64,000 bases of DNA from an uncultured Gammaproteobacteria bacterium (GTDB taxonomy: Bacteria > Pseudomonadota > Gammaproteobacteria > Pseudomonadales > Pseudohongiellaceae): positions 1 through 64,000 of the forward strand of contig CAJXUA010000014.1 of assembly GCA_913060695.1 (NCBI GenBank). The letters run 5' to 3'. A program made the position numbers and the translations under genes. The notes below the pieces were generated by a model. That model saw nothing but the letters and a program-made list of their open reading frames with translations, ran no database searches and was not told where the DNA came from. Of the stretch, positions 1 to 64,000 are shown in pieces (within the stretch, counting starts at the first letter, position 1; every line of letters begins with the position of its first letter).

Positions 1-70
1 AATCAAAGGGGTCAGAGTAACTTGATCGATCAAGTTACTCTGACCCCTTTGATTTACTCTGACCCCTTTG
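1..70. repeat. Palindromic REP-like repeat at window edge
   Basis: Bases 1-54 form a perfect 54-base palindrome (27-base arms meeting at 27/28). Bases 54-70 repeat the arm motif TTACTCTGACCCCTTTG a further time in direct orientation. The GGGGTCAGAGTAA unit is of the kind I associate with dispersed extragenic palindromes near REP-associated transposases, but that is recollection and no transposase lies in the window. The repeat follows the 3' end of the peptidase gene and could act as a transcript end. It may extend beyond the left edge. Confidence 0.8.
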
Positions 71-81
71 GTCGCTTTTGA

Positions 82-2295
82 TTATTCGGCCAGCTCTCGC
101 ACCTGCACTGCTAGGCGGTTTAGTACCGTGGCCGCGGCGTTGACTTCTTCCTCCACGATGTCGTACTGACGTTCTTCGATGGCCTCTCTTACGCCCGGCA
201 GCGTCTTCACGCCATAGCCGGTATAGAAACCGGGAGCATAGATGTGATGAGTGAACCACGGGCGTCCGGGCAGGCCATCGATATCGATCAGGGCACGCTC
301 GGAGGTGTAGAGTAGAACATTGTCTTGGACCGAGGCGGGAGTGCCGCTATTGGCCACTGCCGAGTAGTCCGCCGCTGCGTCCTCTAGCGCGGCCATCGCG
401 TTTCGCAATGCTGCGAAACTGAAATAAGGTACTTCAGCCTTCGGCAGCGGCGCTCGGATGGTTTGAGTCGGATCGAGCGCCAACTCATAGACACCCGAGG
501 CTATGCGCGCATTCTCACTCTGAGTTTGCTTGCGCATGTCCTCCGCAAGCTTTTCCACCTCTGAAAGATAGAGATTCACGTTATCTGCTAATCCCGTGAA
601 TTCGAAGGGCAGCCGTGGCGCATAGGCCAAACGCAGAGTCGCGCGGCCGGCCACTTGCGACAGTGATACGCCATAGACAAGGCCTGGGTCCTTGAAGCGG
701 GTAAAGTGCTCATAGGTGTCGTACATGGTGTGATAACTACCGTCGCTGCCCTCCCCTCCGAAACCGATGTTCAATGATGCTATGCCTAAGTGTTGCAAGA
801 ACGGCGAGTAATCCGAACCCGAACCGAGAGGAGAAATACGCAGGTCTTTACGGGATTTCAACTCACTGCGCACTTGCTCGCTGCCTTCTACTTCCAAACG
901 TGCGCGTCGACGCTGGTCAACCGTGACGCCGGTCTGCGGGTCGATTACATCGCGCATCACCTCGTTCGCCATCTTCTCCAGCACATGGCTGCCACCGATA
1001 TTGACGAAGCCGCGACTATTGCCATCAGTATTGATATAGGCCACGGCACGCTCAGAGAGCATCTGAGCATTATCCTCAACCCACTCTGTCGAGCCGATCA
1101 AACCGACCTCCTCCGCATCCCAAGCCGCATAGACTACTGTGCGCTTCGGCCCCTTTCCTGCAGCCGCCAATGCACCTAAAGCCTTTGCCTCTCCCATTAG
1201 CGACACGAGACCGGACAATGGGTCTGCAGCACCATGGTTCCAGCCATCATGGTGATTGCCGCGGATTACCCACTGGTCAGGAAACTCGGTACCTGATAGC
1301 TTGGCGATCACGTTATAGGCCGTCACCATATCCCAGTTGAACTCAAGCTTTAGTCGCACTCGCGCAGGCCCTGGCCCCATGTGATATGTGATTGGTAATC
1401 CGCCACGCCACTGTTCTGGAACGACTTCGCCGCCCATCGCCGACAAAAGTGGCAGCGCATCGCGGTAGGAGATCGGTAACACGGGGATCTTAGTAATGGT
1501 GGGCGCGTCTTCGCGTGCCAAGCGCGGTGCTTCTTTAGTCGCGCCTATGAATGGCGTCAACACATCGCCTGGGTAAGTGGGCATATCCATCACCGAGCCG
1601 CGCTGCACACCACTCTCGTGCTTGAAGGGGCCGTCGGGATAGGTATCACCGGCACCATAGCCATCGTCGGCCGGGTCGGAATAGATAAGTGTGCCAATCG
1701 CGCCCTTCTCCGCAGCTAGCTTAGGTTTTATGCCACGCCAAGAACCCCCGTAGCGAGAGATCGCAATCTTGCCCTCCACGGATACTCCGTAGCGCTCCAA
1801 CACCTCATAGTCCGCAGGCGTACCGTAATTGACGAAGACCAACTCGGCCTCAACTTCGCCGTCGATAGAGTAGGCATTGTAGGGCGGTAGCAGGTCTTTG
1901 ATGTTTGAAGTGCTCGGGTCCTCCTCCAGAGAGTCCTCAAACAAGCCTGCCGTGTAATGCCCCGGCGACACTAATTCCAGCTCACGCGTACGCGGGCTAG
2001 GAAACAACACTTCATATTCTACAATCTCAGTATCGTAACCCCATTCGCGGAAGTGTTCGGCGATATACTCCACTACCTCGCGGCCGCGGGCCGAGCCAAC
2101 ATGATGAGGTGTGCGCGACATCTCCCGTAGCCAGGCATCGAGATCGCCAGCATCTAGGTGACTGTCGAACTCTTGCTCCAAGGCTCGCTGAGAGTCAGCA
2201 CCGGCGGCATCGAAACCAAGCAGTGGCGTCTGCGCTTGAAGAGGAATTGCGACGAGAAGTAACAGGCTTAAAAATGGTAGTTGGGAAACGCGCAT
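82..2295 (-). CDS. Secreted M28 zinc metallopeptidase, glutamate carboxypeptidase II-like
   Basis: Probable exported co-catalytic zinc exopeptidase of 737 residues. I start at the ATG ending at 2295 because AAAGGAG lies just upstream and a signal peptide (MRVSQLPFLSLLLLVA, cleavage near AQA) follows directly. Order: signal peptide, protease-associated domain around residues 130-320, M28 catalytic domain around 335-580, then a helical transferrin-receptor-like dimerisation domain. Visible zinc-site motifs are NHHDGW, GAADP, the catalytic pair in DAEEVGL, INTDG and the distal His in YHTMYDTYEHF. This is the domain order of human GCPII and of many marine bacterial homologues. The substrate is probably a peptide or N-acyl dipeptide but cannot be read from sequence. 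Confidence 0.9.
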   Translation of the reverse strand: MRVSQLPFLSLLLLVAIPLQAQTPLLGFDAAGADSQRALEQEFDSHLDAGDLDAWLREMSRTPHHVGSARGREVVEYIAEHFREWGYDTEIVEYEVLFPSPRTRELELVSPGHYTAGLFEDSLEEDPSTSNIKDLLPPYNAYSIDGEVEAELVFVNYGTPADYEVLERYGVSVEGKIAISRYGGSWRGIKPKLAAEKGAIGTLIYSDPADDGYGAGDTYPDGPFKHESGVQRGSVMDMPTYPGDVLTPFIGATKEAPRLAREDAPTITKIPVLPISYRDALPLLSAMGGEVVPEQWRGGLPITYHMGPGPARVRLKLEFNWDMVTAYNVIAKLSGTEFPDQWVIRGNHHDGWNHGAADPLSGLVSLMGEAKALGALAAAGKGPKRTVVYAAWDAEEVGLIGSTEWVEDNAQMLSERAVAYINTDGNSRGFVNIGGSHVLEKMANEVMRDVIDPQTGVTVDQRRRARLEVEGSEQVRSELKSRKDLRISPLGSGSDYSPFLQHLGIASLNIGFGGEGSDGSYHTMYDTYEHFTRFKDPGLVYGVSLSQVAGRATLRLAYAPRLPFEFTGLADNVNLYLSEVEKLAEDMRKQTQSENARIASGVYELALDPTQTIRAPLPKAEVPYFSFAALRNAMAALEDAAADYSAVANSGTPASVQDNVLLYTSERALIDIDGLPGRPWFTHHIYAPGFYTGYGVKTLPGVREAIEERQYDIVEEEVNAAATVLNRLAVQVRELAE

Positions 2296-2364
2296 AGTGG
2301 GGGCTCCTTTACTTGGAAGCGTAAAGAGTAACACAAGCTCGATTCAGAGAAAGTCGGTAAGTTT

Positions 2365-3348
2365 CTAGGGAGTTATCTTATCGGCATTGAAGAAGCGCCT
2401 CATATGAGGCTGCTCATCGGCAAGGTCCCGCAGGAGTTTCGCACGCCCCTGACTATTCACATAATCGAGGAAGGTACTGGCAATTATCGACATGCGTTTA
2501 CTTTTTAGGCGCGCCAACTTCCAGTTGAGCAAGATTGGTAGCCGACTTACATTTAACTCCTGTAAGCCTACGTGACCACCATAGGACAAGGTATGGCTAG
2601 AGAGTATGGACACTCCCAAACCCGCCATCACCGCATGTCGAATTGCCTCGTTACTCTCGATGGTCATTTTCAGATTGAGCTTAATGCCGAATTTCTTCAT
2701 ATGCTCTTCTATCGCGTGCCGCGTGCCGGAGCCTGGCTCGCGCATTAAGAAGGGATACTGTGCAAACTCGGCTAGAGAGACCTTAGCCTTCTTGGTCATC
2801 GGATGCCCGATGGGGGCAATCGCCACTAAGGGATTCGGGAGAAAGTCGAACAGCTCTAGGTCATCACTTTCTGGTGGATGACTAAAGACATAGAAATCGT
2901 CCTCCCCTCTTTCCACACGTTCCAGAATTTGACTCCGATTCGCCACATTCAGCTGCACATCGATTGCGGGATATACGCTGCAGAATTCGCCGAGCAAGTG
3001 GGGGATGAAATACTTGGCGGTGGTTACCACCCCAAGCCGCAAAGTACCCGCCTTCAAGCCTTTCAGATCGGAGAGGCTAGAGTCCAACTCCTCGAAACGC
3101 CCGAGGATGTCCCGCGCTGCGCCGACGGCGGCGACGCCAGCCTCTGTGAACACCAGCTTCTTTCCGACTTGATCGTAAAGAGGCATGCCTATCGCATCGC
3201 TCATCTTCTTCAGCTGCATCGAGATAGTCGGCTGGGTGAGAAAGAGCGTTTGGGTAGCCGCCGTGATGCTGCCCTGCTCGTAAACGGCAAGCAGAATCTC
3301 GAGCTGACGGAAAGTCCCTATGTAGGCATGTAGTCGCGACGGCATCAT
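2365..3348 (-). CDS. LysR-family regulator, CbbR/RbcR-like
   Basis: LysR-type DNA-binding regulator of 327 residues. The N-terminal winged helix-turn-helix spans about residues 12-70 (AVYEQGSITAATQTL, TQPTISMQLKKM), followed by a two-lobed effector domain with GTLRLGVVTTAKYFIP and a MREPGSGTR stretch of the kind seen in CbbR/RbcR proteins. It is divergent from a small membrane protein, a bicarbonate transporter and purEK. Its likely role is control of that operon, perhaps in response to a metabolite linked to inorganic carbon or purine supply. Two adjacent Met codons make the start uncertain by one residue. The CbbR label is family resemblance only, since no Calvin-cycle gene is in view. Confidence 0.9.
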   Translation of the reverse strand: MMPSRLHAYIGTFRQLEILLAVYEQGSITAATQTLFLTQPTISMQLKKMSDAIGMPLYDQVGKKLVFTEAGVAAVGAARDILGRFEELDSSLSDLKGLKAGTLRLGVVTTAKYFIPHLLGEFCSVYPAIDVQLNVANRSQILERVERGEDDFYVFSHPPESDDLELFDFLPNPLVAIAPIGHPMTKKAKVSLAEFAQYPFLMREPGSGTRHAIEEHMKKFGIKLNLKMTIESNEAIRHAVMAGLGVSILSSHTLSYGGHVGLQELNVSRLPILLNWKLARLKSKRMSIIASTFLDYVNSQGRAKLLRDLADEQPHMRRFFNADKITP

Positions 3349-3363
3349 TTACCATATATATTT

Positions 3364-3401
3364 ATAGATACATGGGATAGATAATATCTATTTTTATCTA
3401 T
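3364..3401. promoter_or_regulatory. Nested inverted repeats, candidate LysR operator
   Basis: Four hexamer half-sites lie in the divergent gap: ATAGAT at 3364-3369 and 3377-3382, ATCTAT at 3386-3391 and 3396-3401. The inner pair forms ATAGAT-AAT-ATCTAT, which fits the T-N11-A pattern of LysR operators. The array sits 16 bases from the regulator start and 60 bases before the small membrane gene, where an autoregulator and activator would bind. Binding is inferred. Confidence 0.5.
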
Positions 3402-3463
3402 GACGTATAGCTCTCATCATAGCGCTCGCAATCAAGCCCCCTAACTAATGCGAGGAAACAATC

Positions 3464-3694
3464 ATGAACCAACGCGCCGCAATCTTCGAGACCTCCAGCA
3501 TTGCAGTACTTTTGCTTGTCGGCATGTCCGTCTCAACTCTGCAAATCGACAGCACCGGAGTCATGTCAGTCGCAGCCCTACTGACTGTGTTCTTCGTCAC
3601 CAGTCACTTTCAGACCCTACGGGGATTAGCCTCTCGATACGTTTCACGCATCTCATGGTCTACGGCCTCCACTAGCAACACTACAGAGTCCTAA
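3464..3694 (+). CDS. Small membrane protein preceding the bicarbonate transporter
   Basis: A 76-residue protein I do not recognise. It has two hydrophobic stretches (about residues 11-27 and 33-48, the second reading VMSVAALLTVFFVTSHF) and a polar Ser/Thr-rich tail. AGGAA lies eight bases before the ATG, and its stop ends three bases before the transporter ATG, so the two are probably translationally coupled. Position suggests an accessory subunit or folding partner of the transporter. It is not SbtB, which is a soluble PII-like protein. A reading frame shifted by one at 3448-3675 is less likely because it lacks this ribosome site and coupling. Confidence 0.6.
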   Translation: MNQRAAIFETSSIAVLLLVGMSVSTLQIDSTGVMSVAALLTVFFVTSHFQTLRGLASRYVSRISWSTASTSNTTES

Positions 3695-3697
3695 AAA

Positions 3698-4633
3698 ATG
3701 CAGATCGATATCGTCGTAGCGTTCTTCATGCTGGGCTTTATAGCCAGAGTACTCAAGGCGCCAATTGATTTCCCCGAAGGTCTGTACAAAGGCATCATCC
3801 TCTTTCTACTGCTCGCTATCGGACTCAAGGGCGGAATCGCCCTAAACGAGTACTCAACGCCTAACTTAATCCCCCAATCGCTGGCAGTGCTATCGATAGG
3901 ACTAATACTCCCCCTCATTGCCTTCCCTATTCTGGTCAAGGTCGGTGGATTCGGGCGCGACGATGCGGCCTCAGTCGCGGCACATTATGGCTCCGTAAGC
4001 ATTGGCACATATGCAGTGGCAGTGAGTTTTTTGGAAAGCTCTGGCGCTTATTATGAACCCTACTTTCCTCTCTTTGTCGCGATCCTAGAAATTCCAGCGA
4101 TCGCGGTTGGGGTTTGGCTCGCCACGCGCGACGGCGTAGCAATTCAAACCAAGAAAATTCTAAGAGAGGTCTTTCTCAATCAGGGCGTCTTGCTCTTGGT
4201 GGGAGGTCTCTTAATCGGTTGGTGGGCGGGCGAAGCGCGTAGTGCGAGCGTAATGCCCCTGTTCGCAGGAATGTTCCAGGGCACCTTAGCGCTGTTCTTG
4301 CTCTATATGGGGCTAGTGGCTGCAGACAAAATCTCACTACTGCGACAACACGGCAACTTCATCGCGAGCTTCGCTGTCGTAATGCCTCTCGTTGGCGCAA
4401 GCCTTGGCGCCCTAGTTGGCCACTACATCGGTTTATCACAAGGAGGCACAGTCCTCTTGGCAACTCTTGGAGCAAGCGCCTCTTATATCGCGGTGCCGGC
4501 AGCAATGGCTGTTGCTATTCCAACTGCCAATCAAAGCCTTTCCATTACCGCATCCCTTGCCGTGACGTTTCCCTTCAATGTGCTCGTAGGCATTCCACTA
4601 TATGCAGCACTAGTAGCGTGGTTCTACGGCTAA
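3698..4633 (+). CDS. sbtA: SbtA-type sodium-dependent bicarbonate transporter (DUF897)
   Basis: Integral membrane protein of 311 residues with about ten hydrophobic segments. It resembles the SbtA/DUF897 family, which in cyanobacteria takes up bicarbonate with sodium. Family features include [22 protein letters not shown] near the N-terminus, [20 protein letters not shown] in the middle (residues about 90-110) and the repeat-related [17 protein letters not shown] near the C-terminus, consistent with two inverted halves. It sits between a small membrane protein and purEK, downstream of a divergent CbbR-like regulator. Since PurK uses bicarbonate and ATP, I infer that it feeds purine synthesis or general anaplerosis. 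The transported ion is assigned by family only. Confidence 0.85.
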
Positions 4634-4682
4634 AGACGAACTGAGCAACTTACAAATTAATATTCACTCGAGAGAACACAAC

Positions 4683-5165
4683 ATGAAAGCAAGCTTGATC
4701 GAAATTATCATGGGGTCGCAGTCTGACTGGGAGGTGATGCAAGAGGCAAAGATCGTGTTAGAGGCGCTCGCTCTGCCCTATCGCGCTAGCGTTGTCTCTG
4801 CTCATCGCACACCCGCACGAATGTTTGAATTTGCTGAAAATGCAGCACGTAACGGTACGAAAATCATCATCGCTGGCGCCGGCGGGGCCGCACACTTACC
4901 TGGCATGGTGGCAGCTCTCACTCATTTGCCTGTGATCGCAGTGCCTGTGCCTAGTAAGCACCTGAAAGGTTTGGATAGCTTGCTATCGATCGCGCAAATG
5001 CCACGCGGTGTCGCCGTCGCGACTCAAGCGATTGGCGCGGCAGGCGCATTCAATGCTGGATTGCTCGCCGCACAGATACTCGCGCTCGAAGACCCAGCAC
5101 TGCAGCAACGACTCATCGCTTGGCGCGAGAAGCAGACTACTAGTGTTATCGAGGAGATAGTCTGA
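4683..5165 (+). CDS. purE: N5-carboxyaminoimidazole ribonucleotide mutase PurE
   Basis: Class I PurE of 160 residues, the usual length, which converts N5-CAIR to CAIR in de novo purine synthesis. Visible motifs are [12 protein letters not shown] for phosphate binding, [11 protein letters not shown] with the catalytic His, [12 protein letters not shown] and the [12 protein letters not shown] substrate loop. GAGAG stands before the ATG. Its TGA overlaps the purK ATG by one base (TGATG), showing tight coupling. The gene lies 49 bases after the bicarbonate transporter, so all four genes are likely one transcript. Confidence 0.95.
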
Positions 5166-6265
5166 TGCGCATAGCGATTTTTGGATGTGGTCAGCTAGCT
5201 AGGATGCTGGCCTTAGCGGGCTGGCCCATGGGCATGCGTTTTAGCTTTGTTGCAGAAGAGGCCGAAGATACGCGCTGCGTCGAAGGGCTAGGGACCATAG
5301 TACGCTGGCAGGATTCGATGACAGCGCAGTCAATCTTCAAAACGTTGGAAGAGCCCGATGTCATTACTATCGAGAAAGAAGCAGTGAACACTGCACTTCT
5401 GCAGCAACTAAGCCATTACTGCAAGATTGCACCGAATCCGGAGATCCTTTGGGTCGTTCAGCACAGGGCGCGGCAGAAAAAATTCTTAACCGAGCTTAAT
5501 ATTCCAACAGCGCCTTATGTTGAGATGCATGACAAACAACAGCTCCTTCTAGCTGGCGAATCTTTGGGCTATCCGCTGATCATCAAATCCTGTGAGCAAG
5601 GCTATGACGGACAGCAGCAATGGCGTATCCACAACCAAGAAGATGCAAGGGCCTTCATAGAAGGCGCCGTTGAGATCACACATGCAATTGTTGAGAAGAT
5701 GCTCGACTTCACTGCAGAGGTCTCAATACTCGCAGTGCGTAATACGAAAGGAGAAGTCGCTGCCTATGCCCCTAGCGAGAACAGGCATCGTAATGGCACG
5801 CTTTCGGTTTCCATCGCCCCAACGGAAGTCTTGCACCCTAAACTACAAGCAGACCTAGAGACCATCTTAAATGCGCTGATGCGCAACTGGGACTATGTCG
5901 GGGTACTTGCAGTCGAGTGTTTTATAGTGGATGAGCAGATCATGGTGAACGAGCTCGCACCCCGGGTTCACAATAGCGGACACTGGACCCAAGATGGCGC
6001 CGTGTGTAGCCAGTTTGAGAATCACCTGCGCGCAATTAGCGGTCAAAGCCTAGGCTCCACGGCGAGCTTAGGGCATAGCGCAATGATCAACCTACTAGGC
6101 TGTAGAGCTCCGGATGAGTTAAGTTCACTGCCCCATGCACACCTGCATTGGTATGACAAAACCCTGCGCGAAGGCCGCAAGATGGGCCACATCAACTTTC
6201 TGCACGAGTCCTCTGGAGCGCTGCAAATGAACTTGAGTCATGCGCTGCGATTACTCTCAGATTAA
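5165..6265 (+). CDS. purK: N5-carboxyaminoimidazole ribonucleotide synthase PurK
   Basis: ATP-grasp enzyme of 366 residues that joins bicarbonate to AIR with ATP, giving N5-CAIR for PurE. An N-terminal Rossmann-like domain starts with IAIFGCGQLARML. The ATP-grasp core has LIIKSCEQGYDGQQQW (the glycine loop is usually GYDGRGQ), a PSENRHRNGTL segment and the strongly conserved MVNELAPRVHNSGHWTQDGA magnesium and substrate site near residue 265. The start overlaps the purE stop. Residues appear intact, so an active enzyme is expected. Confidence 0.95.
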   Translation: MRIAIFGCGQLARMLALAGWPMGMRFSFVAEEAEDTRCVEGLGTIVRWQDSMTAQSIFKTLEEPDVITIEKEAVNTALLQQLSHYCKIAPNPEILWVVQHRARQKKFLTELNIPTAPYVEMHDKQQLLLAGESLGYPLIIKSCEQGYDGQQQWRIHNQEDARAFIEGAVEITHAIVEKMLDFTAEVSILAVRNTKGEVAAYAPSENRHRNGTLSVSIAPTEVLHPKLQADLETILNALMRNWDYVGVLAVECFIVDEQIMVNELAPRVHNSGHWTQDGAVCSQFENHLRAISGQSLGSTASLGHSAMINLLGCRAPDELSSLPHAHLHWYDKTLREGRKMGHINFLHESSGALQMNLSHALRLLSD

Positions 6266-6300
6266 GAAGGAGGAAAAAATCTATTGCAAAACCGTCTCAT

Positions 6301-6319
6301 CTTAATGATAATCGTTCTC
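6301..6319 (+). promoter_or_regulatory. Fur box upstream of siderophore receptor
   Basis: CTTAATGATAATCGTTCTC matches 15 of 19 positions of the Fur consensus GATAATGATAATCATTATC, including an uninterrupted run of 11. It lies 37-55 bases before the receptor ATG. Iron repression through Fur is the expected reading. Confidence 0.8.
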
Positions 6320-6355
6320 ACTTAGATTACCATAAACAAAAGATAGGACATTTCA

Positions 6356-8539
6356 ATGAAGCAAGCACTGCTAAGTAAACTACCAGAAAATGAAAATGTT
6401 CTTGCGAACAGCCGCCGCCACTTCCGCAAGTCTACTCTCGCATTCGCCATCGCTTCCTCTTTAGTCGCTGGCGCACATGCACAGCAATCTACTGACGATG
6501 CTCAAGTGATTGATGTTTATGGCGAACAGCTTTCCAGCGAGCCTGCCTCAATGCGTTTTCGTCGCTCCTTGCTCGATACCGCCCAAACAGTCAATGTTAT
6601 TCCGAAAAGCCTGATCGAGGATCGTTCTGCCAGCACGCTGCGCGATGTGTTACGCAATGTCTCGGGTATCAGCATGCAGGCCGGCGAAGGAGGCACTCCA
6701 GCTGGTGATCAATTGACTATTCGCGGCTATAGCGCGCGCACAGATATCTTTGTGGACAATGTGCGCGATTTCGGAGGTTACACGCGAGATCCCTTCAACT
6801 TAGAACAAGTTGAAGTAGTAAAAGGCCCTTCATCTGATTATTCGGGCCGTGGTTCTACGGGTGGTTCGATCAATATGGTAAGCAAGTCTGGACGAATGGA
6901 AGACAGCACTAATACTTCTTTGTCCTTAGGCTCGGATAGCTATAAACGCGCTACTTTAGATGTCAATCGAGTAGTCGATTCACTAGACGATACAGCAGCG
7001 CGACTAAACATTCTCTATCACGACCAAGACACTCCAGGTCGTGATGTTGTGACAAATAAACGCTGGGGAATAGCGCCGTCTATTAGCTTCGGCGTTGATA
7101 CGGACAGCAAACTAACGCTTAGTTTATTCCACATGGAGCAGGACAATATTCCAGATTATGGCATTCCATGGGTCCCCGAATCGAACGAACCCCTTGCCGA
7201 ATTTGCAAACCAGGCGCCTCCTGTAGACTTCAACAATTGGTATGGCCTGAAGTCGCGCGACTTCGAGGAGATTGCGACCTCGATGGCAACAATACAATTC
7301 GAACGTACTCTGACCGAGAACAGCCAGTTTCAGAACATTACACGATGGGGCACTACTGAACGTGACTCTATGATCACTGCTCCGCGTTTCATCAGCAATG
7401 ACAGCACGGATATTCGTCGCAGCGATGAGAAATATCGCGACCAGAGTGATGGCATCTTCAGCAACCAGAGCAATCTGAGCATCACCCTAAACCCCGGTCA
7501 GAACTGGGAAAACCGTATCCTCGTCGGCGCAGAAGTCTCTCTGGAAGATGAGAAACGCTATACACAGGCCCTCACCGGTATCGACTCCCCGGCAACAGAC
7601 CTGTTTAATCCTACACCAAACGACCCTTACCTAGAGAACTATCAGCGTACAGGAACCGCCAGCAACGCAGAATCGAACTCTGTCGCACTCTACGCCTCTG
7701 ACTCAATCGAGATTAACGAACAATGGCAGATCAATGCTGGTCTTCGTTGGGATTCTTTCGAACTCGAATACGCACCAGATGGCAATCCAATTCTAGAGCG
7801 TACAGACAAGATGCTGAGTTACCGTGCTGGCATAGTGTATAAGCCTGTTCGCGCCGGTAGCATTTACCTCGGCTACGGAACCTCCTTCAACCCAACTGCA
7901 GAGGCTCTCTCGATCAGCACGAGCTCTAGAGAACCCGGCATCGCCGATCTCGACCCAGAGGAAAACCGTACTTTGGAGCTTGGGACTAAATGGCAAATAA
8001 TGGATCGGAGTATGTTTGTCACGGCTGCTGCGTTCCGAACAGAGAAAACCAATGCACGAACCCAAGATCCTAGCGACCCAAACGATTTGCTAGTGCTAAA
8101 AGGTGAGCAATTGGTGCAAGGCATCGAACTAGGTTTAGCGGGAAGCATTACCGAAAAACTCAGTGCGTTCGCCGGTTACACCTATCTCGATACTGAAATT
8201 ACCGAAAGTTTAGATACCTCACAAATCGGCAAGTCGCTCGACAACTCGCCGAAACATACCTTCAATCTATGGAGCACCTATGCACTATCATCCAAGATCG
8301 AGTTTGGTCTAGGCGCCCAGTTTGTGGACGAACGTTTTAATAACACTTCCAATGCGCGAAGTGCTCCTTCGTACTGGGTATATGAAGCTTCGGCGTCCTA
8401 TGCGGTGAATGATCAACTAGGTTTGCGCTTAAATGTTCAGAATATTACGGACGAGAAATACATCGACTTCGTCGGTGGTGGGCACTTCATACCTGGACTC
8501 GGACGCGTGTTGTTACTGAGCTCCAGTTTTACTTTCTAG
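6356..8539 (+). CDS. TonB-dependent siderophore receptor, Fiu-like
   Basis: Outer-membrane gated channel of 727 residues for ferric siderophores. A long signal region ends near AGAHAQ. A possible TonB box (QVIDVYG) is followed by the plug domain (about residues 65-175; [57 protein letters not shown]), then a barrel ending in ...LLLSSSFTF with a terminal aromatic residue. AGGA stands eight bases before the ATG. A Fur box precedes the gene and a YbiX/PiuC hydroxylase follows, the same pairing as fiu-ybiX and piuA-piuC, so a catecholate-type ligand is likely. Confidence 0.92.
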
Positions 8540-8547
8540 GCCATCCC

Positions 8548-9228
8548 ATGTTGTTAGAAATACACGAAGTACTAAAACCCGAGCAAGTGCATGCGATGCG
8601 ATCAGCCTTGCTCGAGCCCCAATGGGTGGACGGAAACCAAACCTCCGGCCACCAGTCCGCGCTAGCTAAACGAAATAGGCAACTACCGGAGAATTCGCCC
8701 ATTGCGCAGGAATGCGGTAAGACCATTCTTAAGGCTTTGCAGGGCTGCGGACTGTTTATGTCCGCAGCCCTGCCTCAGCGGGTCTTTCCTCCGTTGTTTA
8801 ATCGCTACGAGGGCGGAGAGCATTTTGCTAATCACGTGGACAATGCAATTCGCGCGCTTCCTATGGGAGGGCAGATTCGCACGGATCTTTCCGCCACTTT
8901 GTTTCTTTCGGATCCACAAGACTACGATGGGGGAGAATTACTAGTCGATGACACCTACGGGGCTCACAAAGTGAAGTTAAGCGCGGGCTCCATGATCCTC
9001 TACCCATCAACGAGCTTACACCGAGTAACTCCAGTCACGCGAGGCATGCGCCTCGCCTCGTTCTTCTGGATTCAAAGCATGATCCGCGATGATGGGCAGC
9101 GCACATTGTTGTTCGATCTCGACATGTCCATTCATCGTCTGCGCCAACAGCTAGGTCCAGAACATGAAGCCTTGGTGTCACAAACTGGCATCTATCACAA
9201 CCTCCTCCGCCGCTGGGCGGAGCCATAA
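8548..9228 (+). CDS. PKHD-type Fe(II)/2-oxoglutarate dioxygenase, YbiX/PiuC family
   Basis: Cytoplasmic dioxygenase of 226 residues, the family length. The double-stranded beta-helix carries the iron triad as HVD (FANHVDNA, residues about 96-98) and a distal His in TSLHRVTPV, plus a 2-oxoglutarate Arg in MRLASFFW. It begins eight bases after the receptor stop, so it shares the Fur-controlled transcript. The in vivo substrate of this family is not established to my knowledge. Its fixed pairing with catecholate receptors points to a role in processing imported iron-siderophores. Confidence 0.92.
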
Positions 9229-9230
9229 AA

Positions 9231-9270
9231 AAAGCCAAAGTAGCACACGCATGCGCATTACTTTGGCTTT
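9231..9270. terminator. Bidirectional intrinsic terminator
   Basis: Arms AAAGCCAAAGTA (9231-9242) and TACTTTGGCTTT (9259-9270) pair perfectly over 12 bases, with flanking A and T runs. It lies between two convergent genes and can end both transcripts. Confidence 0.85.
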
Positions 9271-9286
9271 CTTGGTCTAAACGAGC

Positions 9287-10486
9287 TTAGCGTGCAGAGT
9301 ATTTAGTAAACGCACCGCCTGCCTGGCTCAGAGAGTTTGGACCCTCTGCCGCAAACACATTGCCGTTACCATCCACGGCAACACCCTCGCCTGCTGTACC
9401 CTGTGCTAGGCGATCTTCGCGCTCAAAGGGCTGGATGAAGCCTGTCACGACGTCTTCATCGATATGTCCAATGCGCACACCATTGCGCCAACCCGGATGG
9501 CTAGTAGGGCTAGACTCCGAATCGATCGCATAGAGCATATCGTCGTCGGTAATGAATAACCCGCTTATGCGGCTAAAGCTGTAGCGTGACTCTAAGTAAT
9601 TGCCATCTTGATCGAAAATCTCGATACGGTGATTACCACGGTCGGCCACCCAGAGACGGCCCTGAGAATCAAACTCCATCGCGTGAGGCGTTCGGAACTC
9701 GCCATGGCGCACGCCAATCTGGCCCCATTGCTTGATGAATGTGCCGTCCGGTGCAAACTTCAGAATGCGGGAGGTATCGCCATTGGCGCGCCCCTCTTCC
9801 ATTGCCTGCATACTGATCATGCCTTGCGCGTTGTGACCGTCTGAGACATAGATGCTGCCATCGGGTCCCACTATGACGTCGTTCGGCTGATTGAAGTGGG
9901 CAGAATCATTGCCGGCCATGCCAGCCATGCCAAGGCTCATCAGCAATTCACCATCCGGGCTGAATTTATGGACCTGATGCCCCTTAGTGCCCTCGGGATT
10001 CACTGCAAAGTCGGTTACCCAGACATTGCCTTCGGTATCAACATGAATGCCATGTGGTGTGACGAACACGCCCGCGCCGAAGTTCTTGAGAACCGCGCCC
10101 GTATTTGGGTCAAATTTGAAGATTGGATCGACAAGATTGGTGTCGCATGTTACCGGAGCACCTGCCCCGAAATTACCCGCGCCACAACGCTCATAGGCAA
10201 CCAGCATGCCGTCTGTAGGGTCGATATCGACGCCAGCTGTGGAGCCCCATTCGCGCCCCTGAGGCAGATCACCCCAATTACGTGTCACTACTGGATAAGG
10301 GTTATCGAAGCCCTCCCCAGTGATTACATTGCCGACCACCATAGGCTCATGGGCCATAGGTGCTGCGGCGGCGGGCGCTGCTGCTGGTGCCGCAGCGGTA
10401 GCACTGCTGCCTGTGTTTGGCTCGCTACAGGCGGCCAACATGAGGGAAGCACAAAGCGTGGATAACAAAATTCGAGATGATGACAT
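9287..10486 (-). CDS. NHL-repeat six-bladed beta-propeller lipoprotein
   Basis: Lipoprotein of 399 residues with lipobox LAAC at about residue 20 followed by an Ala/Pro-rich linker. The body contains NHL-type repeats (VFVTPHGIHVDTEGNVWVTDF, FNQPNDVIVGPDGSIYVSDGH, FRTPHAMEFDSQGRLWVADRGNHRI; each shown only in part of its blade). Nearest recognisable relatives are peptidyl-alpha-hydroxyglycine amidating lyase-like propellers common in marine bacteria, but I cannot confirm lyase activity. AAGGAG precedes the ATG. It stands alone, convergent with the iron genes and divergent from the Omp85-like gene. Confidence 0.8.
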   Translation of the reverse strand: MSSSRILLSTLCASLMLAACSEPNTGSSATAAAPAAAPAAAAPMAHEPMVVGNVITGEGFDNPYPVVTRNWGDLPQGREWGSTAGVDIDPTDGMLVAYERCGAGNFGAGAPVTCDTNLVDPIFKFDPNTGAVLKNFGAGVFVTPHGIHVDTEGNVWVTDFAVNPEGTKGHQVHKFSPDGELLMSLGMAGMAGNDSAHFNQPNDVIVGPDGSIYVSDGHNAQGMISMQAMEEGRANGDTSRILKFAPDGTFIKQWGQIGVRHGEFRTPHAMEFDSQGRLWVADRGNHRIEIFDQDGNYLESRYSFSRISGLFITDDDMLYAIDSESSPTSHPGWRNGVRIGHIDEDVVTGFIQPFEREDRLAQGTAGEGVAVDGNGNVFAAEGPNSLSQAGGAFTKYSAR

Positions 10487-10731
10487 GACTGCTCCTTTAT
10501 TATTTCTTTGCTTGGAGGAAAATTAGTTGTGTGCAGAGCATAAAATCTATTGCCCCTTAAGTCCACCTAACAAAGATTAATCCAACACCTGCGGCCCCTA
10601 GAGCTCGCTCAGTTTGACCATTAGCATCGATCCACGAAGATAAAGATGTCTTAGGTGGACATTAAGACAACGTTAAGAATTCAGGCGTAGCGTGATTGCA
10701 ATACTTAGTTTACGCGGCGTCAAAGGATTCT

Positions 10732-12429
10732 ATGAAACTCATTCGCACCGCTTTTCGAAACTGCGCAATCGTCACACTGCCAGTTTTCGCCTGCACGCAA
10801 AGCTATGCACAGAGCAACATTTCCTGCGAGTCCATAAATAGACCTGCACTAGCGAGCTTTGATTTCACGGAAGATATATCAAGATGGGGTACGCAAGAGT
10901 CTTTCGACCTTGACAGCACACACTACAAAATCCGCAACATCTCGGTTAACCGGCTGCCGATCTTTGACGAAGAGAGCGAGGACGAGAACAACGCCGCATT
11001 CCGATGGATAAACCGTGTACATATACCCACACAAGAGAAGGTCATTCTTCATCAACTGCTTTTTGAGCAAGGTGGCGAGGTGAATTCGCAAATACTTTCC
11101 GAGAACGAGCGTTTACTTCGTCAACAAAAATACGCAGCAGATGCCAAGATACGAGTCTTGAATAAATGTGGCGATGAGGTGGATGTTGAGGTCGTGACAA
11201 GAGAGGTGTGGACCTTGGCCCCAGGTTTCTCATTCCACTCTAGTGGCGGCGATAATTCTCTCGAGTTCGGAATACGTGACTCAAACGCCCTAGGCACGGG
11301 GCAGCGTGTATCCGCTTTTTATAGCAGCGATACTAACCGCAACAGCTATAAATTATCTTTCGAGAACCCCAATATCGGCAGCACGCATCGCATATTAAAA
11401 ACTAAAGCCGAGAAGAGTAGCGATGGTTTCCATTATCTCGCCGATTACTCGCTCCCCTTTCATTCTCTAGATGCGCGTGAAGCATGGCGATTCTCCTTAG
11501 AGGCTACGAAAGAGATTATCCCCCAATACCAACTCGGCAAGAAAATTACTGAGGTACAACGCGATAAGGAAAATTTAGAAATATCGAGAGGATTCTCTTC
11601 AGGCCTAAAAGATGGTATCGCCAAACGCTTTGTCATTGGCCTTCGCAAAGACGACTATAGTTATGCACGAGGCAATAGACTCCAATCACCCCAGACAATG
11701 CCACGAAACTTAAACCTAATTTATCCGTTTTTGGAATTTGAAAGCATCGAGGATAAGTTTGCGCTGGCCTATAATATCAGCCAGATTCACCGTACCGAAG
11801 ATCTCTCAAAAGGTAAGCAGCTACGCTTTAGTATTGGTTATGATCCAACAGGAGATCAGCATCTAGTGTTACAAGGAAACGCGTCCGACACTCTACTATC
11901 ACAACCGAAGATGCTGCTGCAGTGGAAGGCTGATTGGTACGGCCGCTGGAATCGTCAAGACAATGCTTGGGAAGATACCCTTATAAATTACGACCTCGAT
12001 TTTCATCGCGGCCAAACCGAAAAAAGAACTCTCTATCTAGGCCTCTCTGCTTCGAAAGCTATCCACCTTAATAGCAGCCAACAACTCACTCTCGGTGGCA
12101 ACAATGGCTTGCGTGGATTCGACAGCCATTATCTCAACGGATATGCGCTGCTAAAATTTACGATAGAAGAGCGCTATTTCAGCGATTACCAATTATTGCA
12201 ATTGCTACGCGTAGGTTATGCCGGCTTTGTCGATGTGGGCAAGGTGTACGGTGATCCTCAATGGGGAGCTGATCGTGTCTACAAGAATGTCGGTTTAGGC
12301 CTTCGCCTCGCACCCAGCAAGACCGACGAGGGTAGAATTATTCATATCGACCTTGCCTATCCTATAGGCGCTAATATTCTAGGTGGAAAGTCATTGCAAC
12401 TCGTTGTCGAGGCAAAGACATCGTTCTAG
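10732..12429 (+). CDS. Omp85-superfamily outer membrane protein with one POTRA-like region
   Basis: Outer membrane protein of 565 residues. I place the start at ATG 10732 (AAGGA upstream, signal peptide MKLIRTAFRNCAIV... to SYAQ) rather than an in-frame TTG at 10696. After the signal, residues about 90-150 look like a single POTRA domain (LLFEQGGEVNSQILSENERL, followed by strand-like VDVEVVTREVW). The rest is beta-barrel. The hallmark LRGF of the lumenal loop 6 of Omp85 proteins is at residues 460-463, in the context TLGGNNGLRGFDSHYLNGYA, and the chain ends in Phe. BamA has five POTRAs and TamA three, so this is a short, distinct member. Function and partner are unknown. Confidence 0.75.
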   Translation: MKLIRTAFRNCAIVTLPVFACTQSYAQSNISCESINRPALASFDFTEDISRWGTQESFDLDSTHYKIRNISVNRLPIFDEESEDENNAAFRWINRVHIPTQEKVILHQLLFEQGGEVNSQILSENERLLRQQKYAADAKIRVLNKCGDEVDVEVVTREVWTLAPGFSFHSSGGDNSLEFGIRDSNALGTGQRVSAFYSSDTNRNSYKLSFENPNIGSTHRILKTKAEKSSDGFHYLADYSLPFHSLDAREAWRFSLEATKEIIPQYQLGKKITEVQRDKENLEISRGFSSGLKDGIAKRFVIGLRKDDYSYARGNRLQSPQTMPRNLNLIYPFLEFESIEDKFALAYNISQIHRTEDLSKGKQLRFSIGYDPTGDQHLVLQGNASDTLLSQPKMLLQWKADWYGRWNRQDNAWEDTLINYDLDFHRGQTEKRTLYLGLSASKAIHLNSSQQLTLGGNNGLRGFDSHYLNGYALLKFTIEERYFSDYQLLQLLRVGYAGFVDVGKVYGDPQWGADRVYKNVGLGLRLAPSKTDEGRIIHIDLAYPIGANILGGKSLQLVVEAKTSF

Positions 12430-12616
12430 CAATTTTTACCATGCATTTTTTGCCAATTAATTCCAACACAACAACAATCGCTAGTTTTGGGATGCTGTAC
12501 GCAGTGCCGTCATCAAGCACATATCCCCTTCCTTTTTCCTAGTATTTTCTCTTGATCTGCATACAAGACAGTTAGATACTGCCTAGTTAAGCTTTAATAG
12601 GGACACGTTGGGGGGG

Positions 12617-13153
12617 ATGGACTTGTCCAAGAACGGTAAGTATCCGGAGTTAAAATCGGAAGAGATCGACGCGATCCGTGAGGAAATGGGGAAAGACTCC
12701 ACGGATATCGATCGCTATTTCCTTTTGAAACTCCATACGATATTTCTTCTTTGTCTTTATTTTAGTGTGCTCATGCTATTTTCCCCGGATAAGGTGACTT
12801 ACTGGTTGCAGATCAATCAAGGCGTTAACACCGATCAGGTAGACAACGTCCTTACGTTCCGTGCAATCTTCATATTGAGCTACATACTAGTAGCTATCTA
12901 CTCCTGGCGTACAGATCGGTATACTGAATTAATTTTTGGCTCTGCAACCATCATGGCAACCACCAATTTCCTCCTCGATCTCCCTTATCTATGGGGTGAG
13001 TTATTCGGTGCCACATCCGTGAGTTTTGTATTCGGTATATTGATACGGCTATTGGTGATTGCCTTGCTCATCTCTGTTTTTCGCAACTTGCGCCGCGCAA
13101 GCTATCTTCAAGGCAAACTTTTTATTAACCCCTTCGCCCCCCTGAAGCTTTAG
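12617..13153 (+). CDS. Hypothetical four-helix inner membrane protein
   Basis: Unrecognised protein of 178 residues with four hydrophobic segments (beginning HTIFLLCLYFSVLMLF, FRAIFILSYILVAIYS, LIFGSATIMATTNFLLDL and VFGILIRLLVIALLISVF), a charged N-terminus and a basic C-terminal tail. ATG at 12617 is preceded by a run of G; an in-frame TTG at 12608 behind AGGGACACG is an equally possible start. Spacing of about 100 bases from the next gene leaves open whether they are cotranscribed. Confidence 0.65.
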   Translation: MDLSKNGKYPELKSEEIDAIREEMGKDSTDIDRYFLLKLHTIFLLCLYFSVLMLFSPDKVTYWLQINQGVNTDQVDNVLTFRAIFILSYILVAIYSWRTDRYTELIFGSATIMATTNFLLDLPYLWGELFGATSVSFVFGILIRLLVIALLISVFRNLRRASYLQGKLFINPFAPLKL

Positions 13154-13251
13154 GGCGAATTATAGTGCCCGACAAAGCCTAAGCATTCACTATTTTCAAA
13201 TGCTATGATCGAGCCTTAAGGCCTCTATTTGGCTAATTCGAGGAACAAATC

Positions 13252-14109
13252 ATGGCCCAAGCGAGCGCCGCCTCCGAAACGGTAAACGAAATTTTCAGCT
13301 TGAACGATGCCGTGCGCGACACCCTTAATGAGATCGCGCAGCAGCTCGTCAATTATGCCCCTCAGTTCATAGGCGCCGCCGTCCTATTGCTAGTAGGGTG
13401 GGCATTGGCGAGCGCATTGGCAATTAGCGCTCAGAAGCTCGTACAGGGCCTAGATAGCCTCTTCGCTAAAGTAGACAAGAGTGACAACTTCACAGGAGAG
13501 CAATTCAGGCGATCCTACGCGAAGATCGCCCGCAAACTAGTGTTTTGGACAGTCATGCTGTTCTTCTTCGCTGTGGCGACCAATATCCTAGGTTGGGACT
13601 TGTTTTCGGGTTGGTTTAGAGACATTTTCACCTATCTCCCCGGCATCATCACTGGCATGGTCGTTATTCTCGGCGGCTTCCTACTTAGCAATCTAGCTAA
13701 ATCGGCGATCATCTCGACAGCCGCCCGCGCGGGAATCCAACAAAGCCTAGTAATGGCTAAAGTTGTGCAAATCGCGATTATCTTCAGCGCCATCATCATC
13801 GGCGTTGAGCAAATCGGTCTTAATATCGGTTTCCTTAGCAATATCATCGTCGCCGTCATTGCAATCTCTCTGGCAGGCCTAGTTCTCGCCTTCAGTCTCG
13901 GAGCACGAACACTGGTGGCCAATATCATCGCCGCACAGTATCTGCGCAGACATTGCGAGCCCGGCGACTACCTCACGATAGCTAATACCGAGGGTGAGGT
14001 AATCGAGATCTCGCAAGCAAGCATCGTGCTGGAAACTGAAGCCGGCAAATCCATTGTCCCTGCCAAGTTATTCCATGAGCAAGTCTGTCACATCAAGGCG
14101 CGACAGTGA
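13252..14109 (+). CDS. Small MscS-like / conserved TM-helix channel protein
   Basis: Membrane protein of 285 residues in the mechanosensitive-channel-like group with conserved TM helices. About four or five membrane segments are followed by the pore-like helix AGLVLAFSLGARTLVANIIAAQYL and a short beta domain (EPGDYLTIANTEGEVIEISQ, SIVPAKLFHEQV). It lacks the long C-terminal domain of MscS itself. GAGGA precedes the ATG. It heads a three-gene row with two MgtE-type genes 27 and 10 bases apart, so a role linked to magnesium or osmotic balance is inferred. Confidence 0.8.
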   Translation: MAQASAASETVNEIFSLNDAVRDTLNEIAQQLVNYAPQFIGAAVLLLVGWALASALAISAQKLVQGLDSLFAKVDKSDNFTGEQFRRSYAKIARKLVFWTVMLFFFAVATNILGWDLFSGWFRDIFTYLPGIITGMVVILGGFLLSNLAKSAIISTAARAGIQQSLVMAKVVQIAIIFSAIIIGVEQIGLNIGFLSNIIVAVIAISLAGLVLAFSLGARTLVANIIAAQYLRRHCEPGDYLTIANTEGEVIEISQASIVLETEAGKSIVPAKLFHEQVCHIKARQ

Positions 14110-14136
14110 AAATCCCTCAGCGATGGAGTTCGCAAG

Positions 14137-14979
14137 ATGACTGAGAACAAATTGAGTTTAGCCCTTAGTTTCATCAGCGCAGAGCCAGAGGCCGCCGCTA
14201 AAATACTCGAGCAAAGCACTGTGAGTGATGTCGCACAATTCATGGAGAATCTTCCATTAGACTATCAGCATCAGGTGCTCGAGCATTTGCTACCCGGTTA
14301 CGCCGCGCGCATGTGCGTGCAGATGGGCGCCAAGAGTGCAGCCGCAGTCTTGAGTGATCTTGATGCCAGCGCAATCGCCAAAATCATTCGCCTTATGCCG
14401 AAGGCTCAGGCAGAGGACATCCTCAAGATACTCCCCAAGAAACGGCGCGAGTCGAGTAACTTATTATTGAAGTATTCCATTCGCTTCGTTGGCGCTTGGA
14501 TGCGGCCCTATACTCACACAATCACGAGTGAGATGTCGGTTACCGAGGCATTACACTATCTGCAGAGCGAGCTCGAGGGTCATCTTTCCGAGTACGTCTA
14601 CATTATTGATCGCGACGCTAAACTAGAGGGTCGCTTGAGTTATTTCAGACTCTTAAAGTCGAAGCACAACATCAAAATAAGCGACATCATGGAGCGTGTT
14701 GTTCCCCATGTATCCATCAACATGTTGTTAGAGAACGCCCTCGAACTGCCGCAATGGACTGAGACCGACACCCTCGCCGTAGTCGACAAAAATAATCGAC
14801 TTCACGGTCTGATTAGACACGCCGATATTCGCAAGGCGATTACGCAGAGCAAAGACCAACACTATATACAGTCAAGCAATTCGAACCTAGTTACCGGCCT
14901 TACTGGAGCATACGGAAAAACCCTATTAGTACTATTTAACAATCTACTCAACGTTATCGAGCCCGACCTGAAATCATAG
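14137..14979 (+). CDS. Membrane-less MgtE paralogue (MgtE N-domain plus CBS pair)
   Basis: A 280-residue protein that resembles only the cytoplasmic part of MgtE. Residues about 20-115 form the superhelical N-domain (repeated motifs such as AAAKILEQSTVSDVAQFMENL and IAKIIRLMPKAQAEDILKIL). Residues about 125-250 form a CBS-like pair (VYIIDRDAKLEGRLSYFRLL, DTLAVVDKNNRLHGLIRHADI). Where MgtE has five helices, this chain ends after a short hydrophobic tail (GKTLLVLFNNLLNVIEP). There is no sign of frameshift, and the next gene begins ten bases later with its own complete MgtE. A regulatory partner or magnesium sensor for that transporter is a reasonable inference. Confidence 0.8.
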   Translation: MTENKLSLALSFISAEPEAAAKILEQSTVSDVAQFMENLPLDYQHQVLEHLLPGYAARMCVQMGAKSAAAVLSDLDASAIAKIIRLMPKAQAEDILKILPKKRRESSNLLLKYSIRFVGAWMRPYTHTITSEMSVTEALHYLQSELEGHLSEYVYIIDRDAKLEGRLSYFRLLKSKHNIKISDIMERVVPHVSINMLLENALELPQWTETDTLAVVDKNNRLHGLIRHADIRKAITQSKDQHYIQSSNSNLVTGLTGAYGKTLLVLFNNLLNVIEPDLKS

Positions 14980-14989
14980 GACTTCATCA

Positions 14990-16312
14990 ATGACCGCGAA
15001 TCAATTGAGCCTTGAAGATCCACTCTCTAGACTGAATAGAGCGTTCCTACTCAATCATCCTCGCACTGCCGCGCGCAGCTTAGAGAAAACCTCTCCCGAT
15101 GACGCCGCTGAGATTCTACGTCAACAAGAACCGTTCGTTGCCGCGCGCGTCTTGGAGAGAATATCCCCTGGCATACTCGATATTATTTTCTTACTTCTGC
15201 CTGCCCAGTTTGCTGCCTCCGTCTTGGTGGCCATGGAGGCAAGCGCTTCTGTGTCATTGCTGAGTCGTCAAAACGAGGACCTGCGCAAGATTTATATTGC
15301 CCAGATGAATGAGGTAAGTGCTACGGAATTTCGCTCGCTTCTCGACTATCCTGAGAATAGCGTCGGACAGATGATGAGCACCCAGATCGTGGCATTCAAC
15401 AAAAGCACTACTGTCGAACAGGCCATCGCCCAACTGCGTAAACTAAGCGTCGAAACCATTCACCATCTGTTCCTTCTCGACGACGAGATGATACTCGATA
15501 GCGAAGTGGAGATTAAGAAACTCGCACTAGCAGAGGACTCCCAACAACTGTCATCAATCTCCAAACCTATCGTAACTTACATAAACGCAATGGACTCTAA
15601 AGACGAGCTCATGGACAAGATCGATAAATTTCATATCGACGTCCTTCCGGTTGTAGACATAGACCAGCGGCTAGTTGGGGTGGTGCGTGCCCAAGGGCTC
15701 ATGAATGCTCTGCGAGAGGACATAGTAACTGACATGCAGACAATGGTTGGCGTGAGTAAAGACGAGCGCGCTTTGTCTAGCAGCTGGTTTGCCGTGCGCA
15801 AACGCCTGCCTTGGCTACAGGTCAATTTGCTTACCGCTTTCCTTGCGGCAGCGGTCGTAGGTCTGTTCGAAGACACCATCTCGCGCTTCACTGCGCTGGC
15901 CATTCTTTTGCCTATCGCAGCAGGTCAATCAGGCAACGCAGGTGCGCAAGCACTCGCAGTTACTATGCGTGGCCTTACACTACGCGAGATTACTATGGGG
16001 CATTGGTTCCGAGTGATGATGAAAGAGCTCCGTACCGGCTTCGTGAATGGTCTTGGGATCGCCCTCACCTGTGCGGCGGGTGTTTATTTATGGAGCAGAA
16101 GTGCTGGCCTCGCACTCGTAATGGCGCTCTCCATGGTGATCTCCATGACTATCGCGGGTATCGCGGGGGCCCTAGTACCCATCATGCTGAAACGCTTCGG
16201 CCTAGATCCCGCACAGTCTTCTTCGATTGTACTCACCACCATCACCGATGTAGCGGGTTTCATGTCCTTCCTCGGTATAGCCACACTCCTATCGAGTTTT
16301 CTGGAGGCATAG
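14990..16312 (+). CDS. mgtE: MgtE-family magnesium/divalent cation transporter
   Basis: Full-length MgtE of 440 residues: N-domain (about 10-125), CBS pair (about 130-260), connecting helix, then five membrane segments. The family signature is present as LLPIAAGQSGNAGAQALAVT (usually GGNAGTQ) and the pore Asp region as TTITDVAGFMSFLG. Known MgtE proteins are homodimeric channels gated by magnesium at the N and CBS domains. It follows the membrane-less paralogue by ten bases and shares its N-domain architecture, suggesting duplication within the operon. Confidence 0.92.
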   Translation: MTANQLSLEDPLSRLNRAFLLNHPRTAARSLEKTSPDDAAEILRQQEPFVAARVLERISPGILDIIFLLLPAQFAASVLVAMEASASVSLLSRQNEDLRKIYIAQMNEVSATEFRSLLDYPENSVGQMMSTQIVAFNKSTTVEQAIAQLRKLSVETIHHLFLLDDEMILDSEVEIKKLALAEDSQQLSSISKPIVTYINAMDSKDELMDKIDKFHIDVLPVVDIDQRLVGVVRAQGLMNALREDIVTDMQTMVGVSKDERALSSSWFAVRKRLPWLQVNLLTAFLAAAVVGLFEDTISRFTALAILLPIAAGQSGNAGAQALAVTMRGLTLREITMGHWFRVMMKELRTGFVNGLGIALTCAAGVYLWSRSAGLALVMALSMVISMTIAGIAGALVPIMLKRFGLDPAQSSSIVLTTITDVAGFMSFLGIATLLSSFLEA

Positions 16313-16443
16313 CGACACGCTACGCAATTCTAAGCAACTCCGTTACAATGCCTCTAGCTTAGGCCATAATTCATGAGAACAAAGGATGCTCGTAGCGAGT
16401 GACACTCTCGCAACTACAAGGAGAGGTAATTTAGGCTAAACCC

Positions 16444-18153
16444 GTGTTTCGCTGGAGATTGCAATTGGACGAGCGCAACAAACTAGAGATCTTCTTAGAG
16501 ACTCTCTTTCTTGAACATGGACCCGACGGGTTCGTGGAAAATCTATCGTCACTTTTCGGTCCCCTACTACTTACCAAGGACGGCATCGTCATTGGGGTCA
16601 ATGACGCCTTCCTCGAAATGCTGGGCTATGAGCGCGAAATACTTCGCGGAATGCAGGCTGTAGAGCTAGTGCCAGATAAACACAAGTATCGCTTAAGTGA
16701 AATATTCGCCAAAAGCAGTACAGACCCATACGTGATCGATCTCCTTCCTCGCGACGGTTCACCACTTCGCGCTAGAGTCTCCCCCAAATTCTTCTACGTT
16801 GAAGACGAGGTCTACCGACTTGCCGAATTCATAGACATCACAGAGACCCACTTTGCGGAGAAAGTGCTCAGCGAAAGCGAAGAAAAATTCAAAGCAATCT
16901 TCTCGCACGGCGCTGTGGGCATTGCGCGGATCTCCCTCGACGGCACATGGCTAGATGTTAATGATAAACTCTGCGACATCTTGGGATATACCCGAGTAGA
17001 TTTTGAGACACTCACCTTCGAGGACATAACACACCCGGCCGATCTGGCGAAAGACACAGCCTTGATCATGGAGACTCTTGCCGATATACGTGACTCCTAC
17101 ACATTAGAGAAACGCTATGTACGCAAGGATGGCGAAATAATTTGGGGACGCCTTTCGATCTCCCTTATTCGAGACGAGTTCGGTAAACCCTCTGACATCA
17201 TCGCATTCGTCGAGGATATTAGTGAGCGAGTATATCTCAATAATCGTTTACAACTTTCCGATCAAATAGTGTCCTCGTCTACAGATCTCTTGGCCATCAT
17301 CGATGCACATGGCGTTTATTTAGCCACCAACGAGGCCTATGCGAAGGCATTTGGTCGCGAGCCAGATTACTTCACAGGAAAATTCGTCAAGGATGTTTTT
17401 GGCGAGACCATCGAAAAAAATATCATGCAACCAATGGTCGCGAAGGCCAGGCAAGGTTTTCCTGCAAACTACAACGATTGGTTCAACATAGTCGATAAAG
17501 GTAGGCGCTACCTCAATGTCTCTTACTCTCCATTACAGTCTAGCGACTCTGAATATCACGGCGTCGCTATCAGTGCTCGCGATATAACCGATCTTAAAAT
17601 CGCTGAGATAGAAATGCGGGCACTGAACGAGAAATTAGAAAGTTACTCCTTCGTCGACGGACTCACAAAAATCACCAACCGGCGCATGCTCGATGATTGT
17701 GTTGCCAAGGAATGGAATCGCGCTTTACGAGCGAAGACTCCACTGGCCTTCATCATGATAGACCTAGATTACTTCAAGAAATATAACGACCACTACGGGC
17801 ATCCGCAGGGCGACGAATGCCTGAAGAAAATTGCCCACATCCTCACCAGAATCGCGCACAGAAGCACCGATGTTGTAGCGCGTTATGGCGGTGAGGAGTT
17901 TGCGATATTGACCCCCTTCTCCGATATCAAGCAAGCCACTGCGCTTGCAGAGATTTGCCGTACAGCGATTGAGGAGGAGGGAATTCCCCACGCAGCCACT
18001 GGCGAAACTAGCCTGAGCATCGTAACAGTTAGTATTGGTGTCAACAGCCTCATACCCGACGAGAGCAATAGCATCGCGCAGTTAATTGAAGGAGCGGATC
18101 GCTTACTCTACAGAGCCAAAAATGCTGGGCGAAATCGTGTGTGTAGTGATTGA
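16444..18153 (+). CDS. PAS-PAS-PAS-GGDEF diguanylate cyclase
   Basis: Predicted cytoplasmic diguanylate cyclase of 569 residues with no membrane segment. Three PAS domains lie at about residues 35-135, 145-265 and 275-390 (FLEMLGYEREILRG, LCDILGYTRVDFETL, YAKAFGREPDYF). The GGDEF domain follows from about 405, with active-site GGEEF intact and an I-site RSTD five residues before it, so product inhibition by cyclic di-GMP is likely. I use GTG 16444, the first possible in-frame start after a stop at 16432; the nearest good ribosome site AAGGAGAGG lies 17 bases away, so the true start may be slightly downstream. The signal sensed is unknown. Confidence 0.9.
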   Translation: MFRWRLQLDERNKLEIFLETLFLEHGPDGFVENLSSLFGPLLLTKDGIVIGVNDAFLEMLGYEREILRGMQAVELVPDKHKYRLSEIFAKSSTDPYVIDLLPRDGSPLRARVSPKFFYVEDEVYRLAEFIDITETHFAEKVLSESEEKFKAIFSHGAVGIARISLDGTWLDVNDKLCDILGYTRVDFETLTFEDITHPADLAKDTALIMETLADIRDSYTLEKRYVRKDGEIIWGRLSISLIRDEFGKPSDIIAFVEDISERVYLNNRLQLSDQIVSSSTDLLAIIDAHGVYLATNEAYAKAFGREPDYFTGKFVKDVFGETIEKNIMQPMVAKARQGFPANYNDWFNIVDKGRRYLNVSYSPLQSSDSEYHGVAISARDITDLKIAEIEMRALNEKLESYSFVDGLTKITNRRMLDDCVAKEWNRALRAKTPLAFIMIDLDYFKKYNDHYGHPQGDECLKKIAHILTRIAHRSTDVVARYGGEEFAILTPFSDIKQATALAEICRTAIEEEGIPHAATGETSLSIVTVSIGVNSLIPDESNSIAQLIEGADRLLYRAKNAGRNRVCSD

Positions 18154-18170
18154 GAATTTACCGCGATGAG

Positions 18171-18197
18171 TTTTCCCAGCTCAGGATGCTGAGAAAA
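18171..18197. terminator. Hairpin between convergent genes
   Basis: Arms TTTTCCCAGC (18171-18180) and GCTGAGAAAA (18188-18197) pair with one mismatch around a seven-base loop. It sits between converging stops at 18153 and 18217 and has only short T runs, so it is a moderate candidate for a shared terminator. Confidence 0.5.
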
Positions 18198-18216
18198 CCC
18201 ATAACGGCGATTTACT

Positions 18217-20748
18217 CTAGCGAATACGCTCAGCTAGGCTTTCGATGCTAGAGGCTAACTCTTCGAATCGTTTAGCACTTATTCCTGAACGTGCGGCCCC
18301 TTCACTGCGTAGATTGCTGGCAATACCGTCCAGACGCGCCGCACCTAGCGGGTCTTTGCCATTGCTAGTCAGCAATGCCTCCATGTTGCCCAGTATCTCT
18401 CTCATCTCCGCCTCTTGTTCAGTGGCCAAGAGTTCACTACGGGAGAGCTGATCTATGTAAGCAAGCGCGACCGCTGGTACCACAGGCCATTCGTAGCGTT
18501 TTTGTTGCTGCGCATTGACCACGACATCTGGCGCTTGATATGACGCCGCTGCTATCTCGTTGGCGCTGAGGTAGTCACTAGGCGAGAGGCTTAGAACATC
18601 GAGCCCGCGAGCAATCTCGGTACCGAACACGCGGCCACCGTACCAATACGCAGACCAGTAACCTCCAAGAATGAGCTCCTTCTCGTCGACAGGGCCACGA
18701 TCGAAGAAAGCGATCTCAACTGGGTTGGAGGAATCGGTGAAATCCATCACCGAGATGCCCCCCTGATACCAAGCCTGAACAAAAATATCGCGCCCAGGTA
18801 CAGGCACTAGAGAGCCGTTGTGTGCAACGCAGTTCTCCTGCTCAGTTTGCGGAGCGGACATCTTGTAGTGACTACGATATTGCAGCTTGCCGTCGACGAT
18901 ATCGTAGATCGCATCTGCCCCCCAATTCATAGGGTCGGAAGCGCGGCAGCGCGGGCGTGAACCACCGCCCCACTCATCGGTAAAGATCACCTTAGTGCCG
19001 TCGTTGTTGAACGTAGCCGAGTGCCAGTAAGCAAAGCCCGTGTCGATCACCTGATCCAGCCTTTTCGGATTTTCAGGATCGGTAATATCGAGCAAGATTC
19101 CATTGCCAGAGCAAGCACCGGCGGCGACGCCAATCTCTGGGAATGCCGTAATGTCGTGACAATGATTCGTCGAAGCGGTCGTCTGAGTACCCTTGCCATG
19201 ATCGCCGCCCTCCCAGAGGCCCGCTAGCACGCCTGCCTGAGGATCGGAGAATATAAATGGTCGGTTCACAACCTCCGCCTCATAGGGCCGCGCCACAGGG
19301 ATCTTGATGACGTCGATTCTGAACAGGGCAGAGTCGGGATTCTTATACGGTGACTCATCTGAACACTCGCTCATCTCGTCGTCTGGGCGCACAGAGCTTG
19401 AGCCGGAACCATAGACATAGATATTGCCCAGTTCATCGGGGTCGCTAACGACTGTATGAGTGTGTGAGCCACGACATGTCTGCACCGCACCGACTTGTAC
19501 CGGCATAGAGAAATCGCTCACATCGAAAATACGGATGCCGCGGAAGCGCTCCGAGCTGGCGGGCTCGGCTACGCCCTGCAGGCCGCAGTCCAAACGGCCG
19601 CGTGTCTGCTCTACCGACATGATCAAGAGATTACCTATTACAGACACATCACCTTGCCCGCCGGGACACACGACGGAGCTAAGCAGCTGCGGCGAAGCTG
19701 GATTGCTGATGTCGTAGGCATTGAAGCCATGGTAATTACCTGCCACCAACACATCGCCCACGAAAGTCATATCCGTGTTTGCAAAATTCAATAGGCTTGG
19801 GCGCGGCTCGGACGTCTCGTCATCTTCTTCCGCGTCAACAGTCTCTGCCCCAGCGGTGCCCTGGGCAACATCGATGGAGACATCTCTAACTGCGGTAGGG
19901 TCCGGCTCGCCCTCCTCGTCCGGCGCTAAGGCCTCTTCCTCAAGTTCCTTGACGCGACTCATGGGCAGACCCATAGGGTTTTCTGGGTCGAAGAAACCTT
20001 CAGGCTTTGGAACTGCGGCGAGCAAAGTCATATTAAACGAGGCTTCCCCAGCATTGGCAAATCCAGCGCGCAGATTTACTCGAGGGTCTGGAGAGAAGCC
20101 CGCAAGCATCGCGCTCATACGTTCAATCTCACTGGTTTGATCAGCGGTGACGTCGGTAGTGAACTCGTAGATCACAGAATCCTGTGCGGAACCGGGCTGA
20201 TCTAGCAGCGTTTCCACCATCTCCAGCGCACCCTCATGGTGATCGATCATGAACTGCAAGAACAATGTGTCGAACAGGGGCCCCTCGGCGGCAGTTAGCT
20301 GTGCGAAGTCCTCTGGGCTCAACATGCCTGGCATCAGGTCATCTTCGCCCATACTATGGTGGGCATGTTCATCGGGTATATCGAGGCCGCGATCTTCGAG
20401 CCAACCACGCATCATCGACATCTCGTCTTCTTGCGATATCGAAATACGTTGCGCCATAGCGATGAGAGCTTCGCGGTTTGTGCGATCCTCCACCAACGCC
20501 CCCATCTCGACTGCCTGAGCGTGATGTGAAATCATGCCCTGCATGAACTTCACATCCGCATCGGTAAAACTTAAATTAGCTAGGTCTGAGGCCTCTTCGG
20601 CGCTTATTAGACGACTGGGCTGACCAGGCGCTCCAGGCTGTATGATAGGGGCTTGTGCGCTGACCGTGGCGCTTAGTACGAGAGTCGCCATCCCTATGCT
20701 GGCGATAAGTGCGCGACGACGGCTTGAGGTAGCGATGGGGGAAGACAT
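18217..20748 (-). CDS. Exported DUF305 / LVIVD beta-propeller fusion protein
   Basis: An 843-residue exported protein starting at ATG 20748 behind GGAGA. The N-terminal half holds two DUF305-type units with paired-His motifs (KFMQGMISHHAQAVEM and FLQFMIDHHEGALEM, about 100 residues apart). These are like the CopM/DUF305 metal-binding helical proteins. After an acidic linker comes a long propeller of LVIVD-type repeats (MTFVGDVLVAGNYHGFNAYDIS, IRIFDVSDFSMPVQVG, GISVMDFTDSSNPVEI), and a helical tail closes the chain. Metal binding, possibly copper, is inferred from DUF305. The propeller may bind a surface or polymer ligand. It stands alone between GGDEF and pqi genes. Confidence 0.8.
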   Translation of the reverse strand: MSSPIATSSRRRALIASIGMATLVLSATVSAQAPIIQPGAPGQPSRLISAEEASDLANLSFTDADVKFMQGMISHHAQAVEMGALVEDRTNREALIAMAQRISISQEDEMSMMRGWLEDRGLDIPDEHAHHSMGEDDLMPGMLSPEDFAQLTAAEGPLFDTLFLQFMIDHHEGALEMVETLLDQPGSAQDSVIYEFTTDVTADQTSEIERMSAMLAGFSPDPRVNLRAGFANAGEASFNMTLLAAVPKPEGFFDPENPMGLPMSRVKELEEEALAPDEEGEPDPTAVRDVSIDVAQGTAGAETVDAEEDDETSEPRPSLLNFANTDMTFVGDVLVAGNYHGFNAYDISNPASPQLLSSVVCPGGQGDVSVIGNLLIMSVEQTRGRLDCGLQGVAEPASSERFRGIRIFDVSDFSMPVQVGAVQTCRGSHTHTVVSDPDELGNIYVYGSGSSSVRPDDEMSECSDESPYKNPDSALFRIDVIKIPVARPYEAEVVNRPFIFSDPQAGVLAGLWEGGDHGKGTQTTASTNHCHDITAFPEIGVAAGACSGNGILLDITDPENPKRLDQVIDTGFAYWHSATFNNDGTKVIFTDEWGGGSRPRCRASDPMNWGADAIYDIVDGKLQYRSHYKMSAPQTEQENCVAHNGSLVPVPGRDIFVQAWYQGGISVMDFTDSSNPVEIAFFDRGPVDEKELILGGYWSAYWYGGRVFGTEIARGLDVLSLSPSDYLSANEIAAASYQAPDVVVNAQQQKRYEWPVVPAVALAYIDQLSRSELLATEQEAEMREILGNMEALLTSNGKDPLGAARLDGIASNLRSEGAARSGISAKRFEELASSIESLAERIR

Positions 20749-20937
20749 AAACGTTTCTCCAATGGAGTTCAAAATAGGCGTTATTTAGGTTTAAGAGAAT
20801 AAAGACAAACGCCACTGAATTCCATGCTAATTTCCAAGCTAATTGCGTAAAAATCAGTACAATCAGCCGGGCTGCGCTCTACGACAAGTAGCCAAGTCAA
20901 CAAGCAGCGTTTAAGACCAGATTCGGAATCGTTCCAA

Positions 20938-21609
20938 ATGCCTATCGACTCACTAAACAATAGCATTATCTGCCATCAATGCGGCTTATTGGTGAACGTT
21001 CCCCCATTGCAAGATGGCTGTAGTGCGAACTGCCCCCGCTGCGCGAAAATTCTCACAAAGCGACACCGTAATGCCCTCGATCACGTTTTGTATTTCTCTA
21101 TCTCAGCCCTTTTCTGTCTGCTGTATAGCGTATGGTTCGGCTTCCTTGAAATGTCCGTACAGGGCCAAGTGCGTCAAATTACCCTTATGGAATCTGTCAC
21201 CACACTATTCTCATTGCAGGAGATGGCCTTGGGTACATTAATGACGGTGATAATCGTAGGGCTGCCCGCAATCTATGTGAGCCTATTGATATACCTTGCC
21301 AGCGGCATCAAACTGAAACGAGTCTCTCGCCACAGCATCGATGTGTTAAGAGTTGTGGGCTATGTGCGATTCTGGAACATGTGTGAGATTTTCTTTCTGG
21401 GGATTTTAGTCAGCATGGTGAAGATTGCTGGCCTTGCTCACATCGAAATTGGCGAGTCATTTTGGGCTTATGCCTTCTTCAATTTTTTCCTTTTCGCCGC
21501 AGTAATGCATTTCGACAAAGTCCAACTCGCACGCGCTATAAGGGAGCTAACATTGCAGAGTGAACAGAAAGGCATAGTCTCAACCCACGAGGCCACTCAT
21601 GTCAGCTAA
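20938..21609 (+). CDS. pqiA: PqiA-family protein, first half
   Basis: Inner membrane protein of 223 residues: an N-terminal zinc-ribbon-like segment (CHQCGLLVNVPP, then CPRCAKIL) followed by four hydrophobic segments. It corresponds to one of the two repeats that make up E. coli PqiA or YebS in a single chain. It overlaps the second pqiA-type gene by 11 bases, and the operon continues with MCE and lipoprotein genes. Pqi systems bridge inner and outer membranes and are thought to move lipids. The second Cys pair is complete here. Confidence 0.88.
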   Translation: MPIDSLNNSIICHQCGLLVNVPPLQDGCSANCPRCAKILTKRHRNALDHVLYFSISALFCLLYSVWFGFLEMSVQGQVRQITLMESVTTLFSLQEMALGTLMTVIIVGLPAIYVSLLIYLASGIKLKRVSRHSIDVLRVVGYVRFWNMCEIFFLGILVSMVKIAGLAHIEIGESFWAYAFFNFFLFAAVMHFDKVQLARAIRELTLQSEQKGIVSTHEATHVS

Positions 21610-22189
21610 ACACTTACTCAGCTGTCATCACTGCATGTTGATACACGAGGCGAACACGCGACATTGCAGCTTCTGTCACTCGACCCTACATAAGCCAGAG
21701 CCTATGAACTTGCAGCGCAGTTGGGTATTTCTTATTACAGCACTATTGCTCTATTTTCCTGCCAATTTATTGCCAATCATGATTACAAACTCACTTGGCA
21801 CACAGACTAGCAGTACTATCGCTGGTGGCGTGTTGTTGCTTTGGGATCATGGTTCTTATTTCATCGCCTCTATCATTTTCATCGCCAGCATCCTAGTTCC
21901 GATTGCAAAATTCGTCGCCTTATTTGCTCTATGTCTTAGTGAGACTTTCGATTTGCGCTTGGACGCCTATAGCAAGACGGCTATCTATCGCATGACCGAG
22001 TATGTTGGTAGGTGGTCCATGATCGATGTATTTGTCGTAGCGTTTTTAGCAGGTTTCATACAGATGGGTGAGATTATGTCGATCTACCCAGGACCTGCAG
22101 CGCTTGCATTCGCGGCGATGGTTATTTTCACGATGCTCGCCGCAAACAGCATCAATCCGAAACAGTTCTGGGATAAGCATGATGAGTGA
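21599..22189 (+). CDS. pqiA: PqiA-family protein, second half
   Basis: Inner membrane protein of 196 residues with its own ribbon (CHHCMLIHEANTRHCSFC) and four hydrophobic segments, including LYFPANLLPIMITNSLGTQT, a PqiA family motif. It equals the second repeat of single-chain PqiA, encoded here as a separate protein. It overlaps the upstream gene by 11 bases and the MCE gene start by 11 bases (or 8 if the second ATG is used), so the operon is tightly coupled. Confidence 0.9.
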   Translation: MSAKHLLSCHHCMLIHEANTRHCSFCHSTLHKPEPMNLQRSWVFLITALLLYFPANLLPIMITNSLGTQTSSTIAGGVLLLWDHGSYFIASIIFIASILVPIAKFVALFALCLSETFDLRLDAYSKTAIYRMTEYVGRWSMIDVFVVAFLAGFIQMGEIMSIYPGPAALAFAAMVIFTMLAANSINPKQFWDKHDE

Positions 22190-23834
22190 GAACGAGAGCA
22201 GCAAGGCCACGCCAGCTAATATTACACCCGAGAAGCGCGTTTCGGGATTGTGGCTCATCCCACTACTCACCGTCGCCGTAGGCGCCTGGATGATCTACGA
22301 CAACTGGGCAAGCCAAGGCCCACTCATCACCATCGAGTTCGAAACCGCTGAAGGACTCGAAGCCGGCAAGACCCTCATCAAGACTCGAGAGGTTCAGGTC
22401 GGCTTAGTGGAGGATATTACTCTCAATGCGAATCTCGACGGCGTGCTTGTCTCTGCGCGCATTAACCGCGAGTTTCGCGACTTACTTGTAGAGGGTTCTC
22501 GCTTCTGGGTTGTACAACCAGAGGTTACGCTATCAGGAGTGACCGGCTTGGGAACTCTGATCTCGGGTCAGTACATTCGCTTCTCTCCCGAGCAAGATGG
22601 CCAACTGAGTGACTACTTCAAGGGCTTGGAGCAGCCCCCGTTGACTCCACTGGGCACACCCGGCTTACGGGTCACACTTACCAATATTGGCGACTATACG
22701 TTCACCAGAGGTGACCGCATCGAATACTATGGCATCACGGTCGGCACCATCGAGGACGTAGAGTTCAATTTCGAGGAGAACCAGGTCTATTACAATGCCT
22801 TTATTCAAGCACCGTATCATGAACTCATTACGAGCAATACGCGCTTCTGGAAGGCCAGTGGAATTCATGCCGAGTTCAACGGCGCGGGCTTCACTCTCGA
22901 TATTGGCTCTGTACGCACGCTAATCTCCGAGGGCATTTCCTTTTCGATTCCAGACGGGCAATTCCAAGGCGACACAGCCACTGAAAGCGCGCTGTACTAT
23001 ATCTATCCTTCACGCGCCGCGATCAATGAGCAACTGTATATTTACTCTCTACGTTATTGGGTGATGGTCAATAGCGGCATCGGCGGACTTTCCGTGGGAG
23101 CACCAGTGAGCCATCGAGGCGTGCAGATAGGCAAAGTCTTGCGTACAGATTACATCCCTGAAGGCCAGACTCTCCTCAACAAAGACATGCCGATTCCCGT
23201 TCTGATCGAGATCAATCCTGGCCGCCTTGGCCTGCCCGACACGGAGCAAAGCCTGCAGCGCGCGAGCGCCGATATCAACAACTGGATTAGCGAAGGCTTG
23301 ATCGCAACCATACGCACACAGAACTTCATACTAGGACAACAGTCTATAGATTTGGCCTATGACGAGAGTTTTGCGAACACGGAACTGCAAACCTTTACTG
23401 ACCTCGTAGTTATTCCGACGGGAGAGGACACTTTGCAGAAATTCGCCGATGGTATCGAACGCCTGATCACCAAGATCAACGAGCTCCCCATCGAAGAGCT
23501 AATGGCCGATCTACAAGACTTGCTTACCGAGGGCAGCGACACGCTTGCAGCCGTTCAAGAGCTCAGCGCGACAGGTAACGAGTTCTTCAACAATAGCCGC
23601 AACGCTGAACTAGTAGAGCAGACCACGCAGACCATGCGCTCTTTCGAGCAGCTAGCCAGCGGCTTCTCTAGTGAGTCACAAACAAACCAAGAGATCCTAA
23701 AACTTATGCAGTCTCTTACGGGCTTAGTTGAAGAGTTTAGGCCACTTGTCAACGATATTAAGAATACCCCTAATAGCTTAGTTTTCCCCGTACAGACGGA
23801 AGACGAACTTACTCCTGCGAGGAAAGCACAGTGA
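22179..23834 (+). CDS. pqiB: PqiB-like MCE-domain protein
   Basis: Periplasmic, membrane-anchored protein of 551 residues, start ATG 22179 (or 22182). One N-terminal membrane segment (VSGLWLIPLLTVAVGAWMIY) is followed by three MCE domains: about 45-140 (TIEFETAEGLEAGKTLIKTREVQVG), 160-250 (GLRVTLTNIGDYTFTRGDRIEYYG) and 285-395 (NSGIGGLSVGAPVSHRGVQIG). A long helical C-terminus follows, as in E. coli PqiB, whose hexamer forms a needle across the periplasm. Lipid transport is inferred from this family. Its stop overlaps the pqiC GTG by four bases. Confidence 0.92.
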   Translation: MMSENESSKATPANITPEKRVSGLWLIPLLTVAVGAWMIYDNWASQGPLITIEFETAEGLEAGKTLIKTREVQVGLVEDITLNANLDGVLVSARINREFRDLLVEGSRFWVVQPEVTLSGVTGLGTLISGQYIRFSPEQDGQLSDYFKGLEQPPLTPLGTPGLRVTLTNIGDYTFTRGDRIEYYGITVGTIEDVEFNFEENQVYYNAFIQAPYHELITSNTRFWKASGIHAEFNGAGFTLDIGSVRTLISEGISFSIPDGQFQGDTATESALYYIYPSRAAINEQLYIYSLRYWVMVNSGIGGLSVGAPVSHRGVQIGKVLRTDYIPEGQTLLNKDMPIPVLIEINPGRLGLPDTEQSLQRASADINNWISEGLIATIRTQNFILGQQSIDLAYDESFANTELQTFTDLVVIPTGEDTLQKFADGIERLITKINELPIEELMADLQDLLTEGSDTLAAVQELSATGNEFFNNSRNAELVEQTTQTMRSFEQLASGFSSESQTNQEILKLMQSLTGLVEEFRPLVNDIKNTPNSLVFPVQTEDELTPARKAQ

Positions 23835-24418
23835 AATTTAATCGACTCGTAATTCCACTCTGTCTCGCAATCGGCGCCTGCGCTTCAGAACCTTTGTCCA
23901 TCTCCTACTACCTTCTCAGCACACCGAGTTCCGAGCAAGCTCGAACGCAATCGATGACCGAAAAAAAGACTCTGGTCATTGAGGATGTAGAAATGGCTGC
24001 CTATTTGAGACAGTCAGGCATAGCGATGCAGACCAGCGGCAGCCAGTTACAAATTTCGAAGCAACACTTGTGGGCAGAGAATCTGGAACTATCCGTTCCG
24101 AAATATTTGGCAACCGCGATGCAGAGCCAGTCTACTAACTATCAAGTTTATGTGCGCAACCTCGACTACGTGCCAAGCGCACGCTTTAGCCTGCGAGTGC
24201 ACATCGATAATTTACAGGCAACGGACCAAGGAGAAGTCGTGAGCTCGGGTCGTTATCAATTAATAGACAATGAGGACACTAATCATTCGATCGCCGTGGA
24301 TTTCTATTTCGAGAGAGACCTACAAGAAGACGGCTATAGTCATGCCGTCGCGAAGATTCGCGAACTACTCAACGACATCGCTGCCGACGTCATAAGTACT
24401 GCCGAAAACTTAAACTGA
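23831..24418 (+). CDS. pqiC: PqiC-like outer membrane lipoprotein
   Basis: Lipoprotein of 195 residues starting at GTG 23831, overlapping pqiB as GTGA, with GAGGAAAG upstream. Lipobox IGAC lies at about residue 17, and the mature part starts with an ISYYLLSTP motif typical of the PqiC/ABC auxiliary family (DUF330). It is expected to dock the PqiB needle to the outer membrane. It is the last gene of the pqi operon and is followed by a strong terminator. Confidence 0.9.
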   Translation: MKFNRLVIPLCLAIGACASEPLSISYYLLSTPSSEQARTQSMTEKKTLVIEDVEMAAYLRQSGIAMQTSGSQLQISKQHLWAENLELSVPKYLATAMQSQSTNYQVYVRNLDYVPSARFSLRVHIDNLQATDQGEVVSSGRYQLIDNEDTNHSIAVDFYFERDLQEDGYSHAVAKIRELLNDIAADVISTAENLN

Positions 24419-24423
24419 GAATA

Positions 24424-24455
24424 AAAAAACCCCGACCAATGGCCGGGGTTTTTTA
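24424..24455. terminator. Bidirectional intrinsic terminator after pqiC
   Basis: A-rich arm with CCCCGACC pairs with GGCCGGGG plus a run of six T, giving a stem of about 14 with one mismatch and a three-base loop. A second perfect hairpin with arms TAAGCTAAGCG (24459-24469) and CGCTTAGCTTA (24475-24485) follows just before the stop of the convergent receptor gene. Confidence 0.9.
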
Positions 24456-24495
24456 TCCTAAGCTAAGCGAATAACGCTTAGCTTAACGACAGTCA

Positions 24496-27483
24496 TTAGA
24501 ACTGTACGCGTGCGCCCAAGTAGAAACGGCGTGGGCTGACCCAAGCGTTGCCTTGACCGAAGGTGTATACACCGTCGCCGCCAGCAAGCTCTTGCTCACG
24601 TGTAACCGCTTGATCGTCAAGTGCGTTGAAGACATCCAAGAAGAACTCAGTTTCGAACCCTTGAATTTCCATCACGTACTTAGCACGTAGGTCGAGTGTG
24701 CCGTAAGAGTCAGTAGTATGTGAACCTACTGTACCTGGCGCCAACCAGCGAGTCGTTGCGCCCAGTGAGTCGTAAGCTGTGCCTACGCGAACTGGTGTGT
24801 GACGACCATACTGAGAGAACGTCTCACTGTAGACTAGACCTGAGTTCCAAGCGTATACCGCACCGAGCTCAATGCCGTTGTCGAAGGAGTAAGAGCCAGC
24901 AAACTTGAGCAAGTGCTCGATGTTACCAGGCTGTGGACCGTAGACGTTTGGTGCACGTGGGTCGAGGTACAGGAAGTCACCTTGAAGATCCGCGTTACCG
25001 TCAGAGTTGGAGTTACCATTTGCATCGTTGTAAACATACGATGCCAGCAACTGCCAACGGTTGTCTGCACTACGACGCTTACGGAAAGTCACTTCAACGC
25101 CTTCGTACTCACGAACACCACCTTCCAGAGTTGCGATGAAGTAGTTCGCGTTTGGCAGACTGTCGAAACCAAAGTACGACAATGGCAGCGCATAGCCACC
25201 GACTGCTGAAGGATCAGTGTAGAAGCCTAGGTCGTAGTCTTCCAAGATGTCCTTAGTTTCGCGCTCTGTGTAAGTGATCTGAATGCTCATCTCGTTACTT
25301 AGAGTGTGTTCGAAACCAAGCATGATCTCATCAGTGTATGGCGTCTTAGTAGTAGGAGCGAAGTAACCGTCCTGCTGCTGTGCGCCACCACGAGTACGGA
25401 AGGTCACCCACTGGTTGCCTACATACACTTGCTCTTCACGCACGGAACCAGAAAGCGTTCCAGCGAATTGCGTCATGTCTGTACGGATTGGGTCGTAGTA
25501 GCGACCAGTGAAAGCCCATACCTTGCTAGCGCCATCGCCGAAGATATCGTAAACAACGCTCAAACGTGGCGCCATTTCCCAGTCGAAGGTGAAAACCTTA
25601 GAGCCGTCTGTGGCGATGTGATCCCATTTCTCAGCACGTACACCGGCGTTGATAGTCCAATGCTCGTTGATGTTCCAAGAGTCTTGGAAGAAATACGCAT
25701 CGCCTTCAGTAGTGAAGGTTAATGGTGCTGTCTGCGTTTGATTAATACGATATACGTTCACTTGGCTATGCGGGTTATTGGCAGTGGAGTTGAACGCAAG
25801 GTTGCCGAGTTCAGAAGCACTGATAGTGCCATTGTTATCAGCGTCGAGTAGACCACGGAAGTAAGCTGCATTACTGCTACCTGCCATGCCGTCGATAATG
25901 CGCTGATAATCGTCCTCTGACAGATCACGCTCGCCAGTCCAGGTACCAGTAACGTAGTTCTTTAATTGCGTACCTGAGTTTTGAGTACCAATGGACGTGT
26001 ACTGTGCACCGTCGCCTGTGTAGACGAGATCGTAGTTACGCTCGTTAGTAGTTTGCGTGTACCCAGCTTTCATTTCGTGGTAACCGAATGACGTGTCGAG
26101 GAAATACTCAACAGTCACCGACTTCGTGTCTTTATTGCGGAAGTCGATAGTCTCGGAACCTCGACCACCGCGGTCAGTATCAGCGTTAGTCACAGTGACA
26201 CCGCTGAAAGCGACATCGTTGCGGCTAGTTGTGTCAGTCGAAGTACGGCTTAGCTCGCCTTCGTGGCTCGCTGCATCCAGAGTAATGATCAGGTTGTCCC
26301 ATGAATGAGAGTAGGAGTACTTATAGTTATCTCCGCCCTGGATGGTAGTGCTGTCACGGTTCGCAAGCACCGTGTAGTCATCAGAGCCATCGCGCTCATA
26401 GGGGTCGTTGAAGAACTCAGCAGTGAACTTGTCATTGTCTGTTGGCGCCCAAGTTAGCTTAACGAAGCCAAGGTCCTGAGTCGTGTTTACAGTACGCTGG
26501 AAGTTGCCAGTTACTGGATCGATGATGTCCTCATCACGCTCTTTGCGCTGGAAGGACGTAAAGAACCATAACTTGTCTTGAATGATCGGGCCGCCCAAGG
26601 TGAACGCCGTGTCATAAGTAGAGAACGTGCTGTCAGGCAGGTTATCGTTCTTAGAAACGAGCTGGTCACTCTGTGAGTAGTAGTTCAAGGAGCCGTGGAA
26701 CTCATTACTACCAGACTTAGTTACAACGCGAGAGATCAGGCCTTGTCCGCCTTCATACTCAGCTGGAACACCACCAGTGATGATCTGCTGCTCTTGGATG
26801 ATTTCGGAGTTGAAGTTCGCACCGAAGCCGCCAGTTAAGTTATCAGTGATGTTGATGCCGTCGATGTAGTAGACGTTATCAGTAGAAGTACCGGCTGTGT
26901 TGCCGTTGGAATCAACCGCGTCAGAGTAGTTAACACCTGACTTAGATGATGGGTTACCGTCGAGAGTCGGCTTAGTAGAGGGAGCCAACTGCAGGTATGA
27001 CTGGTAGCTACGGCCTGTGGGCAGTGACTCAGTCAGGTCTAGAGTGATGTCTGTACCAACCAGTGCGGAAGTAGTATCCACCAACTGGGTACGACCAGAG
27101 CGACCAACTACGACCACTTCCTCGATTGCATTGCTGCGCTCGATTGCATAAGTCAGGGTAAAGTTACGGCCAGAAACTACCTGGACGTTTTCGTTACGCA
27201 GTGGCTGATAGCCAGAACCGCTCACGACCACTTCGTAATCATTCGAGGGGTCAAGACCAAGAAGACGAATTTCGCCGTCTGGACCTGTAACACCGCTCTT
27301 AGAGGTAAGACTTTCGGAGGTACTAGCTTGCACCATCGCACCAGCTACTGGATTACCAGCGGCATCGGTTACGACAACACGCAGTCCACCGGTGTCGGCA
27401 AAAGCTTGCGAGCTGATGGCGGCGGCTAATAATACGCTTGCTGCCTTGAGCCTGAATCGTACAGGCGTGTGGTTGTTTTGCAT
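24496..27483 (-). CDS. TonB-dependent receptor with carboxypeptidase-like N-domain, Oar-like
   Basis: Outer membrane receptor of 995 residues. Signal peptide (to SSQAFAD), then a carboxypeptidase regulatory-like beta-sandwich (residues about 32-110; LRVVVTDAAGNPVAGAMVQAS), a region like a TonB box (IEEVVVVGRSG), a plug domain and a large barrel ending in RRFYLGARVQF. The architecture is that of Oar/TonB-carboxypeptidase-like receptors, usually linked to peptides, proteins or glycans rather than siderophores. GAGGGAA precedes the ATG. It is monocistronic, with terminators at its 3' side. The ligand is unknown. Confidence 0.88.
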   Translation of the reverse strand: MQNNHTPVRFRLKAASVLLAAAISSQAFADTGGLRVVVTDAAGNPVAGAMVQASTSESLTSKSGVTGPDGEIRLLGLDPSNDYEVVVSGSGYQPLRNENVQVVSGRNFTLTYAIERSNAIEEVVVVGRSGRTQLVDTTSALVGTDITLDLTESLPTGRSYQSYLQLAPSTKPTLDGNPSSKSGVNYSDAVDSNGNTAGTSTDNVYYIDGINITDNLTGGFGANFNSEIIQEQQIITGGVPAEYEGGQGLISRVVTKSGSNEFHGSLNYYSQSDQLVSKNDNLPDSTFSTYDTAFTLGGPIIQDKLWFFTSFQRKERDEDIIDPVTGNFQRTVNTTQDLGFVKLTWAPTDNDKFTAEFFNDPYERDGSDDYTVLANRDSTTIQGGDNYKYSYSHSWDNLIITLDAASHEGELSRTSTDTTSRNDVAFSGVTVTNADTDRGGRGSETIDFRNKDTKSVTVEYFLDTSFGYHEMKAGYTQTTNERNYDLVYTGDGAQYTSIGTQNSGTQLKNYVTGTWTGERDLSEDDYQRIIDGMAGSSNAAYFRGLLDADNNGTISASELGNLAFNSTANNPHSQVNVYRINQTQTAPLTFTTEGDAYFFQDSWNINEHWTINAGVRAEKWDHIATDGSKVFTFDWEMAPRLSVVYDIFGDGASKVWAFTGRYYDPIRTDMTQFAGTLSGSVREEQVYVGNQWVTFRTRGGAQQQDGYFAPTTKTPYTDEIMLGFEHTLSNEMSIQITYTERETKDILEDYDLGFYTDPSAVGGYALPLSYFGFDSLPNANYFIATLEGGVREYEGVEVTFRKRRSADNRWQLLASYVYNDANGNSNSDGNADLQGDFLYLDPRAPNVYGPQPGNIEHLLKFAGSYSFDNGIELGAVYAWNSGLVYSETFSQYGRHTPVRVGTAYDSLGATTRWLAPGTVGSHTTDSYGTLDLRAKYVMEIQGFETEFFLDVFNALDDQAVTREQELAGGDGVYTFGQGNAWVSPRRFYLGARVQF

Positions 27484-27844
27484 TTTATTCCCTCATTAGG
27501 TTGATTAGCTGGCGCCTGACTTTGAGATTGTTCTCGAGCGCCGTTGCAGTACTATTATTTTATAGCAGCACCCAACTAAAACGGCCTCTGCGACGACAGT
27601 GGATGACTCCACGGACATAGACCCCAGACAGCTGAATACTGAAAACGTTCACAATTTAATGAATTCATATCGATTTGTCGAACACTAGTTCGATTAATGT
27701 GGCAAAAATGAGGCATTTCTATGATTTTTTATTGAAATCGATAGAAATCGGTCAGTTCGTGGGAGACTCAATGGGCTTTTCTGCTGCAAAACTTCGCTCA
27801 CACTTTGCGCCAAGGTCTGCGCAAGAAAGAGTAGGCAGCACCAA
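27484..27844. other. Intergenic region, 361 bases
   Basis: This holds the leader of the Oar-like receptor, including a TATAAAATAAT stretch on the minus strand near 27555-27565 that could serve as its -10 region, and the 3' flank of the Sua5 gene. Open frames here overlap one another, lack ribosome sites and run into the Sua5 gene. I see no gene, tRNA or clear terminator. Confidence 0.5.
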
Positions 27845-28822
27845 TCATGGGATGGCTGCAGCCCGAGCCAGGCGGTCGTTGACATCACGCCACTGTTCAT
27901 CCGTTGGGGGATATTCGAGCCAGATTGCATCCAAGCCAAGACTGTCCAGAGAATAGAGCGTCTTATAAAGTCGCTGCGCATACAGAACCTTGCTCTTAGG
28001 CATGATGACAGTCTGTGCCGCATCCGGGGCATTCGCATCTTCGGCATAAAACAAACAGGCAATACAGCGCCCTTTCGCTTTAGATGCCACTTCTATTTGT
28101 GCCCTTGTCCCCAAGTACAGTGGCGTGTTGGGACGATAATGCTCTGCTACGTTGCCAGGTACCGCAATATCGTGTTGCTGGGGCTGGCTCACCGCCAAGC
28201 CGGTGCACTGATTGATCGCCGAGGCAGTTATTGGCCCCGCCCGCAATATGCGCAACTCGGGACCGGTCAGGTCGAGAATAGTTGATTCCAGCCCTACCTC
28301 GCAGTCTCCACCATCGAGTACGGCATCTATACGCCCAGACATCTGAGCAAAAACCTGAGCCGCACTAGTGGGGCTCAACCTTTTATAGGGGTTCGCAGAA
28401 GGGGCTGCAACACCAAACTTCAAGTCCTTCAACAGGGCAAGCAATACCGGGTTAGCAGGCACTCGCAAACCTATGGTTTCTCGCCCCGCAGTTACCTCCG
28501 CAGGCACACGCGGGCTCTTGTGCAGGAGCATAGTTAATGGACCGGGCCAGAAACTCGCCGCTAGCTGATAGGCCACTGGAGGAATATCGACAGCCCAATC
28601 GCGCAAATTGTCCGGGCCTGCAATATGGACTATTAAAGGGTGATCGCTAGGACGCCCCTTCGCTGCGAATATGCTTTTAACTGCCGCAGGGTCCATAGCG
28701 TTGGCCGCCAAACCATAAACCGTCTCGGTAGGCACTGCTACGAGGCCGCCACGCTGAAGTATTTGTTTGGCTCGCGCAATATCGCGACTAGATGAGGCGT
28801 CTAAGAGCTGTGTTGATATCAT
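27845..28822 (-). CDS. Threonylcarbamoyl-AMP synthase, Sua5 type
   Basis: Enzyme of 325 residues that makes threonylcarbamoyl-AMP from Thr, bicarbonate and ATP for the t6A37 modification of tRNAs. The YrdC domain covers residues about 12-195 with GGLVAVPTETVYGLAANAM, KGRPSDHPLIVHI and APSANPYKRLSPTSA. A C-terminal Sua5 domain follows, so it is the long Sua5 form, not the short TsaC form of E. coli. This is the second enzyme in the window that uses bicarbonate. It has no obvious operon partner. Confidence 0.92.
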   Translation of the reverse strand: MISTQLLDASSSRDIARAKQILQRGGLVAVPTETVYGLAANAMDPAAVKSIFAAKGRPSDHPLIVHIAGPDNLRDWAVDIPPVAYQLAASFWPGPLTMLLHKSPRVPAEVTAGRETIGLRVPANPVLLALLKDLKFGVAAPSANPYKRLSPTSAAQVFAQMSGRIDAVLDGGDCEVGLESTILDLTGPELRILRAGPITASAINQCTGLAVSQPQQHDIAVPGNVAEHYRPNTPLYLGTRAQIEVASKAKGRCIACLFYAEDANAPDAAQTVIMPKSKVLYAQRLYKTLYSLDSLGLDAIWLEYPPTDEQWRDVNDRLARAAAIP

Positions 28823-28950
28823 TAATTCTACTTTTTCGAGGTATTCTGTACTTGAATGGGCGACCAGCCATGATAAACGCTATGACTGAAAGTCCATAAT
28901 CCTGTTTGCGGCGTAATAACAATCAGTCTAACTGATGGAAGAGGCCGGAG

Positions 28951-29862
28951 ATGACAGAAACTAAAAAATCGAACCTGACCGTTGTTGCCGGCATTTTGCT
29001 CTGCCTGTTAATAGGTGCAGCAATGGCGATCGCCGGTAGCGACGGTGGACTGATAGTCGGCAGCATCCCTCTTTTCGCGCTTTGTGCGATGGTGGGTTTC
29101 GTTCTGCATTGGCTGGTCTTTGTGCCCTCCTATTTTGCGCAGACAGAACACTATTTTGATCTCACCGGCGCACTCTCATTTATCGGCGCCATTTTACTGG
29201 CTAATTGGTCGGCCCTCGCAACGCTAGGCGTTAGCAGTTTACGAGCGAATATTCTCTCGTTCATGGTACTTGCCTGGGCTTTGCGACTAGGCGTGTTTCT
29301 CTTCTTGCGCGTCAAGCGTAGCGGCGAAGACCGTCGCTTCCGCGAGATAAAGACTCGCTTCCTGCGCTTCCTCTTCACATGGACACTCGGCGGGCTATGG
29401 GTATTGCTGACCGCCGCTGCTGCGCTGGCAGCCATTACTTCCGGGCGACATATCCCAATGGGCCTTGGTGCCTATATCGGCGGGGCGCTCTGGCTCGCCG
29501 GTTTCCTGTTTGAGAGCATTGCCGATCGGCAGAAAAGCGCATTCACAGCGAAGCATGAGAACAAGGATCGTTTCATTGATACCGGCTTATGGGCTATCTC
29601 TAGACACCCTAACTACTTCGGGGAAATTTGCCTTTGGCTCGGCGTGGCGATAGTCGCGGCACCGGCCTTGCAGGGTTGGCAGATTCTCACCCTAATCTCT
29701 CCGCTGTTCGTTATCTTCTTGCTATGCCGTGTCAGTGGGATACCATTGCTGGAGGCACGTGCGCAGGAGCGCTGGGGCGAAGACCCAGACTACCAACGCT
29801 ACGTCAAAACCACTCCGGTCTTAATTCCAGGCATTAGGACTCCAAGGCTTAGCGCGGACTAA
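28951..29862 (+). CDS. DUF1295 membrane protein, steroid 5-alpha-reductase-like
   Basis: Polytopic protein of 303 residues with about eight hydrophobic segments. The C-terminal half carries the DUF1295 signature: DTGLWAISRHPNYFGEICLWLG, then a GIPLLEARAQERWGEDPDYQRYVK stretch near the end. These resemble isoprenylcysteine methyltransferase and 5-alpha-reductase folds that bind a nucleotide cofactor. GAGGCCGGAG lies before the ATG. The methyltransferase gene begins one base after its stop, so the two probably act together, perhaps on a lipid. The substrate is unknown. Confidence 0.88.
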   Translation: MTETKKSNLTVVAGILLCLLIGAAMAIAGSDGGLIVGSIPLFALCAMVGFVLHWLVFVPSYFAQTEHYFDLTGALSFIGAILLANWSALATLGVSSLRANILSFMVLAWALRLGVFLFLRVKRSGEDRRFREIKTRFLRFLFTWTLGGLWVLLTAAAALAAITSGRHIPMGLGAYIGGALWLAGFLFESIADRQKSAFTAKHENKDRFIDTGLWAISRHPNYFGEICLWLGVAIVAAPALQGWQILTLISPLFVIFLLCRVSGIPLLEARAQERWGEDPDYQRYVKTTPVLIPGIRTPRLSAD

Positions 29863-29863
29863 T

Positions 29864-30730
29864 GTGAAGGTAAACAACAGGGAAGTCTCGGCAGCGACAG
29901 GGGCGAAGACGGAGCAGATCGCACATTACTACGATGCCAACACGCGCAATTTCTTGCGCTTTGGCGGCGCAGCTGACACCGGCGCAATCCACAGAGCTAT
30001 CTGGGCACCGGGCGTCAATAATCGCGAAGACGCCTTCCTCTACCTAAACCGCCTGATCGCCGATGCGATCAGGCCCTTGCTCGGCGCAGCCCCACAAGAC
30101 ACTCATCTGATCGACCTAGGCTGCGGCGTTGGCGGCACTGCGAAATTTATAGCGAATGAGCTGGGCATCCGCGTTACGGGAATTAGTATCAGTGCAATGC
30201 AAATCGAGATTGCCAAGCAGCGTATTCAAGACTCAGATCTGCAAGATCGCATCGACTTTGTATGTGCAGATTTCGACGCTCTCCCCGAGCTCGGCCAGAC
30301 AGATGCACTCTGCGCTATTGAATCGTTCGTCCATTGTCGCGATGCAAGTAAATTTTTCTCCCAAGCAGCTGCTGCCCTTAGGCCCAAGGGTCGACTGATT
30401 GTCTGCGATGATTTCTTGGGAGACAGCGTTCCCGAGCAAGGCTTACGCTGTGTGGCGAAATTCAAGAAAGGCTGGCAACTAAACAGCTTACTCACAAGAG
30501 GAGAAGTCGAGCGCTTAGCCCTAGAGCATGGCTTAAAGCTGATCGAGTCGCACTCGCTCACCAATTACCTGCGCGGCTTCCCCAGCGCTATTCGATGGGC
30601 AGTAAGTACTATCTGCTCTATCCCACTGCCTTGGGCTTATTGGCAGAACTTGGCGGGAGGCACCGCACTTCAGCTTTGTGTAAAACGGCGCTGGACCCAG
30701 TATCACGCATTTGTATGGGAAAAAATTTAG
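29864..30730 (+). CDS. Class I SAM-dependent methyltransferase
   Basis: Methyltransferase of 288 residues beginning at GTG 29864, directly after the DUF1295 stop. SAM-binding motif I reads LIDLGCGVGGTAKFIA (residues about 84-99), followed by GISISAMQIEIAKQRI and a FVCADFDALP motif. The layout resembles small-molecule or lipid methyltransferases of the tocopherol/sterol C- and O-methylation type. Coupling to a 5-alpha-reductase-like membrane protein suggests a hydrophobic substrate. No further identity is claimed. Confidence 0.85.
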   Translation: MKVNNREVSAATGAKTEQIAHYYDANTRNFLRFGGAADTGAIHRAIWAPGVNNREDAFLYLNRLIADAIRPLLGAAPQDTHLIDLGCGVGGTAKFIANELGIRVTGISISAMQIEIAKQRIQDSDLQDRIDFVCADFDALPELGQTDALCAIESFVHCRDASKFFSQAAAALRPKGRLIVCDDFLGDSVPEQGLRCVAKFKKGWQLNSLLTRGEVERLALEHGLKLIESHSLTNYLRGFPSAIRWAVSTICSIPLPWAYWQNLAGGTALQLCVKRRWTQYHAFVWEKI

Positions 30731-30737
30731 GCAAAAA

Positions 30738-30758
30738 AAGGGGGCCAGTGGCCCCCTT
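30738..30758. terminator. Intrinsic terminator between convergent genes
   Basis: Arms AAGGGGGCCA (30738-30747) and TGGCCCCCTT (30749-30758) form a perfect GC-rich stem, with an A run before and a T-rich stretch after. It can terminate the methyltransferase transcript and, on the other strand, the TonB receptor transcript. Confidence 0.85.
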
Positions 30759-30782
30759 CTTATTCATCTACCTACACACTTC

Positions 30783-33683
30783 TTAGAACCCTGGCGTCCA
30801 GTCTATAGACATCCAGAATTGACGGCCCCAAGGTTGGTGCAAGCGGCTCTCGAAACCACCGAGAATCGGCAAGCGCTGTGGCTGCTGATTGAACAGATTG
30901 CGAATACCGCCGCTGACGACTACTTCGCTACCGAAAAGGTCGTTGAAGGCGTATGCATACTGCGCATTCACGATCGTCTGCGCCTCAATCACATCATCGG
31001 CTGGGAACTTCGAGAACAGGTTATTCACCGAGTCATCGAAGATTACGCTGTGCTGGTAAGCCGCAGTCAAAGAAGCTGACTGATTACCCATGAACCAGTT
31101 ACCGCGCAGTTGCGCCTTAACTTTAGGCAGTGGCGGTACCACACCGCTGTTCGCATTCTGATAACCCAGTGCGTCTTTCACACCACCGAACAGATCTTCA
31201 TACTCGTACTTGCTGAAGTAAGAAGCGCTCAGAGACGTGGCAAACGTGCCCCAGTTGTCAGTGCTGAAACGATAGTCGACCTTACCGTCGAACAGATCGA
31301 TCCATACCGTAGAGATGTTGTTCGCCTGACGGATTACACGCAGTACAGACTGATTTCCAGCTAGGTCACGAATAACGCCACCCGCACCTGTGTTGTCTTG
31401 CGAGGCTAACCAGGAGTTCGCCGCGTTGCGTGTTGCCGACCCTGGAGTGGGGTCGTAAGCATCTTCTGAAGAACCGATCGCCTGCAGCATGCGCGTGAAT
31501 TGCGCATCAACTGTCTCTGGGTTGCTCAGCGTACGAATACGGTCGGTGTACTCGATTGTTTGGTAGTCCAAGCTCAAGCTCAAGCCGTCCAAAGCACCGC
31601 CCGGCTCCCAGGTGAAGCCTAGGTTCTTCATTACAGAAGTTTCTGGGCTAAGATTTGGGTTGCCTGACGCACAACCCGCACCGCCAGTTAACTGCCCACC
31701 GGTGATCTTATCCAGACCGAAGAATATCTCGGAACAGCCTTCGTTCGGATCGTAAGGACGCGCCTGTGATGCCGTTGGGGCCAAGAAGCTTTCGCCCCAG
31801 GAACCACGTACCGCCAATTCAGGGGTTACTTCCCAGCGCAGCGCGACCTTAGGAGTAGTGGCGGAGAGACCGAAGTCCTTGAACTGCTCATGGCGTACTG
31901 CCACTTGCGCCGCTACATTCTCCAGAATCGGGATATCCAGCTCTACGAAACCCGCCACAACCTTGTTGTAGTAAGTGTCGTCAGAGGGAGGGGTATCGAC
32001 GATGTTGACGTTATAGTCTTGGCTCTGCAGCTCCAGTGGATTGTTGCCGAGGAACTCGGAACGATCGCGCATCTGGAAGCCAGTTGCCATCTGCAAGGCG
32101 CCCGCTGGCAATTGGAAAACCTCGCCAGATACTGTTGCCTCGAAGATATCAAGCTCGTCCTCGTTCGTCGTGACGTTGTCTACATTCGTGAAGAGCCAGT
32201 CGACTAATTCTTGGCTGTTACGAGTAGTAGCCTCGTTATAGTACGGAGAGCGTGGGTCTGCAGAGCCGAAGGGGTTCCAGTATTCATTGCCGTTCGGGCC
32301 GCCCTGCCCTGCCAATGCCTGCTGCATCTTGCCAATGTGCAGTAGCTTCTCGTCTGCATTACGTCGATCGAATTGACGGGAGTAGTAGGTATAGCCACTC
32401 CACGAACCACTAAGCTCGAAGTTCGCCTGCACCTTATAGCGCTGCGTGTAGTACATCACTGGCTGCAGGCGTGCCCCTGTGATTGGCTCGAAATGGCTTG
32501 GCCAGTTTTCAGGATCAAGCAACGTGAACGGACGGAAGTTATAAGGCACCACGTCGAAACCATATGGGTTCGCGGGGTGATCTTCCGCTACCACTAAGGC
32601 GTTGCGGTTATTGGTGTTCTGGCCGTAGGTACCCGTATTGCGGTTTTGCACCTTGCGGAAGCTTTGGTTCATCGTGAACTCGAGGTTCAGATTCTCGTTC
32701 GCTTCCCAGGTGACGTTGTTGTACAGGTTGTACTCGCTCGTCTCACCCTGCAGGTCCCATTGTGGGGTGTAATACCAGTAGCAGCCGGTGCTTCCGACTG
32801 GATAGCCACTTGGGCCGCTGCGTTGCCCGCCGAGCGTCTGCTCTTCTGCCGTACCAAAAGTGCCGCAACTAGGGTCAACCAAGCTTCCGCCAGTAATGGT
32901 GCCGCCGTGCACGCCATTTACCTCAGGATTTGCGCCGTTCACCCGACGGTAGACACCAGGATTGCCAGAAGAGGAGTAGCCATAGGCAACCTCCGCGGTA
33001 CGAGGACGCTCATAGGTCATCAGCGAGCCCTTGTGAGAGCCGTCCAATGCGCCTACGTAGTTGATACCATTGTTGAAGGACTTACCCCAAAGAACAGAGG
33101 CTGAGTAGTCTTCCATCTGTGCTTCTTCGTCACGCTGATAATAGGTGCGTGCCTTGATGCCATCGAAGTCCTTGATAGGGATCATGTTCACAACACCAGC
33201 AACAGCGTCAGAACCATAGAGAGCTGAACCACCGTCCAAGACCACTTCCAATCGGTTCAGGGCGATGTCTGGGAACATAGTGCCGACGACACTATTGATA
33301 GTCCGCACGCCATCTGCAAGGACCAGAGTGGAGTTCTCACCAAGTCCGCGCAGGTTGAACGTGGCACCCGTGGAGTCCTGACCGCCATCTTGACCGGCGT
33401 TAACGTTGGCAACAGTATCTGTGTTCTGTGTAAAAGTAAGGTCGCGGATATATTGACCGATGGAGGGCGCGCCAGACTCGAACAGGTCTTCTTGAGTCAC
33501 GGTGGCTACGTTGGCTTCCTGAGCGAAAGCACTGTTACGAATATAGGATCCAGTCACCACTACTTCTTCCACTTCAGCATCGTTGTCCTGAGCTAAAGAG
33601 GCTGCGGGTAATCCAAATACGGAGATGGCCATTACGGCCTGGCTCAAACGAAAAAGCCGGTTGCGTCTAAATTGCGTAGTCAA
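30783..33683 (-). CDS. TonB-dependent receptor, copy 1 of a paralogous pair
   Basis: Outer membrane receptor of about 966 residues. I choose the TTG at 33683 as start: GGGAGA lies seven bases upstream, and the sequence then aligns codon by codon with the GTG start and AAGGGAGAAG site of the second copy (TTQFRRNRLFRLSQAVMAIS against NIIFKRNKLYRLSQAVMAIS). Signal peptide ends at ASLAQ. A VEEVVVTGSYIR motif serves as the TonB box region, then the plug (LRGLGENSTLVLADGVRTIN) and a barrel ending in WMSIDWTPGF. Such receptors in marine bacteria often import peptides, sugars or aromatic compounds. A regulator gene separates the two copies. Confidence 0.9.
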   Translation of the reverse strand: MTTQFRRNRLFRLSQAVMAISVFGLPAASLAQDNDAEVEEVVVTGSYIRNSAFAQEANVATVTQEDLFESGAPSIGQYIRDLTFTQNTDTVANVNAGQDGGQDSTGATFNLRGLGENSTLVLADGVRTINSVVGTMFPDIALNRLEVVLDGGSALYGSDAVAGVVNMIPIKDFDGIKARTYYQRDEEAQMEDYSASVLWGKSFNNGINYVGALDGSHKGSLMTYERPRTAEVAYGYSSSGNPGVYRRVNGANPEVNGVHGGTITGGSLVDPSCGTFGTAEEQTLGGQRSGPSGYPVGSTGCYWYYTPQWDLQGETSEYNLYNNVTWEANENLNLEFTMNQSFRKVQNRNTGTYGQNTNNRNALVVAEDHPANPYGFDVVPYNFRPFTLLDPENWPSHFEPITGARLQPVMYYTQRYKVQANFELSGSWSGYTYYSRQFDRRNADEKLLHIGKMQQALAGQGGPNGNEYWNPFGSADPRSPYYNEATTRNSQELVDWLFTNVDNVTTNEDELDIFEATVSGEVFQLPAGALQMATGFQMRDRSEFLGNNPLELQSQDYNVNIVDTPPSDDTYYNKVVAGFVELDIPILENVAAQVAVRHEQFKDFGLSATTPKVALRWEVTPELAVRGSWGESFLAPTASQARPYDPNEGCSEIFFGLDKITGGQLTGGAGCASGNPNLSPETSVMKNLGFTWEPGGALDGLSLSLDYQTIEYTDRIRTLSNPETVDAQFTRMLQAIGSSEDAYDPTPGSATRNAANSWLASQDNTGAGGVIRDLAGNQSVLRVIRQANNISTVWIDLFDGKVDYRFSTDNWGTFATSLSASYFSKYEYEDLFGGVKDALGYQNANSGVVPPLPKVKAQLRGNWFMGNQSASLTAAYQHSVIFDDSVNNLFSKFPADDVIEAQTIVNAQYAYAFNDLFGSEVVVSGGIRNLFNQQPQRLPILGGFESRLHQPWGRQFWMSIDWTPGF

Positions 33684-34002
33684 GTTTGTATCTCCCATAT
33701 AATTGTAGTTTTTACTATTTTCTTGAGCATTTTCTAAAAGGTCCTTACTGGCACCTTTTTGGGGCATAAAATTTCCGACGGGGATGTGGGTCGCCGGCAT
33801 AGCCACCACTGGCTACCATAGCAACTAGCTCTTTATCCTTCCCTCCAAAAACCCTCCAAAATAAATCCAAGGCTTTTATCCTTCTGATAAATGAAGAATT
33901 TTTTTTGAGTAAAATGCGATACATGAATTATGGGATTGCGGGAAGATTTCTGTTAAATTCGCGGTTAATAAAAACTTTAAGACTAAGAGCCGCGTTAATG
34001 TC
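33684..34002. other. Divergent promoter region, 319 bases
   Basis: AT-rich DNA between the receptor start and the divergent regulator start. It must carry both promoters. A longer in-frame extension of the receptor to 33809 is possible on paper but has no ribosome site and lies before the signal peptide. I see no clear operator repeat or small gene. Confidence 0.5.
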
Positions 34003-36081
34003 ATGACTTTCTTGGCAAAATTTTCCAAGCAGACCACTAACAACTCTGACGACTCTCAAGCTGCAATCAGCTTGCTCGATTGGCAGGTCTTTTCAGAAAC
34101 GTGCAGCCTACGGAATCTGAAATCCGGCACCGAAGTCCGCATTAATCCGCGCGGAATGGAAGTGCTGATGTATTTGCTAGAGAATCCGGAAAAAGTGGTC
34201 AGTGCCAATGAGTTACTAGATTTGTTCTGGAGCAAATCGGTACGCTCAGACCATGCCGTGCACAATATAATAGCGGAGTTACGTGCCGCACTCGGCGATC
34301 AGGCATCCAAGCCAATCTACATCAAGACCTATCCAAAACGCGGCTACAGCTTAATAGCGAAACCCGTCGTCGCAAATGCTAAGAGCACAGAAAAATCGAC
34401 CGAAATAAATCGAACGAACACTCATTCGTTTTTTCAGAATCCGTTTCTAAAGTTTGCCACTCTCGCAATATTTTTTAGCATGGGCGTCTTGGCACTAGTT
34501 CTCAGTAACGAATTCTTTACGACCCCAAATGCCGAAGCGTCTACTCAGCGCACTTTATTGGTGCAACCCTTCGAAACAATCAATCTTGCTCCCAGCGCTG
34601 TCTATCTATCAAAACAGCTGCCCGGCAGTCTTGTTTCACGCTTGAGCAGACTACCCAATGCACAGGTGATGGTCAGCCAAGGGAGTTACAACCAACAGGA
34701 GAACGTCGACTATTTGCTTAGCGGCAATATCCAAGAAATCAATGGGGAGCACCGCGTTCAAGTCAACCTGAACGACGCCAAGAGCAAGCTGATCCTGTTC
34801 TCGGATCAGTTCAATTTTAGCTCCGAAGAGATCTTCAATATTCAGGACGATATCGTTCAACACGTAGCAATAGCGCTACGTATATTCCTAGACGATGATA
34901 TGCGAAACGACATGCACGACTGGGGAACTAGTAGTGCCCTTGCCTATGACGCATTCCTCAAAGCGGAGTTCTATGCGAATTCCTCGAACCACTCTAGCTT
35001 CCGCAAGTCTATAGACAATTATCTGTTCGCAATTGAGCAAGATGCCGATTTCAGCAACGCCTATCTCGGCTTAGCGACTGTGGCCACAAAGATGGCTCTC
35101 TATAGCCTGCCAGAGACTGGTGCGGAGATGCGCAGACTCGTGAACCATTCATTACAGGAGCTACTGCGTATCGATCCCGACGCACAGAGCGCCAAAGCCA
35201 CGCAAATTTTGGCCTTACGAGTAGACGGCAATAATCAAGATCTAATCGAAGCGAAGGTTCGCTCCCTGATATTGGCGGGCGATCCTCCTGATTTCGCACT
35301 CTCTCACTACTCTTTATTACTGACAGGCGCCAAGCTATTTCGCGAAGCTCAGGATTTTCTTAGCTATGTGCCAGACGAGCGCCCCTTCAAGGTCTCTCCC
35401 GACGCCACGTGGAGTTACCGTACCAACATCGATAGGCCGAAAGACCTTATCTCTCTCAAGAAACAACAATTGCTCGATAAGCCCTCTCATCTTGGGATAC
35501 TGGGTACCTTGTCGCGCAGCTATGCTTTCTTGGGAGATAAGGAACAGGCTACCGAATACTTGGCCAGACAATTGGAACTCGACGAAGAAGGGCCAACTAC
35601 TATGCTAAGCCAAATCGTTATAAGTGCGCTTTATGGTAGCTCCTTCCCTGAAGGCGATGCCTTCGAAGCAAGAAACAGCGAAAACCCAGACTTCAATTTC
35701 AGCCTAGGCGCCAAGGCTTTCATCCTTGGCGATATAGATGAGGGCGTTGAGAGATGGTCCAACTTGAATGCCTCAGAGACACGGCGCCTTTTTAGCTGGC
35801 TAAGCTTCGTACGCATCTTCTTTCCAGACAATGTACTCGCAGACAGTCGCTATGCCGACATACTCAATGATCTCGGCATGGGCGTTGATTGGCAGAGGCA
35901 ACTCATGGAGGGCGTAATAGAGATGTCTTCTATCACAGGAATACGCCTGAGCGAGGAGTCCCAAACTGCCTATATCAACGATAAGCGTTTTACCCGTAAC
36001 AACCTCTGGGATCATAGCGACATTTGCTATAGCTGCCTGCATAGCACCACTTCTATTAGCATGTCGATGAAAGACAACTAA
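34003..36081 (+). CDS. ToxR/CadC-like membrane transcription regulator with TPR-rich C-terminus
   Basis: One-component regulator of 692 residues. An OmpR-type winged helix spans residues about 25-118 (INPRGMEVLMYLLENPEKVVSANELL, AVHNIIAELRAALGD, YIKTYPKRGYSLIA). One membrane segment lies at about 146-166 (FLKFATLAIFFSMGVLALVL). The rest is periplasmic: a first part like the adenylate-cyclase/TolB-like region often seen after this domain, then helical TPR-like repeats. It sits between two paralogous TonB receptors transcribed away from or toward it, so control of both is the obvious inference. The C-terminus ends shortly after a CYSC motif. The signal is unknown. Confidence 0.85.
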   Translation: MTFLAKFSKQTTNNSDDSQAAISLLDWQVFSETCSLRNLKSGTEVRINPRGMEVLMYLLENPEKVVSANELLDLFWSKSVRSDHAVHNIIAELRAALGDQASKPIYIKTYPKRGYSLIAKPVVANAKSTEKSTEINRTNTHSFFQNPFLKFATLAIFFSMGVLALVLSNEFFTTPNAEASTQRTLLVQPFETINLAPSAVYLSKQLPGSLVSRLSRLPNAQVMVSQGSYNQQENVDYLLSGNIQEINGEHRVQVNLNDAKSKLILFSDQFNFSSEEIFNIQDDIVQHVAIALRIFLDDDMRNDMHDWGTSSALAYDAFLKAEFYANSSNHSSFRKSIDNYLFAIEQDADFSNAYLGLATVATKMALYSLPETGAEMRRLVNHSLQELLRIDPDAQSAKATQILALRVDGNNQDLIEAKVRSLILAGDPPDFALSHYSLLLTGAKLFREAQDFLSYVPDERPFKVSPDATWSYRTNIDRPKDLISLKKQQLLDKPSHLGILGTLSRSYAFLGDKEQATEYLARQLELDEEGPTTMLSQIVISALYGSSFPEGDAFEARNSENPDFNFSLGAKAFILGDIDEGVERWSNLNASETRRLFSWLSFVRIFFPDNVLADSRYADILNDLGMGVDWQRQLMEGVIEMSSITGIRLSEESQTAYINDKRFTRNNLWDHSDICYSCLHSTTSISMSMKDN

Positions 36082-36253
36082 TCCGAAACAAGCACCTCCC
36101 TCGTCAGCCCCCACATTCTTATATAACACGCATTTCGGAGTTATTTTGGAGACTTTCGGGAGGTCTTCTTCTGTGCTTATCGGCACAATACGCAAGCTTT
36201 CAGTGAGTAGACCAAGGATGAATCCACTTGCTGGCGTAGGCTCTTATGTGACA

Positions 36254-36379
36254 TGGACAGCATGAGAGCCACCACGTAATACTTATCTCACAAGCTTTCG
36301 AATAAGCATTGGGCGCATCTCTGTGTTGACCTCCCCGCTGCAGAGATGTTTTAAGGCGGGAAACATATGTTTCCCGCCT
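36254..36379 (+). ncRNA. Candidate small RNA with C-rich loop
   Basis: In the 401-base gap after the regulator gene I see a -35-like TGGACA (36254-36259), a 17-base spacer and TAATAC (36277-36282). Then comes a hairpin with arms CATCTCTG (36316-36323) and CAGAGATG (36341-36348) whose 17-base loop contains ACCTCCCC. A perfect 26-base palindrome (36354-36379) closes the unit as a second hairpin. A C-rich loop able to pair with Shine-Dalgarno sequences is typical of trans-acting sRNAs. The T tract after the last hairpin is weak, so this remains a candidate. The rest of the gap (36082-36253, 36380-36431) shows no gene. Confidence 0.35.
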
Positions 36380-36431
36380 ATTTACTCATCTAGCTAAGTT
36401 CTGCCGCGTGGACTACATACAGTCGAATCAT

Positions 36432-36459
36432 AAAAAAAGGGGCCATAGGCCCCTTTTTT
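36432..36459. terminator. Intrinsic terminator after TonB receptor copy 2
   Basis: Arms AAAAAAAGGGGCC (36432-36444) and GGCCCCTTTTTT (36448-36459) pair perfectly around a three-base loop and are symmetrical, so the signal works on either strand. It lies 23 bases beyond the receptor stop. Confidence 0.9.
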
Positions 36460-36482
36460 ATCTAGCGCGAACGTTCGGTCGA

Positions 36483-39380
36483 TTAGAAATCAGGAGTCCA
36501 ATCGATAGACATCCAGAACTGACGACCCCATGGCTGCTGCAGACGACTCTCGAAACCACCGAGAATAGGCAAGCGCTGCGGCACCTGATTGAACAGGTTC
36601 CGAATACCACCACTCAAAGAAACTTCACTACCGAAGAAGTCGTTGAGGATGTAGCCGTACTGCGCATTCACGGTCCACTGATCTTCGATAATACGATCAG
36701 CTGGGAACTTCGAGAACAGATTGTTCACCGTGTCATCGAATATCACGCTGCCCTGATAGGACGCCATCAAAGACGCGCTGTGATTACCCATGAACCAGTT
36801 GCCACGTACTTGACCCTTTGCCTTAGGCAGAGGAGGCACAACACCGCTGTTGGCATTCTGGTAACCCAAAGCGTCTTTGATACCACCGAACAGGTCTTCA
36901 TACTCATAGTTGGTGAAATAAGACACGCTCAGGCCGGTCGCGAAAGTACCCCAGTTGTCGGTAGAGAAGCGATAGTCGATTTTCGCGTCATACAGGTCGA
37001 TCCACACCGTAGAGATGTTGTTCGCCTGGCGGATTACGCGTAGCACTTGGCCGCTTGTACGATCGCGGATAACACCACTGGCACCGGTATTATCTTGCGT
37101 CGCTAGCCAAGCATTCGCTGCGTTTCTTGTGGCAGAACCTGGGGTGGAGCTATAGGCCGCTTCGCTCGAACCGATCGCTTGCAGCATACGGGTAAACTGA
37201 CCATTCACTGTCTCATCATTGCTCAGTGTACGGATACGGTCTGTATACTCGATCGTCTGGTAATCCAGGCTCACGCTAAGACCATCCAACGCACCGCCCG
37301 GCTCCCAAGTAAAACCAAGATTCTGCATGTTAGACGTCTCTGGCTTCAAGTTTGGGTTACCAGATGAACAACCCGCGCCACCAGTGAGCTGTCCGCCTGT
37401 GATCTTGTCAAGGCCGAAGAATATCTCTGAACAACCTTCGTTAGGATCGTAGGGTCGTGCCTGTGTAGCGGTAGGTGCCAAGAAGCTCTCGCCCCATGAG
37501 TAACGCACTGCTAACTCAGGTGTCGCTTCCCAACGTAGAGAAACCTTAGGAGTAGTCGCGTCTAGACCGAAGTCCTTGAACTGCTCATGACGCACAGCGA
37601 CTTGAGCTGCGAGAGTTTCCAGAATTGGGATTTCGAGCTCGATAAAACCTGCCACTACCTTGTTGTAGTAAGTATCGTTGCTCGGAGGAGTATCGACGAT
37701 GTTCACGTTGAAGTCAGCGCCGATTAACTCGAGCGGGTTGTTACCGAGAAACTCGGAACGATCGCGCATCTGGAATCCTGTCGCCATCTGCATAGGGCCG
37801 GCCGGTAGATCGAACAACTCGCCAGTGACAGTGGCCTCGAAGATATCCAACTCGTCTTCGTTGCTAGTTACGTTGTCGACGTTGGTGAACAACCAATCAA
37901 CCACCTCCTGACTATTACGCGTTGTAGCGGCATTGTAGTAGGGGGAGCGAGGATCCGCAGAACCGAAGGGGTTCCAATATTCGTTGCCGTTTGGTCCACC
38001 TTGCCCCAAAAGTGCCTGTTGCATCTTGCCGATGTGCAATAGCTTCTCGTCCTGGTTTCGACGGTCGAACTGGCGCGAGTAGAAGGTATAACCACTCCAG
38101 CTCCCTGCCAGCTCGAAGTTTGCCTGTACCTTGTAGCGCTGCGTGTAGTACATCACTGGCTGCAGACGCGCACCTGTAATTTCCTCGAAATGGCTAGGCC
38201 AGTGCTCGGGATCTAGTAGTGTGAAGGGACGGTAGTTGTAAGGCACCACATCGAAGCCGTAGGGGTTCGCTGGATGGCTAGCAGGCACCACTAAGGCGTT
38301 GCGGCTATTAGTGTTCTGACCATAGGTGCCTGTGTTGCGGTTCAACACTTCACGGAAGCTATGGTTCATGGTGAGCTCGACATTTATCTTGTCGTTGGCT
38401 TCCCAGGTAACATTATTGTAAAGATTGTATTCACTGGCCTCGCCTTGCAAGTCCCACTGCGGCGTGTAGTACCAGTAACAACCCGAAGCCCCTACTGGAT
38501 ATCCACTCGGGCCACTGCGCTGCGCGCCAAGCGCATTCTCTTCGGGTGTGCCGAAAGTTCCACAGCTTTGATCACGCATGCTTGGGCCGACGATCGTGCC
38601 GTTATGCACCCCCCCCACTGTAGGCGTAGCATTGTTCACGCGTCGATACTCGCCTGGATTACCTGAGGACGAGTATCCGTAGGCAACCTCTGCCGTGCGC
38701 ATACGCTCATAGGTCATCAATGAGCCTTGCAGCCTCGCATCCATTGCGCCTACGTAGTTGATGCCATTGCTGAATGATTTGCCCCACAATACCGCTGCGG
38801 CATAGTCTTCAACCTGCGCTTTCTCGTCGCGCTGATAATAGGTGCGCGCCTTCACGCCATCGAATTCCTTGATTGGAATCAAGTTAACTACGCCCGCCAC
38901 CGCGTCGGAGCCGTACAGTGCCGAACCGCCATCGAGCACCACTTCTAAGCGAGCAAGGGCGATGTCGGGGAACATTGTTGAAACGGTACTGTTGATGGTG
39001 CGAACGCCGTCAGCTAGGACCAGTGTTGAGTTCTCGCCAAGGCCGCGCAGGTTGAATGTGGAACCAGTAGAGTCCTGACCACCGTCTGCGCCCGCGTTTA
39101 CGTTCGCTACTGTGTCTGTGTTCTGTGTGAACGTAAGGTCGCGGATGTATTGCCCAATCGATGGGGCGCCTGACTCGTATAAATCTTCTTGAGTCACCGT
39201 CGCGACGTTCGCTTCTTGTGCGAATGCGCTATTGCGAATATAGGATCCAGTCACCACAACTTCTTCTACTTCGGCATCATTGTTCTGAGCTAGAGCCGCT
39301 GCGGGAACTCCTAAGATGGAAATGGCCATGACGGCCTGTGATAGACGATACAATTTATTGCGCTTGAAAATAATATTCAC
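36483..39380 (-). CDS. TonB-dependent receptor, copy 2 of a paralogous pair
   Basis: Outer membrane receptor of 965 residues, clearly a duplicate of the copy at 30783-33683: long stretches of plug and barrel are identical, with most differences in surface-loop-like segments. Start is GTG 39380 with AAGGGAGAAG upstream. Signal peptide ends at AALAQ; VEEVVVTGSYIRNSAFAQE begins the mature plug, and the barrel ends in WMSIDWTPDF. Both copies share the motif GCYWYYTPQWDLQGE and conserved Cys pairs, such as GCSEIF. Having two similar receptors flanking a regulator suggests related but distinct ligands or conditions. Confidence 0.9.
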   Translation of the reverse strand: MNIIFKRNKLYRLSQAVMAISILGVPAAALAQNNDAEVEEVVVTGSYIRNSAFAQEANVATVTQEDLYESGAPSIGQYIRDLTFTQNTDTVANVNAGADGGQDSTGSTFNLRGLGENSTLVLADGVRTINSTVSTMFPDIALARLEVVLDGGSALYGSDAVAGVVNLIPIKEFDGVKARTYYQRDEKAQVEDYAAAVLWGKSFSNGINYVGAMDARLQGSLMTYERMRTAEVAYGYSSSGNPGEYRRVNNATPTVGGVHNGTIVGPSMRDQSCGTFGTPEENALGAQRSGPSGYPVGASGCYWYYTPQWDLQGEASEYNLYNNVTWEANDKINVELTMNHSFREVLNRNTGTYGQNTNSRNALVVPASHPANPYGFDVVPYNYRPFTLLDPEHWPSHFEEITGARLQPVMYYTQRYKVQANFELAGSWSGYTFYSRQFDRRNQDEKLLHIGKMQQALLGQGGPNGNEYWNPFGSADPRSPYYNAATTRNSQEVVDWLFTNVDNVTSNEDELDIFEATVTGELFDLPAGPMQMATGFQMRDRSEFLGNNPLELIGADFNVNIVDTPPSNDTYYNKVVAGFIELEIPILETLAAQVAVRHEQFKDFGLDATTPKVSLRWEATPELAVRYSWGESFLAPTATQARPYDPNEGCSEIFFGLDKITGGQLTGGAGCSSGNPNLKPETSNMQNLGFTWEPGGALDGLSVSLDYQTIEYTDRIRTLSNDETVNGQFTRMLQAIGSSEAAYSSTPGSATRNAANAWLATQDNTGASGVIRDRTSGQVLRVIRQANNISTVWIDLYDAKIDYRFSTDNWGTFATGLSVSYFTNYEYEDLFGGIKDALGYQNANSGVVPPLPKAKGQVRGNWFMGNHSASLMASYQGSVIFDDTVNNLFSKFPADRIIEDQWTVNAQYGYILNDFFGSEVSLSGGIRNLFNQVPQRLPILGGFESRLQQPWGRQFWMSIDWTPDF

Positions 39381-39607
39381 GCGGTCTTCTCCCTTAAGTT
39401 ATTTTAATTAGCGCGCACTCTTCTAAATGATAGATTACAGATTGGAAGCGTGGGTCTTACATAGAAGAGCGCGCGGGGATTGTAGGGGCTTTTTTACGGA
39501 AAGTTCAATTACAATATGTTAAATATAGGTCGTGTGTAACACTTTATAACATTTGCAATTTTTAAATCGATAATCATTGTAGGAACCTGGCGAAGTTTAA
39601 GAGAATT

Positions 39608-41065
39608 TTATCGAACAATCTTGTGCATTTTTATGTGAGATATTCCTACTTCATCAAACAATTCTCCAGCGCAGACATAACCAAGCTTTTCATAGAACCT
39701 TATTGCTGACTCGCGCGCATGCAAGCTGATCTCCCGCACCCCTTGCGCTATCAACTCACGCTCTACACGAGAGACCAATTCCGCACCAATTCCTTTTCCT
39801 TGAAATTTTTCAGCCACCGCCATTTGCCTTAATTTGCAATGTTTTCCGCTTATTTCTTTCGCACTTACACAGGCAATAAGTGCATTTTCCTGACCAATAA
39901 TTCCGAAATGCTGCTGCTCGCTCTCACCCTCTAAATCCACTAAATCGAGCGAGCGCCCGAGCGGTTTTCGCAAAACCTCATTGCGCAACTCAAGTGCGCT
40001 CTTGTAGAGTGAAGTAGAATATTTAATCGATATTAATTCGGCATCTAAGCATTTGTTTAACGAGCCAGATGCCATTACTTCCGCCAAGAAAACTGCACTT
40101 CTCCACGCTCCTTCCACTTTCGCCTCATTGAGCCAATCTCCACATAACCCAAGCCCAATTTCGGCATCCCAGAGATACTGTCGACCGAGCAACTGTTCTG
40201 TATCTGCATAACGCCAACGATGCGCTTCACTTTCACGCACCAAAGCGGGGCAAATAATTTGCAGAGCCTCAATAAGCATTTCGATTATTTCGTTCCGATG
40301 TGTTTCGAGATGAGCCTCGCTCCACTTTGGGGTCGCGTGTAACAACCACATATTATGGCCTTGCCTCTGCGGCTTGCTAAGATTACGCGCGAGCCAGCGA
40401 ATAGGACCGGAGTTCACGAAAGCCGCATCGAAACCAGGGTCGAAAGATTCATCGCAACGCATCATGAGAGCCCACGTAGGACGCATCCGCACACTAGCGA
40501 CTAATTCTCGCAATGGGCTACTAATTTGACTCAATAGTTCCTTTGCTTGTGGTGCCGGCAAGGCGAGAACTAATGCATCATAGAGCCGGTCTTGCCACCC
40601 CTGCCCCGTTATATGCAAGCGCCAACCTTCAGGCTCACGCTTCAAAATATCTACATGGCTTTCGAGTTGCACTGGCAGCGACGCAGCCAAGAATTGCGCA
40701 GGTGCAGTCATACTGGGCACCCCTACGTAACGCTTTGTGCTCGCACCCGTTTCTCGCCACGGGCTCTCAGGGCTATCAATGACATGCATCCGTGCGGTCC
40801 AAAGCCCGGCAACGCCTGCGGCCTCCCAGCGCAGCAACTCCTCTCGAAACGCAGCACTTTGGGCCGTGAAATATTGCGCGCCATGATCACATTGCCAAGA
40901 AGGACCACGCCGGGTACTCATTCGCCCCCCAACGCCTGCGCTCTTGTCGAAAACTTGCACATCCAAGCCCTTCGCCTGCAACTGTACGGCACAAGTCAGA
41001 CCTGCTATTCCAGCGCCTATGATCGCGACACTAGCTCCTGCTTCAATCTTATCCTGCACTGGCAT
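39608..41065 (-). CDS. Renalase-like FAD oxidoreductase fused to a GNAT acetyltransferase
   Basis: A 485-residue two-domain protein. Residues about 12-330 form an FAD-dependent amine-oxidase/renalase-like domain: VAIIGAGIAGLTCA dinucleotide motif, GVGGRMSTRR, CDHGAQYFTA, and near the end GLGLCGDWLNEAKVEGAWRSA. Residues about 340-485 form a GNAT domain with the acetyl-CoA motif in LRQMAVAEKFQGKGIGAELV and a late RFYEKLGYVCAGELF. The reading frame is continuous through the join with no stop or shift. GAGGA stands shortly before the ATG. Substrates of either half are unknown; a shared amine substrate is conceivable. Confidence 0.85.
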   Translation of the reverse strand: MPVQDKIEAGASVAIIGAGIAGLTCAVQLQAKGLDVQVFDKSAGVGGRMSTRRGPSWQCDHGAQYFTAQSAAFREELLRWEAAGVAGLWTARMHVIDSPESPWRETGASTKRYVGVPSMTAPAQFLAASLPVQLESHVDILKREPEGWRLHITGQGWQDRLYDALVLALPAPQAKELLSQISSPLRELVASVRMRPTWALMMRCDESFDPGFDAAFVNSGPIRWLARNLSKPQRQGHNMWLLHATPKWSEAHLETHRNEIIEMLIEALQIICPALVRESEAHRWRYADTEQLLGRQYLWDAEIGLGLCGDWLNEAKVEGAWRSAVFLAEVMASGSLNKCLDAELISIKYSTSLYKSALELRNEVLRKPLGRSLDLVDLEGESEQQHFGIIGQENALIACVSAKEISGKHCKLRQMAVAEKFQGKGIGAELVSRVERELIAQGVREISLHARESAIRFYEKLGYVCAGELFDEVGISHIKMHKIVR

Positions 41066-41135
41066 TGTCCTCTGTGTTTAGCGTTTGTATGATCATAGCC
41101 CTTTAGGCACTAACGATCAGCCGACTGGAGACACT

Positions 41136-41837
41136 ATGTGCGGCCGCTTCAACGTTATCGATTCGCCACAAGTACGTTTATTGGTCGATGTACTCGGCAT
41201 AGAGTTAGGCGCGCTGCGCTTTAGTGCCGACGTAGCACCCGGCGCGCAGATATCGATCGTGCGTCAGACTGCTAGTGGTCGGGCCCTTGTCGATGCGTTG
41301 TGGTGGCTAATGCTAGACCCCGCAACCCTAAAGCCCAATTACCAGTACGCCAGCTTTAATAGCCGCTCGGACAAGCTCGACAGCAAACAGGCCCTTGCCT
41401 TTAAGCCTTATCGCGAGAGTCGTTGCATCATTCCGGCCAGCGCCTTCGTAGAGGGACTAGGGGACCGTAAGACCTATCATAAGATCGAGCTAGTAGATCA
41501 AGCGATTGCCTTCGGCGGGCTCTGCAAGCATTACCTCAACGAGCGCACAGGAGAGTCCGTATTCTCCGCCAGTATCATTACTCTGGGGCCGCTCACGCAG
41601 TGGGAGTCGATTCACCCAAAGTCGATGCCTCTTATGCTACCTGCCCAAGACAAGGCATTGATCGACGATTGGCTCGACCCGGAGTTTCGCGATGTTAGCC
41701 GATTCCAGAGTTTACTAATCCCCCGGGTCAGCGCGCCACAACGAATAACGCCTATCGGCAGACCCAGCAAATGGGACCCGAAAGGCGATCCTTGGATCCT
41801 GAGCGCGAGCGATGCGGACTTGGGTCAAAGCGACTGA
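41136..41837 (+). CDS. SRAP-domain protein, YedK/HMCES-like
   Basis: A 233-residue protein of the SRAP family, which in YedK and HMCES forms a thiazolidine crosslink to abasic sites in single-stranded DNA through Cys2. I start at ATG 41136 (GGAG upstream) so that the chain begins MCGRFNV with the essential Cys at position 2; an upstream in-frame ATG at 41085 would bury it. Other family marks are NSRSDKLDSKQALAFK, RCIIPASAFVEG (the conserved Glu) and the IHPKSMPLML His. The sequence diverges from YedK in several places but keeps the key residues. Confidence 0.88.
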   Translation: MCGRFNVIDSPQVRLLVDVLGIELGALRFSADVAPGAQISIVRQTASGRALVDALWWLMLDPATLKPNYQYASFNSRSDKLDSKQALAFKPYRESRCIIPASAFVEGLGDRKTYHKIELVDQAIAFGGLCKHYLNERTGESVFSASIITLGPLTQWESIHPKSMPLMLPAQDKALIDDWLDPEFRDVSRFQSLLIPRVSAPQRITPIGRPSKWDPKGDPWILSASDADLGQSD

Positions 41838-41986
41838 GGGTAATTGGCTTCATCTTTGAACGCGGTAACTGGTATATTGCCTTCCTATAAGTTTTCAAAA
41901 TTCCAAGAACTACCAAGCAAGCTTACTCGTCGCAGCAAGAGATCAATATTGGTCTCGAACTTCGGCAACTAAAGGAGACACCGCCA

Positions 41987-43657
41987 ATGCGCAGATCCAA
42001 CACTCTATTGAGTACCGCTATCGCCCTGCTGATGCTACAAAACCCTGCCTCGGCTCAAGACGGCGACGGCCCACTAGCCATCATGATTCCCGGCGGTGGC
42101 AGCTACTCCCGCACTATCTCAACGAATTCAGAACAGGCGCAGGCATTCTTCGATCAAGGCCTGCGCATGGCGTGGAGCTTCTATTTCCCGGAGTCAATCG
42201 CCTCCTATCAAGAGGCATCGCGCTTAGACCCCGATAGCCCCATGCCCTACTTCGGCCTAGCCCACGCAGCGGGCCCTAACCCCAACAGCCGCTACCAAGG
42301 TCTGCCCGACGATCCACAGGGTTCAGGCCTAGCCGCCATTCGCCAGGCATTAGCCTTGGCCAATAATGGCACGCCGAAAGAGCGCGACATGATCAATACC
42401 TTGTTCGTTCTCTATAACATGGACGCGATTCCTGACTCCAAAGAGCGCGATGCGGCCTACGTAGACGCTCTGCGCGCACTGAAAACCAAATACCCGAATG
42501 ACCCTGACATTCACACTATTTTCGCCGAAGCCTATATGAACACCACGCGCTGGGATTACTGGCTCCCCGATGGCACCGCCAAACTCGGTACCGCAGAGGC
42601 ACAGGAAGCATTAGAGACCGCGATGCGTCTAGAACACGATCACCCAGGCGCTAACCATCTCTATATTCACCTAATGGAAGGCTCTGCCCAGCCCGAGCTC
42701 GCGATGCCTGCCGCACAGAAACTCGAGTCTATCGTGCCTATCTCGGGCCACATGGTGCATATGCCCGGCCATATCTACCTGCGCGTTGGTGAATATGAGA
42801 AGGCCATCGACATCAACGAGCGCTCGCAAATAGTAGACAAGCAATTCGCGGAGATCTGGGGCAATACCAACTTCCCTAACATCGGTACCTATGGACTCTC
42901 CCATAAGTCGCACGCACCACACGCACTAGACTTCGTTCGTTACGCGAATATGCTGCAGGGCAACTACGCAAACTCCTTGGCGGCTGCCGACGAGGGTGCC
43001 GCAAGCGTTGGTGTCGCCGTTGAATCCGTGAACCGTGGACAGAAACGCGTTGCACACACTTGGATCGTCGACAAGGTCTTCGGCAAATGGGACAAGATAC
43101 TTGCGAGCGAGCAAAGCCACGGCGGCACACCCTATCTCGACGGCATGTGGAGCTATGTCACCGGCAGCGCCCTCGTAGCTACAGGCCAGATGACAGCAGC
43201 AGAGACTGCGCTGAGCAATATTCGCAGGCAGTCCGAGAACCCCGATGCGGACACAAGCGGCGTCGGCCCCACTCCCGCATCTCATATATTGCGGCTGGCA
43301 GGATACGCATTAGAGGGTGAGATCAAAGAGGCCAATGGCGATCTCGAAGGCGCAATTGAAGCCTATAAGATGGCCATCGAATTACAGGATGCCTCTAACT
43401 ACACCGAGCCACCAGACTGGTCTCAATCGATTCGTCTATATCTCGGCGCTGCACTCCTAGAGGCAGGGCGGCCTGAAGAGGCGGAGGCGGTATACAGGAA
43501 GGACATGGAGTGGAATCAACAGAACGGCTGGGCAACTTTCGGCTTGGCGCAGGCATTAGAGGCACAGGGCAAGCATCAAGAGGCCGTCATAACACACCGG
43601 CAGTTTGATTCGCTGTGGCGCAATGCAGATGTCACACTCGTTCGTTCACGCCTATAA
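41987..43657 (+). CDS. Secreted tetratricopeptide-repeat protein
   Basis: Exported protein of 556 residues with signal peptide ending at PASAQ and AAAGGAG upstream. Helical TPR-type repeats cover most of the chain (ESIASYQEASRLDPDSPMPYFGLAHA, GAIEAYKMAIELQDASN, EEAEAVYRKDMEWNQQNGWATFGLAQALE; parts only). Several His-rich segments such as HDHPGANHLYIHLMEG and HMVHMPGHIYLRVGEY are unusual for a pure scaffold and could bind metal. An alpha/beta hydrolase starts 17 bases later, so the two are probably cotranscribed. Function unknown. Confidence 0.8.
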   Translation: MRRSNTLLSTAIALLMLQNPASAQDGDGPLAIMIPGGGSYSRTISTNSEQAQAFFDQGLRMAWSFYFPESIASYQEASRLDPDSPMPYFGLAHAAGPNPNSRYQGLPDDPQGSGLAAIRQALALANNGTPKERDMINTLFVLYNMDAIPDSKERDAAYVDALRALKTKYPNDPDIHTIFAEAYMNTTRWDYWLPDGTAKLGTAEAQEALETAMRLEHDHPGANHLYIHLMEGSAQPELAMPAAQKLESIVPISGHMVHMPGHIYLRVGEYEKAIDINERSQIVDKQFAEIWGNTNFPNIGTYGLSHKSHAPHALDFVRYANMLQGNYANSLAAADEGAASVGVAVESVNRGQKRVAHTWIVDKVFGKWDKILASEQSHGGTPYLDGMWSYVTGSALVATGQMTAAETALSNIRRQSENPDADTSGVGPTPASHILRLAGYALEGEIKEANGDLEGAIEAYKMAIELQDASNYTEPPDWSQSIRLYLGAALLEAGRPEEAEAVYRKDMEWNQQNGWATFGLAQALEAQGKHQEAVITHRQFDSLWRNADVTLVRSRL

Positions 43658-43674
43658 GCCTTGAGGGTCGCTCC

Positions 43675-44592
43675 GTGCTCAATGCCACACTGTATGCTCG
43701 CTTAGCTTTCGGCCTTGTCTTGTTCGCGCTCGCGCAGTTCAGCGCGGCGCAGGACAGTGATGCCGTCCGCCATACAGTGATGGCCGACGGCCACCCACTA
43801 GCGGTTTGGGAGAAGTCCGTACCCAACCCGAAAGGGCATATCCTGCTGCATCACGGCAGAACATGGAGCTCCATTCCGGATTTCGACTTACAAGTTCCGG
43901 GTGAATCTCTGTCTTTGATGGACGGCTTCAATGAGCTGGGTTACAGCGCCTGGGCCATGGATGCCCGAGGTTATGGAGCTACACCTCGAGACAGCAGTGG
44001 CTGGACGACGCCAGACCGAGCGGCAATGGATATGGCCACAGTGTTGAGTTGGCTGGAGACCCGCAATGGCGCCAAGACGAACGTTTGGGGTTGGTCCTAT
44101 GGCTCGATGGTGGCGCAGCTTACTGCACAGCGTTTTCCGGAGGGAATTCGCAGCTTGATTCTGTTCGGCTATCCGACAGACCCTGACGTGAAGATTCCGG
44201 AGCAACAGAGCCTTGCCGCGCCGGAGGAACGCATCAATACGGCAGAGGCGGCCGCATCGGATTTCATAGTGCCAGGTTCGATAAGCCAACACGCGATTGA
44301 CGTGTATGTCGCTGCCGCTCTCGCAGCGGACCCGGTACGCGCAGATTGGAATCAGCTGCACCAATGGAATGCACTAGATGGCGCAGCACTGACAGTGCCG
44401 ACTCTTTTACTGCAAGGGGAGTTTGACCCTCTGGCCAATACCGACGCCCATGCACGCTTGTTCGTCGCAATCGCGAACCCCAACAAGCAATGGACAGTTT
44501 TAGCCGGAGGCGATCATGCGGCTTTGCTCGAGACACCGCGTGCACGCCTGATTAAAGCCACTATAGATTTCCTACAATGGCTTGATCAGTAG
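43675..44592 (+). CDS. Secreted alpha/beta hydrolase
   Basis: Exported hydrolase of 305 residues. I use GTG 43675, which has GAGGG at proper spacing and opens a clean signal peptide (LYARLAFGLVLFALAQFSAAQ); an in-frame ATG at 43615 lies inside the upstream gene. The nucleophile elbow is GWSYGSM, the acid is in LQGEFDPLA and the His in GGDHAALLE, so the triad is complete. An ILLHHGRTW oxyanion motif is visible. It follows the TPR protein; an ester or lactone substrate is likely but unspecified. Confidence 0.85.
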   Translation: MLNATLYARLAFGLVLFALAQFSAAQDSDAVRHTVMADGHPLAVWEKSVPNPKGHILLHHGRTWSSIPDFDLQVPGESLSLMDGFNELGYSAWAMDARGYGATPRDSSGWTTPDRAAMDMATVLSWLETRNGAKTNVWGWSYGSMVAQLTAQRFPEGIRSLILFGYPTDPDVKIPEQQSLAAPEERINTAEAAASDFIVPGSISQHAIDVYVAAALAADPVRADWNQLHQWNALDGAALTVPTLLLQGEFDPLANTDAHARLFVAIANPNKQWTVLAGGDHAALLETPRARLIKATIDFLQWLDQ

Positions 44593-44736
44593 TCCGTACT
44601 AGAAATTACCACGAACCTTGAAGGCGAAACGTCTGCTCCGTATTGGAGCAGATGAATTCGATCTCCTTCAACACGTCATTACGAATGCTACCTTCGTTGA
44701 ATCCTTATGCTTTACTCGGCGACAAGAGGAGAGGAA

Positions 44737-45279
44737 ATGCAATATCCAAGTAGCTGGCGGGCCCTTCATTGGGTCATTGCGCTGTGTGTGATGAGCTTGA
44801 TCCCAATAGGCTTATGGATCGTGGCGCGTACCGAAGCCAATCTCTGGGACGATCTCACCAATTTGCTGTACGGCATCCATAAGGCCATGGGCTTTACGGT
44901 ACTATTATTGATGGGCCTTCGAGTCGCCTTCAAAGTCTTCTATAAAAGCCCTGCCTATCCAGATTCCATGAGCCGCAAGCAGATCATCGCCGCCAAGGGC
45001 CTGCACCATCTTTTTTACGTCCTACTGATAGCGGTGCCTCTACTAGGCTGGGCTGGCGTCACGGCATTCCCTGCATTGATTGTCTTCCCAGGCTTCGATC
45101 TGCCCGGTTTTCCCGGAGTTCCTCAGAACGAAGCGCTGGCCCAGAGGCTGTTTCAGATTCACGGTACGCTGGCGATTCTACTGGCCTTTTTGGTGCTCGG
45201 GCACATAGGGGCAGCCCTGCGACACCTTGTCCTATTAAAGGATAGAGTGTTTCAGCGCATGTGGTTTAAGCGGAGATAG
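44737..45279 (+). CDS. Cytochrome b561
   Basis: Di-haem membrane protein of 180 residues with four membrane helices. Start ATG 44737 follows GAGGAGAGGAA. Candidate haem-ligand His are in WRALHWVIAL, LLYGIHKAMGF, KGLHHLFYVLL and LFQIHGTLAIL. Family members oxidise quinol or pass electrons, some supporting superoxide oxidation. It is alone, followed by a terminator. Confidence 0.9.
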   Translation: MQYPSSWRALHWVIALCVMSLIPIGLWIVARTEANLWDDLTNLLYGIHKAMGFTVLLLMGLRVAFKVFYKSPAYPDSMSRKQIIAAKGLHHLFYVLLIAVPLLGWAGVTAFPALIVFPGFDLPGFPGVPQNEALAQRLFQIHGTLAILLAFLVLGHIGAALRHLVLLKDRVFQRMWFKRR

Positions 45280-45383
45280 TCGCGGAGATAGTCAAAGTGG
45301 ATGAGTTAAACAATGAAGACTGTGATCTGAAGCTAAAGCTTCTCCGTAACTATGGATGCTACTCATTGTTGTTCATGTACTTT

Positions 45384-45420
45384 AAGTGAGGCCATTACTA
45401 TTCTGGCTTCACTTTTTTTT
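45384..45420 (+). terminator. Intrinsic terminator after cytochrome b561
   Basis: AAGTGAGGCCA (45384-45394) pairs with TGGCTTCACTT (45404-45414) with one wobble and continues into a run of eight T. The rest of the 342-base gap (45280-45621) contains no gene that I can support, but holds an inverted repeat with arms CTGAGTCAG (45484-45492) and CTGACTCAG (45510-45518), which lies downstream of the minus-strand TonB-domain gene. Confidence 0.8.
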
Positions 45421-45621
45421 GCCCGCAAAATCTGTGTTGAGACCTGCGGGGCAATATAGAGCATCGAATTAGAGTGGGATTAACTGAGTCAGAAGAAGTA
45501 CTTAAGCTCCTGACTCAGCGAGTCTCTTTGATCATTGCAATCCCGTGTATCTAATTCTTGTTCTTCGATCGTGGGCTGATACTCGTAGTCGCAAACTCTG
45601 CGATTACTCGGGTCTTGCAAA

Positions 45622-46002
45622 TCAGTTCATACGCGGAACGAAGCTGAACTTCATGTTAGAGCGCACAGGCACTGCTACACCGTTGTCCATAACTGGCTCG
45701 AACTGCCAGCGAGAGATCGCGTTCAGAGCAGACTGCGTGAAATGACCAGAAGAAGCCTCTGTGACTGCCGGAGTTACCACGGAGCCATCGGCGGCAACTG
45801 TGAATTCCAGGACAACATAACCATCAACGCCAGCCATGTCAGCGAAACGCGGGTAGTCAGGAGAGACTTGCTCAACAACTTTCAACTTAGAGCTGCTCAA
45901 GTACATGCTTGGAGTCTCGTCAGCAGAGACAGTAGAAGCTGCAGCTAGCAGAGTAAGGGCGGAAACAGAAAGAGCAATCTTGCGTGCAGAGAAAATGTTC
46001 AT
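45622..46002 (-). CDS. Secreted stand-alone TonB C-terminal domain protein
   Basis: A 126-residue protein with a cleavable-looking signal (ALSVSALTLLAAASTVSADE) followed directly by a TonB C-terminal domain (residues about 40-122; VVEQVSPDYPRFADMAGVDGYVVLEFTVAADGSV, ALNAISRWQFEP, PVRSNMKFSF; parts only). It lacks the Pro-rich spacer and, if the signal is cleaved, the membrane anchor of true TonB, and no exbB or exbD is nearby. It may bind TonB boxes as a free periplasmic domain. It could also be anchored if the N-terminus is not cut. Confidence 0.85.
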   Translation of the reverse strand: MNIFSARKIALSVSALTLLAAASTVSADETPSMYLSSSKLKVVEQVSPDYPRFADMAGVDGYVVLEFTVAADGSVVTPAVTEASSGHFTQSALNAISRWQFEPVMDNGVAVPVRSNMKFSFVPRMN

Positions 46003-46287
46003 TTAGGGCCTCGGTAGTTTCAATAGGGTTTGGGGTAACAACCGGCGAGCCTAGAAGCCGAAGAGAGGATCAATTCCCAAGACATTCTAATTTCGCACAC
46101 CAAGACTATTGCAGTAGCCGTGCCAACTTTTTATTTCTATAAATATCAATAAGTTAATGTTTTTTAAGGGTAGGCATCGCATGAAAAGGCTGCACTAGAA
46201 AAATGCACGACGTTCGATAACTGTGCATATAGGTAACATTTTGTGGGGAGAAAGGTAGCAAATCTGCGGTTAATTTGAGGCAATAAA

Positions 46288-46309
46288 AAAGGGAGCTTGC
46301 GCTCCCTTT
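46288..46309 (-). terminator. Intrinsic terminator of the tiny gene
   Basis: AAAGGGAGC (46288-46296) and GCTCCCTTT (46301-46309) pair over nine bases with a four-base loop. Read on the minus strand, the stem is followed by TTTTTTATTG, a good T tract, 51 bases after the stop of the 23-codon gene. On the plus strand the tail is weak. Confidence 0.85.
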
Positions 46310-46359
46310 CCGTGATCGCGGGCCCAAACGGAACCTTTGCATTCACAAAGCAGTGTGTC

Positions 46360-46431
46360 TCACCCTAAGAAGGTCATCCCTTGGGTTCCTACTACACCAA
46401 AGTCCGTTGAAGCCTGATTACCACTCGACAT
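46360..46431 (-). CDS. Tiny 23-residue protein or peptide
   Basis: A 23-codon gene that I do not recognise. The peptide starts MSSGNQASTD, is rich in Gly, Ser and Thr, and ends GTQGMTFLG. Evidence that it is real: AAGGAGGTGATCC, the complete complement of the 16S rRNA tail, lies directly before the ATG with ideal spacing. A TTGACA -35 and TACTCT -10 with a 17-base spacer lie upstream, and an intrinsic terminator closes the transcript after a short 3' region. It is divergent from the phosphatidyltransferase gene. It could be a peptide precursor, a small membrane-surface protein or the coding part of a dual-function RNA. It has no strong hydrophobic segment. Confidence 0.7.
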   Translation of the reverse strand: MSSGNQASTDFGVVGTQGMTFLG

Positions 46432-46432
46432 T

Positions 46433-46446
46433 GGATCACCTCCTTT
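46433..46446 (-). promoter_or_regulatory. Full-length Shine-Dalgarno sequence
   Basis: Minus strand AAGGAGGTGATCC is complementary to the 3' end of 16S rRNA over its whole anti-SD tail, far longer than the 4-6 bases used by other genes here. The plus strand therefore mimics the 16S 3' end (GGATCACCTCCTT), but the flanking bases do not resemble rRNA. Confidence 0.8.
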
Positions 46447-46470
46447 TTATATATCAGTTGAAGAGTCTTG

Positions 46471-46499
46471 AGAGTACGCAGGGCAATATGTGCTGTCAA
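46471..46499 (-). promoter_or_regulatory. Sigma-70 promoter of the tiny gene
   Basis: On the minus strand, TTGACA (46499-46494) is a perfect -35 hexamer. After exactly 17 bases, TACTCT (46476-46471) is a moderate -10. The leader to the Shine-Dalgarno would be about 20 bases. Confidence 0.65.
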
Positions 46500-46591
46500 T
46501 TCAAAATTTAAACTCGTTTGCACCGCAGTTGTAGTCGCCCCATATGTGGGCGATGATGCCGCTTTGCAGCTTAGCCAGAACCTTCTTTTCG

Positions 46592-47698
46592 ATGCCAGAA
46601 CTAACACGAGAACTACGCATAATCGGCCTGCTTGGCATGACTATTCTGCTATTGGCAAGCATATGCTTAGCCACTATAGAGAACTATTCACTAGCAATTC
46701 AGTGGCTGCTAATCAGCGCATTACTTTGGGGGCTTGTTTGGCAACAGAGTGCTAAACGCCTCCAAGACAATCGCGTATCCGTAAACGATGCACTCTATCC
46801 AAGCCTAGGCTGGGCCAACCGTCTCACGATACTGCGCGGCTTTCTCATTGCCCTGTGCGCTGGCTTTCTTTGGCAGAATTTCAATCACACCCTACTACTC
46901 TGGTTACCCGCCTTTTTTTATTCCGTTGCAGCCATACTAGACAGGGTAGACGGCTTTGTGGCGCGCAAGACGCAACAGACTAGCCTGATGGGCAATGCAC
47001 TGGATAACGTGTTCGATGCGCTAGGTTTGCTGATAGCCCCGCTACTTGCCCTTAATTTCGCCAAAATTCATTGGGCCTATCTTCTAGTGAGTGGCGCCTA
47101 CTATGCATTCCATCTCGGACTGCGTTGGCGCAACCGCAACGGCCTACCCAATTACCCCCTCACCCCCAATTTGCTGCGCCGCACATTGGCGGGCTTTCAG
47201 ATGGGCTATATCGCCGTAGTGCTGTGGCCTCCATTCGACGCGCAGATAACGCGGCTTGCGGGTTTCGCCTTCATGCTGCCGATTCTCATCGGCTTCATCG
47301 TCGACTGGTTTGTGGTTAGTGGCCGCGTCGACCTGCAGAGAGGGCACTCACAGAAATTTTTCGATGCGCTGGCGACAGGCAGCATCAACTGGGGCCAACC
47401 TTGCCTGCGATTACTGTTCCTTATTGCCCTTGCGGCCATGACTGCCCAAGGGCAATGGCAAGGACTGCCACTGCTTGGGCAGCTATTCGCTGCGGGCCTA
47501 ATTGCGTTCGGCCTTGGAGCAAGGCTGGGCGCACTGCTGGCGCTGATACTGATCGCGCTCCTGCCTCCTGAGCACATTAATGCCGCAAGCAGCATATTCC
47601 TATTTAGTGCCACCTGGATAATGCTTCTGGGCAGCGGTCGCTTTAGTTTGTGGCATGGCGACGACCACTGGGTAGAACGCCAAGACGGTGCGTCATGA
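46592..47698 (+). CDS. CDP-alcohol phosphatidyltransferase family membrane protein
   Basis: Integral membrane enzyme of about 368 residues that should transfer a phosphatidyl or other phospho-alcohol group from a CDP-linked donor to an alcohol. The family motif D-x2-DG-x2-AR-x8-G-x3-D-x3-D is complete, running from LDRVDGFVARK to GNALDNVFD. The chain is longer than common PgsA/PssA enzymes because of extra hydrophobic helices at the C-terminus. I use ATG 46592; ATG 46544 and others are possible, and none has a strong ribosome site. The next gene overlaps by four bases. Acceptor unknown. Confidence 0.85.
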   Translation: MPELTRELRIIGLLGMTILLLASICLATIENYSLAIQWLLISALLWGLVWQQSAKRLQDNRVSVNDALYPSLGWANRLTILRGFLIALCAGFLWQNFNHTLLLWLPAFFYSVAAILDRVDGFVARKTQQTSLMGNALDNVFDALGLLIAPLLALNFAKIHWAYLLVSGAYYAFHLGLRWRNRNGLPNYPLTPNLLRRTLAGFQMGYIAVVLWPPFDAQITRLAGFAFMLPILIGFIVDWFVVSGRVDLQRGHSQKFFDALATGSINWGQPCLRLLFLIALAAMTAQGQWQGLPLLGQLFAAGLIAFGLGARLGALLALILIALLPPEHINAASSIFLFSATWIMLLGSGRFSLWHGDDHWVERQDGAS

Positions 47699-48696
47699 CG
47701 CGCGCTAACGCCATAACCTTGCTCCTGTGGCTCAGTGCTATAGCGCTAGCGACTTGGGTGCTCAAGGACCTGCCCCTAGACGCGATGCGGCAAGGTCTAA
47801 TGCAGCTCAGTGCTAGCCAGTGGTCACTTTGGTTGACACTCAATGTGCTAGTCATGGCGCTATCGACGCTGCGCTGGCATGCCCTTATTGCAGCACTGCA
47901 GGGATCGGTGAGTTTCCTCGCGCTCACTCTGATTCGCTTGGCCGGACAAACCATCAGCTTCGTCACCCCCGGCCCTCAGTTCGGTGGCGAACCGATGCAG
48001 ATCTACTGGCTATATAAACGACAGGGCCTGGCGCTTCCCAAAGCCGTACTCTCTTTAGGTTTGGACCGCTTTCTAGAGCTATGGGTGAATTTCGCGATCC
48101 TGCTCGTAGGCGCACTTCTACTGCTGTTATCTCCGCGCATGGCATTCGCAGACTGGAATCAGGTCGTGCTAATTCTGATGCTACTACTGCTAAGTGTTCC
48201 TATTCTCTTTTTTGCCATGGCCCGCAGGCCGCAATGGATAACGCGTCGCCTGCAGCCACTTGTTACTCGCTGGCTGAGTCATCCACGGCTGGCAGCGCTG
48301 CGCTCCCATCAAGACGCACTGGAGGAGGACTTCAAGGAATTATTGCGACATCGCAAGCGCGTGCTGGTGCAGGCACTAGGCCTGTCCATCTTCAATTGGG
48401 CCGTGATCTTGGCAGAGCTTTGGCTGCTATTACTTTTCGCGCAAATCTCTGTTGATCTGCAAGGCTTCACGCTCATCGCCATTTCGATCCGACTGGCGAT
48501 GCTATTACCGCTGCCGGGCGGGATAGGCACTATCGAGGCGGCATTACTGTGGAGCATACAGATGCTCGGGTACGAGCTTAGCGACGCCTTAGCCCTGATC
48601 GCATTGATGCGCCTTCGAGACTGCCTCATCTTGCTCGCAGGCGCAGCGAGTCTTGCCGCATTGCGCACTAAGCGCATGAGCCCAGAGGCGACCTAG
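47695..48696 (+). CDS. Flippase-like membrane protein (LPG synthase TM-domain / YbhN family)
   Basis: Polytopic protein of 333 residues with about eight membrane segments, in the lysylphosphatidylglycerol-synthase transmembrane family (UPF0104-like), whose MprF member flips lipids. Motifs: LRWHALIAALQG, ISFVTPGPQFGGEPMQIYWL, LDRFLELWVNF and a late PLPGGIGTIEAALLW. The start ATG overlaps the phosphatidyltransferase stop as ATGA. It lacks the catalytic aminoacyl domain of MprF. Paired with a phosphatidyltransferase, lipid translocation is a sound inference. Confidence 0.88.
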   Translation: MTRANAITLLLWLSAIALATWVLKDLPLDAMRQGLMQLSASQWSLWLTLNVLVMALSTLRWHALIAALQGSVSFLALTLIRLAGQTISFVTPGPQFGGEPMQIYWLYKRQGLALPKAVLSLGLDRFLELWVNFAILLVGALLLLLSPRMAFADWNQVVLILMLLLLSVPILFFAMARRPQWITRRLQPLVTRWLSHPRLAALRSHQDALEEDFKELLRHRKRVLVQALGLSIFNWAVILAELWLLLLFAQISVDLQGFTLIAISIRLAMLLPLPGGIGTIEAALLWSIQMLGYELSDALALIALMRLRDCLILLAGAASLAALRTKRMSPEAT

Positions 48697-48749
48697 CACC
48701 AATCTCCCGATTCAGGCACTATGTAGTGAATTGCCTAGGAGACCAAGCT

Positions 48750-49340
48750 GTGAATTTTCTGCATCCAATCGCCGCACTTTGTATCGCGTTATCTGTATCA
48801 CTCCCCGCCCTCGCGCAGCGCCCACTCGATGACACACTCAACGATCCCACAGTACTGCGTGGCTTGGCTCAGATTGATGCCACTCGTGATCTATCTGCTC
48901 AAAGACTCGTTAGGATCGGGGGAATCATTTCACCCTCCGGGGAAGAGCTTGAGCGTGCACAGGCTGTTGCCGGGCTAATGCGCGAGATAGGACTGCAGGA
49001 TGTGCAGATCACCGCTAGCCCAAATGCCATCGGCCGCATTCCCGGCAGCTCGGGCAAGTCTATTGTGTTTGTCGCGACGCTCGACGATCTGGCCACTGTA
49101 GCCGAGCATCAGCGTGCCGCTGACAGCCTTCCAATTATCGAAGGGGACCGAGTAGTTGGGCCAGGCACGAATACATCCTTAACTACCATCGCGATAGCGG
49201 GCGGCACACTCTCCATTGCGATCTCCAGCGAAAGAGGCGGGCAACGCGGCTTTGCAGATGAGTGGGCCGATATCGAGGTTATGCAGCGCACGGCCAAAAA
49301 CGTCTTTCTAACTGCAGTCACACAAGCGAACGCCAACTAG
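48750..49340 (+). CDS. Short exported M20-peptidase-like protein lacking the catalytic half
   Basis: A 196-residue exported protein starting at GTG 48750 (AGGAGA eight bases upstream; signal to PALAQ). The mature part resembles the N-terminal start of M20-type peptidases: QRLVRIGGIISPSGEELERAQAVAGLMREIGL, then a region where AHLDTV is expected but ATLDDLATV is found, and GDRVVGPGTNTSLT. The zinc-binding His is therefore missing and the chain ends before the remaining ligands. No downstream frame continues it. It may be a decayed or repurposed binding protein. A D-aminoacylase gene follows 22 bases later. Confidence 0.6.
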   Translation: MNFLHPIAALCIALSVSLPALAQRPLDDTLNDPTVLRGLAQIDATRDLSAQRLVRIGGIISPSGEELERAQAVAGLMREIGLQDVQITASPNAIGRIPGSSGKSIVFVATLDDLATVAEHQRAADSLPIIEGDRVVGPGTNTSLTTIAIAGGTLSIAISSERGGQRGFADEWADIEVMQRTAKNVFLTAVTQANAN

Positions 49341-49362
49341 AATACTACACAGGAGAAATAGG

Positions 49363-50973
49363 ATGCGCGCACTACTTAGCATTGGCGTCATGGCGGCACT
49401 GTTCGCTTGCTCGAGCGAAACGGAAAATGCAGTGACACCTGAGCCCTTCGATGTTTTGCTACACGGCGGGCAGATTTACAATGGCGATGACAACATGCCC
49501 GTCGTGGGCGATGTCGGCATACGCGGCAACCGAATAGCCGCGGTAGGCGGCGATCTTAGTGCTCACCCGGCTACACTAGTCTTGGATGTTAGCGACCTAG
49601 CCGTCACCCCGGGTTTCATCGACATCCATAGCCATGCGGTGCGCGGCACAATCGATGACGACATCTTTCGCTGGCCTGATTCGGAAAATCTAATTCGCCA
49701 AGGAGTCACCACGGTTATCGGCGGGCCCGATGGGGACTCTCCTCTGCCAATCACCGACACCTTCGCCGCGATCGAGGCCAACCCCTCTTCCGTGAACTTC
49801 GGCACCTTCGTCGGTCATGGCTCGATTCGCGAACTCATCGTGGGTGAGCAAGATAGACCCGCCACGGCAGAGGAGCTCGAGTTAATGCGCGAGCAGGTAA
49901 CTCTTGCGATGGAGACTGGCTCCTTCGGACTATCCTCGGGTCTCATTTACGCCCCCGGCCGATTCGCAGATACAGAGGAGGTTATCGAATTAGCCAAGGT
50001 AGCGGCGCCCTACGCTGGCATCTACATCAGCCATATGCGCGAAGAGGGCTTGGAGGTACTGACCAGCGTTGCGGAGACAATTCGCATAGGCGAGGAAGGC
50101 GGACTACCGACCCAGATCACCCATCATAAGATCGTCGGCGCCCCGATGTGGGGAAGCTCGACCGAGACTCTGCGCATGGTCGACGAGGCCATCGCTCGCG
50201 GCGTGGATGTCTCCATCGATCAATACCCCTACACCGCCTCGGCAACCAGCCTCACGATTCTGTTTCCCGGCTGGAGCCTCGATGGCGGACGCGAGGCCCT
50301 GCTCGCACGCATGGAAGACAGCGTGCAGCGACAGCAGCTCAAGATGGATATTGTGCACAATATCGAGGTCGATCGAGGCGGCAACGACCCAGCGAATGTC
50401 GTTATCGCTGTCTGCCCCCACGACGCTACTCTCAATGGTCTCAACCTGAGTGAAATCCTGCGCATGCAGGAGCGCAATGTGAACAAAGACAATGCGGCAG
50501 ACTTACTGATGGAGTTAGTGACAGCTGGCAATTGTGACGCAGTATTCCACGCCATAGACGAGGACGATGTACGCAATATCATGCGTCATCCTCAGACCAT
50601 GATCGCCTCCGATGGCGGAGTCATGGGCCCCACCGATCGTATGCCCCATCCACGCAACTATGGCACCTTCGCGCGCTTGCTTGGGCACTACGCTAGAGAA
50701 GAGGGTGTAGTGCCCTTGCACACGGCAATTTATAAAGTGTCGAAACTTCCTGCGGAGCGAATCAACTTAGATGAGCGTGGCCGAATCCAAGTGGGGGCAT
50801 TTGCGGACATAGCGGTACTAGATCTGGATGAGGTCATCGACACAGCCACATTCGACGCGCCACACCAGTACGCCAAGGGTGCGCATCATGTGTTCGTCAA
50901 TGGTGAGGCTGTGCTACTCAATGGCGCGATGACGGGCGAGCGCCCCGGCATAATTCTACGTTCGACAGATTAG
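49363..50973 (+). CDS. N-acyl-D-amino-acid deacylase-like amidohydrolase lipoprotein
   Basis: Amidohydrolase of 536 residues with lipoprotein signal (LFACSS near residue 17), so probably membrane-tethered outside the cytoplasm. Metal-site motifs: GFIDIHSHAV, a YISHMREEG His, QITHHKIVG and MIASDGGVMGP for the catalytic Asp. A GRIQVGAFADIAVLDLDEV stretch at the C-terminus is typical of the amidohydrolase-3/D-aminoacylase group. AGGAGAAATAGG stands before the ATG. With the M20-like gene upstream, a role in handling acylated or D-amino acid compounds is suggested. Confidence 0.9.
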   Translation: MRALLSIGVMAALFACSSETENAVTPEPFDVLLHGGQIYNGDDNMPVVGDVGIRGNRIAAVGGDLSAHPATLVLDVSDLAVTPGFIDIHSHAVRGTIDDDIFRWPDSENLIRQGVTTVIGGPDGDSPLPITDTFAAIEANPSSVNFGTFVGHGSIRELIVGEQDRPATAEELELMREQVTLAMETGSFGLSSGLIYAPGRFADTEEVIELAKVAAPYAGIYISHMREEGLEVLTSVAETIRIGEEGGLPTQITHHKIVGAPMWGSSTETLRMVDEAIARGVDVSIDQYPYTASATSLTILFPGWSLDGGREALLARMEDSVQRQQLKMDIVHNIEVDRGGNDPANVVIAVCPHDATLNGLNLSEILRMQERNVNKDNAADLLMELVTAGNCDAVFHAIDEDDVRNIMRHPQTMIASDGGVMGPTDRMPHPRNYGTFARLLGHYAREEGVVPLHTAIYKVSKLPAERINLDERGRIQVGAFADIAVLDLDEVIDTATFDAPHQYAKGAHHVFVNGEAVLLNGAMTGERPGIILRSTD

Positions 50974-50993
50974 CCCCTAGAGCGAGCGCAGCA

Positions 50994-51383
50994 CTATGCT
51001 GCGACTTGCTTGCGATAGGCGGCCCAACAGCTGTCGTTCTCCCACAGCTTGACGTTTAGAAAGCCAGGCGCAGGAAACTTAATCAGGCTGAGCATTTTAT
51101 CGCAGATGATGCGACTAAAATGCTCAATGCTTGGGTTCAATCCCTCGAACTCCGGCTTGTCATTAAGAAGCGCGTCGCGATAATAGTCCACGATCTGTTT
51201 CATGGCCGCCTCGATCTCGACGATGTCGACTAGGTAGCCGTGCTTGTCTAGGCGTTCGGCCTCGATACTAATCTCTACGACATAATGATGCGCATGGGGA
51301 AAGTTCTCGCTTCCCCAGTCACCGCCAATCAAAAAATGGCGGGCAATAAATTCGTGCGTAACGGCAACGGTATACATGTACAT
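50994..51383 (-). CDS. 6-pyruvoyltetrahydropterin synthase-family protein with Glu in place of catalytic Cys
   Basis: A 129-residue T-fold protein of the PTPS/QueD family. Zinc His are H16 (FIARHFL) and H30/H32 (PHAHHY). Other conserved parts are NPSIEHFSRIIC (usually NPTxEN) and KLWENDSCWAAY (usually VWETPTSWAEY). At the place of the catalytic Cys, four before the HxH, stands Glu26, as in PTPS-III type paralogues that can form 6-hydroxymethyl-dihydropterin; QueD and classical PTPS keep Cys. No other queuosine gene is present. It is the third gene of the minus-strand row after RibD-like and MDR genes, starting 15 bases past the MDR stop. Confidence 0.85.
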   Translation of the reverse strand: MYMYTVAVTHEFIARHFLIGGDWGSENFPHAHHYVVEISIEAERLDKHGYLVDIVEIEAAMKQIVDYYRDALLNDKPEFEGLNPSIEHFSRIICDKMLSLIKFPAPGFLNVKLWENDSCWAAYRKQVAA

Positions 51384-51397
51384 TCCTTTCGTCTAAT

Positions 51398-52408
51398 TCA
51401 TTCGTAAGTGAACAGCGCCTGAGTGATTGACTCAGGGGTCTTGTGTATTTTTTTATAAAGAGCTGGAGCCTCGTCGATACCACAGCGGCTATCGACCCAC
51501 TGGCTCGGTTTCAATGCCGACAACATCTGCCACGCCACATCGAAACGACGCGCCTTAGTCCAGCGCGCAGAAAGTGCGGGCGCGATGCTACTGACTTGGC
51601 TCGTGCTGATCTGCAGGCGGTTGCGGTGCGCCTTGCCCCCTAGGGCGATGGCTGCGCTCTTACTTCCATACCAACTGCCAATAATTATACGACTACCATA
51701 GCCCGATAGATCGATGGCGAGATTCAGCGCCTGTGGAGAGCCGCTTAGTTCGAATATCAAGTCGGCTCCCTGCTCACCCAACTTCTCCTCGATTGCGCTA
51801 GCCTGTTCTGGTGAGAACACTGCACTTGCCCCTAACTCTTGTGCTCGCTCACGCCGCGCTTGAATGCCATCCACGCAGAGCAACTTCGACAGGGGATAGC
51901 GAGCCAACAGGCCCGTAAGCAACAGACCCACCACACCCTGCCCTAGCACCGCAACGCTCTCGCCGATCAGGGCCTGACCATCCTGCGCGAGGTTCACGGC
52001 GGTTTCCATATTGGCGAGGAAGGCTGCGTCTTCGAACGCCACTTCGTCTGGAATTGGAATTAGCCCGGCCGGTTCACTCAAGAAATGACTGGCATGGGGC
52101 GCGAAACCGAACACACGTTTGCCCAGCATGTCCTTTGCTACATTCGCGCCAACGGCATCGATGGTGCCAACGCTGGCGTAACCGTATTGCAGCGGATAGG
52201 TAGGGCTTTGTTGCATATTTTCTAGCACGGCATCTAGAGCAAGGTCTCGCGGAAGCTCGCCTCGGTAGACGAGCATCTCTGTGCCCGCGCTAACGGCAGA
52301 ACAATGCGTGCGCACCCGCACCGAATCGGCATCCGGCTCGGGGCAGCTCACCACTCTTGTCTCAATCGACTCTGGTCCAAGAAACCACAGCTGTTTAGTG
52401 TTCGCCAT
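51398..52408 (-). CDS. MDR-family dehydrogenase
   Basis: Medium-chain dehydrogenase/reductase of 336 residues. Start ATG 52408 overlaps the stop of the upstream RibD-like gene (TAATG). The N-terminal part has SAVSAGTEMLVYRGELP instead of the Cys-Gly catalytic zinc motif, a pattern I associate with the BchC-like branch. The nucleotide fold is marked by SVAVLGQGVVGLLLTGLLA. Oxidation or reduction of a side chain of the presumed pterin-like product is inferred from the operon. Confidence 0.85.
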   Translation of the reverse strand: MANTKQLWFLGPESIETRVVSCPEPDADSVRVRTHCSAVSAGTEMLVYRGELPRDLALDAVLENMQQSPTYPLQYGYASVGTIDAVGANVAKDMLGKRVFGFAPHASHFLSEPAGLIPIPDEVAFEDAAFLANMETAVNLAQDGQALIGESVAVLGQGVVGLLLTGLLARYPLSKLLCVDGIQARRERAQELGASAVFSPEQASAIEEKLGEQGADLIFELSGSPQALNLAIDLSGYGSRIIIGSWYGSKSAAIALGGKAHRNRLQISTSQVSSIAPALSARWTKARRFDVAWQMLSALKPSQWVDSRCGIDEAPALYKKIHKTPESITQALFTYE

Positions 52409-53151
52409 TACTGCGCCTCGATCGAATAGTGGAGATTGCCCCACATGATTAGGTCGTCCTCAAGCCGCTGCGTATGCAGCGGTGCGATGCGTGGTAGTCG
52501 AGCGCTACTATGAATACCTAGATCTCCAATCGCCTTATAGCCACCGACTAGGGCTGGCGCGATCGTCAGGACGATCGCATCGGCAAGGCCTGCGCGGACG
52601 AAGGCACTGATGACCTGAGCCCCGCCCTCCACCATAATGCTCCGAATGCCGCGCTGCCAGAGCTCCTGCACGGCCAGGGTAAGGTCCACCGAGCCATCCT
52701 CGCCCACGGCAACGCCGATCAATTTTATATCGTCACGTATTGTACTCGCGTGTTCCTGTCGCGTTAGCACCCAGCACTGCCGACCCTGGGACTGGCTCAG
52801 GCGCGAGGCACTGGGCATGCGTAGCTGACTATCCAGAACGATTGGTTGCGGATTCTGCCCACTACACTCGCGCACCGTAAGCTGCGGATCGTCGGCTAGA
52901 ACAGTCCCGATGCCGACTAGGATGCCATCGTGCATGCTGCGCAGGCGATGAGTAAGACGCATCGACTGCGGATTACTAAGGGCCAAGGACTCGTTTGGGC
53001 TCAGCGCCAAACTGCCATCCCAGCTCTGCGCATAGCAAAGCGTCACCTGGGGGCGCTGCGCAACTTGCATGCAGCGACGATGGTCTTGCAACCACTGCTC
53101 TATTTGTTCACAAATTATCATTGGCATAGCCGCGAATGGTAAGGTGCCCAT
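52408..53151 (-). CDS. RibD C-terminal-type pyrimidine reductase
   Basis: A 247-residue protein made only of the RibD_C/dihydrofolate-reductase-like domain, without the deaminase half of RibD. Motifs: VTLCYAQSWDGSLAL, RLRSMHDGILVGIGTVLADDPQLTVR, QPIVLDSQLRMP and IRSIMVEGGAQVISAFV. RibD reductase acts on a GTP-derived ribosylaminopyrimidine with NADPH, so a related GTP-derived substrate is likely. First gene of the minus-strand row; in-frame Met at 53127 or 53121 are alternative starts, none with a clear ribosome site. Divergent from the glycosyltransferase over about 100 bases. Confidence 0.88.
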   Translation of the reverse strand: MGTLPFAAMPMIICEQIEQWLQDHRRCMQVAQRPQVTLCYAQSWDGSLALSPNESLALSNPQSMRLTHRLRSMHDGILVGIGTVLADDPQLTVRECSGQNPQPIVLDSQLRMPSASRLSQSQGRQCWVLTRQEHASTIRDDIKLIGVAVGEDGSVDLTLAVQELWQRGIRSIMVEGGAQVISAFVRAGLADAIVLTIAPALVGGYKAIGDLGIHSSARLPRIAPLHTQRLEDDLIMWGNLHYSIEAQ

Positions 53152-53253
53152 CTACTTAAGGCAAGGTAAGCCCACCTACTTCCGATTTTTATACGCTGGG
53201 CATAACGCCCCACACAGGTCACAATATGCGCAAACCGCAAACTAGGAGCAGCA

Positions 53254-54318
53254 GTGACACAGCAGATGTATTTCGCGATTCCCGGCGACCTTAACGCACG
53301 CACCGGGGGCTATGGCTACGATCGTCGCCTGCTAGTGGAGCTACGCAAACGAGGCCTACTGGTCGAGCACATCGAACTGGATGCCAGCTTTGCTTTCCCA
53401 GATGCTAATGCCTTGCAACACGCAGAGCGTGTCTTCGCCGAACTGCCGGACCAATCACTAGTGCTAGTTGACGGTCTCGCCTTTGGTGCGATGGCGCAAT
53501 GCGCAATGCGACACTCCAAAAGACTGCGACTGGTCGCTCTTTGTCATCACCCGCTAGCCCTAGAGAGTGGCCTGAGCCCGATACAGCAACAGGCCTTCTT
53601 GGAGTCCGAGCGGATTGCCTTGCAGTGCGCGCGCGCGGTCATCGTGACTAGCGCGAACACTGCAAGCACTCTCACAGAGTTGTTTGCCATACCCAGTTCA
53701 GACATAACCGTGGCACAACCTGGTACCGACAGCGTCGACTTCGCTCCCTGCGCAGGAGAACCACCGGTGCTCCTCAGTGTCGCTACCCTGACCCGCCGTA
53801 AGGCTCACGATGTGTTAATCGATGCGCTTACGACGCTGGCCGACCTACCCTGGCAGGCACGCTTTGTTGGGGGCGCCCAATTCGATGTGCAATGGGGGCA
53901 GAAACTACGCCAGCAGATTAGCGCTGCGGGGCTAGACTCTCGTATACATTTAGTCGGCAGCGTCGAGGATCTTGCGAGCGAATATCTCAATGCCGATATC
54001 TTCGTCCTACCCTCACGCTATGAAGGCTACGGCATGGTGTTCGCAGAAGCCCTCGCCTATGGGCTGCCTATCGTCGCGGCGCGCGCGGGGGCGGTTGCCG
54101 ATGTAGTGCCGGAGTCTGCGGGCTGCTTAGTGCCCGTAGAGGACGTTCAGGCGCTCGCACAGGCACTGCGTATGCTATTGACGGAGCCCCAGGTATACGC
54201 ACAATTACGAGCAGGCGCACAAGCCGCCGCCAAACGATTAAGCACTTGGCAAGACACCGCAGATTCTGTCTTCGCCTGCATTGAAAACATTAGCAACAAA
54301 GCAGAGAGAGTTACATGA
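53254..54318 (+). CDS. Glycosyltransferase family 4 (GT-B)
   Basis: Cytoplasmic or membrane-associated glycosyltransferase of 354 residues. Start GTG 53254 with AGGAG upstream. The acceptor-side N-terminus opens YFAIPGDLNARTGGYGYDRRLL. The donor domain shows LLSVATLTRRKAHDVLIDAL, LVGSVEDLASEYLNADIFVLPSRYEGYGMVFAEALAYGLPIVA (parts only), the usual EX7E region of GT4. The stop overlaps the methyltransferase ATG (ATGA). It probably adds a sugar to the product of the divergent reductase row. Confidence 0.9.
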   Translation: MTQQMYFAIPGDLNARTGGYGYDRRLLVELRKRGLLVEHIELDASFAFPDANALQHAERVFAELPDQSLVLVDGLAFGAMAQCAMRHSKRLRLVALCHHPLALESGLSPIQQQAFLESERIALQCARAVIVTSANTASTLTELFAIPSSDITVAQPGTDSVDFAPCAGEPPVLLSVATLTRRKAHDVLIDALTTLADLPWQARFVGGAQFDVQWGQKLRQQISAAGLDSRIHLVGSVEDLASEYLNADIFVLPSRYEGYGMVFAEALAYGLPIVAARAGAVADVVPESAGCLVPVEDVQALAQALRMLLTEPQVYAQLRAGAQAAAKRLSTWQDTADSVFACIENISNKAERVT

Positions 54319-55124
54319 GTGGATTTTCGATTACTTGGTTAGACCTGCGCGAGCCCGCCGATCTAGGAGGCCGTAATATTGAACTCGCACAAAAAGCCTT
54401 AGCGGCGCTGCGGGATGAACACAGGGCATTGGCACCACGCCTCGCGGTCGATCTCGGCGCGGGCACCGGCTCTACCTTGCGCGCCCTACTCAACTTAGGT
54501 GGCGACGATATAATATGGAGGCTCGTCGACCTCGACGGCGCATTGCTCGACGAGGCGCTGCTCAGGCATGGTCAGGATTTCGTGATCGAAGATCATCAAG
54601 CCGACCTTAGCGTTGTAGAGGAGTTACCCCTAAGCGGAGCGCGCCTCGTTACGGCCTCTGCCCTTTTCGATCTCACCTCACAGGAGTTTCTTGAACGCCT
54701 GTGTGAGCGCCTTGCCGCTCAAGGCACCGGGCTGTATGCGGCGCTCAACTATGATGGCACTACACAGTGGCAACCCCCACACCCATTAGACGCGCAGGTC
54801 CTAGATGCATTCAATAGCGATCAGCGCCGCGACAAGGGTTTCGGTGAGGCCTTAGGTCCAGATGCGACGCGCGCATTACAACTCGCTCTCGAGCCGCGCG
54901 GCTATAGTGTGCAGATCGCGAATAGCCCTTGGCAACTCGACGGCGCGGATGCGGAGCTAGTGACCGCGCTGATCAATGGTATCGCCGATGCCGTGCAGGA
55001 GACTGTAGATGCAGAGCCCTTGGCGCAGTGGCGGCAGTTTCGCCTAGACAATGCGGGAAGCGGTACTTGTATTGTGGGACACACGGACCTACTTGCGCTG
55101 CCAGACGCACCGGCGCAGAGTTAG
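54315..55124 (+). CDS. SAM-dependent methyltransferase of the glycosyltransferase pair
   Basis: A 269-residue class I methyltransferase. Motif I is LAVDLGAGTGSTLRALL (residues about 42-58), followed by WRLVDLDGALLDEAL and an ARLVTASALFDL segment. The N-terminal SGFSITWLDLREPADLGGRN looks like a family-specific lead. Its ATG overlaps the glycosyltransferase stop, and its stop overlaps the convergent sulfatase stop. Substrate likely the same small molecule or glycoside. Confidence 0.88.
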   Translation: MSGFSITWLDLREPADLGGRNIELAQKALAALRDEHRALAPRLAVDLGAGTGSTLRALLNLGGDDIIWRLVDLDGALLDEALLRHGQDFVIEDHQADLSVVEELPLSGARLVTASALFDLTSQEFLERLCERLAAQGTGLYAALNYDGTTQWQPPHPLDAQVLDAFNSDQRRDKGFGEALGPDATRALQLALEPRGYSVQIANSPWQLDGADAELVTALINGIADAVQETVDAEPLAQWRQFRLDNAGSGTCIVGHTDLLALPDAPAQS

Positions 55125-56737
55125 CGAGAGAACGCTTCGATAAAACGATCCCGCACGGTGTCCATGCGCCACACAGGCGCATCATCGGCCGGCAGCATGC
55201 CTTCGCTCCACTGCCAATCTTCGATGGCGGCCATTACAGCAGGATCCCGCGCGATGATGTGCGTGAGCACGTCGCGGTTCTCGGTATTGTCGGTCACATA
55301 GGGCATGGGCTGATGGTCGCCAATGATGAGCACCACTAAGTCCTCGTCGCCGAAGGCCTCGGTGAACGAGACTAGGCTATCGATTACGTATTCGATGCAC
55401 TCCCTAAACTGTTTCAACACACGATCTCGATCTTGCCAGACTACCTCTGGCGAATCGCCGGCCGTTGCCTCTTCGCTAAAGACAGTGCCATCGCCTACAT
55501 CCTCCCACGGAATCAGGGTTGGCACTGGCGTCCAAGGGGCGTGTGAAGAGAGCAAGGCTATCTCTGCCATAATCGGTTTATCCCCCGCCGCGTCTCGCTC
55601 AAACTTCTGAAACTGCGCAAGGGTAAATTGATCCGGCATAGTGACATAGTTATAGGGCGCGCCTCGGTAGTCTAACTCTGGCGCGGTATAGAGTTGGTCG
55701 TAACCGAAATATTCGCCCTCTGGCCACGCCAAGCTGATTGCCGGCATAACCCCAACCGTGCGCCAACCAGCTCGCTGAAATAGGCGCACTAGGGAAGGAC
55801 GATCACTCATCATCAGGCTGTCATAGCGCACCTGACTATCGATCCATAAGCCCGAGAGTGCGGTGCCATGGGCAAGCCAGCTGATGCCCCCAACCGTCGG
55901 CGAGGTGAGAAAGGCACTACGCGACAAGTAACCAGCATTGCTTAACTTAACAGTTGCGGCCTCCAAACTTGGGCGAAACAATTGCGCATACTCCGCCTTG
56001 TCTACTAGCGTGCGACCATAGGACTCGATAAACACCACCAAGACGTCTTTGCCTTCCAATGCCCCGAAAAGTGTGTCTCCTGGCACGCTCGCATAGGCAT
56101 CGATATTCACTACGGCGTTGAAGTCGCGCAGATCGGCGATGCTCGTGAATGTGCTCGCAACATGCATGGCGAATTGATCATAGAAGTAACGCGAGGCACG
56201 CGGCCATCCAGCGGCACTAAGTCCACCCCAGATTATCAGCCCAACGAGCATGGCGCTGCCCGTTGCTCTCGGCGCGCTGCGCACAACGCGGTGTAGGCGC
56301 GCCAATACTAAGAACGCGAGCAGTATTATCGCCGCCGCAAGACCCGTCACAAGAATCGCCGCGACGACAGCGCCGATGATGCCGAAGGAGCTCTTCAGAA
56401 AATCGAAGCCAAATGCTAGTAGATAGGTATCGAAGACCGGATTAAACGGACGGGAGAATACTTCGAAGGCGACCATATCGGCGATGCGAAATACCACACC
56501 AGCGGCGAGGAATAAGGCGAGCACTGCACGCAATGCCCTGCCTGGGATACCCGGCACCAAAAGGGCTAGGCCAAGCACGAACATCTCGAGGGGTAGATAG
56601 GCGAAGGACATCGCGTCTAGCCACGTGATCCGGTTAGGGATCACCATGGCGAGGAAAACGAAACATATGGCGGCGAGCGTAAGCAGTAACTGCACAGGGC
56701 TCAAAAGCGATCTAGCGGAGTGTTGCTCGCGGGGCAT
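55121..56737 (-). CDS. Membrane sulfatase-fold protein, LTA synthase-like
   Basis: A 538-residue protein with four or five N-terminal membrane segments (VQLLLTLAAICFVFLAMVIP, LPLEMFVLGLALLVPGIPG, and so on) and an extracytoplasmic alkaline-phosphatase-fold domain from about residue 240. Motifs: DVLVVFIESYGRTLVDK with a possible Thr nucleophile, GGISWLAHGTALSG and DLVVLIIGDHQPMPYV. This is the layout of LtaS, OpgB and phosphoethanolamine transferases, which move phospho-alcohol groups from lipids. Next to a glycosyltransferase and near a phosphatidyltransferase, transfer of a lipid-derived head group is a plausible role. Confidence 0.85.
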   Translation of the reverse strand: MPREQHSARSLLSPVQLLLTLAAICFVFLAMVIPNRITWLDAMSFAYLPLEMFVLGLALLVPGIPGRALRAVLALFLAAGVVFRIADMVAFEVFSRPFNPVFDTYLLAFGFDFLKSSFGIIGAVVAAILVTGLAAAIILLAFLVLARLHRVVRSAPRATGSAMLVGLIIWGGLSAAGWPRASRYFYDQFAMHVASTFTSIADLRDFNAVVNIDAYASVPGDTLFGALEGKDVLVVFIESYGRTLVDKAEYAQLFRPSLEAATVKLSNAGYLSRSAFLTSPTVGGISWLAHGTALSGLWIDSQVRYDSLMMSDRPSLVRLFQRAGWRTVGVMPAISLAWPEGEYFGYDQLYTAPELDYRGAPYNYVTMPDQFTLAQFQKFERDAAGDKPIMAEIALLSSHAPWTPVPTLIPWEDVGDGTVFSEEATAGDSPEVVWQDRDRVLKQFRECIEYVIDSLVSFTEAFGDEDLVVLIIGDHQPMPYVTDNTENRDVLTHIIARDPAVMAAIEDWQWSEGMLPADDAPVWRMDTVRDRFIEAFSR

Positions 56738-56761
56738 GATAATCCAACGGGGCTCTGCCCC

Positions 56762-57316
56762 TTATAACTGCTTCTCTATGGCGCTTATAAAAGCGGCTGA
56801 CTCTGGCGTAACGTCACTATCGTAGTGCGCTAATACTTCGCCCTGCTTGCTAATCAAATACTTATTGAAATTCCAGCGCGGCTCACCCTTGCTCGCCAAT
56901 ACCTTGAAGATCGGGTGTGCTGCGCTGCCCTTCACCTTGATCTCGGAGGTCATAGGGAACTTGACGCCATAGTTGATGAAACACACCTCGGCAATCTCGG
57001 CGGCCTCTTCTGCCTCTTGATTAAAATCGTCGGAGGGGAAACCCAATACTACGAGCCCCTCATCCTTATAGCGTTGATATAGCGCTTCTAGCCCCTTGAA
57101 CTGCGGCGTGTAACCACAGAAGCTCGCGGTATTGACGATCAGCACGGTCTTGCCCGCGGTCAAGGCACACAAATCGTGTTCTTGAGAGCTATTGAGCTTG
57201 CCAATGCTCTGATCGAGCCAAGAGATGCAGGCGCCATCTTCCGCACTCGCCTCATCGGCATAAGTCCAGCTAGAGAACACGCTTAATAAGAATGCGAGAG
57301 ATAGTAATCGAATCAT
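56762..57316 (-). CDS. Periplasmic glutathione-peroxidase-family protein
   Basis: A 184-residue thiol peroxidase with signal peptide (MIRLLSLAFLLSVFSSWTYAD) and AAGGAAGGTGG upstream. The peroxidatic Cys is in VNTASFCGYTPQ, and the tetrad Trp/Asn in RWNFNKYLI. Where many members have FPCNQF, this one has FPSDDFNQE, so the usual second Cys is absent there; a later Cys (AEVCFINYG) or an outside thiol may resolve. Probably removes peroxides in the periplasm. Confidence 0.9.
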   Translation of the reverse strand: MIRLLSLAFLLSVFSSWTYADEASAEDGACISWLDQSIGKLNSSQEHDLCALTAGKTVLIVNTASFCGYTPQFKGLEALYQRYKDEGLVVLGFPSDDFNQEAEEAAEIAEVCFINYGVKFPMTSEIKVKGSAAHPIFKVLASKGEPRWNFNKYLISKQGEVLAHYDSDVTPESAAFISAIEKQL

Positions 57317-57451
57317 GAGCCACCTTCCTTTTAATTGTCCTGTTTACGCTCTTGGCGCGCTGTTGGATGTCTGATCTAAGCGGGCTTAGATGCCGTATCC
57401 ACTGTCAAATTCGAGCCCCGGCCGGGCGCTTAACTTTCATAGAGACTTACC

Positions 57452-58189
57452 ATGCATGCTGTCGACACGAGCCCTACTTCCACAAGCCTGATTATCGGCG
57501 CGAGCAGTGAGATAGGGCAAGCCTTGATTGCGCAACTACTGGCTGCGCCAACAAAGACGCGGATAGTGGCAGTAAGCAGAAGTCCCCTCAAGCTGCCAGC
57601 AGCGGTGCGTACTTTAAACTGCGACTATACGCCAGAAGCCATCGCAGATGTTGGGCAAGAACTGTCATCACTCTCCGGTAGTATCGAGCGCATAGTCATC
57701 TGCAACGGCATTTTGCATCGCGGCGAACTACAGCCCGAGAAGCGTCTCGAAGACCTCAAGCTCGACAACATGGCGGAGGTATTTCGAATAAACACATTCG
57801 TACCGGCGTTATGGCTGCAGGTTCTCGCGCCTCTGCTGCGCTCGACCCAAGCCTGTCGGGTGGCATTGCTCAGCGCGAGAGTTGGCAGCATCAGCGATAA
57901 TCGAGCGGGTGGCTGGTATAGCTATCGAGCCTCTAAGGCTGCCTTGAACATGCTCATTCAGAGCGCCGCAATAGAGTTCGCCCGTAGAGCGAAGAACGTT
58001 AAATTAGTGGCCTTTCACCCTGGCACCGTAGACACACCACTCTCCGCCCCCTTCCAACGTAATGTTGCGGATGGAAAACTTTTCACTCCCGAGTATGTCG
58101 CAAAGCAGTTACTGGAGATCCTGAGGGAGCTTCCCGCAGATGGACAGGCCAGTTACTTAGACTACGCGGGCAAGACTATCGACTGGTAG
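57452..58189 (+). CDS. SDR-family oxidoreductase, C-factor-like
   Basis: Short-chain dehydrogenase of 245 residues. The cofactor motif is a variant, IIGASSEIGQALIA; NAG is replaced by CNG (IVICNGILH); the catalytic Tyr and Lys are in YSYRASKAALN, with a preceding Ser in LLSARVGSIS. The closing FHPGTVDTPLSAPF resembles the CsgA/C-factor group. It precedes the ADP-ribosylglycohydrolase-like gene by 36 bases and may share its transcript. Substrate unknown. Confidence 0.88.
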   Translation: MHAVDTSPTSTSLIIGASSEIGQALIAQLLAAPTKTRIVAVSRSPLKLPAAVRTLNCDYTPEAIADVGQELSSLSGSIERIVICNGILHRGELQPEKRLEDLKLDNMAEVFRINTFVPALWLQVLAPLLRSTQACRVALLSARVGSISDNRAGGWYSYRASKAALNMLIQSAAIEFARRAKNVKLVAFHPGTVDTPLSAPFQRNVADGKLFTPEYVAKQLLEILRELPADGQASYLDYAGKTIDW

Positions 58190-58225
58190 AGCGACACAGC
58201 CAAAGCACAAAAGAGGAATAGAATA

Positions 58226-59326
58226 ATGACCAATATGCCGAGCATACAGCAGCGCGCCAACACCGCACTGCGCGCACTATTCGTAGGCGACGCTTTGGCC
58301 ATGCCCGTGCATTGGTTCTATAACCCTCTGGATATCGATCGCGCCTTCCCCGGCGGGGTTGCTACTTTCGAAGCCGCACCCACTTTCCACCCCTCGTCCA
58401 TCATGCCTTTGCATTCGACCTCACAGGGCGGGCGTGGCACGCAGAAGGCTGTGGGTGCAACGCGACAGATCGTCGGCGAAGTGATCCTAAAGGGCAGACG
58501 GGAGTATTGGGGGCAAGCGAACCAGCATTACCATTGTGGCATGCAGGCCGGAGAGAACACCTTGAACGCCCATTGCGCACGGGTACTAATGCGCAGCATC
58601 GTCGAGTCGGAGCAAGAATATGACAGCGCAAGTTGGCTGCATGACTATATTGCCTTTATGACCGCAAATCCGCCGCAGCACCCAGACACTTATGCAGAGT
58701 CCTATCATCGTGGCTTCTTCGCGAATCTGGAGTCGGGCAAAGCGCCCGCACAATGCGGCGCAGTAACCCACGACACGGCCTCGATTGGCGGTCTCGTCGG
58801 CATCGCCCCATTAGTGTTCGCGCTGCGTATAAAAGACTTTCCGCTCGCACAGGTTCAAGTAATCGTACGCGAACACCTGCTGCTGACCCATCCCGATGAG
58901 TCTCTGGCACGAGTGTGCGCCTCCTATGTTGCGCTGTTAGATGCGCTGCTGTTTAGAGACTCCTCTGCCGATGTCACAGCTATTATGCAGGACTGCGGTC
59001 GCCGCGCAGGCATAGACCTCGCGGCCTTGCTGGCAAAAGGACGGGGCGATCGAGACATAGTCGGGCGAATGTTCTCCAGCGCCTGCTATATCAGTGACTC
59101 TTGGCCTAGCGTGTTGTATCTAGCTTACAAGTATCGTGGTCAGACAATGACTGGACTAATCGCAAACGCGAATGTTGGGGGCGACAATGTGCATCGCGGC
59201 GCAGTGCTCGGGGTCATACTGGGCTTGCTTCAAGATGGGCCGGAGCTGGATGAGTTCGACGCTTTAACGGACGCCAAGCAACTGCAAAGCGAAATTCAGG
59301 CACTGCTTAACTACACTCGATCTTAG
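58226..59326 (+). CDS. ADP-ribosylglycohydrolase-family protein with variant metal motif
   Basis: An all-helical ARH/crystallin-J1-like protein of 366 residues with GAGGAAT upstream. The N-terminal motif is ALFVGDALAMPVHWFY (usually GDALGxPxE). The C-terminal magnesium motif, usually GGDTDTxA, reads GGDNVHRGAVLGVILG, so the second Asp and both Thr are replaced. A VTHDTASIGGLVG stretch supplies another HD. The family removes ADP-ribose from proteins or small molecules; with this altered site the activity cannot be assumed. Confidence 0.82.
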   Translation: MTNMPSIQQRANTALRALFVGDALAMPVHWFYNPLDIDRAFPGGVATFEAAPTFHPSSIMPLHSTSQGGRGTQKAVGATRQIVGEVILKGRREYWGQANQHYHCGMQAGENTLNAHCARVLMRSIVESEQEYDSASWLHDYIAFMTANPPQHPDTYAESYHRGFFANLESGKAPAQCGAVTHDTASIGGLVGIAPLVFALRIKDFPLAQVQVIVREHLLLTHPDESLARVCASYVALLDALLFRDSSADVTAIMQDCGRRAGIDLAALLAKGRGDRDIVGRMFSSACYISDSWPSVLYLAYKYRGQTMTGLIANANVGGDNVHRGAVLGVILGLLQDGPELDEFDALTDAKQLQSEIQALLNYTRS

Positions 59327-59530
59327 CGCCACCTAACATCTGGAATGATGCGTCATTGCGCGCTCGCGGCCATTGACCGCATAATCCCCTTCTCGGGGTG
59401 TTCCCCGCCGCCTCACTGGTGTATAAAGCACGCTTTATTTCGCAGGCATAAAACGAATTCTTCGCGCCGTACCTCGCTCTGCCCCTGCGCCCAAACCTTA
59501 CATTTTGGGCAACACTAGAGATCACATGCT

Positions 59531-60886
59531 ATGAGAGACTTAACACAGGGTTCTGTGACCAGGACCATTATTAGTATGGCAACGCCCGTTGCTGCGGGTA
59601 TGATTTTTCAAACCCTCTACCTATTAGTTGACCTATTCTTTGTTGCCGCAATAGGCGACGACGCGGTCGCAGGCGTTGGTGCCGGCGGCACACTCATGTT
59701 CATGATTATGGCCCTCACACAGATTCTCGGGGTTAGCGCAGTGGCCATGATATCTCAGGCCGTTGGCCGCAAAGATCAACCGGAGGCCAACCTCGTCTTC
59801 AATCAGTCCTTGGTCGTCTCCATGATCTTCGCAGTAGTGACTTGCATAGCAGGATACCTGACCGCGGAAGTCTATCTTGCGACTATCACCTCGGACGAGG
59901 GCGCGCTGCGCGAGGGCGTGACTTTCCTATACTACTTCCTGCCCAGCATGGCCTTGCAGTTTCCCTTGATGGCGATGGCCTCCTCCCTACGGGCCACAGG
60001 CTTGGTTAAACCCGGCATGGTGGTGCAAGTGCTCACCGTAGTACTGAACACAATTCTCGCCCCCATTCTGATTGCTGGCTGGGGCCCAGGCCCAGCCTTG
60101 GGCGTGATGGGCGCCGGACTTGCCAGCTCCATTTCGGTGTTCATTGGCGTATTGATGCTCACATATTATTTCGTGAAGCTTGAGAAATATGTCTCTTTCG
60201 AGACGATTCTATGGCGCCCTCGCTTCGACATCTGGAAGCGCATGTTTGCCATTGGCCTTCCTGCGGGCGGCGAGATGCTGCTCCTGTTTGTGTATTTCTC
60301 TGCGGTCTATTGGTTGATTGCGGACTTCGGCGCCGCAGCGCAAGCCGGTTTCAGCATCGGCGGACGCATCATGCAGTCTATCTTCATGCCGACCATGGCG
60401 ATCGCCTTCGCCCTGGGTCCTATCGCCGGTCAAAACTATGGCGCCAAGCGTTTCGACCGCGTGCGCGAGACCTGCAGCAAGGGTATCTTACTAAGCTCTA
60501 TCGTGATGGCGGTGGTGACAATATTGATGCAGTGGAAGTCGGATCTTATGATCGGCTTCTTCACCGAGGAACTAGAGGTTATCGAGGTGGGCTCTGTGTT
60601 CCTGCAATTGATTTCTCTGAACTTCATCGCACAGGGCATCGTATTCTCTTGCTCGGGTATGTTCCAAGGCCTCGGTAATACTCGCCCCGCCATGTTGAGC
60701 TCGACGGTGAGAATCTTGGTCTTCCTGCCACTAGCGGTTTACTTGAAATACCAGCCTGGCTTTACGATCACGCAAGTGTGGTGGGTCTCGATCCTCTCGG
60801 TAACTACCCAGGCGGTAGTCAGCTATCTATTGGTGCGACGCGAATTCCGTAAGCGTCTCGATATCGAGCCGGTGGCAGCTTTATAG
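59531..60886 (+). CDS. MATE-family efflux transporter
   Basis: Multidrug/toxin extrusion antiporter of 451 residues with about twelve membrane segments in two halves. It begins RDLTQGSVTRTIISMATPVAAGMIFQTLY, continues with LVDLFFVAAIGDDAVAGVG, and the second half includes SIGGRIMQSIFMPTMAIAFALGPIAGQNYGA (parts only), all typical of DinF/NorM-like MATE proteins. Substrate unknown. Upstream 59327-59530 shows no gene. Confidence 0.92.
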   Translation: MRDLTQGSVTRTIISMATPVAAGMIFQTLYLLVDLFFVAAIGDDAVAGVGAGGTLMFMIMALTQILGVSAVAMISQAVGRKDQPEANLVFNQSLVVSMIFAVVTCIAGYLTAEVYLATITSDEGALREGVTFLYYFLPSMALQFPLMAMASSLRATGLVKPGMVVQVLTVVLNTILAPILIAGWGPGPALGVMGAGLASSISVFIGVLMLTYYFVKLEKYVSFETILWRPRFDIWKRMFAIGLPAGGEMLLLFVYFSAVYWLIADFGAAAQAGFSIGGRIMQSIFMPTMAIAFALGPIAGQNYGAKRFDRVRETCSKGILLSSIVMAVVTILMQWKSDLMIGFFTEELEVIEVGSVFLQLISLNFIAQGIVFSCSGMFQGLGNTRPAMLSSTVRILVFLPLAVYLKYQPGFTITQVWWVSILSVTTQAVVSYLLVRREFRKRLDIEPVAAL

Positions 60887-60948
60887 GACAGAGTTGCCGC
60901 TAGAGCTCTACTCTGGCTAGCCGGAAGTAGCACGGGGTTTTGAAAAAG

Positions 60949-60972
60949 TTTACAGTGCTGACACACTGTAAA
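60949..60972 (+). promoter_or_regulatory. Perfect hairpin before the symporter gene
   Basis: TTTACAGTG (60949-60957) and CACTGTAAA (60964-60972) pair over nine bases around a six-base loop. It lies between the MATE stop and the AGCS start, 34 bases before the latter. It may be a terminator without T tract, an operator or a leader hairpin. Confidence 0.5.
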
Positions 60973-61006
60973 TATCCCATCCCTTCTGGCAGCGAGCGAA
61001 AGTGTT

Positions 61007-62563
61007 TTGAACGAACTACTCCAGCGCATCAACGATTTTTTCGCTTTCATTCAGCCGATAGCCGATGCGGTGTGGAGTTTCCCGATGCAAGTGGGCTGGT
61101 ATGCCCAGATACCCTTGTTAGGACAGATGTCATTCGCAGTATTGTTATTGCTGGGTATGGGTTTGTATTTCTCGCTGCGCACCGGCTTCATTCAGACACT
61201 TAGTTTCTCTCGTGCCATCCGTATCATGCTGCGCCGTCGCACAAGCGCCACTGGCATAAGCGCCTTCGCTTCTTTCATGCTGGGTTTGGCGATGCGTGCG
61301 GGGCCGGGCAATATAGTTGGGGTTACTGGCGCAATAACCGTGGGTGGCCCAGGTGCCTTGTTTTGGATGTGGGTCGCTGCTTTTTTCGGAATGGCCACCG
61401 CGTTTATGGAGGCGGTGCTAGCGCAACTCTTCAAAGAGAAGAAAGGCACGGAATTCGTAGGGGGACTACCCTTCTATGGCCGACGCATTCTTGGCAACAA
61501 ACGGATAGTCGGCATTTTTCTCTCCGTGGCGTTTATCGTCTACGCCTTGTTCAATGTGCCGATTCAAACCTTCAACGTGTTCACTGCGATTGGCATGGTG
61601 GCCGACACCGCCAGCGGAGTCGAATCCGACCGGCAGTCGCTGCTGTACTATGTGATCGCCCTTGTGTTGGTGAGCTATTGTGCGTATTTGATTCTGGGTG
61701 GCATTCGCCGCGTTAGCGCATGGACCAATCTTATCGTGCCATTCATGGCGCTGCTGTTCTGCGCTATCTCCCTGCTGATAATCCTGGTGAACTTCCCACT
61801 GATCCCTTTCTTCCTCAAAGAGGTCGTGTTTGGCGCTTTCTCGCCGGAGGCTTTGTTTGGTGGCGGCATGGGCGTGGCGCTTGCCGAAGGCGTGCGCAGG
61901 GGCTTGATGTCTAACGAGGCCGGGCAAGGCACCATTACTATGGCCGCGGCTGTAGCCGACAACAATCACCCTTGTGAGCAAGGCTTAGTGCAGAGCCTAG
62001 GAGTCTTCTTCGACACTATCGTCATCTGTACGATGACGGGCTTCATCGTGGTGATCGCTCATCTATGGACTGGCGCTACGGATGCCATCGAGTGGAGTGC
62101 TATGAGCGCCTCTCGCATCGGCACCTATGTGAGTTCTGTGCAGGCCTTAGTGCCCCAGTCATTAAGCGCCTGCATCACCATCATCGTCAGCGTCTGCTAT
62201 GCCTTGTTCGCATTCACTACGCTTCTCGGCATGATCTCCTTCGCCGAGATTTCTGCGAATTTCATTTCGCGCAAACCGGGCTTCATTCTCTCCATTCGCC
62301 TGCTAGGCTCGCTATTCTTTGTGCCCTTTGGTGCACTTACCGTACTGGCTGGTTTGGAATTGGGAAATCTTTGGGCAATCTCCGATCTGACGAATATCGT
62401 TATGGTGTATCTCAATATTCCTATCTTGATGCTGGGTTCGCCATTGGTGTTTAAGGCCTTGGCACATTACCGGCGGTCAAACGGCGGGAAGTTTATCTCT
62501 GCGGACATCGGCCTTGAGACCGAACATTGGACAAAAGCCGAGCAGTCACACCTGCCCGGCTAA
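61007..62563 (+). CDS. Sodium:alanine/glycine symporter, AGCS family (longer member)
   Basis: A 518-residue transporter with about eleven membrane segments. AGCS motifs: GLYFSLRTGFIQ, LGLAMRAGPGNIVGVTGAITVGGPGALFWMWVAA, and ...RRGLMSNEAGQGT in the middle. The family takes up Ala or Gly with sodium. The start is TTG 61007 by the usual AGCS N-terminus (LLQRINDFF); its ribosome site is poor. It converges with a second AGCS gene eight bases away. Confidence 0.88.
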   Translation: MNELLQRINDFFAFIQPIADAVWSFPMQVGWYAQIPLLGQMSFAVLLLLGMGLYFSLRTGFIQTLSFSRAIRIMLRRRTSATGISAFASFMLGLAMRAGPGNIVGVTGAITVGGPGALFWMWVAAFFGMATAFMEAVLAQLFKEKKGTEFVGGLPFYGRRILGNKRIVGIFLSVAFIVYALFNVPIQTFNVFTAIGMVADTASGVESDRQSLLYYVIALVLVSYCAYLILGGIRRVSAWTNLIVPFMALLFCAISLLIILVNFPLIPFFLKEVVFGAFSPEALFGGGMGVALAEGVRRGLMSNEAGQGTITMAAAVADNNHPCEQGLVQSLGVFFDTIVICTMTGFIVVIAHLWTGATDAIEWSAMSASRIGTYVSSVQALVPQSLSACITIIVSVCYALFAFTTLLGMISFAEISANFISRKPGFILSIRLLGSLFFVPFGALTVLAGLELGNLWAISDLTNIVMVYLNIPILMLGSPLVFKALAHYRRSNGGKFISADIGLETEHWTKAEQSHLPG

Positions 62564-62571
62564 GCTGGAAC

Positions 62572-63936
62572 TTACTTTGGCTTGAAATACGCTTGCACCG
62601 CTTGATTAACCTTTGGAGCAAGCAGTAGTGCCGAGGTCATCGTGGGGATCGCCATCAGGGCATACATCGAGTCAATCAGATTGACCACAACCTGAAGTGA
62701 GCTAACCGCCCCTATCACCACTAGGACGATATAGAACCAGATGTAATGATGCTGGTAGCGCGCACCGATGAAGAAGCCTAGACACTTACTGCCGTAATAC
62801 CAGAACGTGAACACCGTACTAAGACTAAGCGCGGACACTAGAAGCGCAAGAATGACCTCACCCCCCATCGGAAACAACTCTCCAAACGCCGTAGCAGTCA
62901 ACGTGGCGCCATCGGCATCCCCGGTCTGCCATACGCCGCTAATTAGGATCACCAACGCCGTGCAGGTACAGACGATCAGTGTGTCGATTATCGGCCCTAG
63001 CATCGCTACCAAGCCTTCTTTTACAGGCACCTTGGTTCGTGCGGCGCCATGGGCCATCGCCTCTGTACCGATGCCAGCCTCATTGGAGAATGCGGCCCGT
63101 CGGATGCCCATAATTATCACAGTGCCAACAGCCCCGCCAGCGACAGCGTTACCCGTAAAGGCATCGTTCACGATTAAGGCTAGGGCTGCGGGGACCTCAC
63201 TGAGATGGCTAATAATGACGAAGCCGGTTAACAAGATATAGCCGGCGACCATACTAGGCACTAATACCCTTGAGACGCGCCCGAGCCGAGGGAGTTTGCC
63301 TAGCCCCACGATCAATACGATCACTGCAATTACACAACCAGCAATCAGATCGAAGGAGAAATGGGACTCTGCGCTAGTAACACCAGAGGGAATGGCAATA
63401 GTATCGCGCAGGATTTGCACGAGTTGATTCACCTGAAAGATCGGTAGGGTGCCGAACAGGCCAGCTAGCGCAAAGAAATAGGCCAGTGGCACCCAACGCT
63501 TCCCTAAACCCTCCCGAATCACATACATCGGGCCACCCTGCCACACTCCCTCGGAGTCCTGACCACGGTACATCACGGCGAGGGTGCAGGTATAAAACTT
63601 CGTAGCTATGCCCAATAGCGCGCTGACCCACATCCAGAAAATCGCGCCCGGGCCACCCATGGCGATAGCCAGGGCTACGCCAGAGACATTGCCCATGCCG
63701 AGCGTGCCAGATAGGGCCGTGCATAAGGCTTGGAAGTGCGAGAGTTGACCGGGATCGTTGCCATCGGACGGTGCGAAGAGAAGGCGTAGGCTCTCACCTA
63801 AGTGCCGGTAGGGGACGAAGCGCGAGTAGATGAGAAAGAACAGGCCACCACCGACGAGCAGGGCCACCAGAGGAGGCCCCCACAGGAAGCCAGCCAATTG
63901 TCCAAGAGCAGTTTCGAGCGAGCTAATTAGATCCAT
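62572..63936 (-). CDS. Sodium:alanine/glycine symporter, AGCS family (shorter member)
   Basis: A 454-residue AGCS transporter. Motifs: GGGLFFLIYSRFVPYRH, CTALSGTLGMGNVSGVALAIAMGGPGAIFWMWVSA, MYRGQDSEGVWQGGPMYVI and RRAAFSNEAGIGTEAMAHGAA (parts only). The differing GLGMGN/AGPGN loop between the two window copies suggests different substrate or ion behaviour. Start ATG 63936 has AGGA nine bases upstream. The last 64 bases of the window show no feature. Confidence 0.9.
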   Translation of the reverse strand: MDLISSLETALGQLAGFLWGPPLVALLVGGGLFFLIYSRFVPYRHLGESLRLLFAPSDGNDPGQLSHFQALCTALSGTLGMGNVSGVALAIAMGGPGAIFWMWVSALLGIATKFYTCTLAVMYRGQDSEGVWQGGPMYVIREGLGKRWVPLAYFFALAGLFGTLPIFQVNQLVQILRDTIAIPSGVTSAESHFSFDLIAGCVIAVIVLIVGLGKLPRLGRVSRVLVPSMVAGYILLTGFVIISHLSEVPAALALIVNDAFTGNAVAGGAVGTVIIMGIRRAAFSNEAGIGTEAMAHGAARTKVPVKEGLVAMLGPIIDTLIVCTCTALVILISGVWQTGDADGATLTATAFGELFPMGGEVILALLVSALSLSTVFTFWYYGSKCLGFFIGARYQHHYIWFYIVLVVIGAVSSLQVVVNLIDSMYALMAIPTMTSALLLAPKVNQAVQAYFKPK

Positions 63937-64000
63937 GGAGAGCTATCCTAGCAGGCTGTGCGCGGCATGTCTTCGCGGGCCACTCCAGCCCAGAAATACA

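Follow-up and report, generated by a model that had tools for sequence, protein, structure and literature searches.

The minus strand of the window (the whole stretch of 64,000 nucleotides that was analysed) carries at 46285-46463 a locus that we read as encoding a structured, free-standing small RNA, about 180 nt in length, on which the translation of a short reading frame would act as a switch. We assign this RNA to a gammaproteobacterial branch of a family of which Rfam CC2171 is the part described so far, and give the joint reading (small RNA gene, family branch and translation switch) a probability of about 0.5. Comparison of the copies shows a start, frame, length and stop that appear to be selected and an amino-acid sequence that is not kept, which suggests that the act of translating the frame, and not the peptide, may be what matters. 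An earlier note on this DNA had described a whole transcription unit for a 23-residue peptide, with a ribosome site of unmatched strength. The signals are indeed in place and the frame is conserved; what the note overlooked is that distant parts of the RNA pair with each other and that a known sRNA family matches the locus.

Expression signals of the putative small RNA gene

The features of the locus are collected in Table 1. The promoter had been called perfect, and this holds for the -35 hexamer alone; the -10 hexamer, 17 nt further on, is weak, agreeing with TATAAT at only 3 of 6 positions. Among 74 representative copies of the element, TTGACA lies upstream in 13 (1.1 expected from resampled sequence) and TTGAC in 18 (4.2 expected), and an identical TACTCT is found upstream of the same-family copies L003, L004, L005, L010, L011, L012 and L016. 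A simple promoter and terminator scan of the window listed neither the sRNA promoter nor its terminator. Despite this, the intrinsic terminator that the earlier note had placed after the 23 codons (hairpin 46311-46286) is clear in the computed fold of the whole RNA, whose minimum free energy (MFE) is -57.4 compared to -48.5 (sd 3.9) for shuffled sequences (z -2.29; 4 of 200 shuffles equally good). In copies picked by their Shine-Dalgarno (SD) sequence alone, a terminator occurs at the family distance in 43 of 48, against 0.2 at control positions.

Table 1. Features of the putative small RNA gene, in window positions.
Feature	Position	Strand	Evidence
-35 hexamer TTGACA	46494..46499	minus	sequence; upstream motif count in representatives
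-10 hexamer TACTCT	46471..46476	minus	sequence; 17-nt spacer after -35
5′ leader TTCAACTGA, conserved	46454..46462	minus	alignment A1; partner-swap tests
Shine-Dalgarno core AAGGAGGTGATCC, 13 nt	46445-46433	minus	sequence
Extended Shine-Dalgarno AAGGAGGTGATCCAA, 15 nt, includes the A of ATG	46431..46445	minus	16S-tail complementarity
Open frame, ATG 46431-46429, 23 codons (MSSGNQASTDFGVVGTQGMTFLG), TGA 46362-46360	46360..46431	minus	
P1 5′ strand GTGGT (codons 3-4)	46420..46424	minus	fold; A1 pair counts
P1 3′ strand ATCAC, directly ahead of the terminator	46312..46316	minus	fold; A1 pair counts
P2 5′ strand GGCTTCAACGGA (codons 6-10)	46403..46414	minus	A1 pair counts; fold; partner swap
P2 3′ strand TCCGTTTGGGCC	46321..46332	minus	A1 pair counts; fold
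Inner hairpin, mostly the frame's second half; stop codon at its 3′ side	46352..46398	minus	fold
Second inner hairpin, 3′ of the stop codon	46335..46350	minus	fold
Intrinsic terminator: 11-bp stem, GCAA loop, T run	46286..46311	minus	sequence, A1, fold

The ribosome site had been described as unmatched elsewhere in the window, and its 13-nt core occurs only once in the whole 3,730,043-base assembly; the site itself extends to 15 nt, longer than claimed. As the 3′ end of a 16S gene would match the 13-mer too, the draft assembly seems to be without one. The extended site is what we take to be the complement of the usual gammaproteobacterial 16S 3′ tail, which may not be the tail of the host, and its duplex with such a tail, typed in, has a predicted energy of -28.7 kcal/mol; two ordinary sites entered alongside it reach about half as much. 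The string at 46431-46445 is presumably also the start of a universal 16S reverse primer, and such primers could prime here as well.

The pattern AGGAGGTGATCCARTG was present in 48 of 398 genomes sampled across the phylum, at one place in 45 of them and at two in 3, and in 8 of 369 genomes of the class. The reversed control pattern gave 0 matches in both samples, and the SD pattern is therefore not a product of chance; individual matches can be, since 3 of the 30 loci fetched from the phylum-wide matches resemble chance, as do six matches of the class sample, in which stem and terminator were found only in the window's own copy and in L171. A search with AAAGGAGGTGATCC uses the SD alone, so that the start codon was not selected for. 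Carried out in two orders, around G715 and around G786, it matched 42 of 61 and 26 of 61 genomes, respectively (control 0), and 58 of the 85 places were fetched and read. Ten of these are the 16S gene itself, on the opposite strand. In all 48 non-16S copies, a start codon follows exactly one base after AAAGGAGGTGATCC (GTG in 36, ATG in 12). In the representatives, the SD is predicted to be barely more accessible than in resampled context (0.376 compared to 0.329), and it is slightly more open in 50 of the 74 (p 0.002).

Selection on the reading frame

The 74 representatives derive from 163 deduplicated elements, of which 92 passed terminator and stem criteria that ignored the frame and 74 were kept at below 80% identity; 70 of these, with 18-35 codons, made up the folding map. 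The 92-copy set, which lies behind the frame, first swap, accessibility and pairing-map counts, was picked partly by a match in the stem P1. A stem-independent set was also assembled from 211 sequences, 151 of them with a terminator and 99 retained at below 75% identity. The selection rules dropped some real members, among them L007, several Caulobacter-like copies and most copies with the peptide KRCHLAGIAR. The 16-mer matches L169, L170, L172, L173, L175, L176, L189, L204 and L205, which have no terminator and a long open flank, were set aside as well and are probably sites inside coding genes.

Stop codons within codons 6-18 occur in frame in 2 of the 74 representatives, compared to 35 and 25 in the other two frames and to 25.9 (sd 3.8) expected, and the frame is 20-29 codons long in 66 of 74, against 15% in simulated sequences; the representatives share ancestry, and the counts are thus not independent. 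The depletion is also seen without the stem criterion (6 of 99 in frame vs 47 and 24) and, for codons 6-17, in the set picked by the SD alone (2 of 48 vs 15 and 12). The encoded residues show no such constraint. Over 35 disjoint pairs of copies, pN/pS, a ratio that RNA structure influences too, is 0.95, with changes spread evenly over the codon positions (121, 109 and 111 at positions 1, 2 and 3). Over 12 pairs from a lineage fixed at 18 codons, in which three near-duplicate sequences each enter two pairs, it is 1.13. Within the genus of the window, L002 and L003 differ by 0 synonymous and 2 non-synonymous changes, and L004 and L005 by 2 and 1. Residues 3-5 differ among lineages (MSS, MSH, MSK, MSN), and across the 74 representatives we found neither a common residue beyond position 2 nor a conserved run of regulatory codons. 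The conservation of the codons in relatives, on which the idea of a peptide had been made to depend, is hence a conservation of start, frame, length and stop, and not of the codons themselves.

The frame has taken another course in Azospirillum (L032, L038, L041, L054, L055, L105, L106 and L136), where it is 57-59 codons long and signal-peptide-like. There, pN/pS is 0-0.47 in 11 overlapping pairs, which points to purifying selection and demonstrates that the measure is able to detect constraint. In this genus, a protein gene has apparently been born from the sRNA. In a plasmid collection, 12 Azospirillum records match the stretch of L055.

Predicted folding of the RNA

In alignment A1, the 27 named pairs of the proposed structure are formed in 91.9% of cases, compared to 41.8-66.2% for slid controls, the structure having been derived from A1 itself. 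Double changes occur in 11 pairs and in 23 cells, against 10.7 cells after shuffling. The long-range stem P2, which joins codons 6-10 to the 3′ domain, is well supported: 6 of its 12 pairs have changes on both sides, and 91.6% of its cells are paired. In a partner swap that involved no stem selection, codons 7-14 favoured their own 3′ domain, with a mean z of -1.5 and a place in the best 5% in 38 of 99 representatives, where about 5 are expected. An earlier swap on codons 2-13, with copies partly picked by P1, gave a mean z of -1.6 and 26 of 70 in the best 5%.

The closing stem P1 is weakly supported, by the folds and by examples selected for P1. Its cells are paired in 92.3% of cases in A1, with a double change in one pair; single P1 stems are mostly not significant, and the partner swap of the P1 region (codons 2-6) placed 7 of 99 in the best 5%, near chance. 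Both strands differ between lineages in the examples GTGAT/ATCAC, GTGAGAT/ATCTCAC, GAATTG/CAGTTC, TCATTGTC/GACAATGG and CATGGA/TCCATG, all of which come from copies selected for such a match. By eye, the 3′ domain also seemed an attractive partner for the SD or the 5′ leader, but such pairing failed the partner swaps and was rejected: neither element showed a preference for its own 3′ domain (5 of 99 in the best 5% for each; mean z 0.0 for the leader). The exception is a lineage with the motif CACCTCC, described below.

In 58 of the 74 representatives, the pairing of codons 3-13 exceeds that in resampled context. In the 70 folds, the 3′ domain is the partner of 50-67% of the bases of codons 4 and 7-14 and of 32-41% of those of codons 3, 5 and 6; codons 16-28 pair mainly inside the frame and leave a loop near codon 21. 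Of 210 stop-codon bases, 117 have a partner within the frame and 72 are unpaired. The long-range stem and the inner hairpin thus lie over the frame, and a ribosome that reaches the stop would open both. The MFE is below that of resampled context in 74 of 74 representatives, which is partly built in, terminators having been required for selection.

Relationship to CC2171 and distribution

At the gathering thresholds, Rfam returned nothing in the window and, in 20 loci, no match to the element. The two matches obtained there are riboswitches elsewhere in the loci (FMN at L033:5129-5280 and SAM-I/IV at L049:4434-4540), with no sign of a link to the sRNA. Searched by E-value, a 401-base stretch around the element matched a single model, RF01867 (CC2171), at 30.5 bits and E 8e-5, over the full length of the model (positions 1-159 of 159), and in the window's own genome the element is the only match to this model at E ≤ 1 (E 1.8e-4). 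The score lies below the curated gathering score of 75 bits. The same holds in the related genomes, where 23 of 57 have a match at E ≤ 1 and 0 of 57 pass the cut-off. In 14 named control genomes, 6 match and 1, presumably that of Caulobacter, is above the cut-off, so that weak matches also arise by chance. All of eight further loci (six titled Alphaproteobacteria, two others) match RF01867 at 28.9-46.3 bits, and since unrelated microRNA models reach 43 bits elsewhere in L094, such sub-threshold scores alone are no proof. We therefore regard the element as a probable distant relative of CC2171 and do not file it as a member.

A BLASTN search of 57 related genomes with a 191-base query gave matches in 18, some to the terminator only. 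The relatives have two conserved blocks, the SD with the first ~13 codons and the segment ahead of the terminator, which are separated by a variable middle and are mutually complementary. In genome contigs, AAGGAGGTGATCCAATGTC occurs in at least 118 stretches, where about 2 would be expected by an estimate from the collection size. Among the matches listed, 89 of 118 stretches are alphaproteobacterial by title, and the titles include Azospirillum, Devosia, Rhizobium, Agrobacterium, Hyphomonas, Ruegeria, Altererythrobacter and others. Metagenome-assembled genomes titled Rhodoferax (L143) and Klebsiella pneumoniae (L053) also carry the element; the former title is probably wrong, L143 apparently belonging to the window's taxonomic family. 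Ten stretches in viral contigs match the 19-mer. Of the seven looked at, L207, L211 and L213 resemble copies of cellular genomes and L209, L210, L212 and L214 resemble other genes; nothing among them indicates a viral link, and a viral origin was discarded.

A covariance model, R1, was built from 13 gammaproteobacterial copies. It gives strong matches (E ≤ 3e-13; next match 8e-5) in 35 of 109 genomes of the taxonomic family, 12 of which supplied sequences to the model and 23 of which are new. The strong matches cover 5 of the 8 genera of the family. In the window's own genus 4 of 14 genomes have one, and the other 10 are without the element at the sensitivity of R1 used. R1 also matches 73 of 73 alphaproteobacterial loci tested, which were drawn from the listed 118 and preselected for the SD 19-mer; matches of ~38 nt over the SD alone score 17-28.5 bits and only the excess counts, and 62 of the 73 score above 28.5 bits.

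Copies of the G715 order (L247-L276) have exactly 18 codons in 24 of 24 non-16S copies read, and L056 (Ruegeria) and L206 resemble them. In this 18-codon lineage, the anti-SD motif CACCTCC stands in the 3′ part, ahead of the terminator, in 17 of 24 copies, compared to 1 of 24 other copies and 3 of the 74 representatives; it is absent from the 3′ part of the window copy. This suggests that opening of the RNA may free an anti-SD in the 18-codon lineage. A 14-codon version with the near-invariant peptide KRCHLAGIAR is found in large genomes, probably of Bradyrhizobium (L195-L202, L213, L302 and L303, with L207 as a variant), and is the one case in which a short peptide looks conserved. L006 (G023) and L012 (G027) have roughly 80-150 extra nt, placed in the middle domain and between the 3′ arm and the terminator, respectively, with the conserved blocks still recognisable. 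L017 (G025) keeps the SD and start, has no terminator by the rule used and a weak R1 score (46 bits), and is possibly a decaying copy.

Neighbouring genes

In the window, a divergent gene for a CDP-alcohol phosphatidyltransferase adjoins the sRNA, and a gene for a small TonB_C protein starts on the same strand ~284 nt past the terminator. Among the loci compared, the first neighbour is common to 4 same-genus loci only and the second to 3 same-genus loci only. The proposed link to the phosphatidyltransferase pathway, whether through a peptide precursor or through a regulator, is thus not supported by these loci and was rejected. No neighbour is common to the whole family in these loci, the flanking genes varying by lineage and lying on either strand, and hence the sRNA is considered free-standing. 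The largest shared downstream cluster is a class IV aminotransferase (11 entries from 7 distinct loci: L010, L011, L012, L006, L137, L143 and L110; Pfam check for L010 and L110); by title or placement, six of these loci are close to the window's family, and L110 is alphaproteobacterial. The seven neighbours tested at 42.0-51.4 kb (TPR, cytochrome b561, TonB_C, CDP-OH_P_transf, LPG_synthase_TM, amidohydrolase and PTPS) include no modification or export genes of the kind looked for with a RiPP or peptide signal.

Translation as a proposed switch

On these patterns, we propose an RNA switch that is unfolded by the translating ribosome. Recruitment of 30S subunits by the SD would be close to the limit that base pairing sets, and the first ribosome would have to open the stable stem beside it. 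As the short frame is translated, the long-range stem would melt together with the inner hairpin and the 3′ arm would be freed, giving the RNA two states, a folded one when untranslated and an opened one when translated. Such an RNA would read out ribosome supply or initiation capacity and not any given amino acid. The freed 3′ arm might pair with targets, the stability of the RNA might change, or the bound ribosome itself might be the effector. We count against the switch the weak P1, the slight SD accessibility, the KRCHLAGIAR lineage and the 10 of 14 own-genus genomes without the element. We also count against it that Caulobacter ncRNAs are, in the available part of the report, mostly intergenic and such regions not translated, two earlier ncRNAs being translated (Schrader et al. 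2014, PMC4117421). A wider version is tentative, and we think it possible at best: translation would be the signal in a widespread proteobacterial RNA family that gauges the pool of free 30S subunits, or the capacity for initiation, and feeds the result back on gene expression. Ribosomes would here expose the 3′ arm and, in the 18-codon lineage, its internal anti-SD CACCTCC.

The near-maximal complementarity to the 16S tail, kept across two classes, the duplex energy of about twice that of two ordinary sites and the free peptide sequence would also suit a ribosome decoy, in which the best of initiation sites beside a stable stem holds 30S subunits and buffers or reports their free pool, as 6S RNA does for RNA polymerase, and in which the frame merely lets bound ribosomes leave in order. 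We hold this to be unlikely, since the RNA would need to be very abundant and a decoy alone does not account for a frame of near-fixed length whose stop lies at the inner hairpin. An ordinary trans-acting, base-pairing sRNA would agree with the filing of the related family in Rfam as 'Gene; sRNA' and with a free-standing unit with promoter-like and terminator signals; its SD and frame would be incidental or only protect the RNA. A start codon in 48 of 48 copies and the depletion of in-frame stops are not expected of an incidental frame, however, and no shared target-binding motif was found, CACCTCC being essentially that of one lineage (17 of 24), which makes this reading quite unlikely.

A small-protein mRNA or peptide precursor, with a peptide that itself acts, was disfavoured already by pN/pS of about 1 in 47 disjoint pairs, the two own-genus pairs included, by the variation of residues 3-5 between lineages and by the lack of modification enzymes among the seven neighbours tested. 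We judge it very unlikely, even though the expression signals are complete, the frame is selected and the Azospirillum frame is now a constrained, secreted-looking protein of 57-59 aa. The layout of short frame, stems and terminator is also that of a cis-acting leader or attenuator of a neighbouring gene, and some lineages have a common downstream gene, class IV aminotransferases being the largest group. Such a role is hardly credible for an RNA with no family-wide downstream gene, with a next gene that is often on the other strand (~284 nt past the terminator for the next same-strand gene of the window) and with a strong terminator separate from the stems.

It seems that the uncharacterised Caulobacter sRNA family CC2171 is the described portion of a much wider group, which spans the Alphaproteobacteria and parts of the Gammaproteobacteria and has a ribosome site of nearly maximal strength built in. 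Where a frame is kept without its peptide, being translated is clearly not the same as encoding a functional peptide, a distinction that matters for the interpretation of short frames found by ribosome profiling. It also makes testable the question of whether bacteria have an RNA sensor of free 30S subunits.

Comparison with known systems

RF01867 (CC2171), a Caulobacter sRNA, reportedly goes back to Landt et al. 2008. Its Rfam consensus has the same order of elements as the window copy, with a CAAC leader, GAAAGGAGGUGAUCCA, a start triplet, stems and a terminator-like hairpin; the window copy differs in having ATG instead of GUG and other stem sequences. CC2171 is named in Rfam 15 (PMC11701678) and also listed for Mesorhizobium huakuii (PMC5596092), and neither the Rfam entry nor the accessible parts of these two papers describe a translated frame for it. 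The sRNA family is therefore known, and what would be added here is a sequence-free frame of nearly fixed length, of which we found no description in the openly licensed PMC literature, where we found no function for the CC2171 family either.

SgrS/SgrT is a dual-function sRNA. Spot 42 with its protein and rnTrpL/peTrpL are further cases, according to the part of the literature seen (PMC10117765). What the window family shares with these is a short frame on a small RNA, one that may be translated here; it differs in that an active peptide is made there, whereas the sequence is not conserved here; pN/pS of 0.95 and 1.13 does not indicate a conserved functional peptide. In leader-peptide attenuators such as trpL and ermCL, as would be the case here, the movement of the ribosome over a short frame chooses between RNA folds. 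The window family, in contrast, has its own terminator, no family-wide downstream gene and no conserved regulatory codons.

Cuckoo RNAs are anti-SD sRNAs. So are SisA-D of Caulobacter, as far as the accessible text goes (PMC12559287). Complementarity between SD and anti-SD is in play in all of them, but these RNAs carry the anti-SD, whereas the window family carries the SD, with an internal CACCTCC mainly in the 18-codon lineage. In Staphylococcus aureus, the available part of a report describes extended, start-proximal SD sites (PMC13009471), in which, as in the window, pairing reaches towards the start codon; those appear to be initiation sites of genes generally, whereas here the extended site would belong to one specific structured RNA.
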